DNA of 42,649 bases. Source: Bacteroidales bacterium. Lineage in GTDB: Bacteria; Bacteroidota; Bacteroidia; Bacteroidales; UBA10428. The DNA lies in assembly GCA_016929525.1 (NCBI GenBank), contig JAFGIP010000082.1:1-42649 (forward strand), written 5' to 3'. Positions within the stretch are counted from its first letter, which is position 1. The number at the start of each line of letters is the position of its first letter. Shown here piece after piece: positions 1-42,649 of the stretch. The position numbers and the translations under genes are program-made. Below the pieces are notes generated by a model. It was not told where the DNA came from, ran no database searches, and was given only the letters and a program-made list of their open reading frames with translations.

Positions 1-26
1 AATTTTGTATTTTCTTCTGTTTTCAT
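1..26 (-). CDS. Possible 5' end of a gene leaving the window
   Basis: An ATG on the minus strand at 26-24 opens a frame reading MKTEENTK before the window ends. It lies 84 bases downstream of the helicase-nuclease stop codon on the same strand, so it could be the next gene of that operon. In many bacteria the partner of an AddA-like protein is an AddB-like nuclease, but eight residues cannot show that. The call rests only on position, strand and an open frame. Confidence 0.25.
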
Positions 27-110
27 AATGAGTCAAGTAAATCATTTATCTTTTATACTTGACACACTTTTTTGAACAGTCTCTTTACTAATTACTACTC
101 CCATCATCGC

Positions 111-3100
111 CTAGACTCTTACTATTTTTTCATCCGCAACATACCATAAATACCCCATCACATTTTTATATCCCATTTTCATCAACAGTTCCCGGTATTC
201 TGCTACTTGCCTTTTATGACTTTCTGCATTTTGTTCGCTGCCCATTTTATAATCTATAATATCCACCCTGTCTTTAAATATTATGATTCTGTCCGGACGC
301 CTGCTACCTCCGTCCGGTAAAATAATGTCCTGCTCCCTAAGTACAACACCGCTGCCATCGAACCAAATAGCAACTTCAGGATCTGAAATAAGTTTACTTA
401 TATGATATTTCAGTGCATGTGCATCCTCATCGGAGATCAACCCTGCAAAACGGGCTTCAGCTAACTTTTCATTCAACTGATCCTCAGTTTCAATTTGGGA
501 AAGAATATAATGAGCAACCCTTCCCGATTTCAATTTCCCTGACTGTAATGAAATACTGTCCTGAAAATACTCATAACCCATAGGATTGTAAAAAATCCGA
601 TCGAGTGCGCTGCCGGTTTTATAAACCACTATACTTTTTTCACTGCCTGTATCTTTTTTCTCTGATATTTTTCTTGTATCAATTTCTCCTGACTTAAAAA
701 CCAGTTCTTCTGAATTAAAATTTTTATTACCTGATTTTACAATTGTTTGATATATTAAGTCGCCAACTGTCAGCAGATTCTTTTTCTTTTCATAATTCCT
801 GATCTTTGAGTATACGATAAGAGATTCCTTAGCTCTTGTAAATGCAACATATAGTAAATTAAAGTTATCAATGTACGATTTAAATAATTCAGAGTAATAG
901 GCATGTGAAAAAACCGTCTTACTCAGATTATTACTGAATTGTACCGGAATTCTCGGCAGGTATGAAAAAGTTGTATCGGTGGTCGAGGTCCAGAGTAAAG
1001 CACTGCTTTTCTGATTAAGAGACCAATGACAAAAAGGTATTATAACCGCTCTGAACTCAAGTCCTTTCGATTTATGCACGGTAAGGATCCTGATAGCATC
1101 CCGACTCTCGGAAGCAGAAACTGATTTGGTTTTACCCTCATCATCCCAAAATTGTAAGAACCGGTCCGTGTCAGGAGCAAATGTCTGACAGAAATCGTGA
1201 ACCATATCAAGAAAAGCATGTACATAGGGCAGGTCAGCTAAAGAGTTCTCCAGATTAAATATTTTTATTATTCTTTCTGTTAACTCATATAACGGTAATG
1301 AATTCAAATGATCTGCATTTTCAATAAATTCAGAAACAAGAACAGATTTTAATGATTCTTCAGAACTGCTCCCATGAATAAATTCTTCATGATAAATTTC
1401 CAGCGGTTTTTTATCAGAAGAAATAAAAGAGTTGTAACAGGAAGCCAGCTTACCCCGGTTAATATCGTCATCCGGAAAAATTAAATACCGCATTGCAGCT
1501 ATCAGAAGATTTACGGCCAGCGAAGTTTCAAGAAATAAACTCTCGTCAGAGATCACACCAACCTGTTTGGTAAATAAGCCGTTTGCATTACTTTCAATAA
1601 GCAGTTCGGCAATTTGCAGCCCTTCCTTCTTTTCGCGTACAATAATTGCTATCTCTCCCGGTTCATAATTATTTTGTAAAAGCGAACTGATATCTTCAAT
1701 AAGATCATCTTTAAAATATTCAGGGTTTTCGACAATTTGCTCAGGAACGAAAAATTTTAATCGTACATGACCTTTATTTCTGTTTGCTTCAGAAACATTC
1801 TGCCGAAGATTACCATATACTGAACCAAGCATTTCTTTAAATTCAGAGTTTTCCTCTGTCATTTCACCTATGATCTCACTCAAATCATCATCTATTGCCT
1901 GTTTTGCTTTTTCAAATAACCAGTTATTGAATTCAACTATCTTCTCATAACTTCTCCAGTTGGTTTCAAGTTTTTCAAGCTTGATATTCGTTGGAAACTC
2001 CTTAATTACATTGTTTGCAATAATTTCCCAGTTACTATTCCTCCAGCGATATATGGATTGTTTGGCATCGCCAACAAGCAGGTTCATAAATCCCATAGAA
2101 AGACTATTACTGATCAGAGGTTTAAAGTTATTCCACTGCATGTAAGAAGTATCCTGAAATTCATCTATCAGATAATGATGAAATCTGTTGCCGGTTCTTT
2201 CATAAATAAAAGGCACTTCATTATTGCCGATAATACGATTAATAAAACCGGGTGATTCACTGAGAATAAAACGATTACGATCTGTTCTGTACTGCGATAT
2301 CTTACCATACAAATCGGAAAGAATTCCAAGGGCGTAAATATTTTTAAGAATCTCTCTGGTTGAAAAATATTGAACTGAACTTTGTTCTATTATAGTAATT
2401 GCCTCATTCAGGTATAGTCGAAGTTTGTCTTCAGCAAGCTGAATTACCAGTTGTTTTTTTTGTGAATCACCGGATGGCCACTTTTCTGAATCTTCAAGAA
2501 GCTGTATAACGTAAGAATTTGGCAATTCAAAGATTCCTGCCGATAGTTTCCTGAAAAATGCACTTACTCCTTTGCCTTTATAAAAGAAATCTGAATCATC
2601 AAGTCCGTTTTCTGTTATAATATTTACTGCCTTCTCACCTACCATAATTATCTTTTTCTCAACATTTTTTATTATGGCATGCAGGTTATTCCTGTAATGG
2701 TCAAGTTGTTTTTTATCGGATACGGCCTTGTAAATTTCTGCCGATGCCGAAGTGAATTCCTCCTTAAAGACCTCTTCTCCAAGTCGAAGCAGATCATAGC
2801 GAATATCCCATGTTTTACCGGTATCCATTTTATCAATGGCAAACTGCATCAACCAGTGAAATAAACCGGAATCCTCTTCAATTTCATTAATTAGATTATC
2901 TGCAGCAAATTCCAGTGCCGGTCTTGTTTCAGTCTCGATCTCATAATTACCGGGAATACCCAGCTCTCTTGTAAACGCCCTTATAATCCTTTGGAAAAAG
3001 GTATCAATGGTTTCAACATTAAACCACGAGAATTCATGCAGGATATTTTTTAATATAACGCCTGCTTTGTTGCGAACATGATCTTCCGTGAAACCTGATG

Positions 3101-3329
3101 TCTCCTGTAACCTTACAATATGATCAGATCTGTAATTCGATGCAAGCTTATACAGTTCACTGATAATTCTCCTCTTCATTTCATCAGAAGCCTTGTTGGT
3201 AAATGTTACAGCAAGAATACTCCTGAAATACTCGAGATTCTCAGTAATCAGTAATTCCAAATACTTAAGCGTCAGATGATGTGTTTTACCGGAACCTGCA
3301 GATGCCTGGATAACTTTTAGCTGAGACAT
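111..3329 (-). CDS. UvrD/RecB-family ATP-dependent helicase-nuclease (AddA-like)
   Basis: Superfamily 1A helicase fused to a PD-(D/E)XK nuclease, the AddA/RecB architecture that processes double-strand DNA ends for recombinational repair. Visible motifs in order: Walker A ASAGSGKT at residues 10-17; Walker B/DEXQ-type LIDEFQDTS near 387; GDAKQSIYRWR near 418; the UvrD C-terminal motif TVHKSKGLEF near 760; and YVAFTRAKESL near 838. The C-terminus has GRVAHYILS and RPDRIIIF followed by DIIDYKMG around residue 1026, which fits the nuclease motif carrying Asp and the D-Y-K signature. At 1072 residues it is in the usual size range. The start at 3329 places Walker A at the very N-terminus, as expected. 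No AddB/RecC-like partner is visible inside the window; it could lie just outside, downstream. The family call is firm, the exact subfamily less so. Confidence 0.9.
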   Translation of the reverse strand: MSQLKVIQASAGSGKTHHLTLKYLELLITENLEYFRSILAVTFTNKASDEMKRRIISELYKLASNYRSDHIVRLQETSGFTEDHVRNKAGVILKNILHEFSWFNVETIDTFFQRIIRAFTRELGIPGNYEIETETRPALEFAADNLINEIEEDSGLFHWLMQFAIDKMDTGKTWDIRYDLLRLGEEVFKEEFTSASAEIYKAVSDKKQLDHYRNNLHAIIKNVEKKIIMVGEKAVNIITENGLDDSDFFYKGKGVSAFFRKLSAGIFELPNSYVIQLLEDSEKWPSGDSQKKQLVIQLAEDKLRLYLNEAITIIEQSSVQYFSTREILKNIYALGILSDLYGKISQYRTDRNRFILSESPGFINRIIGNNEVPFIYERTGNRFHHYLIDEFQDTSYMQWNNFKPLISNSLSMGFMNLLVGDAKQSIYRWRNSNWEIIANNVIKEFPTNIKLEKLETNWRSYEKIVEFNNWLFEKAKQAIDDDLSEIIGEMTEENSEFKEMLGSVYGNLRQNVSEANRNKGHVRLKFFVPEQIVENPEYFKDDLIEDISSLLQNNYEPGEIAIIVREKKEGLQIAELLIESNANGLFTKQVGVISDESLFLETSLAVNLLIAAMRYLIFPDDDINRGKLASCYNSFISSDKKPLEIYHEEFIHGSSSEESLKSVLVSEFIENADHLNSLPLYELTERIIKIFNLENSLADLPYVHAFLDMVHDFCQTFAPDTDRFLQFWDDEGKTKSVSASESRDAIRILTVHKSKGLEFRAVIIPFCHWSLNQKSSALLWTSTTDTTFSYLPRIPVQFSNNLSKTVFSHAYYSELFKSYIDNFNLLYVAFTRAKESLIVYSKIRNYEKKKNLLTVGDLIYQTIVKSGNKNFNSEELVFKSGEIDTRKISEKKDTGSEKSIVVYKTGSALDRIFYNPMGYEYFQDSISLQSGKLKSGRVAHYILSQIETEDQLNEKLAEARFAGLISDEDAHALKYHISKLISDPEVAIWFDGSGVVLREQDIILPDGGSRRPDRIIIFKDRVDIIDYKMGSEQNAESHKRQVAEYRELLMKMGYKNVMGYLWYVADEKIVRV

Positions 3330-3451
3330 ATATTAAATAGTATGTATTCAAAAATAGCGATTAATGTTAGAAGGTTGATTTTATAACTGATGAATTAATG
3401 GTCCCTGTATCAGGAGTTGAAGTTAGAAGTTAGAAAATACACTAAAACTTA

Positions 3452-3489
3452 TAAATTCTATCTACTAAATTCTATTTACTAAATTCTGT
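3452..3489. repeat. 14-bp AT-rich tandem microrepeat
   Basis: Two 14-bp units TAAATTCTATCTAC and TAAATTCTATTTAC, differing at one base, are followed by a partial third (TAAATTCTG). They lie in the 219-base divergent intergenic region between the helicase-nuclease gene and the sigma-factor gene, just upstream of the latter. They may be simple slippage products. Confidence 0.7.
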
Positions 3490-3548
3490 GATAAGATAAA
3501 TAAACGCTAAATTCACAACTGGTAACATTCTAAAACAACAGAACCTAA

Positions 3549-4148
3549 ATGAGCCAGCCCTCTGAACCTGATAAAAATACTACTCCGGAGAAATGGGTTG
3601 AACTGTACGGGGATTATTTATATAATTATGCATTTTCCCGTATTAACAAGAAAGATCTATCATATGATCTGGTTCAGGAAACATTTCTGGCAGCATTATC
3701 GGCACGTAAGTCTTTCGAAGGCAGAAGTTCTGAAAAAACATGGTTAACTTCTATCCTTAAAAGAAAAATCGTTGATCATTATCGAAAAGAATTCAGAAAC
3801 AAGGAACACCACATTATTGACAAAAATTTTTCCGAAGAGAAAGAAGACCTGCCTTTTTATAGCAGCGGTGAATTTCAGGGGCACTGGAGAGCTGACAGGG
3901 TACCAAAAGATTGGCATATTAGAGCCGATGAAGCTCTTGAGAACGAAGAATTAAGAAAGATAATTGAACTATGTATCTCTGTATTACCTGAAAAATGGGC
4001 TGCAGTATTTACACTGAGAATTATTGAAGAATTAGCATCTGAGGATGTTTGTAAGGAACTGGAAATTACAGCGTCCAATTTGTGGGTTATACTTCACAGG
4101 GCTAAACTTCAGTTGAGGGATTGTGTTGAAAAAAACTTGTTAAAATAA
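3549..4148 (+). CDS. ECF-type RNA polymerase sigma-70 factor
   Basis: A 199-residue sigma factor with only regions 2 and 4, the ECF layout. Region 2 covers about residues 20-85, with the typical DLVQETFLAAL segment and TWLTSILKRKIVDHYRK. Region 4 covers about residues 130-192, ending in a helix-turn-helix (EDVCKELEITASNLWVILHRAKLQLRDCVE). It recruits core RNA polymerase to an alternative promoter class. The next gene starts 6 bases downstream and encodes a small zinc-finger protein, so the two are almost certainly co-transcribed as sigma factor and antagonist. The S-N-x-W-V-x-L-H-R-A form of the recognition helix resembles a Bacteroidota/Proteobacteria subgroup paired with short zinc-finger partners. 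That subgroup assignment is from memory and not tested. The target regulon cannot be read from the sequence. Confidence 0.9.
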   Translation: MSQPSEPDKNTTPEKWVELYGDYLYNYAFSRINKKDLSYDLVQETFLAALSARKSFEGRSSEKTWLTSILKRKIVDHYRKEFRNKEHHIIDKNFSEEKEDLPFYSSGEFQGHWRADRVPKDWHIRADEALENEELRKIIELCISVLPEKWAAVFTLRIIEELASEDVCKELEITASNLWVILHRAKLQLRDCVEKNLLK

Positions 4149-4154
4149 ACGGGT

Positions 4155-4457
4155 ATGACAAAGATTAGTTTAATGGCACTCATGCGTCGTATGATGATCA
4201 ATTGTGAAGAAGCAACATATCTTACAGTGAAAGCATCCGTTGAAGGAGTATCAATGAAAGATGTCATCAACCTGAAAATGCACCGTGCCGGCTGCCCTCA
4301 TTGCAGAAAATATTTTGAGCAAAATAAGATCCTCGATCGTTCTATACGGAAACATATTTCACATGCTGTTGAAACAAGGCAGCCTTTGCATCGGTTATCC
4401 GACTCAGGCAGGTCGAAACTTCAGAAATTAATCACCAGCAAAATCCAGTCAGCTTAG
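4155..4457 (+). CDS. Small zinc-finger (zf-HC2-like) anti-sigma candidate
   Basis: A 100-residue protein with the layout of a zinc-binding anti-sigma domain: Cys17 in the first helix (NCEEATYLTVKAS), then His43-x3-Cys47-x2-Cys50 (HRAGCPHC). It has no hydrophobic segment, so it should be cytoplasmic, unlike the membrane-spanning anti-sigma factors. It lies 6 bases after the ECF sigma gene, which supports a role in binding and silencing that sigma factor, perhaps in response to thiol oxidation or zinc loss as known for some of these domains. The trigger is inference. The C-terminal half, about residues 60-100, is basic and unrecognised. Confidence 0.75.
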   Translation: MTKISLMALMRRMMINCEEATYLTVKASVEGVSMKDVINLKMHRAGCPHCRKYFEQNKILDRSIRKHISHAVETRQPLHRLSDSGRSKLQKLITSKIQSA

Positions 4458-4583
4458 TATTCTTAATTTATGAATACTGAACATATCCTTATTTCATTAA
4501 CCCAGCATTATAGTTAATGACTCTGAAGTCTTAAGTTGTATACTTGTTAATTCCGGCAGACTTTCAGAAACTTACACTTTTAA

Positions 4584-4591
4584 TATATTTG
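4584..4591 (+). promoter_or_regulatory. Bacteroidota -7 promoter element
   Basis: TATATTTG matches the Bacteroidota -7 consensus TAnnTTTG and lies 19 bases before the ATG of the membrane protein gene at 4611. No good TTTG -33 box is seen at the usual spacing. Confidence 0.45.
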
Positions 4592-4610
4592 CAGGCCAAT
4601 ATTCGAAAAC

Positions 4611-5057
4611 ATGGCTTCTAAAAAAATACCAAAAATTCATAAAACAAGTTATACAGCGCTAATTCCTCAGTTTGCCATACTTCTGATAATCGCTTTTATA
4701 TTTTATCTGCTTCAGGTACCGCGATATGCTATCATGAGCGTTGCTATATACTTACTGCTATCATTTTATTTAAAGATACTGATACCCAGATGGCACAGAA
4801 AGGGTATCTTTTATTTAAAGAAAGGTGAACTTGAAGCATCAGTCTATGCTTTTAAAAAGAGTTTTATTTTTTTCACCAGGTACCAATGGATAGATAAATA
4901 CAGGGCATTCACATTATTTAGTATTTCATCCCTTTCATATACTGAAATGGCTTTAATGAATATTATATTTTGCTATAACCAGATGGGAGATAATAAAAAG
5001 GCAGAAGAACATCGAAAAATTCTCAAAGAAATCTTCCCGAAAAATCCTTATATATAA
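4611..5057 (+). CDS. Small membrane protein with a TPR-like C-terminal segment
   Basis: A 148-residue protein. Residues about 14-60 contain two adjacent hydrophobic helices (PQFAILLIIAFIFYLL and AIMSVAIYLLLSFYLKILI). The rest is soluble and looks like one or two helical repeats: KGELEASVYAFKKSFIFF, then MALMNIIFCYNQMGDNKKAEEHRKILKEIFPKNP, whose G-D-x-x-x-A spacing resembles a tetratricopeptide repeat. I do not recognise a named family. It probably sits in the cytoplasmic membrane and may scaffold a partner. It stands alone on the plus strand, with a promoter-like element 19 bases upstream. Confidence 0.7.
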   Translation: MASKKIPKIHKTSYTALIPQFAILLIIAFIFYLLQVPRYAIMSVAIYLLLSFYLKILIPRWHRKGIFYLKKGELEASVYAFKKSFIFFTRYQWIDKYRAFTLFSISSLSYTEMALMNIIFCYNQMGDNKKAEEHRKILKEIFPKNPYI

Positions 5058-5123
5058 TTTCTGAAAATAAATTGTATTTGCAAAATTGTATATTAGCCTC
5101 CCGATATTTCTATAAATAAAACC

Positions 5124-5315
5124 ATGAAAACATTTGTTATTGTATTAAGTGCAGCAGTATATATTTTTTTAATCCATATTCTGGCAATATATCTGCAAAA
5201 AAACAGAGGTATTAATTACGGTAAGACCGTTTTCTGGTCAGTACTGTTTTCTCCCCTTATCGGTTATTTCATTGTAATTCTGAGCAGAAAAAGTCCGCCG
5301 GATAAAAAACCGTAA
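5124..5315 (+). CDS. Small two-helix membrane protein
   Basis: A 63-residue protein made almost entirely of two hydrophobic helices (residues about 3-24 and 36-56), with a short charged linker containing KNRGINYGKTV and a basic, proline-containing tail (RKSPPDKKP). The Y-G-K-T-x-F-W-S-x-L-F-S-P-L-x-G segment recalls short inner-membrane proteins common in Bacteroidota, but I cannot assign a function. It follows the preceding membrane protein by 66 bases on the same strand and may be co-transcribed with it. Confidence 0.6.
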   Translation: MKTFVIVLSAAVYIFLIHILAIYLQKNRGINYGKTVFWSVLFSPLIGYFIVILSRKSPPDKKP

Positions 5316-5414
5316 TAATTGTACTACAGAGATGTTAATTTCCCGTAAGAAAATCTGCTTGTATAAGAGACCCTGTTAAAGCCATAATCCTTCTAAAGAA
5401 AAAATGAAATAATT

Positions 5415-5507
5415 ATGACTATAGATCAAAAGAGAGTTCAGTATAAATACTATCTAAATAACATTGCAGAGATGCATAAATATCTTAAAAAACTAATTTT
5501 GAATTAA
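5415..5507 (+). CDS. Possible 30-residue small protein
   Basis: An ATG at 5415 opens a 30-codon frame (MTIDQKRVQYKYY...KLILN) ending in TAA at 5505-5507, 20 bases before the DUF1761 gene. The product would be a basic amphipathic helix rich in Lys, Tyr and Leu. There is no recognisable family and no clear ribosome-binding site, so it may be a chance frame. Confidence 0.2.
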   Translation: MTIDQKRVQYKYYLNNIAEMHKYLKKLILN

Positions 5508-5527
5508 TCATATTAAATCTTTAAATA

Positions 5528-5944
5528 ATGATCAATCTGACAGATTTAAATTACCTGGCTGTTGCAGTGGCTGCAATTGCCAGCTTCGCATTAGGATCGC
5601 TATGGTACAGCCCCCTATTATTCAGTAAAACCTGGCAAAAAGAACTGGGCTTCACCGATGAATACATCCGGGAAGCCAATATGGGAAAGATTTTCGGTAC
5701 AAGCTTTATTCTTTTTATAGCAGCCTCACTGGGAGTTGCCCTATTTTTTCAGATTATAGGAACCAATAAAATCGACTGGCTGCTGGGTATGCTTTATGGT
5801 TTCCTTATTGGTGTTGCCTTTGTCTCAACCACCATGGGTATCAATATGCTGTACCAGCGACGCTCATTTAAACTCTGGGCAATAGATGCTTTCTATCAGA
5901 TAATTTGTTTTTGTATCATGGGACTTATCATTAGCGTCTGGTAA
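5528..5944 (+). CDS. DUF1761-family membrane protein
   Basis: A 138-residue integral membrane protein with four hydrophobic helices. The N-terminus NYLAVAVAAIASFALGSLWYSPLLFSK is the hallmark of DUF1761: the first helix ends in a G-x-x-W-Y-S-P-x-x-F motif followed by W-x-x-E-L-G-F. Later helices lie at about residues 54-75, 84-105 and 118-138. Length matches the family. Its biochemical role is unknown. It sits on the plus strand, convergent with mnmA, with no obvious partner gene. Confidence 0.85.
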   Translation: MINLTDLNYLAVAVAAIASFALGSLWYSPLLFSKTWQKELGFTDEYIREANMGKIFGTSFILFIAASLGVALFFQIIGTNKIDWLLGMLYGFLIGVAFVSTTMGINMLYQRRSFKLWAIDAFYQIICFCIMGLIISVW

Positions 5945-6070
5945 GCGAATACGATAAAAACTCTGTTTTCCCGAATAATAGGTCGCCCCTGCTGACATCA
6001 CCAGGAATTTTTATTTCAGAAGCTGTGCTTAAAGATTTGAGGAAATTATTATTTCAGGCTACTGATTTCT

Positions 6071-7264
6071 TTAAGATATAACACCAGATCCTACCAGTTC
6101 ATCATCACTATACCAGGCGGCAAATTGTCCGGGAGTAATTCCGCGTTGTGGGTTTTTAAAAATGATATACATACCTTTTTGCTGCATATACAGTGCAGCT
6201 TTCTGCAAAGGCTGTCTGTACCTTATCCTGACAAGGAATTTTCTTTTTTCTCCTGACTGCATTTTCAGGCCGGGGCGAATCCAGTGAACTTCATCTTCAG
6301 GTATAAAAAGTCCGTAACGGTTTAGTACCGGATGATCATGTCCCTGTCCGACATAAATAATATTGTTCCCGATATCGGTATCCAAAACAAATAGAGGTTG
6401 TTCTTTCCCCCCTATATTCAGACCTTTTCGCTGACCGATCGTAAAAAAATGAGCCCCCCTGTGACGTCCGACTTTTACTCCCTCGTCAGGAAATAACTTC
6501 ACGGGTTCGGAATACTTTTGAATCTGTTCAGTATTCAAATTATAAATATCAGCAGGAGGTTCCATTGCCTTTCCGTCTATATTCTTAGATATTTCAATAA
6601 TATCACCATCTTTGGGACCTAGTTTCTGCTGCAAAAACGTTGGAAGATCAATCTTACCTATAAAACAAATTCCCTGCGAATCTTTTCTGTCTGCAGTTAC
6701 CAGATCCTGTTCAGCAGCGATTCTTCTTATATCCGATTTGTGCAAATGTCCTATTGGGAAAAGAGTTCTGCTTAACTGCTCCTGATTCAGCTGGCACAAA
6801 AAATAGCTTTGTTCCTTTCCCGGATCGGTTCCGGCCAGTAACCTGTAAATCTCCTTTCCATCAATTATCAGTGTTTCTTTTCGGCAATAATGACCGGTAG
6901 CAATTAAATCGGCACCCAGTTCATCGGCTTTATCTATGAAAAGATCGAATTTTATTTCCCTGTTACACAGCACATCCGGATTAGGTGTCCGGCCTTTCTG
7001 ATACTCTGTGAACATATAATCTACAACCCTCTTTCTGTATTGTTCGCTGAGATCAACCGTATGTAACGAAATATTTAATTTACGTGCGACAAGCTCTGCA
7101 AATATCAGGTCATCATTCCATGGGCAATCACCTTCAAGAGTACCGGTTGTATCGTGCCAGTTGATCATAAACAGACCGACGACATCATACCCTTGCTGCT
7201 GTAATATATATGCAGCAACACTGGAATCAACACCTCCCGATATGCCAACAACAACTCGTTTCAT
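6071..7264 (-). CDS. mnmA: tRNA-specific 2-thiouridylase MnmA
   Basis: Catalyses ATP- and persulfide-dependent 2-thiolation of uridine 34 in the tRNAs for Lys, Glu and Gln. The PP-loop GGVDSS is at residues 10-15. The two catalytic cysteines are both present: Cys100 in TPNPDVLCNREIKFD, and Cys200 in RKDSQGICFIGK, the persulfide-carrying residue. The tRNA-binding and C-terminal beta-barrel region contains HRGAHFFTIGQRKGLNIGG, a family signature. At 397 residues it is a little longer than the E. coli protein. It is the last gene of a probable TPR protein - ribH - mnmA run on the minus strand, 88 bases after ribH. The start at 7264 gives MKRVVVGISGG directly before the PP-loop. Confidence 0.97.
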   Translation of the reverse strand: MKRVVVGISGGVDSSVAAYILQQQGYDVVGLFMINWHDTTGTLEGDCPWNDDLIFAELVARKLNISLHTVDLSEQYRKRVVDYMFTEYQKGRTPNPDVLCNREIKFDLFIDKADELGADLIATGHYCRKETLIIDGKEIYRLLAGTDPGKEQSYFLCQLNQEQLSRTLFPIGHLHKSDIRRIAAEQDLVTADRKDSQGICFIGKIDLPTFLQQKLGPKDGDIIEISKNIDGKAMEPPADIYNLNTEQIQKYSEPVKLFPDEGVKVGRHRGAHFFTIGQRKGLNIGGKEQPLFVLDTDIGNNIIYVGQGHDHPVLNRYGLFIPEDEVHWIRPGLKMQSGEKRKFLVRIRYRQPLQKAALYMQQKGMYIIFKNPQRGITPGQFAAWYSDDELVGSGVIS

Positions 7265-7352
7265 TCTTATTGCCGGATAGATTTTGTTTTTTTGGTTTGG
7301 AATCGAGATCAGAAGTCAGAATGTCTGTTGTGGACATTAAATTTATCATTAA

Positions 7353-7853
7353 TTAACTTCTTCCAAAAGCTCTTCTTCGCAAAGCTACCATTTTAACAGC
7401 AGTGACGGCAGCTTCATTCCCTTTATTTCCATGCTTACCTCCTGCTCTGTCTCTGGCCTGTTCCTGGTTGTTTGTTGTAAGAACTCCAAAAATAAATGGT
7501 ATATCATAGTTAATATTCAACTGTGTGATACCATACGTTACGCTCTGGCATATATAATCGAAATGTGGGGTTTCACCGCGAATCACACAACCAATACAAA
7601 TAACTGCATCAAAAGTACCTGCTTCTGCTACCATACGGGCTCCCGATGTCAGTTCAAAGCTGCCGGGAACAAAATCTACTTTAATATGATTTTCGTTAGA
7701 ACCATGTTTAATAAGAGTTTCGCGTACACCTTTTAAAAGTGCCATTGTAATCTCGGAGTTCCACTCCGATACTACTATGGCAAAACGCATATCCTTTGCC
7801 GAAGGAACAGATTCCTGGTTATATTCAGAAAGATTTTTTAATGCAGTTGCCAT
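7353..7853 (-). CDS. ribH: 6,7-dimethyl-8-ribityllumazine synthase
   Basis: Penultimate enzyme of riboflavin synthesis: condenses 5-amino-6-ribitylaminouracil with 3,4-dihydroxy-2-butanone 4-phosphate. The 166-residue protein has the canonical segments: [13 protein letters not shown] (substrate-binding Trp/Asn), [30 protein letters not shown] and [15 protein letters not shown]. The His in GETPHFDY matches the catalytic histidine. The C-terminus contains [20 protein letters not shown], also typical. No other rib genes are nearby. Upstream on the same strand, 75 bases away, is a TPR membrane protein gene, a linkage I have seen in other Bacteroidota. Confidence 0.97.
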
Positions 7854-7928
7854 GTATTCGGCTTAATAATATAGGGTATCTGTATCAACAGATGAAATTC
7901 GATACAGAAATATCTTTATATTTTCAAA

Positions 7929-8615
7929 TTACAATTTCATAGTAGCAACCTGGATATATTTATCAATATCCCTGGCTTCATCAGAATTGGGAAACTCCCT
8001 TTTTATCTGTTCATAAGCAGCAAGTGCTTTTTTGTAATTTCCGAGAGCTTCATAGGCAAGACCTTCTTTTTTAAGATATATTGCAGTAGTGAAATCATTT
8101 TTATTTTTACTTACAGCCTTTTCATAAAATGACACAGCTTTTTCAAGTTCATCAAGTTCAATATATGCATCACCAATAGATCCGATGGCAATTGTTGAAA
8201 CGAGCCTGTCATTCGTATCAAAATTCTTCAGGTGTTCAATAGCATTTTCGTATTCTCCAAGTCTTAAATAACATATACCTGCATAATACTGGGCCAGGTT
8301 TCCGGTTTCTGTCATGCTATAATCGTCAATAATATCTATGAACCCGTAAGCATCACCGTCTCCCTCAAGAGCCAAAAGGAATGAATCCTTTTCGAAATAT
8401 TGCTCAGCTCTGTAAATCTGTGATTGAGCTTCAATCTCCTTTGGCCCAAGTATCAACTTTTTATATGCTATATATCCGCCAACAACTAAGATTATCAGCG
8501 TTATAATGATAGAAAGGCTTTTTCTGTTTTCCTCAATATATTGTTCTGTGCGCGTAAGGGCAGATTCAACAGTTTCAAACCCCGACTCGTGATGTGCATC
8601 TTTTTTCTTGCTCAT
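7929..8615 (-). CDS. TPR protein with an N-terminal membrane anchor
   Basis: A 228-residue protein starting MSKKKDAHHESG. A longer frame opens upstream at 8675, but its extra 20 residues are hydrophobic and unlikely; the start at 8615 gives the usual charged N-terminus of this family. One transmembrane helix lies at about residues 33-52 (SLSIIITLIILVVGGYIAYKKLI). Tetratricopeptide repeats fill about residues 95-225, for example YYAGICYLRLGEYENAIEHL, AYIELDELEKAVSFYEKA and AYEALGNYKKALAAYEQIK. The layout resembles YfgM-like proteins that help periplasmic folding at the Sec machinery. Topology suggests the repeats face the periplasm. The specific role is inference. Confidence 0.85.
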   Translation of the reverse strand: MSKKKDAHHESGFETVESALTRTEQYIEENRKSLSIIITLIILVVGGYIAYKKLILGPKEIEAQSQIYRAEQYFEKDSFLLALEGDGDAYGFIDIIDDYSMTETGNLAQYYAGICYLRLGEYENAIEHLKNFDTNDRLVSTIAIGSIGDAYIELDELEKAVSFYEKAVSKNKNDFTTAIYLKKEGLAYEALGNYKKALAAYEQIKREFPNSDEARDIDKYIQVATMKL

Positions 8616-8754
8616 TTTATTTGTGTTATGCATTTTTAACAGGATGCAAAAGTAAATTATTTTCAGTATATGCAAAAAAAATTATACCTTGATTATATAG
8701 ATAGCATGTTATTATTAGTTATTAAATCTGCTGGGGGCTTCTGATGAGAATCAT

Positions 8755-8762
8755 TAATTTTG
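8755..8762 (+). promoter_or_regulatory. -7 promoter element of recF
   Basis: TAATTTTG fits TAnnTTTG and lies 16 bases before the recF ATG, which would give a leader of only about ten bases. No clear -33 TTTG is seen. Confidence 0.5.
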
Positions 8763-8778
8763 TGGTTTCTTTATTACT

Positions 8779-9885
8779 ATGAATATTATTGATCTGTCGC
8801 TCGTTAATTTTAAGAATTACTCAGAGGTTTCTGTTGAATTGCATCCAAAGCTTAACTGCTTTGTCGGTAACAACGGAATGGGGAAAACTAATTTGCTTGA
8901 TGCAATTTACTACCTGTGTATGTGTAAAAGTTATTTTAACGCCACAGATATATATTCAATTAAACAGGATTCAGAATTCATGGTATTACAGGCCAATTTT
9001 CTCCAAAATCAAAAGGAGGAAGAAATTTATTGTGGCCTTAAAAGGAATAAGAAAAAACAATTCAGAAGAAATAAAAAGGAATACACTAAACTTAGTGATC
9101 ATATCGGTTTATTCCCTGTTGTGATGGTTTCGCCATCTGATATTCAACTAATTCTTGATGGCAGTGAAGAACGCAGAAAATATATTAATAGTGTGATTTC
9201 CCAGTACAATAAAAATTATCTCAACGATATAATCAATTACAATAAAGTACTTGCGCAGCGAAATAAATTTCTGAAAGACACACAAAATTCGTTACAGGAA
9301 CAAGATCTGCTTGATATCCTTGATGAACAGCTAATAAAGCTTGGAAATGCAATCTATAAAGAACGTATTTCTTTTATTGAACAATATATTCCGGTATTTT
9401 CAGAATATTACAGCAAAATATCCGGTGGCACAGAACCTGTTGAACTGATCTATCAAAGCCAGTTAACCGAAAATGATTTTGCAGATCTGCTAAAGCAATC
9501 ACGCAGTCGTGATTTTGCAGTGCAATTTACTACTACCGGCATTCACAAAGACGATCTGGTTTTAAACCTGAACGGGACCTCTATCAGGAAAACAGGGTCG
9601 CAGGGACAACAGAAAACGTTTCTGGTCTCACTTAAGTTTGCTCAATTTAAATTTCTGGCAACAATTAAAAAGATTTTACCACTACTTTTACTTGATGATG
9701 TTTTTGATAAACTGGATTCAAGCAGGGTGAAAAAAATACTGGAACTGGTTGCCGACAATTCTTTTGGTCAGATATTTATCACTCATACCAGTCTTGAGAA
9801 AATGCAGTCTATTTTAAATGAGTTGAATATTGATCATAAACTTTTTCGGGTCGATTTCGGGAAAATTGAAGAAATTACTAATTAA
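8779..9885 (+). CDS. recF: DNA replication/repair protein RecF
   Basis: SMC-like ATPase that binds gapped DNA and, with RecO and RecR, loads RecA. Walker A GNNGMGKT is at residues 30-37, in the standard place after LVNFKNYSEVSVEL. The signature motif SQGQQK is near residue 275, Walker B LLLLDDVFDKLD near 310, and the following FITHTS is the H-loop region. At 368 residues it has the usual RecF length. Its stop codon overlaps the ATG of the next gene (TAATG), so translation is coupled to the DUF721 protein, the common recF-DUF721 arrangement in Bacteroidota. A promoter-like element sits 16 bases before the start. Confidence 0.97.
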   Translation: MNIIDLSLVNFKNYSEVSVELHPKLNCFVGNNGMGKTNLLDAIYYLCMCKSYFNATDIYSIKQDSEFMVLQANFLQNQKEEEIYCGLKRNKKKQFRRNKKEYTKLSDHIGLFPVVMVSPSDIQLILDGSEERRKYINSVISQYNKNYLNDIINYNKVLAQRNKFLKDTQNSLQEQDLLDILDEQLIKLGNAIYKERISFIEQYIPVFSEYYSKISGGTEPVELIYQSQLTENDFADLLKQSRSRDFAVQFTTTGIHKDDLVLNLNGTSIRKTGSQGQQKTFLVSLKFAQFKFLATIKKILPLLLLDDVFDKLDSSRVKKILELVADNSFGQIFITHTSLEKMQSILNELNIDHKLFRVDFGKIEEITN

Positions 9886-10175
9886 TGAGAAGAAAGGTTA
9901 CACAGACGCTTAGCGAAATATTAAAGGAATATATCGATTCGATGAGTATAGGACGTAAGCTTAAAGAATCGCGAATTGACGCTTACTGGGAAAAGATACT
10001 TGGAAAGAATGCCGTCTCACTTACACGTAAACTCTATATTAAAAAAGGAGTGTTATATGTTTATCTCAATTCACCGGTTCTGCGTAATGAAATACTTATG
10101 ATGCGTGAAATAATCATAGCAAGGTTAAATGAGGAAGCAGGTGAAGAGCTTGTCACCAAGATAGTCCTGAGATAA
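9885..10175 (+). CDS. DUF721/DciA-like protein
   Basis: A 96-residue basic protein with the DUF721 pattern: TLSEILKEYIDSMSIGRKLKESRIDAYWEKILG, then a compact alpha/beta part (LYIKKGVLYVYLNSPVLRNEILMMREIIIARLNEE). DUF721 includes DciA, the ancestral loader of the replicative helicase DnaB; that function is known for the family elsewhere and is inferred here. The start codon overlaps the recF stop by one base, so the two are translationally coupled. It ends 15 bases from the convergent ndk gene. Confidence 0.88.
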   Translation: MRRKVTQTLSEILKEYIDSMSIGRKLKESRIDAYWEKILGKNAVSLTRKLYIKKGVLYVYLNSPVLRNEILMMREIIIARLNEEAGEELVTKIVLR

Positions 10176-10190
10176 TAATCTCTATTTTCT

Positions 10191-10622
10191 TTATTCAAAA
10201 ATCGAATAACGTTCACTTTTTGAGAAAAAGAAATCGCATTCTAAAATCGCATTTTCATCACTGTCGGAGCCGTGTACGGCGTTTCGTTCTATCGATTCTG
10301 CAAACATTTTTCTTATAGTACCTTCTTCAGCTTTGCTCGGATCTGTTGCTCCGATCAGCTTTCGATACTTCTGAACAGCATTCTCTTTTTCAAGAATAGC
10401 AACAACAACAGGCCCTGAAGTCATGAATTCTATCAGACTGTTAAAAAATATTTTTCCTTTATGGATAGAATAAAAGTTTTGTGCCTGATTCCGGGTGAGC
10501 CTAAATAATTTCATCGCTGAAATATGAAATCCTGCGCTATTAATTTTTGCTAAAATCGGTCCGATATATTCGTTACTTACTGCACCGGGTTTGATAATCG
10601 TCAATGTCTGCTTACCTGCCAT
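10191..10622 (-). CDS. ndk: Nucleoside diphosphate kinase
   Basis: Transfers the gamma-phosphate of ATP to nucleoside diphosphates through a phosphohistidine intermediate. The 143-residue protein has the N-terminal QTLTIIKPGAV with the conserved Lys, the core GATDPSKAEEGTIRKMFA, and the active-site motif NAVHGSDS with the catalytic His at residue 117. It closes with E-x-x-F-F-F, as in other members. It is monocistronic on the minus strand, convergent with the DUF721 gene and divergent from the DHH phosphoesterase gene across a 276-base gap. Confidence 0.97.
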   Translation of the reverse strand: MAGKQTLTIIKPGAVSNEYIGPILAKINSAGFHISAMKLFRLTRNQAQNFYSIHKGKIFFNSLIEFMTSGPVVVAILEKENAVQKYRKLIGATDPSKAEEGTIRKMFAESIERNAVHGSDSDENAILECDFFFSKSERYSIFE

Positions 10623-10898
10623 TTGTAAAAAGTATTTGTTGTTTCAATGAAAATTATAAAATTTCAAACTGGAATTTGGCGGCCTAAATTATAAAATAAT
10701 TTCTTCAGTACAAGTTTGACAGAAAGTTCAAAGCAGAAGGTCATAAATTCTGAATTTTATAAAATTCAACACCGGGAGATATTCTTAAAAGCCTGAACTG
10801 ATTAAACTTATAATAAAATGCAATGAATTGAACCAGAGAACAGTTTAATTTTGTTTGAACCAATATGTTATCTTTACCACACAACAAACAGCTTTTCG

Positions 10899-11921
10899 AT
10901 GTATTTCAAAAATGTCGATTTCTCAGAATTAAAAGTACTGCTGTTCGATGGTAATAAATCGATTACTGTTGTAACTCATATAAATCCGGATGGAGATGCT
11001 ATCGGATCGGCTTTGGCCCTTTCAAATCTTTTTGTCAATATGGGTCACCATGCAAACGTAATTGTCCCCAACAATTTTCCATCGTTCCTGAGATGGATGA
11101 AAAATGCCGAGAAAATTGTTGTTGCCTCAAAGAGTCCTGATAAAACTTCGCAGTTAATTAAAGACGCAGAGATATTATTCGCAGTTGATTTTAATGATAT
11201 CAGCAGGATTATAGAATTTAACGATGCATGGAATAAAAGCAGAGGTTATAAGGTTTTAATTGATCACCACCCTAATCCGAAAATCCTTACCAATCTTATA
11301 TTATCGGTTACTGAGGTTAGTTCTGCATCGGAGCTGGTATATCAGTTTATCCAAACCATTGGCGCTGTAGAATATGTCGATAAGGATGTCGCAACCTGTA
11401 TATATACAGGCATCATGGCTGATACCGGATGTTTTAGCTTCAATTCATCTTTTACAAGCACTTTTAATACAGTTGCAGATTTAATTGACAAAGGAATTGA
11501 TAAGGATAAGATATATGATCTTGTATACGATAATTATTCATTTGACAGGATGCGCCTGTTAGGCTACTGCCTTAACAATAAGCTTACCCACCTGCCGGAA
11601 AAGGGAGCTGCATATATTACTATCACACAAAAAGAACTGAAAGATCATAATTTTAAGATCGGGGACACCGAAGGGTTCGTAAATATGCCTCTCTCGATCA
11701 AAGGCATTAATATTTCTGCGTTATTTATCGAGAAAAAAAATATGATAAAAGTGTCAATACGATCAAAAGGAGCTATTCCGGTTAATAAGATGGCTGAAGA
11801 ACATTTCAACGGAGGTGGACATGTTAACGCTGCAGGAGGAGAATCTTATGAATCTTTAGATGAAACAGTAGATAAATTTGTAAACTTGCTCTCAAACCAG
11901 AATTATAATGTTACTGATTAG
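10899..11921 (+). CDS. DHH/DHHA1 phosphoesterase (NrnA-like oligoribonuclease/pAp phosphatase)
   Basis: A 340-residue protein with a DHH domain and a DHHA1 domain. The DHH motifs are THINPDGDAIGSALAL near residue 25, DFND near 92, DHHP near 120 and MADTGCFSF near 170. The C-terminal GGGHVNAAGGE near residue 310 is the DHHA1 nucleotide-binding signature. NrnA proteins degrade nanoRNAs and convert pAp to AMP. A longer frame starting with TTG at 10851 exists, but the ATG at 10899 gives MYFKNVDFSELK, the normal N-terminus. Its last 14 bases overlap the first FKBP lipoprotein gene, so the four genes 10899-14340 look like one operon ending at the terminator at 14364. Confidence 0.92.
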   Translation: MYFKNVDFSELKVLLFDGNKSITVVTHINPDGDAIGSALALSNLFVNMGHHANVIVPNNFPSFLRWMKNAEKIVVASKSPDKTSQLIKDAEILFAVDFNDISRIIEFNDAWNKSRGYKVLIDHHPNPKILTNLILSVTEVSSASELVYQFIQTIGAVEYVDKDVATCIYTGIMADTGCFSFNSSFTSTFNTVADLIDKGIDKDKIYDLVYDNYSFDRMRLLGYCLNNKLTHLPEKGAAYITITQKELKDHNFKIGDTEGFVNMPLSIKGINISALFIEKKNMIKVSIRSKGAIPVNKMAEEHFNGGGHVNAAGGESYESLDETVDKFVNLLSNQNYNVTD

Positions 11922-12438
11922 AAGACATTTCATCATATTTCTCTTTTTTTTTATTTTGGTTTTTTGTTGTAAACCAAAAACTTATGAAGAACCAGAAAAA
12001 GACCGTGGAGCAACCAAAGAACAGATGATTGCTGTAAACAGGATGCTTGTCAGAAAAGACCGACAGCAAATTAAGGATTTCATAGATTCAAATTCAATTG
12101 CAATGACGGAAACTCCAACAGGCCTCTGGTTTAATATCGACAAAGAAGGTGAAGGTCCGAAAGTAAAAGCAGGAGATATTATTGAAATTGATTATAGAAT
12201 TACACTGCTCGATGGAACAGAATGCTACAATTCGCAAACAGACGATACAAAAAAATTTCGTGTTGGGAAAGGCGGTGTTGAATCAGGCTTGGAAGAAGCT
12301 GTTCTGATGCTTCGGAAAGGAAGTAAGGCCAAATTTATTATGCCCCCGCATTTAGCTCATGGTCTTACCGGCGATGGTAATAAAATACCGGCAAGGGCAA
12401 TAATTTTTTATGAGGTCGAAGTTCTCTCGCTTGAATAA
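11908..12438 (+). CDS. FKBP-type peptidyl-prolyl isomerase lipoprotein (GldI-like)
   Basis: A 176-residue lipoprotein. Residues 1-19 form a hydrophobic signal ending in a lipobox with Cys20/Cys21 (LVFCC). A linker helix (about 40-65) precedes one FKBP domain at about 75-176. The domain departs from FKBP12 at active-site positions: the F-D-S-x loop is CYNS, the floor Trp region V-I-K-G-W is VESGL, and A-Y-G is AHG, so isomerase activity may be weak. It resembles GldI, an FKBP lipoprotein needed for gliding motility and type IX secretion in Flavobacterium, and a linkage of GldI-like genes to a DHH phosphoesterase fits Bacteroidota. The frame starts 14 bases inside the DHH gene. Confidence 0.85.
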   Translation: MLLIRRHFIIFLFFFILVFCCKPKTYEEPEKDRGATKEQMIAVNRMLVRKDRQQIKDFIDSNSIAMTETPTGLWFNIDKEGEGPKVKAGDIIEIDYRITLLDGTECYNSQTDDTKKFRVGKGGVESGLEEAVLMLRKGSKAKFIMPPHLAHGLTGDGNKIPARAIIFYEVEVLSLE

Positions 12439-12448
12439 ATATAACTCT

Positions 12449-13309
12449 ATGAAAACAATAAATTATATCTTACTTATATTTTCAATCTGGGCTTGCAGTA
12501 ACCAGTCGCCCTACCCTGGTTTTTCAAAAGGGAAACAGAATATTTATTATCAGCTGCATAAAATTGGTGAATTTTCGCAAAAAGCTAAATATAACGATTA
12601 TATCACCGCAGATATAGTGTATAAAACAATGGCCGATTCCGTATTCTTTGAAGGCAGAAGAAAACTACAACTGACAAAAACAGATGCAAAAGGATCAGTC
12701 GATAAATGCTTTACAATGCTTTCTGAAGGCGACTGCGCAACATTCATTATCTCAGCCGATGAATTCTTTTTAAAAACCCTTGAAAGTGATTTACCACCTT
12801 TTATAAAGCCAGGAAGCAATATGAAGGTTAAAGTTGACGTTGTTGACATACAAACCAACGAGGAATATAATAAAGAGAAAAAAGCATTTCTGAACTGGAT
12901 TGAAGATTTTGGTGAATATGAAAAAGTGGTATTACAGCAATTTTTAAGTGAAGAAAAGTTACCGGTGCAACCAACCGGTACAGGTCTGTTTTATTTGGTT
13001 ATTGAAGAAGGTAAAGGAAAAAAGATAGAAAAGGGTGACACGATTACTGTAAACTATGAAGGTAAATTTCTTCACGGAAAATATTTCGACTCAACCATCA
13101 GAAGAAATCAACCTTTTCAGTTTATATATGGTACTGAATGGCAGGTTATAAAAGGCCTTGAGGAAGGTATAGGCCTTATGCGGGAAGGTGAAAAAGCGCT
13201 GTTTATACTTCCTTCCGATCTTGCATTCGGAACCGAAGGTTCTTCAACAGGTATTATTCCTCCGTTTACATCGCTTATATTTGTAGTTGAAATTTTATCT
13301 GTCAATTAA
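12449..13309 (+). CDS. Two-domain FKBP-type peptidyl-prolyl isomerase lipoprotein
   Basis: A 286-residue lipoprotein when started at 12449 (MKTINYILLIFSIWACSNQ, lipobox Cys16). The upstream extension to 12410 lies inside the preceding gene and would bury the signal peptide, so I reject it. The N-terminal half (about 40-135) is a degenerate FKBP-like domain. The C-terminal half (about 190-286) is close to canonical: GKYFDST, VIKGLEEGIGLMREGEKALFILP, LAFG and IIPPFTSLIFVVEIL. This is therefore the member of the trio most likely to be catalytically active, in the periplasm or on the outer membrane. It starts 10 bases after the preceding FKBP gene. Confidence 0.87.
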   Translation: MKTINYILLIFSIWACSNQSPYPGFSKGKQNIYYQLHKIGEFSQKAKYNDYITADIVYKTMADSVFFEGRRKLQLTKTDAKGSVDKCFTMLSEGDCATFIISADEFFLKTLESDLPPFIKPGSNMKVKVDVVDIQTNEEYNKEKKAFLNWIEDFGEYEKVVLQQFLSEEKLPVQPTGTGLFYLVIEEGKGKKIEKGDTITVNYEGKFLHGKYFDSTIRRNQPFQFIYGTEWQVIKGLEEGIGLMREGEKALFILPSDLAFGTEGSSTGIIPPFTSLIFVVEILSVN

Positions 13310-13365
13310 GCAACCATTTTAATAAAAATGAATCAAAGTAGATGATAACCGTAAAGTAGAAGATA

Positions 13366-14340
13366 ATGAAAGCATATAAAAAATTTACCAGGCCACTGTT
13401 AGCAGCATTTGTGATAGTAATTGCACTTGCATCCTGCATAAAGAGCGATTCTGAAGAGTATCAAAAACAACACGACAGAGATTTTGAAGCTTTAAAAATG
13501 GAATTTGGTTTTACCGAGGACGACTTTATTTCAGAAGGTGTATACCTTAAAGTTGATTACGATGGTGATACAGCTACCGCCATTTACCCGACCGATGAGG
13601 ATTTTATTATGGCAGACGTTGTGGGCCACAGGATTGATATAGGTATTTTTGAAGTTACAAATCGTGACATAGCGGAAGAAAACGAAGTTGACAGAAGTGA
13701 TTATATCTACGGTCCAATCCGAATATGGGTTGTTTCAACTCCTGTTGGTTTCAATATAGCTATCAAAAAAGTACCCCAGGGAGCCCATGCAACTATGCTT
13801 CTGTCACATGAAATGGCTTATGGTGGTTATATACCCATTGTATATGAAGTCGATATTTACAATATCAAGGATGACCTTGAACAATATAACCAGTATCAGA
13901 TCAATGCAGCATTGGACTCATTGGATATGGATCCTGTTTTAGATTCGGTACCCGGGTTTAGCAATGCCTATTCAATAATAGAAGTACCTGGCACTGTATC
14001 AGATTCAGCAGAAATCGACGATGAAGTTACAATTTCTCTGCATGGCTATTATGTAGAATGTGACACAACATTTATACAGTCTTTCCCGGGTCGGGAGTTC
14101 TTCCCATTCAACAATAGTGATACTTTGATAACGTACTTTATAGGAGATGAACGTTTCCCGCTTTCATCTATTTTAACTGAAATAGTACCTCAAATGAAGC
14201 TGAACGAAGTACGGCATATCATAATTGGAAGTGAACACGGTTATGGGACTTCCGGTGTTATTCACCCTTATGATGGTTTTTATATTATTCCACCGGATAT
14301 GCCATTGCATTATAAAGTCCAGTATTTAGGAAAAGAGTAA
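13366..14340 (+). CDS. Divergent FKBP-like lipoprotein
   Basis: A 324-residue lipoprotein with signal peptide and lipobox LASC (Cys24). Two FKBP-like halves can be recognised only by their closing strands and the A-Y-G/G-Y-G turn: HEMAYGGYIPIVYEVDIYNI (about 145-165) and SEHGYGTSGVIHP...PLHYKVQYLG (about 285-322). The catalytic aromatic residues are mostly gone, so it is probably a binding or structural protein rather than an isomerase. It lies 56 bases after the second FKBP gene and is followed by a strong terminator. The likely history is duplication of an FKBP lipoprotein followed by divergence. Confidence 0.78.
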   Translation: MKAYKKFTRPLLAAFVIVIALASCIKSDSEEYQKQHDRDFEALKMEFGFTEDDFISEGVYLKVDYDGDTATAIYPTDEDFIMADVVGHRIDIGIFEVTNRDIAEENEVDRSDYIYGPIRIWVVSTPVGFNIAIKKVPQGAHATMLLSHEMAYGGYIPIVYEVDIYNIKDDLEQYNQYQINAALDSLDMDPVLDSVPGFSNAYSIIEVPGTVSDSAEIDDEVTISLHGYYVECDTTFIQSFPGREFFPFNNSDTLITYFIGDERFPLSSILTEIVPQMKLNEVRHIIIGSEHGYGTSGVIHPYDGFYIIPPDMPLHYKVQYLGKE

Positions 14341-14363
14341 ATAAGAAGTTTTAAAATATACAG

Positions 14364-14390
14364 GGCATGTATACGATACATGCCTTTTTT
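14364..14390 (+). terminator. Rho-independent terminator of the DHH-FKBP operon
   Basis: A 9-bp perfect stem, GGCATGTAT/ATACATGCC, with a 3-base loop is followed by six T residues. It lies 23 bases after the third FKBP gene. The convergent methyltransferase gene ends 17 bases further on. Confidence 0.9.
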
Positions 14391-14406
14391 ATACAATCTG
14401 TGCAGA

Positions 14407-15117
14407 CTATCGATTCTTTTTATGTAGAATATATATTACAGGTTTTTTATGTAAATCAGGTATCTTTGTTCTCCATTCTTCAATACTTTTTGTATTAATA
14501 AATTCCTTGTCAGTAGTGATTTCTGAAGCAATGCACAACTGAGTAACAGCAGAACAGTTATTTATGATATCCTTCAACAGCTGGTTGTTACGGTATGGTG
14601 CTTCAATAAATATCTGCGACTGATTTTCACTTTCCGAACGTTGCTCAAGATTTTTAATTTGTCTGATCCTTTCCTGATGTTTGATGGCGAGATATCCGTT
14701 AAAGGCAAAGTTCTGTCCGTTTAGTCCTGAAGCCATCATCGCTAACAAAATAGATGAAGGTCCTACCAGAGGGATAACCCTTATTCCCTTTTTATGTGCC
14801 ATGTCAACAATCACACTCCCCGGATCGGCTACTGCCGGAACCCCTGCTTCCGACATCAATCCTATATTTTCATTCTGTATTGAAGACAAGAAACCCGGAA
14901 TATTGTTATGTGGAGTGTGTTTATTTAAAATTAAAAATTGTATCTCATCAATAGGTGTCGATATTCCAAGTTTAATAAGCATACGTCTTACTGAACGCTC
15001 GTTTTCAACAATAAATATGCGGATATCTTTTATCAACTCTTTTATATAAACGGGGATAACCCTGTCAACCTGTGTATCTCCGATAGTAGAAGGAATCAGA
15101 AATAGTTTACCTTTCAT
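14407..15117 (-). CDS. RsmI-like SAM-dependent methyltransferase
   Basis: A 236-residue member of the tetrapyrrole-methylase-like family to which RsmI (2'-O-methylation of C1402 in 16S rRNA) belongs. Family marks: GKLFLIPSTIGD at the start, FIVENERSVRRMLIKLG, the SAM-binding LMSEAGVPAVADPGS, VIPLVGPSSILLAMMASGLNGQNFAFNGYL and FIEAPYRNNQLL. Bacteroidota often carry this shorter paralogue besides a full RsmI, so I do not give the rsmI symbol. Its substrate could be rRNA or something else. It stands alone on the minus strand, with terminator structure from the convergent operon next to its 3' end. Confidence 0.88.
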   Translation of the reverse strand: MKGKLFLIPSTIGDTQVDRVIPVYIKELIKDIRIFIVENERSVRRMLIKLGISTPIDEIQFLILNKHTPHNNIPGFLSSIQNENIGLMSEAGVPAVADPGSVIVDMAHKKGIRVIPLVGPSSILLAMMASGLNGQNFAFNGYLAIKHQERIRQIKNLEQRSESENQSQIFIEAPYRNNQLLKDIINNCSAVTQLCIASEITTDKEFINTKSIEEWRTKIPDLHKKPVIYILHKKNR

Positions 15118-15313
15118 TTTGTAATTGTTTGTTCCAAAGATATAAGTTTAAATCAATGACAGTCTCTCAAAATAAAGTAAATGAATTACAAAAAGCAGTG
15201 GATCCTTTCGCAATATCAGGCAGGAATCCTGAAAAAGTGACAGATACATATCTGTTGTTTTATCATTTTTGATTGCTAAAGGGATTAATGCCATTTATTA
15301 CCTTTACCGGTAA

Positions 15314-16090
15314 ATGAACAAACAAATAAAAATAACATTTCTGGGCACAGGCACATCACAGGGTGTTCCTGTAATTGCATGCGAGTGTAATGTTTGCCAA
15401 AGTAATGATAGCAAAGATAAAAGACTCCGTTCTTCGGTAATGATCGAGACCAAAGGTCGAATTTTTATAATCGATACAGGTCCGGATTTTCGTCAGCAGA
15501 TGCTCAGAAATAATGTAACCGATATAACTTCAATTATTTTCACACATGAGCATAAAGACCATGTTGCCGGACTTGATGATGTCAGAGCTTTCAATTTCAA
15601 GCTTAAAAAGCATATAAGAGTATATGCCGAAGAAAGAGTACAGAATGCCCTGAAGCATGAATTCGCATACGTTTTTGCAGATAATAAATACCCCGGAGTT
15701 CCACAGATCGAAATAAATCTGATTGAGAACAAGCCTTTCGAAATAGATGGCATTAAAATAATTCCGGTACGGGTATATCATCATTTGTTGCCCGTACTAG
15801 GTTTCAGAATCGGAAATTTTGCATACCTCACTGATGTAAAGACTGTGCCTGAAGAAGAAAAGAGTAAATTAAAGAATTTGGATGTTCTGGTTCTGACAGC
15901 ACTTCGGAAAGAAGAACATATATCGCATATGAACCTTAGCGAAGCACTTCAGTTTACCCGGGAAATTAAACCAAACAGAACATACCTGACACATCTGAGT
16001 CATCGGTTTGGTCTTCATGAACAGGAAGAAAAACTCCTGCCAGGAAATGTTATGATAGCTTACGATAACCTGACAGTGCTTTCTTCCTGA
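15314..16090 (+). CDS. MBL-fold metallo-hydrolase, PhnP-like
   Basis: A 258-residue metallo-beta-lactamase-fold enzyme. The metal-binding motif H-x-H-x-D-H is at residues 78-83 (HEHKDH), with DTGPDF before it and later His residues in YHHLLPVLGFRIG and THLSHRFG. Cys23, Cys25 and Cys28 (CECNVC) match the extra structural zinc site of PhnP, a phosphodiesterase acting on cyclic ribose phosphates. No phosphonate genes surround it, so a general cyclic-phosphodiesterase role is more likely than carbon-phosphorus lyase work. The start follows the usual K-I-T-F-L-G-T-G-T-S-Q-G-V-P N-terminus. Confidence 0.9.
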   Translation: MNKQIKITFLGTGTSQGVPVIACECNVCQSNDSKDKRLRSSVMIETKGRIFIIDTGPDFRQQMLRNNVTDITSIIFTHEHKDHVAGLDDVRAFNFKLKKHIRVYAEERVQNALKHEFAYVFADNKYPGVPQIEINLIENKPFEIDGIKIIPVRVYHHLLPVLGFRIGNFAYLTDVKTVPEEEKSKLKNLDVLVLTALRKEEHISHMNLSEALQFTREIKPNRTYLTHLSHRFGLHEQEEKLLPGNVMIAYDNLTVLSS

Positions 16091-16106
16091 AAATAAAATA
16101 TATTAG

Positions 16107-16406
16107 TTAGGTCTCATTTGTGCCGGTATTCAGGTATTCTTTCAGAGTTTCGACATATTCTTCAAAGTTTGCAACTCCTTTGGTTGTAATACGGCAAATG
16201 GTCTGGGGATAATTCCCTTTGAATTTTTTTGTCACCGTGATATATCCTGCATCTTTCAATTTATTAATTTGTATGCTCAGGTTACCTGCTGTGGCATTTG
16301 TTCGCTCTTTAATGTAAGTAAACTCAGCCTCTTCTGAATTTATCAGTATCGACATCACCGCCAAACGAAGTTGAGAATGCAGCAACGGATCTAAATCTTT
16401 AAACAT
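16107..16406 (-). CDS. Winged-helix transcriptional regulator (ArsR/MarR-like)
   Basis: A 99-residue single-domain winged-helix protein. FKDLDPLLHSQLRLAVMSILINSEEAEFTYIKERTNATAGNLSIQINKLKDAGYITV shows the helix-turn-helix (TNATAGNLSIQINKL) followed by the wing (KKFKGNYPQTICRITTKG). It matches the small 'HTH_34' type of regulator common in Bacteroidota. It has no sensor domain, so control may come through its partner. It is the second gene of a two-gene operon, 3 bases after the membrane-protein gene, and the operon promoter overlaps a 20-bp palindrome at 17040-17059, its probable binding site. Confidence 0.88.
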   Translation of the reverse strand: MFKDLDPLLHSQLRLAVMSILINSEEAEFTYIKERTNATAGNLSIQINKLKDAGYITVTKKFKGNYPQTICRITTKGVANFEEYVETLKEYLNTGTNET

Positions 16407-16409
16407 GGT

Positions 16410-17015
16410 CTAATCTTTTGTATTTCTTAATATATAACCAGGTATCAGGTAACCCGTTACAATAGCTCCTGCACATACCAGTAACTGATACATCTCAGGG
16501 ACAAAAACGGAATAAACTGCGAAAACGAAAAATAAAATTCCTCCAACAATTAAATAACTAAACCTGATTAGAATTCCTGTCACCAATGTAGATATTCCGC
16601 CAATAATCAACATAAACGGAACAGGACTATAGATTTTAAGGAACTGGGTTACAACGGCTACTAAGAAAAATCCAATGGCGCTAACCTGCCACAATATTCT
16701 AATAAATCTCTCCAGATGACTTATTACCAAAATTGATTTCTGTAGTTTCCTTTTGTAGAAAATCAAAATAATAACGCCAACTGTAACGAAAAAAGCCCAG
16801 TTTAAAATACTCATTACTGACATTTTAGAATAAAGCTCAAGCGAATGCAACTTTTTTAATATAAAGAAATGAGATATGCTTGCCAAACTTATGATCCATC
16901 CCCAAAGTAAAAAAAAGTAGCTGTCCTGTTTATAATTCCGTTTAAAATTGCTTATAGTCTCACTGATAAGCTTTAAACTTTCCTCGGGAGTAAAATTTTT
17001 GGTTTGTGTTTCCAT
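16410..17015 (-). CDS. Multi-pass membrane protein paired with a winged-helix regulator
   Basis: A 201-residue protein. A charged N-terminal helix (residues 1-35, TPEESLKLISETISNFKRN) precedes about six hydrophobic helices at roughly 40-55, 67-85, 105-122, 130-147, 148-168 and 172-192. I do not recognise a characterised family. In Bacteroidota such proteins are often encoded next to the small winged-helix regulator found here, suggesting that the pair controls or senses a membrane property; that is inference. It is the first gene of the operon, with the promoter and palindrome 22-45 bases upstream. Confidence 0.75.
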   Translation of the reverse strand: METQTKNFTPEESLKLISETISNFKRNYKQDSYFFLLWGWIISLASISHFFILKKLHSLELYSKMSVMSILNWAFFVTVGVIILIFYKRKLQKSILVISHLERFIRILWQVSAIGFFLVAVVTQFLKIYSPVPFMLIIGGISTLVTGILIRFSYLIVGGILFFVFAVYSVFVPEMYQLLVCAGAIVTGYLIPGYILRNTKD

Positions 17016-17037
17016 GATAATAATTTTAAATACGAAG

Positions 17038-17059
17038 CAAATATAAATATATTTATATT
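17038..17059 (-). promoter_or_regulatory. Promoter -7 element overlapping a palindromic operator
   Basis: On the minus strand TATATTTG (17045-17038) fits the Bacteroidota -7 consensus. It overlaps a 20-bp perfect palindrome at 17040-17059 with core TATAAATATATTTATA. A related near-palindrome, ATAAACATATTTAT, lies about 20 bases further upstream (around 17077-17090). This arrangement is what a dimeric winged-helix autorepressor would use, and the operon encodes one. Confidence 0.55.
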
Positions 17060-17102
17060 ATAAACCTAATTATTTTATAAACATATTTATATTGACTGGA
17101 AT

Positions 17103-19064
17103 TTAATTTTGGTTTTTTAATTCTTCGGCTTTCCGGAACATTTCCCTTGCTTTTATATTATTCCCCAGATAGCGGTATGTAATTCCGAGATTGATATAAT
17201 TGTCGGGATCATCCGGATCGAGTTCGACGACTCTTTGAAAATATGGTAAAGATCCCTGGTGATTGCCAGTCATTGCATATGCAACACCCAGATCGCGGTT
17301 TACCTCTTTGTTATCCGGTTGTTGTCTGATTGCTGCCTCAAGATAAAGTATAGCTTTTTCCGGCCGTTTTAGCATCTTTCCATAAGTTACACCTAACTGG
17401 TGTATAGCATCAAAGTTTTCCGGCTTATGTTTTAATATAAGCTCATATCCCCTGATTCTCATTACCGGATTTTTTATGGAGCCAAGCATTTTAATCAGAT
17501 TACCATATGCCAGTTCATAAAATGGATTTAAATTAAAAATCTTTCCATAATAATCTAAAACATCACTATATTTTTTCAGATGATAACTTACATTTCCGGC
17601 AAGCAGCAACGCATCTATATATTCAGGATATATTTTAAGTGATCTCTCAAGATATTTTTGCGATAATTTAAGGTACCTTCCCTTTATGTTCTCATCTTTT
17701 TCTTCAAGTGCTGTTTCGTATAAAATACCTCCCGCAGCAACATTTCCTTTTGCACTGTTTTCAGATATTTTAACATCGTGTGTAAACAAGGTGAAATTAT
17801 TTCTCCAATGCTTATTTCGCGTTACAGTCTTAATTGAGAACATTAACAGGATTAATGAAAATCCAATCAGTATGGTATTTATAGGTGTAACCCCAGTTTC
17901 AGATTTCAAAATTATATTTACCAGAATATAAGCAACAATAAGCGTAAAGCCTATTGAACTTAAAAACAGGAATCTTTCATTCATAAACGTTCCTACACTT
18001 ATACTCAGATTAGAAACGGGATACAGTGTAATGCAATAGAATAATATTGCAAATGAAACTGCTCTTTTCGATCTGAGGTTCAATGCTGCAAATACTATCA
18101 TTGCAATATGAATTATCAGTGATAAGACTGTAAGCGGATTCCAGTTTTGTAAACTGATATGATATGGATAATAATCGTAAGTAAGCGGGTGAGGAAAAAC
18201 AAGCAGTTTCAGATATAGTAACAGCGTATAAAATATAGTTGGTAACTTCTGGTTTTTCGCCGCATGTAAAAAAGGATTATTCATTAGTTCATTTGATTCT
18301 GAACTAAAAAACCCGCCAAGTACCTTAAATCTTATGATTATGTACATGCCGGTAACCAACAACAAGCCGACAATTCCGGCTAAATACCTGCCATTTTTAA
18401 TATTACTGTCTTTTTGAAGAAAAAGTACAAAGCAAACGGGTACAACTGCAATTGAATTTTCCTTTGAAAGCAATCCCAAAAACAGTGCACTTACAGAAAT
18501 TACCAGAATCCAAACTGATCCCGTCTTAGCGAATTTCAGAAATGTAAGAAGAGTAAGAATTCCGAAAAGGACTACAAAAAGTTCGTCACGTCCTTTAATA
18601 TTTGCCACCACTTCGGTATGCACAGGATGAACTGCATATAACAATGCAGCGATAAAAGCTGTTTCTTTTACATATTCACTGATCCCAAAATACTTTAAAA
18701 GTTGCTTTAAAAAAAAGTATAACAGTAAACAGATCAAAGAATATATAAGTGTATTTATCAAATGTGATAATCCAGGACGATTTCCGAAAAACTCTGTCTC
18801 CAGCGCGAATGTTACCTGCGAAAGCGGCCTGTATCGTCCTCCCTGTACGAGATCTTTTTTTGTTTTAAAGAATCCCGTAAAAGATTCATTAGTAAATATC
18901 TCTGCTATCCCTTCAATACCTTTTTGAACAAAAGCATTTTCAGTGATAACAATAGAATCATCAAGAGCATAATCGTTCTTTATAGTGTTGATATACAAAA
19001 TCATCGGGAACAGAATAATCACAATTATAATCCATAGTTCACCAACAGAAAGTGGTAATTTCAT
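17103..19064 (-). CDS. TMTC-like GT-C membrane protein with C-terminal TPRs
   Basis: A 653-residue protein. About ten transmembrane helices fill residues 10-420. The luminal loop after helix 1 has NDYALDDSIVI, with an acidic pair typical of GT-C glycosyltransferases, followed by GRYRPLSQVTFALE and a G-x-x-H-L-x-N-x-x-I-Y motif typical of the TMTC/DUF1736 group. KGRDELFVVLFGIL and LLSKENSIAVVP are further matches to that group. Residues about 440-650 are tetratricopeptide repeats, for example NYINLGITYRYLGNNIKAREMFRKAEEL. Eukaryotic TMTCs O-mannosylate secreted proteins; the bacterial homologues are thought to be glycosyltransferases but are little studied. No glycan-synthesis neighbours are visible. 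Confidence 0.85.
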   Translation of the reverse strand: MKLPLSVGELWIIIVIILFPMILYINTIKNDYALDDSIVITENAFVQKGIEGIAEIFTNESFTGFFKTKKDLVQGGRYRPLSQVTFALETEFFGNRPGLSHLINTLIYSLICLLLYFFLKQLLKYFGISEYVKETAFIAALLYAVHPVHTEVVANIKGRDELFVVLFGILTLLTFLKFAKTGSVWILVISVSALFLGLLSKENSIAVVPVCFVLFLQKDSNIKNGRYLAGIVGLLLVTGMYIIIRFKVLGGFFSSESNELMNNPFLHAAKNQKLPTIFYTLLLYLKLLVFPHPLTYDYYPYHISLQNWNPLTVLSLIIHIAMIVFAALNLRSKRAVSFAILFYCITLYPVSNLSISVGTFMNERFLFLSSIGFTLIVAYILVNIILKSETGVTPINTILIGFSLILLMFSIKTVTRNKHWRNNFTLFTHDVKISENSAKGNVAAGGILYETALEEKDENIKGRYLKLSQKYLERSLKIYPEYIDALLLAGNVSYHLKKYSDVLDYYGKIFNLNPFYELAYGNLIKMLGSIKNPVMRIRGYELILKHKPENFDAIHQLGVTYGKMLKRPEKAILYLEAAIRQQPDNKEVNRDLGVAYAMTGNHQGSLPYFQRVVELDPDDPDNYINLGITYRYLGNNIKAREMFRKAEELKNQN

Positions 19065-19108
19065 ATTTATAGGTAATTAGGTCTATCTAAAATACAAAAT
19101 TCCTGATT

Positions 19109-20281
19109 TTAACGTTTACCGCGAGCAATATTCAGGTATATTATTGAACCGGGTATTATTATAGCGAAACCTGTGGTAAGCAGTGCAGCCTCAAGTCCGA
19201 TATTGTCTCTCATTAATCCCAGTAATGGCCCGCCGGCTGCAAACATTATCCTGATCATCATACTCCGTATTGACATTACCGTTGCCCGGACCTCCGATCG
19301 GGTATTCCTATTAATTCTTTCCTTTAAAATAGGATGAGCAGTTCCGCGAATAAAATAAAACAGAAATAAAAAGGACACTCCATATAGTGTGATGGTCTGT
19401 GAAGTCAGCATATAACCGCCGCTTAAAAAAACCAAGATTGCACCAAGTGCAATTTTGGGACCTGTAATTCTACTTACCCTAAAAGCAACGAATGATCCTG
19501 CGGCGACCATCAGATTAAGGGTAGTCCAGACAATCCCAAAGTGAGCTTTTTTAACACCTGCCTCATATAAGAATATCTGAGCAAACCATGCCATGGTAAG
19601 ACTTGCAACACCTACAATCGAAGAAAATATCACATATCTGCTTAATATCCGGTTTTTGAACAATGTATATTGAACAATGTCCATAATCGCTTTGAAAGAA
19701 GCTGGTTTATTCGATTTATGATACGTTGGTTCCTGTAAAAACCATCCTGTCAGAAAAGCAATAAAGATCAGTATAGTTTGCAGTTTATAATAACCTCTCA
19801 TTGTCTCAAATGCGAGCAGAGTTACTGTAATACCGGCCATTGCTTCTGCCAGGTTGCCGGAAGCCGTTATTCTGCCTTCGTATTTCGCATAGGTACGCTG
19901 CCTGTGGTTTTGTTTAAGAGTGTCAAACAGAAGGGCCGTATCTGAACCTGAAATAAATCCCTGTCCGATCCCTAACGCAACTTCGGCTAGCAGAAATCCC
20001 CAAAAGCCAAACGATATTGAATATGTGAAAAATCCGACCAGTCCAAAAGCAAGTCCTGTTATAATAGCGAATTTTCTGCCCCAAACATCTGCAATATAAC
20101 CGGAAGGAATCTCAAGAAGAGCAATAATTACAGAATAAATTCCGTGAAGAAGAAACAGATCGAAATCGTGCAGATTGTTCTCTTCATAGAACAATTTGAC
20201 TACCGGCATATAAAGCATGAACCACTTACAGATTTTGATAATATAAAGTGCGGGAATATTCCTTCTGAGACTTTGATCCAT
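19109..20281 (-). CDS. MFS transporter
   Basis: A 390-residue major facilitator superfamily permease with about 12 hydrophobic helices. The loop between helices 2 and 3 carries the MFS signature: EIPSGYIADVWGRKFAIITGLAFG, with the conserved G-x-x-x-D-x-x-G-R-K/R pattern. A second, weaker signature region lies near RVSRITGPKIALG. The segment FLFYFIRGTAHPILKERINRNTRSEVRATVMSIRSM resembles Bacteroidota drug/metabolite exporters. Substrate cannot be told from sequence. It lies 44 bases upstream of the TMTC-like gene on the same strand, and a -7-like element sits just before its start. Confidence 0.9.
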   Translation of the reverse strand: MDQSLRRNIPALYIIKICKWFMLYMPVVKLFYEENNLHDFDLFLLHGIYSVIIALLEIPSGYIADVWGRKFAIITGLAFGLVGFFTYSISFGFWGFLLAEVALGIGQGFISGSDTALLFDTLKQNHRQRTYAKYEGRITASGNLAEAMAGITVTLLAFETMRGYYKLQTILIFIAFLTGWFLQEPTYHKSNKPASFKAIMDIVQYTLFKNRILSRYVIFSSIVGVASLTMAWFAQIFLYEAGVKKAHFGIVWTTLNLMVAAGSFVAFRVSRITGPKIALGAILVFLSGGYMLTSQTITLYGVSFLFLFYFIRGTAHPILKERINRNTRSEVRATVMSIRSMMIRIMFAAGGPLLGLMRDNIGLEAALLTTGFAIIIPGSIIYLNIARGKR

Positions 20282-20297
20282 ACTTTATCAATTTCGG

Positions 20298-20305
20298 CAA
20301 AATTA
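20298..20305 (-). promoter_or_regulatory. -7 promoter element of the MFS gene
   Basis: TAATTTTG on the minus strand fits TAnnTTTG and lies 16 bases before the MFS start codon. No -33 box at normal spacing is seen. Confidence 0.45.
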
Positions 20306-20675
20306 AACTTTTAAATGTCCAAATTCATAGCCGGTCAAATGATGTTTAAGTCAACCTGACTTATATATTGAAATAGTTACTTTAACTAAATGTATGCAGA
20401 TATTCTTTTTATCTCAGACTTTACAAGAGTGCTGCCATACATGTTTATAACCATAAATTATTAAAATGTTTACTATTGCTGAAAATTTTTATACACCATT
20501 TAATCCCGATACTTAGAATGTGAAATCCCGAACAGCCAATAGAATTAACCTGTTTTAAAATTATATTGCATCAACGGGGTTTATTAAAAAACATTTTTTT
20601 TTGCTAAATTGATCTCTTAATCGCTTATTAAACTAACTTCATCGACAGCTAATCAGGGAATATAAAAAGCTTAAT
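20306..20675. other. Divergent intergenic region without a gene
   Basis: About 370 bases between the MFS gene and the sensor gene. Very AT-rich, with poly-T near 20595. I see no open frame with coding character, no RNA gene and no strong hairpin. It must hold the sensor gene promoter, but no clear TAnnTTTG element stands out near 20676. Confidence 0.5.
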
Positions 20676-23336
20676 ATGAACAACGATAACGGAAAAGTAT
20701 TCAGCTCACTGAACCTAAGAAAACTTAAGCTGGAAACAAAGATCTTTATTCTGATTTTATCACTGGTATTTCTTAGCCTTATAACTATGATAATAGTTGG
20801 GTTTTCACTGGCCAAATCAATAATTAAGAACAGTACTTATAATCATTTGGAAGAGCTTGCCATACTGAAAAGCACCGAGGTTGAGCTATCGCTTGATATT
20901 CTTGAAGAAAAACTTATTGAATATTCAACAGACCAAAAAATAACAGATGCTGCCAATGATTTTAAACAAGCATTTGAATCCCTTGAAGATGATAAATATG
21001 AAATTTTCTATGCCGACAGCCTGGAAAAAGTTAAAGAATCGTTGGAAAATCTTTATTCACTTAAAATCAGCAGTATGGAACCGGTGACAGGTGAGAAAAT
21101 TATCAAGTATCTTCCGGAAAATCCAAAAAGTCTGGTCCTGCAACATTTATTCATAAACCTGAATAAAAAAGAATTCGGCAGCAAAGATGAATATACAGTT
21201 ACTACAGAATATTATTCTTATGGACTAGCCCATGAAACCTATCATACATTTTTCAGGACAATAGTTAAAGAGCTTGGAGCAAAAGACCTTTACCTTACTG
21301 ATCCTGCTTCGGGTGATATATTTTATAGTGTTGCAAAGAATATTGACTTTGGCACAAACCTTTACGACGGGCCATATAAAATGAGTGGGCTTTCTTCAGC
21401 ATTCAGGCAGGCTGCTGCCTCGGAAGACCCGAAAGTATTCTTTAGCGATTACACCCAACACGAAGCAGCCTTTGATGAACCCTCTGCCTTTTTTTCCGTA
21501 CCTGTATTCTTTTTTAATGAGATTGTAACTGTTGTTGTATTACGTTTTGATGCTTCCCTATTGGATAATGTACTAAATAGTTATGATGAATTGGCTGGTG
21601 AAGCAAGTCAGGAATATATCTTGGTTGGTAAGGATATGAAACTTAGAAACAATCCGAAAGGATACCTCGCCAATCCTGAACAGTTCACTTTAAGATACAT
21701 GAAAAGACTATCGCGGAAAGATCGAAAAAACCTGGGATACCTTTACAACATCAATAACCTTGCAACGCATTTAAAATTTCCAAATGATAGTCGCAGTAAA
21801 ATAATATCACAGGAAAATACATATTTAATCGATTATAAAGGCGATAAGGTTATGGCAAGTTCAGTTCGCGTAAATATTCTTGGCAAAGAATTTTATCTGG
21901 TTGCTAAAATAAACAGGGGAGAAGTGACAGGGCACTACCTGAAACAATCGAAACTGTTTATTGTATTCCTGATCCTGGTATTGATTATTAATTTCTTTAT
22001 AAGCAGAATTTTCAGCAAATCTGTTACAATGCGAATAAATGAACTGCATGATGCAATGAATCTTTTAAATTCAGGGAGAAGAGCCGGTGCACTAAAAACA
22101 GGGGCTCCTGACGAGCTTGGAAAAACAGTTGAAGCATATAATAAACTAAGAAGCAGGGTAAATGATGTTGCTGCATTTGCAATTGAGATGAGCGAAGGCA
22201 ATTATAATCACAAGTTTGAAATATTAAATGAAAACGACAGTACTGGAAAATCGCTCAACGCTTTAAAAGAGAAGATGATCAACTCAAAAGAAGAACATGA
22301 CCAACGTGTTAAAGAGGATGAAATAAGAAACTGGTTAAATACCGGAATAGCAAAATTTAATGACCTTCTTCGTCAGAATAACGATGACATAAAAGCTCTC
22401 ACGTACATTTTAATTGAAAATCTTGTAGAATATATAGATGCAAATATCGGTGGGTTATTCCTTGTTGAAGGTGAAAAAGAAGAAGATAAAAAAATAAAGC
22501 TGATGGCAGCTTATGCATTTGACAGAAGAAAATACCTTGAAAAGACCATAGAAATTGGTGAAGGTTTAATTGGTAATTGCTACCTCGAAAAGAAATCAAT
22601 CTATCTGAAAAAGATACCGGAAGACTATATTGAGATTACATCAGGTCTCGGCCACAGCAATCCGAATTGCTTATATATAGTTCCTCTTAAGGTTGATGAA
22701 TCGGTAATAGGAATGATTGAAATTGGTGCTATCAGAGAATTTGAAGAGCATCATATCGAATTTATGGAAAAAGTATCTGAAAGCATTGCCGCAACTTTAA
22801 TCAGTGTTCAGCTCAATATGAAAACTGCCATGCTTCTTGAAGAATCGAACCGTAAAGCAGAAGAAATAGCACAACAGGAGGAAGAGATGAGGCAGAATCT
22901 TGAAGAAATGCAGGCAACGCAGGAAGAACTCGCGCGCTTAAGGCAGGACGATGAAAAAAGAAGTCGTGATATGCAGCTTATTGTTGATAATACACGAAAA
23001 ATGCTTAAAAATATCCTTGACTCAATACCAGGGGGTTATGTACTGAAAGATTCAAATGGTATTATACACCTGGCTAATGCCAAGGGCGCTGAATATTACG
23101 GGCAGAGCGTCGATAAGATTGCAGGTAAGAATGACCATGAATTACTGTCAAAGAAATTATATGATCTGGAACATAAAAAGGACCTGGCAACCATAGATTC
23201 AGGAGAACAGTCATATAAAGAATCGATAGAACTGAAAGGTAAAACAAAGAAATATGAAGTCATTAAAAAACCGTTCTTCATCGATGAAATACACCAAATG
23301 GGTATTCTGACCATCAGAAAAGAGATCAAAAAATAG
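20676..23336 (+). CDS. Membrane sensor with HAMP-like, GAF, coiled-coil and PAS domains, no kinase
   Basis: An 886-residue signalling protein. Transmembrane helix 1 is at about 22-46 and helix 2 at about 427-445, enclosing a periplasmic sensor region of nearly 380 residues. A HAMP-like linker (about 446-540) leads to a GAF domain (about 553-705: TYILIENLVEYIDANIGGLFL, then GEGLIGNC and VIGMIEIG). Next comes a coiled coil (about 717-765) with the QQEEEMRQNLEEMQATQEEL motif common in Bacteroidota signalling proteins, and a PAS domain (about 770-886, ILDSIPGGYVLKDSNGIIHLANAKG). There is no histidine-kinase, GGDEF, EAL or chemoreceptor tip, so the output partner must be encoded elsewhere. The next gene is a tRNA, so there is no operon clue. 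Confidence 0.85.
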   Translation: MNNDNGKVFSSLNLRKLKLETKIFILILSLVFLSLITMIIVGFSLAKSIIKNSTYNHLEELAILKSTEVELSLDILEEKLIEYSTDQKITDAANDFKQAFESLEDDKYEIFYADSLEKVKESLENLYSLKISSMEPVTGEKIIKYLPENPKSLVLQHLFINLNKKEFGSKDEYTVTTEYYSYGLAHETYHTFFRTIVKELGAKDLYLTDPASGDIFYSVAKNIDFGTNLYDGPYKMSGLSSAFRQAAASEDPKVFFSDYTQHEAAFDEPSAFFSVPVFFFNEIVTVVVLRFDASLLDNVLNSYDELAGEASQEYILVGKDMKLRNNPKGYLANPEQFTLRYMKRLSRKDRKNLGYLYNINNLATHLKFPNDSRSKIISQENTYLIDYKGDKVMASSVRVNILGKEFYLVAKINRGEVTGHYLKQSKLFIVFLILVLIINFFISRIFSKSVTMRINELHDAMNLLNSGRRAGALKTGAPDELGKTVEAYNKLRSRVNDVAAFAIEMSEGNYNHKFEILNENDSTGKSLNALKEKMINSKEEHDQRVKEDEIRNWLNTGIAKFNDLLRQNNDDIKALTYILIENLVEYIDANIGGLFLVEGEKEEDKKIKLMAAYAFDRRKYLEKTIEIGEGLIGNCYLEKKSIYLKKIPEDYIEITSGLGHSNPNCLYIVPLKVDESVIGMIEIGAIREFEEHHIEFMEKVSESIAATLISVQLNMKTAMLLEESNRKAEEIAQQEEEMRQNLEEMQATQEELARLRQDDEKRSRDMQLIVDNTRKMLKNILDSIPGGYVLKDSNGIIHLANAKGAEYYGQSVDKIAGKNDHELLSKKLYDLEHKKDLATIDSGEQSYKESIELKGKTKKYEVIKKPFFIDEIHQMGILTIRKEIKK

Positions 23337-23383
23337 TATGATTGTTTAATACAACTGATTTTAGTGTTAACAGATTTTTTTCT

Positions 23384-23391
23384 TAAATTTG
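23384..23391 (+). promoter_or_regulatory. -7-like promoter element upstream of tRNA-Arg
   Basis: TAAATTTG fits TAnnTTTG. It lies about 170 bases before the tRNA and just before a hairpin at 23403, so it could drive either the tRNA precursor or a very short terminated RNA. Confidence 0.4.
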
Positions 23392-23402
23392 CAGCCGTTT
23401 TT

Positions 23403-23431
23403 ACAGGAACTTATTGTTCCTGTTTATTTTT
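23403..23431 (+). terminator. Hairpin plus T-tract after the sensor gene
   Basis: An 8-bp perfect stem, ACAGGAAC/GTTCCTGT, with loop TTATT is followed by TTATTTTT. Placed 66 bases after the sensor stop codon, it fits an intrinsic terminator. It also lies about 12 bases after a promoter-like -7 element, so an attenuator or a short RNA is possible. Confidence 0.65.
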
Positions 23432-23562
23432 AATGGTTCTTTAACACCGTATCTAAATATTAAAAGATTTATCTACCCGAAGACAGAAAATAATTTTTTA
23501 TGTTTCGGAACTGGATAGAGCAGGATATTATAATAAAGTTCAGAATTATAAAATAATAGCTT

Positions 23563-23636
23563 GGTTCCGTAGCTCAGCTGGATAGAGCAACAGCCTTCTA
23601 AGCTGTGGGTCGCGCGTTCGAATCGCGCCGGAATCA
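23563..23636 (+). tRNA. tRNA-Arg (anticodon TCT)
   Basis: A complete 74-base cloverleaf. The acceptor GGTTCCG pairs with CGGAATC with one G-U pair. D-stem GCTC/GAGC, anticodon stem ACAGC/GCTGT around loop CTTCTAA (anticodon TCT at 23597-23599), and T-stem GCGCG/CGCGC around TTCGAAT are all intact. Discriminator base A; the 3' CCA is not encoded. A terminator follows within 10 bases. An accessory-looking block begins just downstream. Confidence 0.97.
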
Positions 23637-23643
23637 CCTTGTT

Positions 23644-23672
23644 AAAAAGCTGCCATCTGGCAGCTTTTTTTT
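23644..23672 (+). terminator. Terminator of tRNA-Arg
   Basis: AAAAAGCTGCC, loop ATCT, then GGCAGC followed by eight T residues: a textbook intrinsic terminator 8 bases after the tRNA. Confidence 0.95.
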
Positions 23673-23793
23673 ATTTACAAATGTTTATTAAGTTAAACCT
23701 ATTAAAAAATAGTTACTGTCTGTTAAAATAAATATTTCGTACTATTGTATTGAAGAATATGCTTTATTAGTTGGTAATAATGTATCTCACGTA

Positions 23794-24546
23794 ATGAACA
23801 AGTTAGCTTGTAATGAGGAAATAATAACGTTAACAAGGTCTTCAACTAATTTTCTGAATGAAGCACAGGATTTAATAGAAAGTATTGCTTCAAAATTTAT
23901 TACTTCAGGAAGTTTCAGGCATGAAGAAAAGGATGATTTAATTCAAACTATCAATGAGGAATTATTATACAAAATGCCTAAAATCAGGCAGCAGTTCCTA
24001 GGAATTTCTTCGTTCAGAGGTTATTTATCTGTGGTAATACAAAACATTTGCAGGGAGAAAATAAGAAGAAATAAAAGTATCAGGACAACGGAACTAACCG
24101 ATATTCATTTTAATCAGTCAGAGGAATTAAACCCTGAACATGTAATCGTAATTCAGCAGGAAGTAGAAAGATTAAAGAAATTGTTATTGCTATACAATAA
24201 ACAAAGAACAAAAATTATATTGTGCTTAAAACTAAAGTTCAGAATTCCGTTAAATATCTGTGATCTTAGTACTTACCTGGGGAAGATTAATAAGAAAGAA
24301 TACAAAGAATTCAAAGAAAAATTAAAAAATTACAACAAAATCAAAGATGTGGATATCTATGAAGCCATAATCCCATTATTTAATAAGTTTGAAAATAAAA
24401 ACAACAACGCAGATTCTCTTAGAAAATGGATAAAACTTAAAATAAATGAACTAATTGAACTACTTAATGGTGATCCGCCTATTTCCAGTTTTGATGAAGA
24501 TACATTACAAATTTTATTTGAAAAATATATAAGCTTAAATCCCTGA
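23794..24546 (+). CDS. Divergent sigma-70-like protein
   Basis: A 250-residue protein. Residues about 25-95 match sigma region 2: FLNEAQDLIESIASKF, the acidic DDLIQTINEELLYKM helix, FRGYLSVVIQNICREKIRRNK. The rest does not contain an ordinary region 4. After IQQEVERLKKLLLLYNKQRTKIILCLKL there is an unusual Lys/Asn-rich stretch (about 160-205) before a final helix NADSLRKWIKLKINELIEL, which could be the recognition helix displaced by an insertion. It is followed 17 bases later by a membrane zinc-finger protein, the usual sigma/anti-sigma pairing. Base composition is clearly more AT-rich than the flanking housekeeping genes, suggesting acquisition by transfer. DNA binding by this protein is inference. 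Confidence 0.7.
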   Translation: MNKLACNEEIITLTRSSTNFLNEAQDLIESIASKFITSGSFRHEEKDDLIQTINEELLYKMPKIRQQFLGISSFRGYLSVVIQNICREKIRRNKSIRTTELTDIHFNQSEELNPEHVIVIQQEVERLKKLLLLYNKQRTKIILCLKLKFRIPLNICDLSTYLGKINKKEYKEFKEKLKNYNKIKDVDIYEAIIPLFNKFENKNNNADSLRKWIKLKINELIELLNGDPPISSFDEDTLQILFEKYISLNP

Positions 24547-24563
24547 TCCTAATTCTAATATTA

Positions 24564-25379
24564 ATGAATTTTAATATTAATAAAATTATAACAAGCAATG
24601 GCCATCTAAGTGATGAGGGGATTTCTTATTGCGCAGAACAATTAATCGAGGGCAACTATGAAGATCTGCCGGAAGAACTTTTATCCCATATCGAAGAATG
24701 CCATAAATGTAAGAAAAACATATTCGCTGCTTACGATAATTTAAGTAAACCATCCGGGTTAGTTGATACTGAAGATAAGACCAAAGCAAAATTTCCAGTG
24801 TTCAGATCAAATGTTTTTAAGATTGCAGCTGCCATTATCATCCTTTTCGGACTTTTTGTTTTGATACAGGTTAGCATAAAAAATTCCGATAATAAATTAT
24901 CTGGAAATCAAAAACCTGCCGAACAGTTCAGTGATGACACCGTTAACAACACCCAACAGAAAACCGATGTTGAAGATGATATTGCATCATCTGATATATT
25001 AGCTGAAGATGAAGTAAATGCAGAAAGGGATTTAGATGAGCAAAAAACCTATCTTACCGATCATTTTACCCCGTCTGAAAAATTTGAGGCTTTTGTCAAT
25101 GCCACTTTTCGCGATGATAACGACTTTGAATTGGTAAAGCCTGAAAAAACACAAGAATTCAAAATAAACGATAACATTGAATTTAAGTGGAAAACAAATA
25201 TAACTGAGCCTTTAACCCTGATATTTTACAACAACTCCGGGAAAGAAATATTCAGGTCGTCTCAAATCAGTAAAACTTCATATACGTTGAACCAAAGCTT
25301 CTCCCCAGGGCTGTATTATTATAAATTAGAAACCGAGGAGAATATTTTATTTTTTGGGAAAGCATTATTTAAAAACTGA
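24564..25379 (+). CDS. Membrane zinc-finger anti-sigma-like protein
   Basis: A 271-residue protein. The N-terminal zinc-finger domain shows Cys23 and then His42-x3-Cys46-x2-Cys49 (HIEECHKC), as in zf-HC2 anti-sigma domains. One transmembrane helix follows at about 86-106 (FKIAAAIIILFGLFVLIQVSI). The external part has an acidic low-complexity linker (about 110-165) and a compact beta domain (about 195-271: IEFKWKTNITEPLTLIFYNNSGKEIF...SPGLYYYKLETEENILFFGKALF) resembling an immunoglobulin-like module. It should hold the sigma-like partner at the membrane and sense something outside. It is convergent with the CHAT/peptide cluster, 45 bases from the last peptide gene. Confidence 0.8.
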   Translation: MNFNINKIITSNGHLSDEGISYCAEQLIEGNYEDLPEELLSHIEECHKCKKNIFAAYDNLSKPSGLVDTEDKTKAKFPVFRSNVFKIAAAIIILFGLFVLIQVSIKNSDNKLSGNQKPAEQFSDDTVNNTQQKTDVEDDIASSDILAEDEVNAERDLDEQKTYLTDHFTPSEKFEAFVNATFRDDNDFELVKPEKTQEFKINDNIEFKWKTNITEPLTLIFYNNSGKEIFRSSQISKTSYTLNQSFSPGLYYYKLETEENILFFGKALFKN

Positions 25380-25424
25380 AGCCGTTTCGTTTTTAGCTAA
25401 TATCTATAACGCATCTTCTTCTTC

Positions 25425-25598
25425 TTATAGAGTCGATGGAGGTGGTGGCTCTTCTCCACGGTCAGGCCAGGTTGTTGGTTTAGTGCCTCCGGGATGTTCG
25501 TACCAAGGACCGCCATATGGACCATCATAGGAAGAGGTTCCTCCTTTTATCCTAGAAAGTTCTTCGTTTGTTAATTGAATAACTCGCAAATATTCCAT
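25425..25598 (-). CDS. Double-glycine leader peptide 1 (RiPP-precursor-like)
   Basis: A 57-residue peptide on the minus strand, ATG at 25598-25596 and TAA at 25427-25425. The leader, residues 1-20, contains VIQLTNEELSRIKGG, the L-T/S-x-x-E-L-x-x-I-x-G-G pattern of bacteriocin-type and Bacteroidota natural-product leaders. The remaining 37 residues are rich in Gly, Pro, Tyr and Trp (GPYGGPWYEHPGG...) and end in a run of four prolines. No Cys is present, so lanthionine or disulfide chemistry is excluded. It shares leader pattern and upstream sequence with peptide 2 and lies in the CHAT operon. No C39 transporter or modifying enzyme is in the window. Function unknown. Confidence 0.75.
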   Translation of the reverse strand: MEYLRVIQLTNEELSRIKGGTSSYDGPYGGPWYEHPGGTKPTTWPDRGEEPPPPSTL

Positions 25599-25603
25599 AA
25601 CGT

Positions 25604-25619
25604 TTAATTTTAGGTTTGA
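25604..25619 (-). repeat. 16-bp repeat before peptide gene 1 (copy A)
   Basis: On the minus strand TCAAACCTAAAATTAA, exactly 5 bases before the ATG of peptide 1. It is identical in sequence and spacing to the copy at 25885-25900, so it is either a conserved translation-initiation region or a trace of gene duplication. Confidence 0.85.
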
Positions 25620-25723
25620 AGAAGAATATTTAAAAAATAGTCCGGATAAATTGTTTATTCTGATATCTACCGGTAAAGAAGATTTAAATGAATAATCTCA
25701 ACTGTGCCTTAAAATGCATAATT

Positions 25724-25879
25724 TTATTCAATATGTTTTGGCTCTTCACTTTCATCAGGATTAGGCGTAGGTTTTAATACTCCAGGTTTTATTGGTGCAG
25801 GAATTTCTTTAGTAGCACCCCCACCTCTGAATTTTAATAACTCGGTTTTTGTTAATTTAACGAAGTCATGCATTTTCAT
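25724..25879 (-). CDS. Double-glycine leader peptide 2 (RiPP-precursor-like)
   Basis: A 51-residue peptide on the minus strand, ATG at 25879-25877 and TAA at 25726-25724. A second ATG two codons later exists; I prefer 25879 because it keeps the same 5-base spacing to the 16-bp repeat as peptide 1. The leader FVKLTKTELLKFRGG aligns without gaps to IQLTNEELSRIKGG of peptide 1 (consensus L-T-x-x-E-L-x-[KR]-[IF]-[KR]-G-G). The 31 residues after the glycine pair are Pro/Lys/Glu-rich (IPAPIKPGVLKPTPNP...) with no Cys. It begins 42 bases after the CHAT stop codon, so it is probably in the same transcript. Function unknown. Confidence 0.75.
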   Translation of the reverse strand: MKMHDFVKLTKTELLKFRGGGATKEIPAPIKPGVLKPTPNPDESEEPKHIE

Positions 25880-25884
25880 ACGGC

Positions 25885-25900
25885 TTAATTTTAGGTTTGA
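25885..25900 (-). repeat. 16-bp repeat before peptide gene 2 (copy B)
   Basis: Second copy of TCAAACCTAAAATTAA on the minus strand, again exactly 5 bases before the start codon. Flanking bases differ between copies, so conservation is sharply limited to this segment. Confidence 0.85.
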
Positions 25901-25921
25901 GAAATCGATTACAAAATAGGA

Positions 25922-28840
25922 TTATTTTCCAAATAATAAAAATCCTGCCCAGAAGTATGGATCCTGAAGACTTTTATTCTCAATAAAACTTAGTTTGGTC
26001 TTTTGGAGTGCATCTTCATAATTAAAGTTATTTGTGCCGAAATTCTTATAGAATTCAGTCATAAAATATTTCGTTTGCTCATCAAGCATCTTCCACATAG
26101 AAAAAACGACATTTGAGGCACCTGCAGCATAAAATGCCCTGTTCAATGATATCAATCCTTCACCATGTATGTTTTGTCCTATTCCGCTTTCGCATGAACT
26201 CAATACAACCAGATTTGCATTAATATCTAAATTGTTGATCTCTCGAACAAACAGAATACCATCATCATTATATGTATTTTGGTATAAATAATCTGTTTCC
26301 GATATGTTATTATTATCTGAAACAGTCGAATAAAACAACAATCCCGAAAGAAACGTTACTCGATCATCAGAAAAACCATGGGTAGCAACATGAATAATAT
26401 CTGCACCGGGAACCACACTTTTAAAGTTAGATTCTGTTGCAGAATCTTTAATGAAAAGAGTCGAATTTATATTATGCCGGGAAAGTATTTTTGATATTTC
26501 ACGAATTTCAGTTTCCGAATTGGGTAAAGGCTTTATACTTCTATCTGATGAAAAAGATGATTGCAAAGTACTGTCTGAAAATGACAATACATGTTTAGGC
26601 TGAACCAGTAAATCATTAACTTCATTAGTTGTGAAGACAGGAGCAAATGCATAAAATGTAGCCGGGTACTTATTTCCCGATGTAATATGAGTATTATACC
26701 AGGTACTAACAGAATAATGATATGAGACAGAGAAATCTTCAATAAGGAATTTCAACCTTTCACCTGCTACCGAAATTAAAAGTGTTTCAAAAGGAAGATA
26801 ATACAAATATTCATCAGGAATGATTATCAACTTTTTAATACCGCTTAACTGATCATAAACAGGAGAAATAAGTGTTTCAAATATTTGTCTGTTTTGTTCT
26901 TTTGAATTTTCAAAATTTAGTTTCTTAATGTTTTTAAAATAGGTCTTTGTCATTCTTTCAAAATCACCAGGCAAATTATTCCTGGTATAAAGGATTGTAT
27001 CTTTTTTAACCGTTTGAATTATCAAACTGCTTTCTACAATAATATAATTCAATATGCATTCATTCAATTCAAGCGATTCCCTTATCATTTCGGAATTAAT
27101 ATGATCCCGTGTATTAACAATTATTTCATTCTTATTATACAAAAAATTAATCCGGGTTTCGAACTGCTGGATCTCTTCCCGCTTATCCAGAATAGCCTCA
27201 TTAATTACTGAAATTTCACTTTTTGTTTCTTCATTTGATCTTTTGAGTAACATTAGCTGTCTGGAATATAAATTATCAAGCTCAATATTCAGATCTTTCT
27301 TCTTCTGAAGAATGCTGTCATTTACATTAAGCTGATCCGGATATTTGGAACGATGTATATACTGATAAAGCACGGCACTCTTTATCCGCTCGGTATATTC
27401 ATACATTGCTTCGGAATTGATTCCTGAATTAATAAGATAGATATCACACATGATAATAAATATCTTTTCCAGTCTGTTAAGAAAACTTTTATTTAACAAC
27501 AGTTTAGTGTATTCAAAATGATATCGGCCACGGATATATTCCAAAATCTCAAAAGATTTTTGATACTGTGATAACGAATTATTAAGAAATGAAGTATCGT
27601 TGCCTGAAAGGTAAATATCATAATCGGTTTCAGCTTTCAGAAGAGTAATATCAAGCAAATGAGGAAGTGAAATAAACTGATCATTCATAGTAAATTCTGA
27701 TATCGATGATTCCTTTTCAGCATATAATAAATTATTTTGAAAAGCCTTATCGATAGAATTATTAAAATCCTCATTATCTTTTGTATACCTATAATACAAT
27801 GACCTATAATAATGTATTTTTGAGAATACCAGAGCAGGTTCATTAAAGTAATGTTCTGCAAGTTTCAGAGCTTTGTCAAAATAGTACTCTGAGCTGTCCT
27901 TAACACCTGTATAGCCATAACACAATCCAATATTTGATAATAAATAACATACATTCTCCTTATTAGAAGTATCATCATGAAAACTATAAGCCAATTTGTA
28001 ATATTTTAAAGCTTCATAATAGTTATACTGTAACTCATATACTACTCCCATATTATTGTATAATGTTAAAAGCAACCATAAAACGGTTTCATCGTGCGCA
28101 AGTAACATCTTAATTCCGCGTGTAAAATAATTGAGTGCGTTTTGATAATCATGTAAACTGATTGAAAGCAATCCAAGGTCGCAATATATATATATCTCCC
28201 CTTTTTTGTCCAGGTTATTTTTATATCGTTCCAGGGCTAACTGAAAATATAAGTAGGCTGCCTCATGGTCATATTTATCCATATTGACTTCACCTATTAA
28301 TTTAAACAACTCGGCTTTGCTCGTATTAATCTTTGTTAATATGGTGTCTTCTTTAAGTAATGAATTAAAATAGTATAAAGCTTCATCATAATTGCTAAGA
28401 AAATAATTACAGTAGCCAAGATTCTTCCTGCACAAAAGATGATTCACCCTGTATTCATGTTCAAAGCTGTTATACAACTCATCGGCTTTGGAATAGTACT
28501 CCACGGCCTTTTGATAGTTATTGTAATTTACATAGTAGTTGTAACCGTGCAAAGAGTATATTAATGCGATATCAATAAATTGTGCAGGATCAGCATTTTC
28601 ATACTTCTCAATGACTTCATCAAGAATTTCAGTAACGGCATTATAGTCTTCTTTATCCAATAATTCATATGTCTTTTTTATATATGATAACAGAACAGAT
28701 GCTGTGTCGGTTTCTACTAATTTGCTAACAGTATTTATCTGAAATCCGACACTGTCATTATCCACTGAGAAACATAATAAATCAGCACGCATGAATAAAC
28801 TGACAGAAACAATTGCTAAAACCTTTGAAAACAATTTCAT
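25922..28840 (-). CDS. Secreted TPR-CHAT caspase-like protein
   Basis: A 972-residue protein from the ATG at 28840, which gives signal peptide MKLFSKVLAIVSVSLFMRA; the frame extends 16 residues upstream but that would precede the signal. Residues about 35-400 are tetratricopeptide repeats (for example YNNMGVVYELQYNYYEALKYYKLAY, SNIGLCYGYTGVKDSSEYYFDKAL). A coiled coil follows at about 505-575 (KKKDLNIELDNLYSRQLMLLKR...). The CHAT domain, about 660-972, keeps both catalytic residues: His821 in IIHVATHGF and Cys883 in LVVLSSCESGIG, then SLNRAFYAAGASNVVFSMWK. CHAT domains are caspase/separase-like cysteine peptidases; TPR-CHAT proteins include the protease of type III-E CRISPR, though there is no CRISPR here. 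Two GG-leader peptide genes follow downstream. Substrate unknown. Confidence 0.9.
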   Translation of the reverse strand: MKLFSKVLAIVSVSLFMRADLLCFSVDNDSVGFQINTVSKLVETDTASVLLSYIKKTYELLDKEDYNAVTEILDEVIEKYENADPAQFIDIALIYSLHGYNYYVNYNNYQKAVEYYSKADELYNSFEHEYRVNHLLCRKNLGYCNYFLSNYDEALYYFNSLLKEDTILTKINTSKAELFKLIGEVNMDKYDHEAAYLYFQLALERYKNNLDKKGEIYIYCDLGLLSISLHDYQNALNYFTRGIKMLLAHDETVLWLLLTLYNNMGVVYELQYNYYEALKYYKLAYSFHDDTSNKENVCYLLSNIGLCYGYTGVKDSSEYYFDKALKLAEHYFNEPALVFSKIHYYRSLYYRYTKDNEDFNNSIDKAFQNNLLYAEKESSISEFTMNDQFISLPHLLDITLLKAETDYDIYLSGNDTSFLNNSLSQYQKSFEILEYIRGRYHFEYTKLLLNKSFLNRLEKIFIIMCDIYLINSGINSEAMYEYTERIKSAVLYQYIHRSKYPDQLNVNDSILQKKKDLNIELDNLYSRQLMLLKRSNEETKSEISVINEAILDKREEIQQFETRINFLYNKNEIIVNTRDHINSEMIRESLELNECILNYIIVESSLIIQTVKKDTILYTRNNLPGDFERMTKTYFKNIKKLNFENSKEQNRQIFETLISPVYDQLSGIKKLIIIPDEYLYYLPFETLLISVAGERLKFLIEDFSVSYHYSVSTWYNTHITSGNKYPATFYAFAPVFTTNEVNDLLVQPKHVLSFSDSTLQSSFSSDRSIKPLPNSETEIREISKILSRHNINSTLFIKDSATESNFKSVVPGADIIHVATHGFSDDRVTFLSGLLFYSTVSDNNNISETDYLYQNTYNDDGILFVREINNLDINANLVVLSSCESGIGQNIHGEGLISLNRAFYAAGASNVVFSMWKMLDEQTKYFMTEFYKNFGTNNFNYEDALQKTKLSFIENKSLQDPYFWAGFLLFGK

Positions 28841-29050
28841 GATTTGAGAACTACAGCTACAATAACACCACAAACAAGAAAAGTACAAAAATTTTATTTC
28901 CCCTGAAAATTTATTTTAAGTCTTTAATATCAGTAACAAATCCTTGTAAAACTCCTTATTCAAAATATTTTTCCAATCAATTTTTTCCGTTTTATCTCCC
29001 GGTTTGCATCTGTAATATATAGTGAAAATAGATCTTAAAAATCTAGTTGT

Positions 29051-29085
29051 TAAATGACTAAATTCATTTCCTGAATAGTCATTTA
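29051..29085. repeat. Inverted repeat in the CHAT-lipoprotein intergenic region
   Basis: TAAATGACTA and TAGTCATTTA form a perfect 10-bp inverted repeat with a 15-base spacer that itself contains TTCA/TGAA pairing. It lies about 90 bases before the lipoprotein start in the 333-base divergent region between the CHAT gene and the lipoprotein gene. It could be an operator or an RNA hairpin. No T-tract follows, so it is not a terminator. Otherwise the region shows no gene and no clear promoter. Confidence 0.6.
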
Positions 29086-29173
29086 GAATGCCTATTTAGG
29101 TGGAGTTATATGGCTTTCTCTGTAAATCAAAGCTTTGTTAATTTAAATAATTTAACCTTAAATCCATTGAAAA

Positions 29174-30622
29174 ATGAAAACTCTATTTTTTTTTCTTATT
29201 ACAGTTTCAATGTATCTTCTAATTAGTTGTGAAATTGACGATTCTTATATGAATGACCAGTTCACAAACAATGAAGAGAATTTTGATTTAAATACGGAAC
29301 AAAAAAATGAATTAATAGAAAAATATGCTCATATTTTGGCTTTATCTATGGAAAGTTCTGAATTAAGGTCAGTTATTAAAAAAGAAGCTAAAATAAGATT
29401 TGATGGAGATTATGATATTCTTACCAAAACTTTTGAATCACTCCCTCTTGTAAATCGCGGAATGCTAGTAAAAGATTTGCTTCTGACTACAAATAACAAT
29501 GAAGCTATTCAATTAATGAACAGTAGTACTGGTAATGACTTTAATGGTAACGGATATAATATTTTCGATATGATAGAAAGAGTCTTTCCAAATCTACAGA
29601 TTTCAGTTCCTATTCATTGTGAAGAATGGGATACTAAAACGCATATTCCTTTAGTAGCCTATCTTCCATATGATTATGACGAGCAAACAACAAAAGAAGT
29701 TGTTGCATACGATTATTTAGGAAATAAACATATGCTAAGTGTAGATATAGAACCAAAAGAGGCTGTAATAGTTGTTGGCATCTCCGAAAGAGTCGATAAA
29801 AATGGTGATCTATTAAATGATAAAGATGAACTATTTATTATTCCGGGTTCTTTAGAAACTTCATTAAAGAGTGCCCCTGCTGGGCCTGCGACATTAACTC
29901 TTCAACATGGATATTCTAATCAAATTATTCTTGAATGGCAAGATGTAGCAAATGAGACAATGTATGAAGTATGGCGTATGCTCAACGGCCAGTCTAATTT
30001 CGAAAAACTTGCTACAACCTCAAACAACGACAATAATTATGTAAGTTCAATTATTCGATCACCAATGAAAGCCTGGTTTAGAGTTCGTGCTGTAAATCCT
30101 GATGGACCTTCCTCATGGTCTCCTGTCATGGCAACTACTTACGCTCAACGATATGATCAGGAATATCTAAAAATTAAGCAAATGACATTCTCGACAAGTG
30201 CACTAAAAAAAGTTGAGAAATGGCTATCTGGAGCACCTGAAATTAAACTCAGAGTTGTGCGTGGATCTGAAGGTGGAGCCAATGCCGTATATACTTCAGG
30301 TTATTTAGAACCTCCCAGAAGACGTGATATCGAAAATAGCTGGTGGGAGCATGAAGTTCCACTTTTTACCTGGGCAACAAATGTTTATGGGACAGTACTT
30401 ACATTTGACTGGAGAGAGCATGACTGGGAAGATAATGTTACTTTTACAATAAGTGCATCCTACGAAGACAAGTCTGATAATGGAACAATAAAATATGGTG
30501 GAAGTATAACTTTTGAAAATAAAGCTGAAGCAGGTCATATAGGTAATACGGCTGTATTATGGTGGCATTCGAGAAGTATGTGTTATGATCTTTCAGGATT
30601 CAAATGGACATTTGTTTATTAA
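29174..30622 (+). CDS. Lipoprotein with a fibronectin-III-like domain
   Basis: A 482-residue lipoprotein (signal peptide, lipobox LISC, Cys19, next residue Glu). An N-terminal helical part (about 40-135, EKYAHILALSMESSELRSVIKKEAKIRFDGDYDIL) is of a type I recall in other Bacteroidota lipoproteins. A beta region follows (about 140-230), with an acidic metal-site-like ERVDKNGDLLNDKDELFII. A fibronectin-III-like module covers about 235-325 (TLTLQHGYSNQIILEWQDVANETMYEVWRM...FRVRAVNPDGPSSWSP). The C-terminal 150 residues are Trp-rich and unrecognised. It is divergent from the CHAT gene and similarly AT-rich, so it may belong to the same accessory block. Surface location is likely; function unknown. 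Confidence 0.75.
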   Translation: MKTLFFFLITVSMYLLISCEIDDSYMNDQFTNNEENFDLNTEQKNELIEKYAHILALSMESSELRSVIKKEAKIRFDGDYDILTKTFESLPLVNRGMLVKDLLLTTNNNEAIQLMNSSTGNDFNGNGYNIFDMIERVFPNLQISVPIHCEEWDTKTHIPLVAYLPYDYDEQTTKEVVAYDYLGNKHMLSVDIEPKEAVIVVGISERVDKNGDLLNDKDELFIIPGSLETSLKSAPAGPATLTLQHGYSNQIILEWQDVANETMYEVWRMLNGQSNFEKLATTSNNDNNYVSSIIRSPMKAWFRVRAVNPDGPSSWSPVMATTYAQRYDQEYLKIKQMTFSTSALKKVEKWLSGAPEIKLRVVRGSEGGANAVYTSGYLEPPRRRDIENSWWEHEVPLFTWATNVYGTVLTFDWREHDWEDNVTFTISASYEDKSDNGTIKYGGSITFENKAEAGHIGNTAVLWWHSRSMCYDLSGFKWTFVY

Positions 30623-30663
30623 TAATTTCATTTGAAGTAATATTTATTTAAACCATATTATAA

Positions 30664-30689
30664 GTCGGGTAATTTTTACCCGGCTTTTT
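30664..30689 (+). terminator. Terminator of the lipoprotein gene
   Basis: GTCGGGTAA, loop TTT, TTACCCGGC (nine pairs, one G-U) followed by five T residues, 42 bases after the lipoprotein stop codon. Confidence 0.9.
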
Positions 30690-31019
30690 AATTCATCGTG
30701 TTTTCGAAATAAAGTTAACGTGTTAAAGCTTTATTTTCAATTATTGCTCTCTTCTTCAATAATACCGATCGCATGCACAATACAATTCTTCATGTTTTTT
30801 CTCAACTTGGTTATTAAGTGAATTCCAAGTAAACATCTTAAGGATATATCATTCTATAGTGCTTGGTCCAAGTTAAAAACTTGAACCATGATTATGCATA
30901 TAATTCCAACCTAATTACCTTATTAATATCCGCATTTTTCAATAAAAAAATAAGTTAATAGGATTAATTAATTGGCATTGAAATAAATCTACGAAGGTTT
31001 AATCTGAAAATAGGGTTTA

Positions 31020-31027
31020 TATATTTG
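31020..31027 (+). promoter_or_regulatory. -7-like promoter element before the 25-bp hairpin
   Basis: TATATTTG fits TAnnTTTG. A TTTA that departs by one base from the -33 TTTG lies at 30998-31001, 18 bases upstream, which is close to the normal spacing. Transcription would begin near 31034 and read into the hairpin. Confidence 0.4.
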
Positions 31028-31069
31028 CGGGTACAGGTTTGTAGTACGTATACTATGCTCAATGCAGCC

Positions 31070-31125
31070 TGTCTTAAACTGAAATAGCTTGACAATTTTA
31101 TGTCAAGCTATTTCAGTTTAAGACA
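31070..31125. repeat. Perfect 25-bp inverted repeat, 6-base loop
   Basis: The arm 31070-31094 (containing CTTAAACTGAAATAGCTTG) is exactly complementary to 31101-31125, with loop ATTTTA. There is no T-tract after it, the stem is far longer than the terminators in this window, and it lies in a gene-free stretch. It may be a structured RNA or the remnant of a small mobile palindromic element. Confidence 0.85.
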
Positions 31126-31200
31126 AGGATTTATATAATATGAGTAAAGGGTTGTGACCCTAAAGGAAGGTAGTAATGCAATCAGTAAACACTCCCCAGT

Positions 31201-31755
31201 TCACCCCATCACCCTCTTCCCCGTTTCGCTTGCTTTAATTAATTTTTCAAGTCTCCTGAATTTTGTCGGTTCTTGCTTTGCACTCATAATCCAGTAGCAC
31301 ATTGTGCGTTGGTAAGAAGGTGCCTGGGAATTAAAAAATGTCCAAGCTATCATGTTTTGCTTTAAAGTCTTTTCCATTTCCGGAGTCAGCTTAGCATCTC
31401 GATTGCTGCTCATTACAGGATCACTTTCTTTACATTCCTGAAATAACTTTAGTCCGGAGGGATGCATGAGACCTTCTTTTATAAGCCTTTCAGCTTTATT
31501 TATATTCACCACACTCCAGTCGCTTTTGGGATTTCTGGGAGTAAATCGTATACAGTAGCTCTTTTTATCAATTGATTTTCGGATACCATCTATCCAGCCA
31601 AAGCAAATGGCTTCATCAACCGACTGCGGCCAGGTAATACTCGGAATACCGGAATCCACTTTATAATAACCTACCCAAAGCTCCTTCCTTGAATCATGGT
31701 TTTTTTCAAGCCAGTTTCTGAATTCTTCCTGATTTGAAAAAAAGGTTGGGTTCAT
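31201..31755 (-). CDS. YdeI/OmpD-associated family protein
   Basis: A 184-residue protein with family marks: an N-terminal FRNWLEKNHDSRKELWVGYYK, then ITWPQSVDEAICFGWIDGIRKSIDKKSYCIRFTPRNPKSDWSVVNINKAERLIKEG, and a C-terminal helical part ending RRLEKLIKASETGKRVMG. Members are annotated as YdeI/OmpD-associated or bacteriocin-protection proteins; the biochemical activity is not established. The length is usual. It is alone on the minus strand, between the hairpin region and the GH3 gene. Confidence 0.9.
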   Translation of the reverse strand: MNPTFFSNQEEFRNWLEKNHDSRKELWVGYYKVDSGIPSITWPQSVDEAICFGWIDGIRKSIDKKSYCIRFTPRNPKSDWSVVNINKAERLIKEGLMHPSGLKLFQECKESDPVMSSNRDAKLTPEMEKTLKQNMIAWTFFNSQAPSYQRTMCYWIMSAKQEPTKFRRLEKLIKASETGKRVMG

Positions 31756-31873
31756 TGATTTTAGTATGAATTTATAATTAAGTAGTCAGAAGTCTGAAAA
31801 CCTGATCATGAATGGTAATAGCTGAAAGCTACAAGTGATTTTTACCTTTGACCTTTCAGCTTTAAACTTCAAA

Positions 31874-34003
31874 CTACTCTAATAAAGTAACATCTTCTTC
31901 AAGCAATATACTTGCAGATGAACTTCCGATTAAAATTTTAAACGCACCCGGTTCTGCAAACCAGTCTTTTGTATCGGGGTTCCAGTATGAAAAATCTTCG
32001 GTATCCAGAACTATGCTTACCTCTTTCGTTTCACCTGCATTAAGCTGAACTTTGGCGAATCCTTTCAGTTCCTTTAAAGGACGAGGATGTGAACTTTCAA
32101 TATCTTTTATATAAAGCTGGGCAACTTCAGCCCCGGCAACTTCTCCGGTATTTTTTACCGTAAATCTGACCTCCAGCTCATCACCGGAAATAAATTCACC
32201 GACCGTCATCTGTAGATCACTATATTCAAAAGAAGTATATGATAATCCGTATCCAAACGGGAATAGCGGTTCGATATTCTTGTGTTCATACCAACGATAA
32301 CCGGTGAATATTCCTTCATTATAATGTATGTCATATTCCTTATGCGTAAATTTATCTTCACGTGAACCTCCGATATAAATCTCTTCGTTATCGGGTATAT
32401 AACCATATCCCGGTGAATCTTCGAAGCGTTTCTCAATGGTTATCGGCAATTTACCGGATGGATTGGTTTTGCCGGTTAGTATTTCAGCCAGCGCGACATT
32501 ACCGGTCTGACCACCATACCATGCATAAATAATAGCTGCAGCTTTCTCAACAAACGGGCTCATATTGATACCCGATCCTGAGTTCACAATTATAATCACA
32601 TTGCTGTTCAGACTTAATACTTTTTGAATTGTTTCCAGTTCCTCAGAGGGAAGGTCAAACGGTCTGTCTCCTCCTTCTGTATCAAATGTTCCGATACTCA
32701 GAAACACAATATCAGCATTTTTAATATTTTCTTCACCATTGTTATCTACAACAGTAATCTTCTCACCATATTCAGCTAATAGTGCTTCAGCTAATGTAAT
32801 ATTATTGTATCCCTGAACAGTTGCCGAACCTCCGCCATGTGCAGTCTCATGCAGGTACTTCCCGGTAAGAACTAGTTTTTTATCAGTATCTCCGGAAACC
32901 GGTAATATGTCATTTTCATTTTTTAACAGAACGATCCCGTTTCGTGCTACGTCCAGGGCAATTTGCTCATGTTCCGGGAAAGTACTTAAGTATGATGTGT
33001 CCTGCTGTACCCTGTCATAGAATCCCATGGCAATGCTGGTACGAAGTATACTTCTTACCATCAGGTCGATATGCTCTTCAGTCACTTTCCCTGAATCAAG
33101 TAATTCCTTTACATTTCCCATGGCTTTAAGAAAAGGCATTTCAATGTTCTGTCCTGATTTAATCACTTTCTCGCCATCGTAAACTGAAGTCCAGTCGGTC
33201 ATTACCAGCCAGCGAAAACCTAACTGACCGCGCAGAAGATTACTAATAACATATTCACTTTGTCCGCACCATTCTCCGTTCAGTTTATTGTATGAAGTCA
33301 TAACAGCCATAGCCCCGGCATCGATCCCTGCTTTAAAACCAGGCATATAAATCTCATGCAATGCTCTTTCGTCAACAATTGAATTGCTGCGTCGCCTGTA
33401 AAAATCGGTATTGTTGGCAATAAAATGTTTTAGTGTAGCAGATACACCGGTACTTTGAACACCCAGAACATATTTTTCTATCATTCTGGAAATCAGGAAC
33501 GGGTCCTCACCAAAATATTCAAAGTTTCTTCCGCATTGGGAGATCCTGTAAGCATTTAAACCTGGTCCCAGAAGATATGATACTCCGGCTGCACGGCACT
33601 CCTCTCCTACTGATCTGGCATATTTACGGGCAAGTTCAGGTTCCCAGGTAGAAGATAATAAAATGGGGCAGGGAAATGCAGTGCTGCGATCAAGTCTTTC
33701 TACAATAGTTGAATCTTCAAGGTGTGAAACCAACCTGACACCCTGAGTGGCATCGGTCATAAAAAGGAAAGGAATATTCTTTTCCGGAATACCATGAATA
33801 AAGAAACGGCTGTAACCTCCGATAAGTGTTATTTTCTCATCAAGGGTAAGTGTTTCCAGCAGTACCCCTGCCCTTTCATCGGCTTTTTCATAACTGATTT
33901 CAGGGATGAATGTAAGACTTTTTTCTGTTTGCAGGTTTGTGGTTTTACATGCTGAAAGTAAAACCATAATCAGAAAAGTAATAAATAAAGAATAGATTTT
34001 CAT
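31874..34003 (-). CDS. Glycoside hydrolase family 3 lipoprotein (beta-glucosidase-like)
   Basis: A 709-residue lipoprotein (lipobox LSAC, Cys19), so probably on the outer membrane or in the periplasm. The GH3 N-terminal barrel covers about 45-330: GPGLN, KHFIANN (Lys192-His193) and VMTDW, with catalytic nucleophile Asp270. The GH3 C-terminal alpha/beta domain (about 360-560) contains GSATVQGYNNITLAEALL and AWYGGQTGNVALAEILTGKTNPSGKLPITI. A fibronectin-III-like domain typical of beta-glucosidases ends the protein (about 620-700). It likely hydrolyses beta-linked oligosaccharides, with specificity unknown. It stands alone, without SusC/SusD genes nearby, so it is not in an obvious polysaccharide-utilisation locus. 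Confidence 0.95.
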   Translation of the reverse strand: MKIYSLFITFLIMVLLSACKTTNLQTEKSLTFIPEISYEKADERAGVLLETLTLDEKITLIGGYSRFFIHGIPEKNIPFLFMTDATQGVRLVSHLEDSTIVERLDRSTAFPCPILLSSTWEPELARKYARSVGEECRAAGVSYLLGPGLNAYRISQCGRNFEYFGEDPFLISRMIEKYVLGVQSTGVSATLKHFIANNTDFYRRRSNSIVDERALHEIYMPGFKAGIDAGAMAVMTSYNKLNGEWCGQSEYVISNLLRGQLGFRWLVMTDWTSVYDGEKVIKSGQNIEMPFLKAMGNVKELLDSGKVTEEHIDLMVRSILRTSIAMGFYDRVQQDTSYLSTFPEHEQIALDVARNGIVLLKNENDILPVSGDTDKKLVLTGKYLHETAHGGGSATVQGYNNITLAEALLAEYGEKITVVDNNGEENIKNADIVFLSIGTFDTEGGDRPFDLPSEELETIQKVLSLNSNVIIIVNSGSGINMSPFVEKAAAIIYAWYGGQTGNVALAEILTGKTNPSGKLPITIEKRFEDSPGYGYIPDNEEIYIGGSREDKFTHKEYDIHYNEGIFTGYRWYEHKNIEPLFPFGYGLSYTSFEYSDLQMTVGEFISGDELEVRFTVKNTGEVAGAEVAQLYIKDIESSHPRPLKELKGFAKVQLNAGETKEVSIVLDTEDFSYWNPDTKDWFAEPGAFKILIGSSSASILLEEDVTLLE

Positions 34004-34121
34004 AGCAATTTAGTTTTGTGGTGTTTTTAAAAATAGTGTAAGAAGATCGAAAATAAAAATGATAGTCTTAATTAATGATAATAATACAACAAGATTAAAA
34101 GTTTCAGGAAGTACCCAAAAA

Positions 34122-35147
34122 TTAAACTCCCTTTTTTGAAAGCATAACAGCTATAAACCGGGTAGCAGGTATCTCTGAAGTAATTATTATTATCATTACT
34201 ACCATAGGAACACTCAATACCATTCCCAGAATGCCCCAGATGGCTCCCCAGAAGGTAAGTGACAGAATTACAACCAATGGACTTATATTGAGTGAATCTC
34301 CCATAAGTCGCGGCTCGACAAGATTACCCATAACAAGCTGTACTGCCCCTACCAATGTAAGAACCAACACTCCGGGTAATATTTCACCAAACTGTAAAAA
34401 TGCAAATACTGTTGGGAAAAGTGTGGCTATTAGTGATCCTATGGTAGGTATATAGTTTAAAATAAAAATAATGAATGCCCAGAATAAAGGAGCATCGACA
34501 CCAATACTGATTAATACAATATAACTTAATATTCCTGTTACTACACTCACAATTGTTTTTAACACAAGATAACGGCTTATTGAGTTATCTATTTTTTTTA
34601 ATAAAAGATTCATTTCCCGAAACTTATCAATATTCGGATAAAGTGCTTTTATTTTAACCGAAAAAAAGGTTTCTTCTAGCAGTAAAAAAAGAGTATAGAT
34701 AAGTATAAGAAATGCATCACTGATAATTTCAGTAATGGAAGTAAACACTGAGGTAAGTAAACCCGTAAAATCGAAATCACCAATGAAATCTTTGATTTCA
34801 TTTAAAATATCGATTTTTAAAAGCTTATTGATTCCTGATGTGATTGTCGAAACGTTTGCCTGGTATGCAGTTAAAGATTTGGACAGTTCCTGAATATTAA
34901 AAATAAGTAATTTGGTTATCAGGGAAATCACAAGAAAAATAATGATGAAAGCTATTGTACTTAGTAACCATGAAGGAATTGTTTTACGTACCCATTTAAT
35001 TTTTTTAAGTCCTGACCGTATTTCTTTAATAAGAAACCATACGATAAGTGCAACAATTAAAGGAATAATAAGATCTTTACCAACTATCAGAATTATAACT
35101 ATTGCTATTGTAATCAATAGCATGTAGGCAACACGTTCCAGCCGCAT
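34122..35147 (-). CDS. AI-2E family transporter
   Basis: A 341-residue membrane protein of the AI-2E/PerM/YdiK superfamily. Typical order: two N-terminal helices (about 8-40), a helix near 65-85, a soluble helical stretch (about 86-150), then five C-terminal helices. These include FILNYIPTIGSLIATLFPTVFAFL and LVGAVQLVMGNLVEPRLMGDSLNISPLVVILSLTFWGAIWGILGMVLSVP, both strong family signatures. Substrates of these exporters vary; some act as Na+/H+ antiporters, and autoinducer-2 export is only one case. It lies 31 bases downstream of cysH on the same strand. Confidence 0.93.
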   Translation of the reverse strand: MRLERVAYMLLITIAIVIILIVGKDLIIPLIVALIVWFLIKEIRSGLKKIKWVRKTIPSWLLSTIAFIIIFLVISLITKLLIFNIQELSKSLTAYQANVSTITSGINKLLKIDILNEIKDFIGDFDFTGLLTSVFTSITEIISDAFLILIYTLFLLLEETFFSVKIKALYPNIDKFREMNLLLKKIDNSISRYLVLKTIVSVVTGILSYIVLISIGVDAPLFWAFIIFILNYIPTIGSLIATLFPTVFAFLQFGEILPGVLVLTLVGAVQLVMGNLVEPRLMGDSLNISPLVVILSLTFWGAIWGILGMVLSVPMVVMIIIITSEIPATRFIAVMLSKKGV

Positions 35148-35178
35148 AATAAATTATTGTTATTGTTTTAAAATACGA

Positions 35179-35886
35179 TTATTCTTTAACATGAAGTCCA
35201 CATTCACTATGTTCCGGTGATTCCCACCACCAGCGGCCTGCGCGAAAGTCTTCACCAGGCTTTACAGCCCTGGTGCACGGTTGACAGCCAATGCTCGGAT
35301 AGCCCTTATCATGTAAAGGATTGTATGGTACATTATGTTTTTTAATATAGGCCCATACCTGTTTTTCAGTCCAGCTTAAAAGCGGATTAGCCTTTATCAC
35401 TTTATACTGTTCTTCCCATTCTACAAGTGGTGTGTAGAACCGAGTAAGCGACTGGTCTTTTCTTAAACCTGTTACCCATATATCAACATCGGCTAAAGCT
35501 CTTTTTAAAGGTTCTATCTTTCTTATGCGGCAACACTCTTTCCTGTTTTCAATACTTTTATAAAACAGGTTCACACCTTTTTCATTGACCATTTTTTCCA
35601 CATCTTGCTGGTTTGGAAAATATATGTCTATATTGATATCATATTTTTCGTTAGTTATTTCAATAAGGTCATGAATCTCCTGGAATAATCTTCCTGTATC
35701 GAACGTAAAGACAGTGAATTTCCCTTTTGTTTCAGACAACATATCAGTCAGTACCTGGTCTTCAGCACCAAGGCTAGATCCCAAAGCAACATTCCCTTCA
35801 AACTCGTTTACAAAGAAAGACAAAATTTCTTCAGCACTTTTCGCTTCCATTAATTTCTGCAACTTCTCTATTCTTTTTTCCATCAC
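35179..35886 (-). CDS. cysH: Adenylyl-/phosphoadenylyl-sulfate reductase
   Basis: Thioredoxin-dependent reduction of activated sulfate to sulfite in assimilation. The 235-residue protein has the PP-loop-like SSLGAEDQVLTDML, TFDTGRLFQE and VTGLRKDQS. Cysteine pairs Cys118-Cys119 (ECCRIRKIEPLKRAL) and Cys201/Cys204 (SIGCQPCTRAV) are the ligands of the [4Fe-4S] cluster found in enzymes that use APS, so APS is the likely substrate. The catalytic Cys229 lies in the C-terminal ECGLH motif. No other sulfate-assimilation genes are seen. It starts 6 bases after nhaA ends, so the two are probably co-transcribed. Confidence 0.95.
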   Translation of the reverse strand: MMEKRIEKLQKLMEAKSAEEILSFFVNEFEGNVALGSSLGAEDQVLTDMLSETKGKFTVFTFDTGRLFQEIHDLIEITNEKYDINIDIYFPNQQDVEKMVNEKGVNLFYKSIENRKECCRIRKIEPLKRALADVDIWVTGLRKDQSLTRFYTPLVEWEEQYKVIKANPLLSWTEKQVWAYIKKHNVPYNPLHDKGYPSIGCQPCTRAVKPGEDFRAGRWWWESPEHSECGLHVKE

Positions 35887-35892
35887 ATTAAA

Positions 35893-37224
35893 TTATTCAG
35901 ATGAATTCTCTTTTTTCAATGACATACGCAGTACAATATACCCTAATATACCTGCAATAAGAGATCCGACAAGTATTCCGATCTTGGCAGGATCAAGTAA
36001 ACGCGAATTTAAGAATGCAAGATTAGCAATAAAAAGCGACATGGTAAAACCCATTCCACCCAGAAATCCTAAACCAAGAATGTGCACCCACCTCACATTT
36101 TCAGGTAAAACACCTATACCCAATTTAACACTCAACCATGTAAACAGGAATATACCTCCTACCTTACCAAGGATCAAACTCTGCTCAATCGTACCGCTTA
36201 GCTGAGTAAAGATGTCATTAAACTCAGCAGCTTTAAAAACAACACCAGCATTAGTAAGAGCAAACAATGGCATAACTACGAACGTAACAAAATGATGCAA
36301 TGTATGCTCCAGAGACTGAACTGGACTTTGAACCCTATTTAGTTCATCCTCCATATTATCAATTGAATCAAGTTGTTCTCCGGAAAGAGTTATTTCATCA
36401 CTGCAATCTTCGGGACAAAAAAGTTCAAGATTTATATCCATTCTCCTTCTGAATGTACCAACATCTAATTTTCTTTTAAGAGGTACAGTGAAAGCAATCA
36501 TTACACCTGCAATAGTAGGATGTATACCGGATTTTAAAAAAAGAAACCATATTATCCATCCTATAATCATATAAGCCGGAATATAACGAATATCAGCACG
36601 GTTAAATAAAACAAGAACAAAAAACAATGTCAGTGCTATCAGTAAGTAATTCCAGTGCATTTCTCCACTATAAAATAATGCGATAACCACAACTGCACCC
36701 AGGTCATCAATTACGGCAAAAGCCACGAGAAATACTTTAATGCTAAGTGGTACCCTTTTTCCTAACAGACTTAGTACTCCCAATGAAAAGGCAATATCTG
36801 TTGCCATTGGAATACCCCACCCGGTCTCTGTTTGGGTATCTTTATTAACAATAATAAAAATGATCGCCGGTAACAGCATTCCCCCTATTGCAGCTGTAAT
36901 AGGTAAGCTTGCTTTTTTAAAAGACGAAAGCTCACCGACAACGAGTTCACGTTTAATTTCCAGTCCGACAACAAAAAAGAAAATGGCCATTAAACCATCA
37001 TTTATCCAATGCAGTAAGCTTTTGGATAAGGCAAAATCTTCAACACCAATAGTCAGATGAAGCTCCCAAAAGTGTGTATAATTAAGTCCCCATCGTGAAT
37101 TAGCCCAAAATAAAGCTATTATCGTAAATAACAGAAGGACAATGCCTCCTGCTGCCTCAATTTGCAGGAATCGCTGGAAAGGATTTACTATTGTTTCTAA
37201 TACTTTCCTCCGATCTTTAATCAT
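35893..37224 (-). CDS. nhaA: Na+/H+ antiporter NhaA
   Basis: Inner-membrane antiporter that expels Na+ in exchange for protons. The 443-residue protein shows the family segments: NDGLMAIFFFVVGLEIKRELVVGELSSF, GWGIPMATDIAFSLGVL, the ion-binding Asp pair in AVIDDLGAVVVIALFYSGE, and HPTIAGVMIAFTVP. The C-terminal half has PLFALTNAGV and LGFLGGMGFTMSLFIANLAF. It is about 55 residues longer than the E. coli protein because of an acidic loop (about 265-305) containing CPEDC. It heads a run with cysH and the AI-2E transporter. Confidence 0.96.
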   Translation of the reverse strand: MIKDRRKVLETIVNPFQRFLQIEAAGGIVLLLFTIIALFWANSRWGLNYTHFWELHLTIGVEDFALSKSLLHWINDGLMAIFFFVVGLEIKRELVVGELSSFKKASLPITAAIGGMLLPAIIFIIVNKDTQTETGWGIPMATDIAFSLGVLSLLGKRVPLSIKVFLVAFAVIDDLGAVVVIALFYSGEMHWNYLLIALTLFFVLVLFNRADIRYIPAYMIIGWIIWFLFLKSGIHPTIAGVMIAFTVPLKRKLDVGTFRRRMDINLELFCPEDCSDEITLSGEQLDSIDNMEDELNRVQSPVQSLEHTLHHFVTFVVMPLFALTNAGVVFKAAEFNDIFTQLSGTIEQSLILGKVGGIFLFTWLSVKLGIGVLPENVRWVHILGLGFLGGMGFTMSLFIANLAFLNSRLLDPAKIGILVGSLIAGILGYIVLRMSLKKENSSE

Positions 37225-37297
37225 TAGCCAGATATTTTTTATTATCGGTCACAGAAAAAATACTGCTAATTCACTAACCAAAAAGTGATAAACATGT

Positions 37298-38038
37298 TTA
37301 CAGGTTGTTCGTCAGCTTTTTGAATTCTTCTGATTTAGCTACTGTTTCAATTCTTTCCAGACGTCCAAACTCCAGCCATATATCATTATCATGACGAAAA
37401 CCATGAATAGGTTCAATTTCCATCAGTCTAAGATATAAATCGATAACAGAAAAGGCCCCTTCTTCTTCAATCTGCCTGAAAATTTCGGGTTCTATAATAT
37501 GAATTCCGCTAAAGCCAAGTGCACTTAAAGCAGTTTCAGCATATGTTCCTTTTACCTCTTTAGTTTTATTGTCTTTCCAGCCAACAAGTTTCATATTTGC
37601 ATCAAACAATAATGATCTGCTTGTATCTCGTTTCTTTACGGCAAGCGTTACCAGTGAATTCCTGCTTTTATGGAATTCCAGCATTATTTTTATATCAAGA
37701 TTAGTTAATACATCTACTGCCATCAGCAGAAATGGTTCTTCATTTTTTAAAAAATCAGAAGCTTTTTTAATGGCACCACCTGTGTCTAAAAGTTGGCAGC
37801 GTTCATCGGAGAAACTTATTTTAATATCAAAATAATTATTGGCTTTTATATACCGTACTATTTTATTTGCTAAATGATGAACATTGACAATTATATCATC
37901 AATGCCATGTTTTTTTAAATACTTTACAGCAAGTTCAAGCATTGTATATCCCCCAATTTCTACCAGGGCCTTAGGTGTATTATCCGTTAGCGGCCTCAGT
38001 CTGGTTCCAAGTCCTGCAGCAAGAATCATTGCTTTCAT
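37298..38038 (-). CDS. Sugar-1-phosphate nucleotidyltransferase (MurU-like)
   Basis: A 246-residue nucleotidyltransferase. The pyrophosphorylase signature G-L-G-T-R-L-R-P-L-T is at residues 9-18, followed by PKALVEIGG, then VNVHHLANKI, LLDTGGAIKKA and the acidic AVDVLTN. The short length without a hexapeptide-repeat domain resembles MurU, which makes UDP-MurNAc from MurNAc-1-phosphate in peptidoglycan recycling. The next gene upstream on the same strand (159 bases away) is an AmgK-like kinase fusion, which supports an AmgK-MurU pair. Without the genomic check, a GDP-mannose type activity cannot be excluded. Confidence 0.85.
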   Translation of the reverse strand: MKAMILAAGLGTRLRPLTDNTPKALVEIGGYTMLELAVKYLKKHGIDDIIVNVHHLANKIVRYIKANNYFDIKISFSDERCQLLDTGGAIKKASDFLKNEEPFLLMAVDVLTNLDIKIMLEFHKSRNSLVTLAVKKRDTSRSLLFDANMKLVGWKDNKTKEVKGTYAETALSALGFSGIHIIEPEIFRQIEEEGAFSVIDLYLRLMEIEPIHGFRHDNDIWLEFGRLERIETVAKSEEFKKLTNNL

Positions 38039-38197
38039 AATAAGCTAATGTTCAATGATTATATCGATGTTTTATTAGTGTGTTTTTATCTTCTTTACTT
38101 TACCAAATGCTTTTCTTTATGCACCTGTTCATTGCATCATTTAAAATAATATTTAACTTTTTTTTATCTAATTTTCAGAATTATATTATCACTTTTC

Positions 38198-39643
38198 TTA
38201 GACATGCTTTTTGTCATCCGCCCTTTCTTCTAATTCCCGGTGTACTAAATTTATATTAATATTATACTTGTTACTTATTATTTTTTGCATTCTTTCAGCA
38301 CAATACACAGATCGATGCTGGCCGCCTGTACAACCAAAACTGACCATAAGATGTTCAAAATTCCTGTTACAATATTCATCAATTGATTTTGCAACCAGAT
38401 TACACGCTTGATTTATAAATATCTCCATATCATTCTTTTCTTCCAGAAAATTAATTACCTCTAAATCTTTCCCAGTAAGTCCTTTGTACTTTTCAAATTT
38501 TCCGGGATTTGGCAAAGCCCTGCAATCGAAAACAAATCCACCACCGTTCCCTGAATAGTCTGTTGGAATTCCTTTTTTATAAGAAAAACTGAATATAGTA
38601 AGATTGAACTGATCCGGGACAATTGTTGGAAATTTTTCTGCTAAGTACTCCGGGAGTCTTCGCAGTAATTCTTTAAGATAAGGTATCTCTTTATTAAAAC
38701 TGTATCTGTCTAGCACACTTACCAAATTTTTTAATGCCGGAGGTATGCTATGCAGGAAAAAAGCCTTCTGCTCAAAATATCCACGATAACCATATGCACC
38801 AAAAGCCTGAAGCAGTCTGATAAGAATAAATAAGGGAAAATATTTTAAAAATTCACTCTGACTGAAAAAACTGTAGTTTGAATAAACCTCTAAGTAATGT
38901 CTTAGGATTTCATCTCTTTGTTCCTCAGTAAGTCCTACCTTTGCATCATAAATAAGCGAAGCCAGGTCATATTGTAATGCACCTCTTCTTCCCCCCTGAT
39001 AATCGATACAATATATTTGGTTATTGTGGATCATCAGATTTCTTGACTGAAAATCGCGAAATAAGAAAAAGTCATAAGGAGCTTTTAAGAGGTGGTCTGT
39101 TAGACTGTCAAAATCGGTTTCAAGTTTTTGCTCATGGAATGGAACACCTGCCAATTTCAGAAAATAATATTTAAAATAGTTCAGGTCCCATTTTATCGAC
39201 TGTTTGTCAAATGCTTCACGCGGATAACAATTGGAGAAATCAAAACCTTTTGCTGCCTGATACTGAATCAATGGCATCTGATCAATTACCTTTTTATACC
39301 AGTATAAAATCTCTTTATCTCTGTTGTCAACATGACATTGTGTAACGTAATCGAATAAAGTTGTATTACCTAGGTCTTCCGTCAGATATAGATGTTTATC
39401 TTTATGAATGCAAAAGACAGAAGGAACATTAACACCCGCATCATTTAATTTTTTTGTTATATAAAAAAAAGCCTCATTCTCGGGAATATCAGTGTTATAA
39501 GCTCCGACCGCTTTATATCCGCCAGAGCTTAACCTGAAATATTGCCTGTTTGATGCAGTTTGTGGCAATGGCTCAACATTGGTATCTTTTACTTTAAAGT
39601 ATTGCTCAAAAAGTTCAATAAGCTTATTATAGTATATATACAT
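38198..39643 (-). CDS. AmgK-like sugar kinase fused to a RapZ C-terminal domain
   Basis: A 481-residue fusion. Residues about 1-330 are an aminoglycoside-phosphotransferase-like kinase: nucleotide-lobe LTEDLGNTTLFDYV, catalytic Asp197 and Asn202 in LFRDFQSRNLMI (the usual His before Asp is Arg), and metal-binding Asp214 in CIDYQGGRRG. AmgK enzymes of this type phosphorylate MurNAc/GlcNAc at the anomeric position. Residues about 346-471 match the C-terminal domain of RapZ, with FDCRALPNPG and the hallmark GCTGGQHRSV (Cys438-His443). In E. coli that domain binds glucosamine-6-phosphate and the sRNA GlmZ. The RapZ P-loop domain is absent, replaced by the kinase. The MurU-like gene follows. Confidence 0.9.
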   Translation of the reverse strand: MYIYYNKLIELFEQYFKVKDTNVEPLPQTASNRQYFRLSSGGYKAVGAYNTDIPENEAFFYITKKLNDAGVNVPSVFCIHKDKHLYLTEDLGNTTLFDYVTQCHVDNRDKEILYWYKKVIDQMPLIQYQAAKGFDFSNCYPREAFDKQSIKWDLNYFKYYFLKLAGVPFHEQKLETDFDSLTDHLLKAPYDFFLFRDFQSRNLMIHNNQIYCIDYQGGRRGALQYDLASLIYDAKVGLTEEQRDEILRHYLEVYSNYSFFSQSEFLKYFPLFILIRLLQAFGAYGYRGYFEQKAFFLHSIPPALKNLVSVLDRYSFNKEIPYLKELLRRLPEYLAEKFPTIVPDQFNLTIFSFSYKKGIPTDYSGNGGGFVFDCRALPNPGKFEKYKGLTGKDLEVINFLEEKNDMEIFINQACNLVAKSIDEYCNRNFEHLMVSFGCTGGQHRSVYCAERMQKIISNKYNININLVHRELEERADDKKHV

Positions 39644-39654
39644 AGTGAATATTA

Positions 39655-41073
39655 TTAATCAATCTGTTTGCTGCAATTTACAATTGTATTAAAAGCCTCT
39701 GTTACATGCGTCTTTTTAGTATTTGTCTGTGCACATACAAACCTCAAAGTAAATTTATCATCAATAACTGTATGAGACAGATATGCCTTCCCTGTTTTAT
39801 TTATTGTTTCCAGCAGACTGAAATTTAATTTATTCAAATCATTCTTTTCAGAAACAGGTTCTGGATGATATCGAAAACATACAACAGCAAGATTCCTTGA
39901 CACTACTAATTCGAAATCTTTATGATTATTAATTAGTTGTTCAAAATATATGGCGAGATTTATATGTTCTCTGATACGCTCTTTGATCTCATCCACTCCA
40001 AAATTTCGAATAACGAACCATAATTTAAGCGATCTGAATCTTCTTCCAAGTTGTAGGCTCCAGTTGCTATAATCACTAGCTTCATTAGCATCAGGCGTTT
40101 TTAAATATTCCGGAACCATGCTAAATGTTTTTTGAAGATGGTTTCTGTCTTTAATAAAGAATACAGAGCAATCGAAATTAGTGAACATCCACTTATGAGG
40201 ATTGAATACAATACTATCAGCATTTTCTAATCCGTGTATCTCTTTTCTAAATTCAGGAAGAACAAGAGCAGAGCCTGCAAATGCCGCATCGATGTGAAGC
40301 CAAACCTTATATTTTTTTGCGATCTCTGCTATTTCACCAACAGGATCTATTGCACAAGTACCAGTAGTTCCTATTGTAGCAATAATACAAGTTGGCAATA
40401 AATTATTTCCTAAATCTTTTTTTATGGATTTCTCCAACTGATCTGGATCCATACCATATTTTATATCAGTTCCTACTTTTACAAGATTTTCACTTCCTAT
40501 GCCCGCTATTCGTATTGCTTTATCAATAGAAGAATGAGTTTCAGAAGAACAATAATATCTAAGTGGTAATTTACCCGTCCCAAATGAATTTGATTTAAAT
40601 CCTGTAATTCTTTCCCGGGCAGCGACAACAGCACTTAAACTGGCAATGGAAGCGGTATCATAAATGACTCCTTTGAATTTTTCTGGCAGATCAATCATTT
40701 GTCGTAACCAGTCCATAACAACTTCTTCAAGTTCTGTTGCAGCAGGAGATGTAATCCATTTCATCGCCTGGACACCCAGTGCAGCAGTTAAAATTTCTGC
40801 CAGTACAGACGGAATACTGCTATTTGCCGGAAAGTATGCAAAATTTCGCGGACTCTGCCAATGTGTTACCCCGGGAATAATAACATTTTTAAAATCATTG
40901 AATATGGCTTCAATTGGTTCACCAGAATAAGGTGGATGTTCAGGAAGTCTTTTCTTTATATCTCCATAATTAACCTGCGATCTTACAGGAAAATTTTCAA
41001 CATGATTAAAATATCCCGAAATCCAATCTATGAAAGAATAAGCTTCCGACTTAAAATCTTCATTTTTAATCAT
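39655..41073 (-). CDS. Group II PLP-dependent decarboxylase (aromatic-amino-acid type)
   Basis: A 472-residue enzyme of the aromatic-L-amino-acid/histidine/tyrosine decarboxylase family. It has the substrate-pocket HWQSPRNFAYFPANSS at 71-86, SSETHSSIDKAIRIAG with the ring-stacking His180, HIDAAFAG with Asp262, and the PLP-binding Lys294 in NPHKWMFTNFDC. The length is right for the family. Likely substrates are Tyr, Phe, Trp or DOPA, giving the amine and CO2; the exact one cannot be told. No amino-acid/amine antiporter is adjacent. It ends 11 bases before the kinase-RapZ gene on the same strand, so it may be its upstream operon partner. Confidence 0.93.
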   Translation of the reverse strand: MIKNEDFKSEAYSFIDWISGYFNHVENFPVRSQVNYGDIKKRLPEHPPYSGEPIEAIFNDFKNVIIPGVTHWQSPRNFAYFPANSSIPSVLAEILTAALGVQAMKWITSPAATELEEVVMDWLRQMIDLPEKFKGVIYDTASIASLSAVVAARERITGFKSNSFGTGKLPLRYYCSSETHSSIDKAIRIAGIGSENLVKVGTDIKYGMDPDQLEKSIKKDLGNNLLPTCIIATIGTTGTCAIDPVGEIAEIAKKYKVWLHIDAAFAGSALVLPEFRKEIHGLENADSIVFNPHKWMFTNFDCSVFFIKDRNHLQKTFSMVPEYLKTPDANEASDYSNWSLQLGRRFRSLKLWFVIRNFGVDEIKERIREHINLAIYFEQLINNHKDFELVVSRNLAVVCFRYHPEPVSEKNDLNKLNFSLLETINKTGKAYLSHTVIDDKFTLRFVCAQTNTKKTHVTEAFNTIVNCSKQID

Positions 41074-41197
41074 ATAGTGTTGCGATTTAATCTATATTAA
41101 CTATCTTTTACTAAAATTTAGCAGAAATTATATGAATTGCTTATTTTGTGATTATTAAATGATTTAATAAATTTAATTAAACAGATAAAACACGGCT

Positions 41198-41653
41198 ATG
41201 AAATTAGAAATATATGATGCAAATGACCTCAATTTTGTAGAATTAAATTATACAGGAGGTAACGATACTTATATCCGGTGTGATAAAGAATCAAAATACA
41301 TTGACAGTATTGTGTTTAATCTGTTTACACCCTGTTTTGAAACAGCAAATAAATTATACGAATATTACGGACCAACAAAATACAACGCCCGAAAAATAAT
41401 ACCCTTAAGAAATGAACTAATTAAGCACATGGAAACACTTGAAATGATCAATTCATTTGATACATTTAAAGAACATATAAGCTCGCATTTTCTTGGAAAA
41501 GAATTCCTCGAAGCTCTTATTATTGCTGAGACGGATTTAAATAAAAACTGGAAAGAATACTTGGCAAAATTAATTAAGGTTAATAAAGAAATTATTGAAC
41601 TTACCGAAAAATGTGCCGATGAAGAGAAAATACTCTGGGTTGTTGGATATTAA
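41198..41653 (+). CDS. Hypothetical protein
   Basis: A 151-residue soluble protein of no family I recognise. The first 50 residues look like a small beta unit (MKLEIYDANDLNFVELNYTGG...DSIVFNLF). The rest is helical and charged (RNELIKHMETLEMINSFDTFKEHISS, KNWKEYLAKLIKVNKEIIELTEK). It has no signal or membrane segment. Its stop codon overlaps the convergent aat stop by 3 bases. AT-rich codon use is normal for the window. It could be a conserved Bacteroidota protein of unknown role. Confidence 0.7.
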   Translation: MKLEIYDANDLNFVELNYTGGNDTYIRCDKESKYIDSIVFNLFTPCFETANKLYEYYGPTKYNARKIIPLRNELIKHMETLEMINSFDTFKEHISSHFLGKEFLEALIIAETDLNKNWKEYLAKLIKVNKEIIELTEKCADEEKILWVVGY

Positions 41654-42366
41654 TAATTCATACTCCATCTGCCTTTCTTTGTGGGAAATTTTAAAGCCTC
41701 GTTTAAAATCTTTAAAAATTTAGCTCTTTCAATATCCTCTGCTCCCATACTTCTTAAATGTGAGGTAGACTGCTGCACATCGATAAAGTGGTAATCCCAG
41801 TTTAACATCAGCTTATTCAAATAGAATAATGCAATCTTCGATGCATTATTTACTTTGTAAAACATGGATTCCCCGAAAAAAGCCTTACCAAGGGATACTC
41901 CGTATAAACCACCAACTAGATTTTCTCCTTCATAGGTTTCAATACTATGCGCATAACCAAGTTCATGTAGTTTGATATAAGCTTTAATCACGTCTTTTGT
42001 AATCCAGGTGCCGATTTGCCCTGTGCGTTTAACTTTCGAACAATTTTTAATGACTTCCTTAAAATTAAAATCAATTCGTATTTCAAAGCGTTTGCTATTA
42101 AAAAACTGTTTAAAGGATTTTGAGCATTTGAATTTTTGAGGAAATAAAACCATTCGAGGGTTAGGCGACCACCACAAAACAGGTTCTCCCTCATTGTACC
42201 AGGGAAATATTCCCTGTGAATATGCAGCCAATAAAAATTCTTCCGACAGGTTACCTCCAACAGCGATCAACCCGTCATCTTCAGCATCATTTGGATTCGG
42301 GAAAATTATCTCTCTAGCCATATAACTAAAAAAGTTGTACCCTTTGATTTGTGATACAACCTTCAT
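41650..42366 (-). CDS. aat: Leucyl/phenylalanyl-tRNA-protein transferase
   Basis: N-degron pathway enzyme that transfers Leu or Phe from tRNA to the N-terminus of proteins starting with Lys or Arg, marking them for ClpSAP. The 238-residue protein has DGLIAVGGNLSEEFLLAAYSQGIFPWYNEGEPVLWWSPNPRMVLFP, GTWITKDVIKAYIKLHELGYAHSIETYEG, LVGGLYGVSLGKAFFGESMFYKVNNASKIAL and FIDVQQSTSHLRSMGAEDI, all family signatures. I keep the start at 42366 because residues 9-15 (GYNFFSY) align with the usual N-terminus; an ATG at 42321 (MAREIIFP) is possible and would leave a roomier leader. It follows tRNA-Leu(GAG) by only 5 bases on the same strand. Confidence 0.95.
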   Translation of the reverse strand: MKVVSQIKGYNFFSYMAREIIFPNPNDAEDDGLIAVGGNLSEEFLLAAYSQGIFPWYNEGEPVLWWSPNPRMVLFPQKFKCSKSFKQFFNSKRFEIRIDFNFKEVIKNCSKVKRTGQIGTWITKDVIKAYIKLHELGYAHSIETYEGENLVGGLYGVSLGKAFFGESMFYKVNNASKIALFYLNKLMLNWDYHFIDVQQSTSHLRSMGAEDIERAKFLKILNEALKFPTKKGRWSMNY

Positions 42367-42371
42367 CTTAG

Positions 42372-42456
42372 TGCCCAGGACAGGAATTGAACCTGCACGT
42401 CCTTAACGGACACATGGCCCTCAACCATGCGCGTCTACCATTTCCGCCACCTGGGC
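42372..42456 (-). tRNA. tRNA-Leu (anticodon GAG)
   Basis: A complete 85-base class II tRNA. Acceptor GCCCAGG/CCTGGGC, D-arm GCGG-AAATGGTAGA-CGC with the conserved GG, and anticodon stem CATGG/CCATG around TTGAGGG (anticodon at 42420-42422). It has a long variable arm and T-stem GCAGG/CCTGT around TTCAATT. Discriminator A; the CCA is not encoded. A -7 promoter element lies about 43 bases upstream, and aat follows directly. Confidence 0.97.
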
Positions 42457-42498
42457 AAAAGTAGTTCTGAGTTTGAGATTTGAGCGTAATTTATTAAA

Positions 42499-42506
42499 CA
42501 AAGGTA
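42499..42506 (-). promoter_or_regulatory. -7 promoter element of tRNA-Leu(GAG)-aat
   Basis: TACCTTTG on the minus strand fits TAnnTTTG and lies 42 bases before the mature tRNA 5' end. It suggests that the tRNA and aat have their own promoter, separate from the damaged tRNA upstream. Confidence 0.5.
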
Positions 42507-42563
42507 ATGAATAATAAACTCTCATACATCTATACTACCTCGCTCATACCCACTCTGCAATCG

Positions 42564-42649
42564 TGCCCAGAACAGGTCACGATAGCTATCGTGACGAACC
42601 TGCACGACCTTGCGGCCACTAGTCCCTGAAACTAGCGCGTCTACAATCC
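42564..42649 (-). pseudogene. tRNA-Leu (anticodon CAG) with interrupted T-loop; cut by the window edge
   Basis: On the minus strand the anticodon stem CTAGT/ACTAG around TTCAGGG (anticodon CAG at 42626-42628), the long variable arm GGCC-GCAA-GGTC, both T-stem strands (GCAGG/CCTGT) and the 3' acceptor TCTGGGC plus discriminator A are all present. The T-loop, normally 7 bases, instead holds TTCG plus an 18-base palindromic insert. The D-loop side reads GGATTGTAGACGC and lacks the GG pair seen in the neighbouring tRNA-Leu. Both parts of the tRNA elbow are therefore altered. The acceptor 5' strand lies outside the window. It is most likely a pseudogene; a sequencing or assembly fault is the main alternative. 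Confidence 0.75.
42576..42595. repeat. 20-bp perfect palindrome inside tRNA-Leu(CAG)
   Basis: GTCACGATAG followed by its exact complement CTATCGTGAC. It interrupts the T-loop of the tRNA-Leu(CAG)-like gene. Palindromes with the core CGATAGCTATCG are, from memory, frequent in Bacteroidota intergenic regions, so this may be a copy of a dispersed palindromic element; that is not tested here. Confidence 0.9.

Follow-up and report, generated by a model that had tools for sequence, protein, structure and literature searches.

The window, by which we mean the whole stretch of DNA analysed here, comprises 42,649 nucleotides of contig JAFGIP010000082.1 from a Bacteroidales bacterium. It contains a TPR-CHAT gene and two small genes for peptides with double-glycine (GG) leaders, together with genes for a sigma-like and an anti-sigma-like protein. 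The features are as follows.

23794..24546, + strand: ECF-like sigma factor, 250 aa (TIGR02937 and Sigma70_r2, both sub-cut-off)
24564..25379, + strand: anti-sigma-like single-pass membrane protein, 271 aa (HxxxCxxC motif, hydrophobicity)
25425..25598, - strand: GG-leader peptide B, 57 aa, leader MEYLRVIQLTNEELSRIKGG (ORF, leader matrix)
25593..25619, - strand: copy of a 27-nt direct repeat, start region of peptide B (repeat comparison)
25724..25879, - strand: GG-leader peptide A, 51 aa, leader MKMHDFVKLTKTELLKFRGG (ORF, leader matrix)
25874..25900, - strand: copy of the 27-nt direct repeat, start region of peptide A (repeat comparison)
25922..28840, - strand: TPR-CHAT cysteine peptidase-like protein, 972 aa, ATG at 28840 (Pfam, ORF list)
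28910..28937, - strand: partial promoter match GTTAC-N17-AATAAA, 70 nt before the CHAT start

The CHAT gene, for which an alternative TTG start is possible upstream at 28888, encodes a protein with TPRs and with a PF12770 match over residues 650-971 (E=1.6e-54; 185.7 bits against a curated cut-off of 24). His821 and Cys883, in the numbering of the window protein, are invariant in a 47-row alignment, and the aligned residues are retained in the CHATs of 77/77 loci. By domain and residues, the protein is a CHAT peptidase, and proteolytic activity is predicted. Its N-terminus is hydrophobic, and its reading as a signal sequence is a judgement by eye. The predicted structure (pLDDT 79.6) matched separase, the Craspase TPR-CHAT protein and DdvA in a Foldseek comparison with the PDB, with low TM-scores. 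A sequence search of solved structures matched 210 sequences; the 60 of these that were listed look TPR or TPR-like, and the pheromone receptors NprR and RapF are among them, which is no proof of peptide sensing. PADLOC, consulted for a defence role, returned generic TPR or weak matches only.

The initial annotation had described a CHAT gene with intact His821/Cys883 followed by two GG-peptide genes with ungapped leaders and Cys-free cores, and this arrangement is confirmed. Peptide A, encoded on the CHAT strand, starts 43 nt past the stop codon of CHAT, and no gap is needed to align the leaders LTKTELLKFRGG and LTNEELSRIKGG. The GG-leader matrix gives the two peptides scores of 27.0 and 26.8, both leaders having belonged to the training set of the matrix. 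When the 545 bp after CHAT were subjected to Markov shuffling, 5/2000 shuffles held a leader score above 10, and a second set of 2000 gave none above 20. Family libraries return leader-level matches only: both leaders fall under the TIGR01847 and ComC cut-offs, with peptide B reaching 13.5 bits against the TIGR01847 bacteriocin leader (cut-off 15.7); leaders of related peptides exceed this cut-off (19.2, 18.7 and 17.3). The window peptides have the leader and short-core pattern of C39 (PCAT) substrates, and they are predicted to be cut and exported. The two copies of the 27-nt repeat over the start regions are 85% alike. A 16-nt core of this repeat, allowing at most one mismatch, has no further copy in the 4.06-Mb genome, so it was rejected as a genome-wide regulatory element.

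The sigma gene, whose product is a divergent ECF-like protein, is convergent with the CHAT operon. Its product matches TIGR02937 (E=3.1e-8) and Sigma70_r2, i.e., region 2 (E=1.9e-4), in both cases under the cut-off, and no region 4 match was obtained. The homologue at a second CHAT locus of the same genome (L005) is over the cut-off for region 2 and for TIGR02937 (53.5 vs 42.9 bits), and in related loci the sigma homologues adjoin genes like that of the 271-aa membrane protein. The latter matches no Pfam anti-sigma family. It carries HIEECHKC (HxxxCxxC) at residues 42-49 and a single hydrophobic segment from residue 83, with the C-terminal domain predicted outside. These features suggest a putative anti-sigma factor adjacent to the sigma gene. 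One hydrophobic segment is found in 78/95 matches to the anti-sigma profile (19 of these 95 are either CHAT or proteins of more than 400 aa), and there is a TPR fold on the predicted outer side of the anti-sigma proteins. The sigma/anti-sigma pair was unmentioned in the initial annotation, and it changes the likely role of the CHAT protein.

The association was followed across related loci. A homologue of the window CHAT at E<=1e-30 is encoded by 57/148 relatives. The first set of 77 loci consists of the window, three other CHAT loci of its own genome and 73 places in relatives (from 76, the window and G000:C100 (L005) being counted apart and G067:C80:6627, inside another locus, dropped). Fifteen leaders of this set served to train the leader matrix, so the test draws on 70 later loci (80 minus 10 repeats). 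Two of these (L105 and L148), neither with GG peptides, have DNA in common with L045 and L054 of the first set, which leaves 68 separate loci. GG peptides lie within 1.2 kb of CHAT in 37/70 of these loci, a value that is not a prevalence since the loci were retrieved with CHAT queries from GG-positive loci, and loci from one genome or from near-identical species are non-independent. The matrix found 53 matches near CHAT and 3 elsewhere in 655 kb. Chance open reading frames were rejected as an explanation, as shuffling the near regions 20 times yielded 0-3 matches, against 54 in the real sequences. The CHAT-GG peptide linkage is not due to chance.

The peptides of related loci are short, with acidic cores of median 15 aa that diverge much between genera, and tandem identical copies occur in Marinifilum and Labilibaculum, with four of one peptide in Marinifilum flexuosum DSM 21950 (L095). 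The peptides evolve under purifying selection: dN/dS was 0.09-0.24 in 10/11 pairs and 0.59 in one (12 pairs chosen, one dropped for unequal length, with sequences shared between pairs). Where enough flank was available, sigma or anti-sigma homologues accompany 35/35 loci with GG peptides vs 21/35 without. Within the window's genome, two of the three other CHAT loci carry a GG peptide; the remaining one, L006, has none. A Pro-rich 27-aa open reading frame without GG was observed at L006.

The idea that every TPR-CHAT locus regularly includes GG peptides was rejected because many such loci lack them. The peptides are absent from 20 window-type loci (15 with CHAT), from 10 sigma/anti-sigma/CHAT loci outside the order, and from L008-L011 and the short contig L013. 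The absences in the first two groups indicate that CHAT, sigma and anti-sigma genes exist together without the peptides. The initial annotation had named homologous CHAT loci that consistently lack peptides as evidence against its proposal of an undescribed CHAT-linked peptide system, and peptide-free loci are found among those of the window type. The proposal is supported in part: the genetic link is real and recurs in many loci, but the loci most like the window's lack peptides. The peptides may be substrates, activators or inhibitors of CHAT.

A difficulty noted earlier was that the CHAT protein has a signal-like N-terminus and the peptides do not. It is eased by related loci that encode a C39 peptidase-transporter and an HlyD protein beside the GG peptide. 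A C39-domain transporter lies nearby in 18/35 GG-positive loci vs 1/35 GG-negative loci (Fisher p=5e-6), counting genes with the C39 domain alone (25/30 genes labelled by a transporter profile that is not specific for C39); 17/35 GG-positive loci have no C39 gene nearby. The window indeed lacks such a gene, as first described. The two PF03412 (C39) genes of the genome sit on contigs C100 and C103, and the order peptide/anti-sigma/HK/C39-ABC/HlyD occurs in this genome with Pfam support, so the missing exporter was rejected as a fatal objection. Radical SAM and lanthionine enzymes are likewise absent from the 28 Pfam-scanned of the 39 window ORFs of at least 100 aa. Some cassettes include a HisKA/HATPase protein with no evident sensor part. 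The labels 'HK' and 'HlyD', like 'T9SS-tailed' below, denote profile matches, with single examples confirmed by Pfam.

A common promoter element, GGGTTACCTTT-N12-GNATWAA, was found in the cassettes. It precedes the sigma gene in 24/95 cases and the first peptide in 22/51, of which the sigma count is independent and the peptide count is not, the element having been discovered in peptide-flanking regions. Only 4/704 other genes are preceded by it. It stands before 8/23 genes for T9SS-tailed proteins (4/23 in the opposite direction) and, in the direction of CHAT, before 0/134 CHAT genes. Genome-wide, its sites include one before a LanB/LanC cluster and one 3.3 kb upstream of a second such cluster. 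The window's genome has no strict match. The half match before the window CHAT (1 in the window vs 0.24 expected) is weak and post hoc, and no promoter common to window-type sigma genes was seen in a listing judged by eye.

From these sequence comparisons, the reading that fits best is a peptide-controlled sigma switch, in which the anti-sigma factor would be acted on by exported GG peptides by way of the TPR-CHAT protein. We give this reading a probability of about 40%. Gene linkage, conserved leaders, purifying selection, the linked exporter and the common promoter element underlie it. The precursors would be synthesised in the cytoplasm. A C39 peptidase-transporter, for the window one encoded elsewhere in the genome, would cut after GG and export the core. 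Outside the inner membrane, the core may bind a TPR surface of the CHAT or the anti-sigma protein and so turn CHAT proteolysis on (or off). The protease would then cut the single-pass anti-sigma factor in its outer part and free the sigma factor, the signal presumably flowing from peptide to promoter. If this sigma factor reads the element described above, it would drive its own gene and the peptide gene, which would close a positive loop, and also lanthipeptide clusters in some species.

In the strongest rival, CHAT responds to a different cue when it cuts the anti-sigma factor, and the GG peptides are mere products of the sigma regulon with a bacteriocin-like or surface-acting role. This would explain why the same element stands before peptide genes, genes for T9SS-tailed proteins and a lanthipeptide cluster, and it agrees with the frequency of CHAT/sigma/anti-sigma sets without peptides. 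In the 70 loci, 43 have a peptide beside CHAT, 11 a T9SS-tailed protein, 16 neither and none both, and this alternation also fits both being sigma outputs. However, the peptides adjoin CHAT and are not scattered over the regulon, their cores are short and acidic, no immunity gene was recognised (by no systematic search), and near-identical tandem copies suit the dose of a signal better than a toxin. We regard this explanation as a real, if somewhat doubtful, possibility.

It is improbable that CHAT is instead a peptide-processing enzyme that cuts the GG peptides, or that these plug its active site as feedback inhibitors. The adjacency of the genes, and an element placed on the peptide gene and not on CHAT, would suit such a relation. 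Nevertheless, no cleavage-like motif common to the listed cores is apparent by eye, C39 transporters already account for leader removal, and the known cleavage of a sigma inhibitor by a CHAT protein, described in the available part of PMC10028731, by analogy points to the anti-sigma factor as the probable substrate.

For the window itself, three observations speak against the sigma switch. Its CHAT forms a long branch outside the clade that holds the other 51 GG-positive CHATs (a tree from which 4/147 loci were excluded for CHATs that were too short), it lacks the C-terminal hydrophobic anchor found in 51/52 GG-positive CHATs, and the strict promoter element is missing. On the first two grounds, the locus is classed as works-like with respect to the GG-CHAT cassette and not as a typical member. 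Ordinary GG bacteriocin-type genes might therefore have landed by chance between an unrelated CHAT and its sigma/anti-sigma pair, as a differing gene order, peptide-free window-type relatives, an exporter in trans only and cores of 31 and 37 residues (longer than the median of 15) would allow. This is unlikely, since leader matches far from CHAT are so rare that two within 500 bp of it would hardly arise by chance; in addition, peptide A closely follows the CHAT stop on the same strand, and GG peptides recur at two other CHAT loci of the genome. The findings suggest that the window is an unusual member of a sigma/anti-sigma/TPR-CHAT set that is often coupled to GG peptides in the sampled Bacteroidales and near kin. 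A bolder form of the switch can be offered tentatively, with the odds rather against it: dedicated C39-exported GG pheromones would gate a membrane-anchored, caspase-like CHAT that frees an ECF sigma factor from its anti-sigma factor, the sigma factor would activate itself, the pheromone and lanthipeptide clusters, and the window would represent a second, independent coupling in a different CHAT lineage.

TPR-CHAT proteins with signal-like N-termini are frequent in the Bacteroidota sampled. In the present loci, such a protein is accompanied by a short, probably exported peptide as candidate ligand, by the anti-sigma factor as candidate substrate and by the promoter element as an output that can be read. 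Some such loci belong to named cultured strains (Marinifilum flexuosum, Labilibaculum, Ancylomarina and Sunxiuqinia), so that peptide signalling in Bacteroidota and a possible control of lanthipeptides are directly testable. Together, the genes resemble a gene switch under peptide control that has not been described before, and the bolder form, if true, would be a new kind of Gram-negative peptide signalling.

Several known systems resemble parts of the proposed switch. DegS is a PDZ serine protease that senses misfolded outer-membrane proteins. In the DegS/RseA/RpoE pathway, as the accessible text of PMC10028731 presents it, an envelope-stress protease cuts the anti-sigma factor and frees the sigma factor, and a paper title cited there refers to activation of DegS by peptides; the loci described here instead combine a cysteine protease of the CHAT type with peptides dedicated to the system. 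Bacteroidetocins and Bacteroidales RiPP clusters share the combination of GG leader and PCAT in Bacteroidales (available parts of PMC6671954 and PMC10352776), while the accessible portion of PMC10352776 contains neither 'caspase' nor 'sigma factor', and 'chat' appears there in the author name Chatzidaki-Livanis. The PCAT-exported streptococcal Com, Blp and Rtg peptides are alike in GG leader, C39 transporter and short cores (PMC7018657, in the part available), and in the present loci the regulon element likewise occurs at a bacteriocin-type cluster. They differ in that neither a membrane-receptor kinase nor a cytoplasmic receptor of the RRNPP type was recognised in the present cassettes, where the candidate receptor is a protease or an anti-sigma factor and the host is Gram-negative.

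Two further parallels involve TPR-CHAT-like proteins and sigma factors. DdvA and DdvS form an anti-sigma/ECF sigma pair in Myxococcus xanthus. PDB entry 8rot ('transmembrane anti-sigma factor DdvA') aligns with the window CHAT model over 1005 columns (E=6.0e-10, TM 0.40/0.43). In DdvA, the anti-sigma and TPR/CHAT-like parts presumably lie within one protein, whereas the anti-sigma and CHAT genes are separate here and GG peptides are added. DdvS of Myxococcus xanthus controls a defence island, according to the part of PMC12288465 at hand. The model also matches the Craspase TPR-CHAT chain 7xsr_C (E=2.7e-11, TM 0.39/0.53). In Craspase (Csx29-Csx30-CASP-sigma, type III-E CRISPR), a TPR-CHAT protein, an ECF sigma factor and a sigma inhibitor are likewise encoded together, and Csx29 cleaves the inhibitor of the ECF sigma factor (PMC10028731, available part). 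No Cas7-11/gRAMP was found among the 28 Pfam-scanned window ORFs. The protease of Craspase is activated by guide RNA and target RNA; here, the CHAT protein has a signal-like N-terminus, the membrane holds the putative inhibitor, and the place of the RNA sensor would be taken by GG peptides with a C39 exporter.

The locus combines a TPR-CHAT (caspase-like) protease gene, two genes for double-glycine (GG) leader peptides and a convergent gene pair.

Genes of the window locus
25922-28840, minus strand: TPR-CHAT protein, 972 aa (ORF call and CHAT domain match, 185.7 bits)
25724-25879, minus strand: GG peptide A (ORF call)
25425-25598, minus strand: GG peptide B (ORF call)
24564-25379, convergent to the CHAT operon: gene of a 271-aa protein (HxxxCxxC motif, one hydrophobic segment)
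23794-24546, convergent to the CHAT operon: ECF-like sigma gene, divergent in sequence (family matches below cut-off; homologues beside CHAT elsewhere)

The ORFs confirm the layout claimed in the initial annotation, CHAT followed by two GG peptides on one strand, and His821 and Cys883, described there as intact, are invariant across 47 aligned sequences. The CHAT stop and the start of peptide A are separated by 43 nt. Both peptide start regions contain a common 27-nt repeat, the 16-nt core of which is confined to those two places in the window's own genome. The sigma gene and the anti-sigma-like 271-aa protein, whose C-terminal domain is predicted to lie outside, were absent from that description; homologues of both adjoin CHAT genes at other loci. 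Other genes were also noted in the window. A 482-aa lipoprotein-like gene (29174-30622, plus strand; modest PF21910 and DUF3103 matches) is divergent from CHAT and shares its upstream region; no gene of the first locus set described below is homologous to it. A YdeI/OmdA-family gene (31201-31755, minus strand), with a Pfam name that mentions bacteriocin protection, lies about 2.4 kb upstream of CHAT. Directly upstream of the sigma gene is a tRNA-Arg (tct; 23563-23638, plus strand), where the locus may have inserted. The window also holds another ECF sigma gene, of ordinary type (3549-4457, plus strand; regions 2 and 4 above cut-off), which likely forms an unrelated sigma/anti-sigma pair with the 100-aa CxxC protein encoded after it.

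GG peptides accompany CHAT genes at many other loci. The first locus set comprised 73 TPR-CHAT loci of relatives (same order or closer) and the three other CHAT loci of the window's own genome, and matches to a loose GG-leader pattern in it lay mostly beside CHAT. A 12-column leader matrix made from 15 leaders of this set, and thus not independent of it, located 17 peptides at 15 of the 77 loci (window included), none more than 500 bp from CHAT; no other match in 980 kb exceeded 7.5 bits. The test set was formed by 80 named loci fetched with the alignment of CHATs from peptide-bearing (GG+) loci, minus 10 repeats; two of the 70 loci scanned, both without a peptide nearby (GG-), share DNA with the first set. 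The co-occurrence that the initial annotation proposed to test held against background: in 37/70 loci a peptide lay no more than 1.2 kb from CHAT, and leader matches numbered 53 near CHAT (140 kb) versus 3 far from it (655 kb), with binomial p values of 1.8e-36 counted by hit and 7e-25 counted by locus. Shuffled near regions gave 0-3 matches in 20 runs, versus 54 real ones. All but one of the near peptides (52/53) were upstream of CHAT and divergent. Named GG+ records include Marinifilum, Labilibaculum, Ancylomarina, Sunxiuqinia, Mangrovibacterium, Gaoshiqia and Prolixibacteraceae; one labelled Chitinophaga pinensis is a MAG whose CHAT clusters with a Prolixibacteraceae CHAT. Among the four CHAT loci of the window's own genome, the window, L005 and L007 have a GG peptide, and L006 has no recognisable one despite its sigma and anti-sigma genes.

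The peptides behave as genuine genes. The question of purifying selection was answered by dN/dS values of 0.09-0.24 in 10 of 11 orthologous pairs and 0.59 in the remaining one, with leaders little changed and cores more variable. Tandem or multiple copies occur in Marinifilum flexuosum (a 30-aa peptide, four tandem copies) and in two Labilibaculum records (33 aa, three copies each); in Marinifilum sp. D714 there are six related ones. Over 70 peptides, copies counted, the median core length is 15 residues, and Asp, Pro and Ile are abundant. The C-terminal tails of some cores are acidic (IEDLD, VEDLE, NEDILV). EEVD-type tails are bound by the TPR domains of HOP (title of a PDB entry), and by analogy the acidic tails might be bound by TPR domains, which is only a lead. 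At L102, where the cassette has a C39 transporter, a second, Cys-bearing GG peptide (RGGQGCLLECMGQ...) lies 3533 bp upstream of CHAT and is perhaps a bacteriocin cargo.

Neighbours were counted at 70 loci drawn from both sets, the window excluded, whose flanks extend to 4 kb or more upstream and 2.5 kb or more downstream. Sigma or anti-sigma profile matches occurred at 35/35 GG+ versus 21/35 GG- loci, and a C39-domain transporter at 18/35 versus 1/35 (Fisher p = 5e-6); the other 17 GG+ loci, as at the window, have no C39 gene nearby. The gene order at L005 (HlyD, C39-ABC transporter, histidine kinase, anti-sigma-like gene, GG peptide, then opposite CHAT, with sigma convergent) recurs at L033 and L060 in two other genomes of the genus. 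At such cassette loci, a protein with a T9SS tail (profile matches, one checked with Pfam) often replaces an absent GG peptide: beside CHAT, 43 loci have a peptide, 11 a T9SS-tailed protein, 16 neither and 0 both. The protein at L080 has 412 aa, carboxypeptidase-regulatory-like and cohesin/dockerin-like parts and a T9SS tail. Secreted proteins related to it fill the peptide's place upstream of CHAT at L020, L023, L034, L052, L080, L111, L125 and L142.

A promoter element was found from seven-mers enriched upstream of GG+ CHATs (GGTWACC), and its aligned sites have the consensus GGGTTACCTTT-N12-GNATWAA. In the proper direction it precedes the first peptide at 22/51 loci, regions that were used in finding it, and the sigma gene, which was not so used, at 24/95 (2/95 in the opposite direction), lying 32-47 nt from the start codon in 23 of these 24. 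It precedes several genes of L080-related secreted proteins; counts were 8/23 (4/23 opposite) for T9SS-tailed genes, 3/35 (5/35) for the kinase, 4/704 (8/704) for other genes, and 0/134, 0/82 and 0/24 for CHAT, anti-sigma and transporter genes. Searching six whole genomes for the strict pattern yielded 0 (the window's own), 5, 9, 5, 2 and 4 sites (reversed control 0, 0, 0, 1, 0, 0), 3 of the 25 before sigma, 5 before CHAT-side peptides and 5 before a small HTH-like gene, a label given by eye (one had a sub-threshold Pfam HTH_11 match, one tested had none). Larger stretches were examined around 10 of the 25. One small-HTH site, in Labilibaculum sp. K2S (L256), leads directly into a GG peptide, LanC, LanB and a C39 transporter; in Ancylomarina euxinus (L257), lanthipeptide-like precursors, LanC and LanB begin 3.3 kb downstream of a second; and after a third, at L254, come a gene judged HlyD-like by eye, a C39 transporter and a GG peptide of low score. 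The lanthipeptide genes at L256 and L257 (LanB, LanC, GG-type precursors) are of class I. No RiPP genes were recognised by eye at the other two small-HTH sites or in the remaining five stretches. In the window's own genome, a second C39 transporter/HlyD-like pair lies behind a similar small HTH-like gene (L083:3428-10460, contig C103), beside a 334-aa protein that looks, by eye, like a putative ATP-grasp peptide maturase. A half match to the promoter, noticed after the fact, lies 70 nt before the window CHAT (0.24 expected per window).

The window itself stands apart. A tree of 143 CHATs groups 51/52 GG+ members into a single clade of 108 (SH-aLRT 98); the window CHAT lies outside, its placement unsure because of a long branch. 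Twenty window-type loci were picked by similarity to the window CHAT (7) or the 271-aa protein (13); CHAT was present in 15, the sigma/anti-sigma pair in 17 and both in 12, with transporter matches, at profile level, in three. Here the expectation of peptides at homologous loci failed, with no GG peptide above 8 bits in the 20. The anti-sigma profile matched in 44/296 genomes drawn across the phylum; 20 of the places listed for it, all from outside the order, included 10 with a CHAT gene close by and none with GG peptides next to CHAT. The GG peptides are therefore an extra component of a broader sigma/anti-sigma/CHAT module, and the window is either an independent coupling of GG peptides to another CHAT lineage or a hitchhiker case.

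A hydrophobic C-terminal segment is present in 51/52 GG+ CHATs, the exception being the window, versus 56/95 GG- CHATs. One hydrophobic segment occurs in 78/95 anti-sigma profile matches near CHAT, although 19 of the 95 exceed 400 aa or are CHAT itself, and a model of the Marinifilum anti-sigma-like protein (pLDDT 79.4) places a TPR domain after the segment. From these features, the protease and the anti-sigma C-terminal domain are predicted to lie on the same side of the membrane.

Control of ECF sigma factors by TPR-CHAT proteases has a precedent: Csx29, a TPR-CHAT protein, cuts the sigma inhibitor Csx30 (PMC10028731). Given this precedent and the element common to sigma and peptide genes, the straightforward interpretation is a loop, to which we assign a probability of about 0.42: the exported peptide would affect CHAT, CHAT would free sigma, and the freed sigma, which we infer reads the element, would make more peptide. 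That the peptides are an output only is somewhat less probable; this fits nearly as well as the loop because the T9SS-tailed proteins and a lanthipeptide cluster also carry the element.

Searches of the open-licence literature, to which subscription papers and bioRxiv mostly do not belong, listed no paper that mentions this combination in its title or the opening of its abstract; it may already have been described elsewhere. The window CHAT model (pLDDT 79.6, pTM 0.78) matches Craspase TPR-CHAT (E = 3e-11, TM 0.39/0.53), the transmembrane anti-sigma factor DdvA (E = 6e-10, TM 0.40/0.43) and human separase (E = 8e-12, TM only 0.24/0.18) in the PDB. In Nostoc, HetF (CHAT), the PatS/PatX peptides and the HetC transporter invite comparison with the CHAT, GG peptide and C39 exporter found here. 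HetC is a C39 exporter (PMC10986499).
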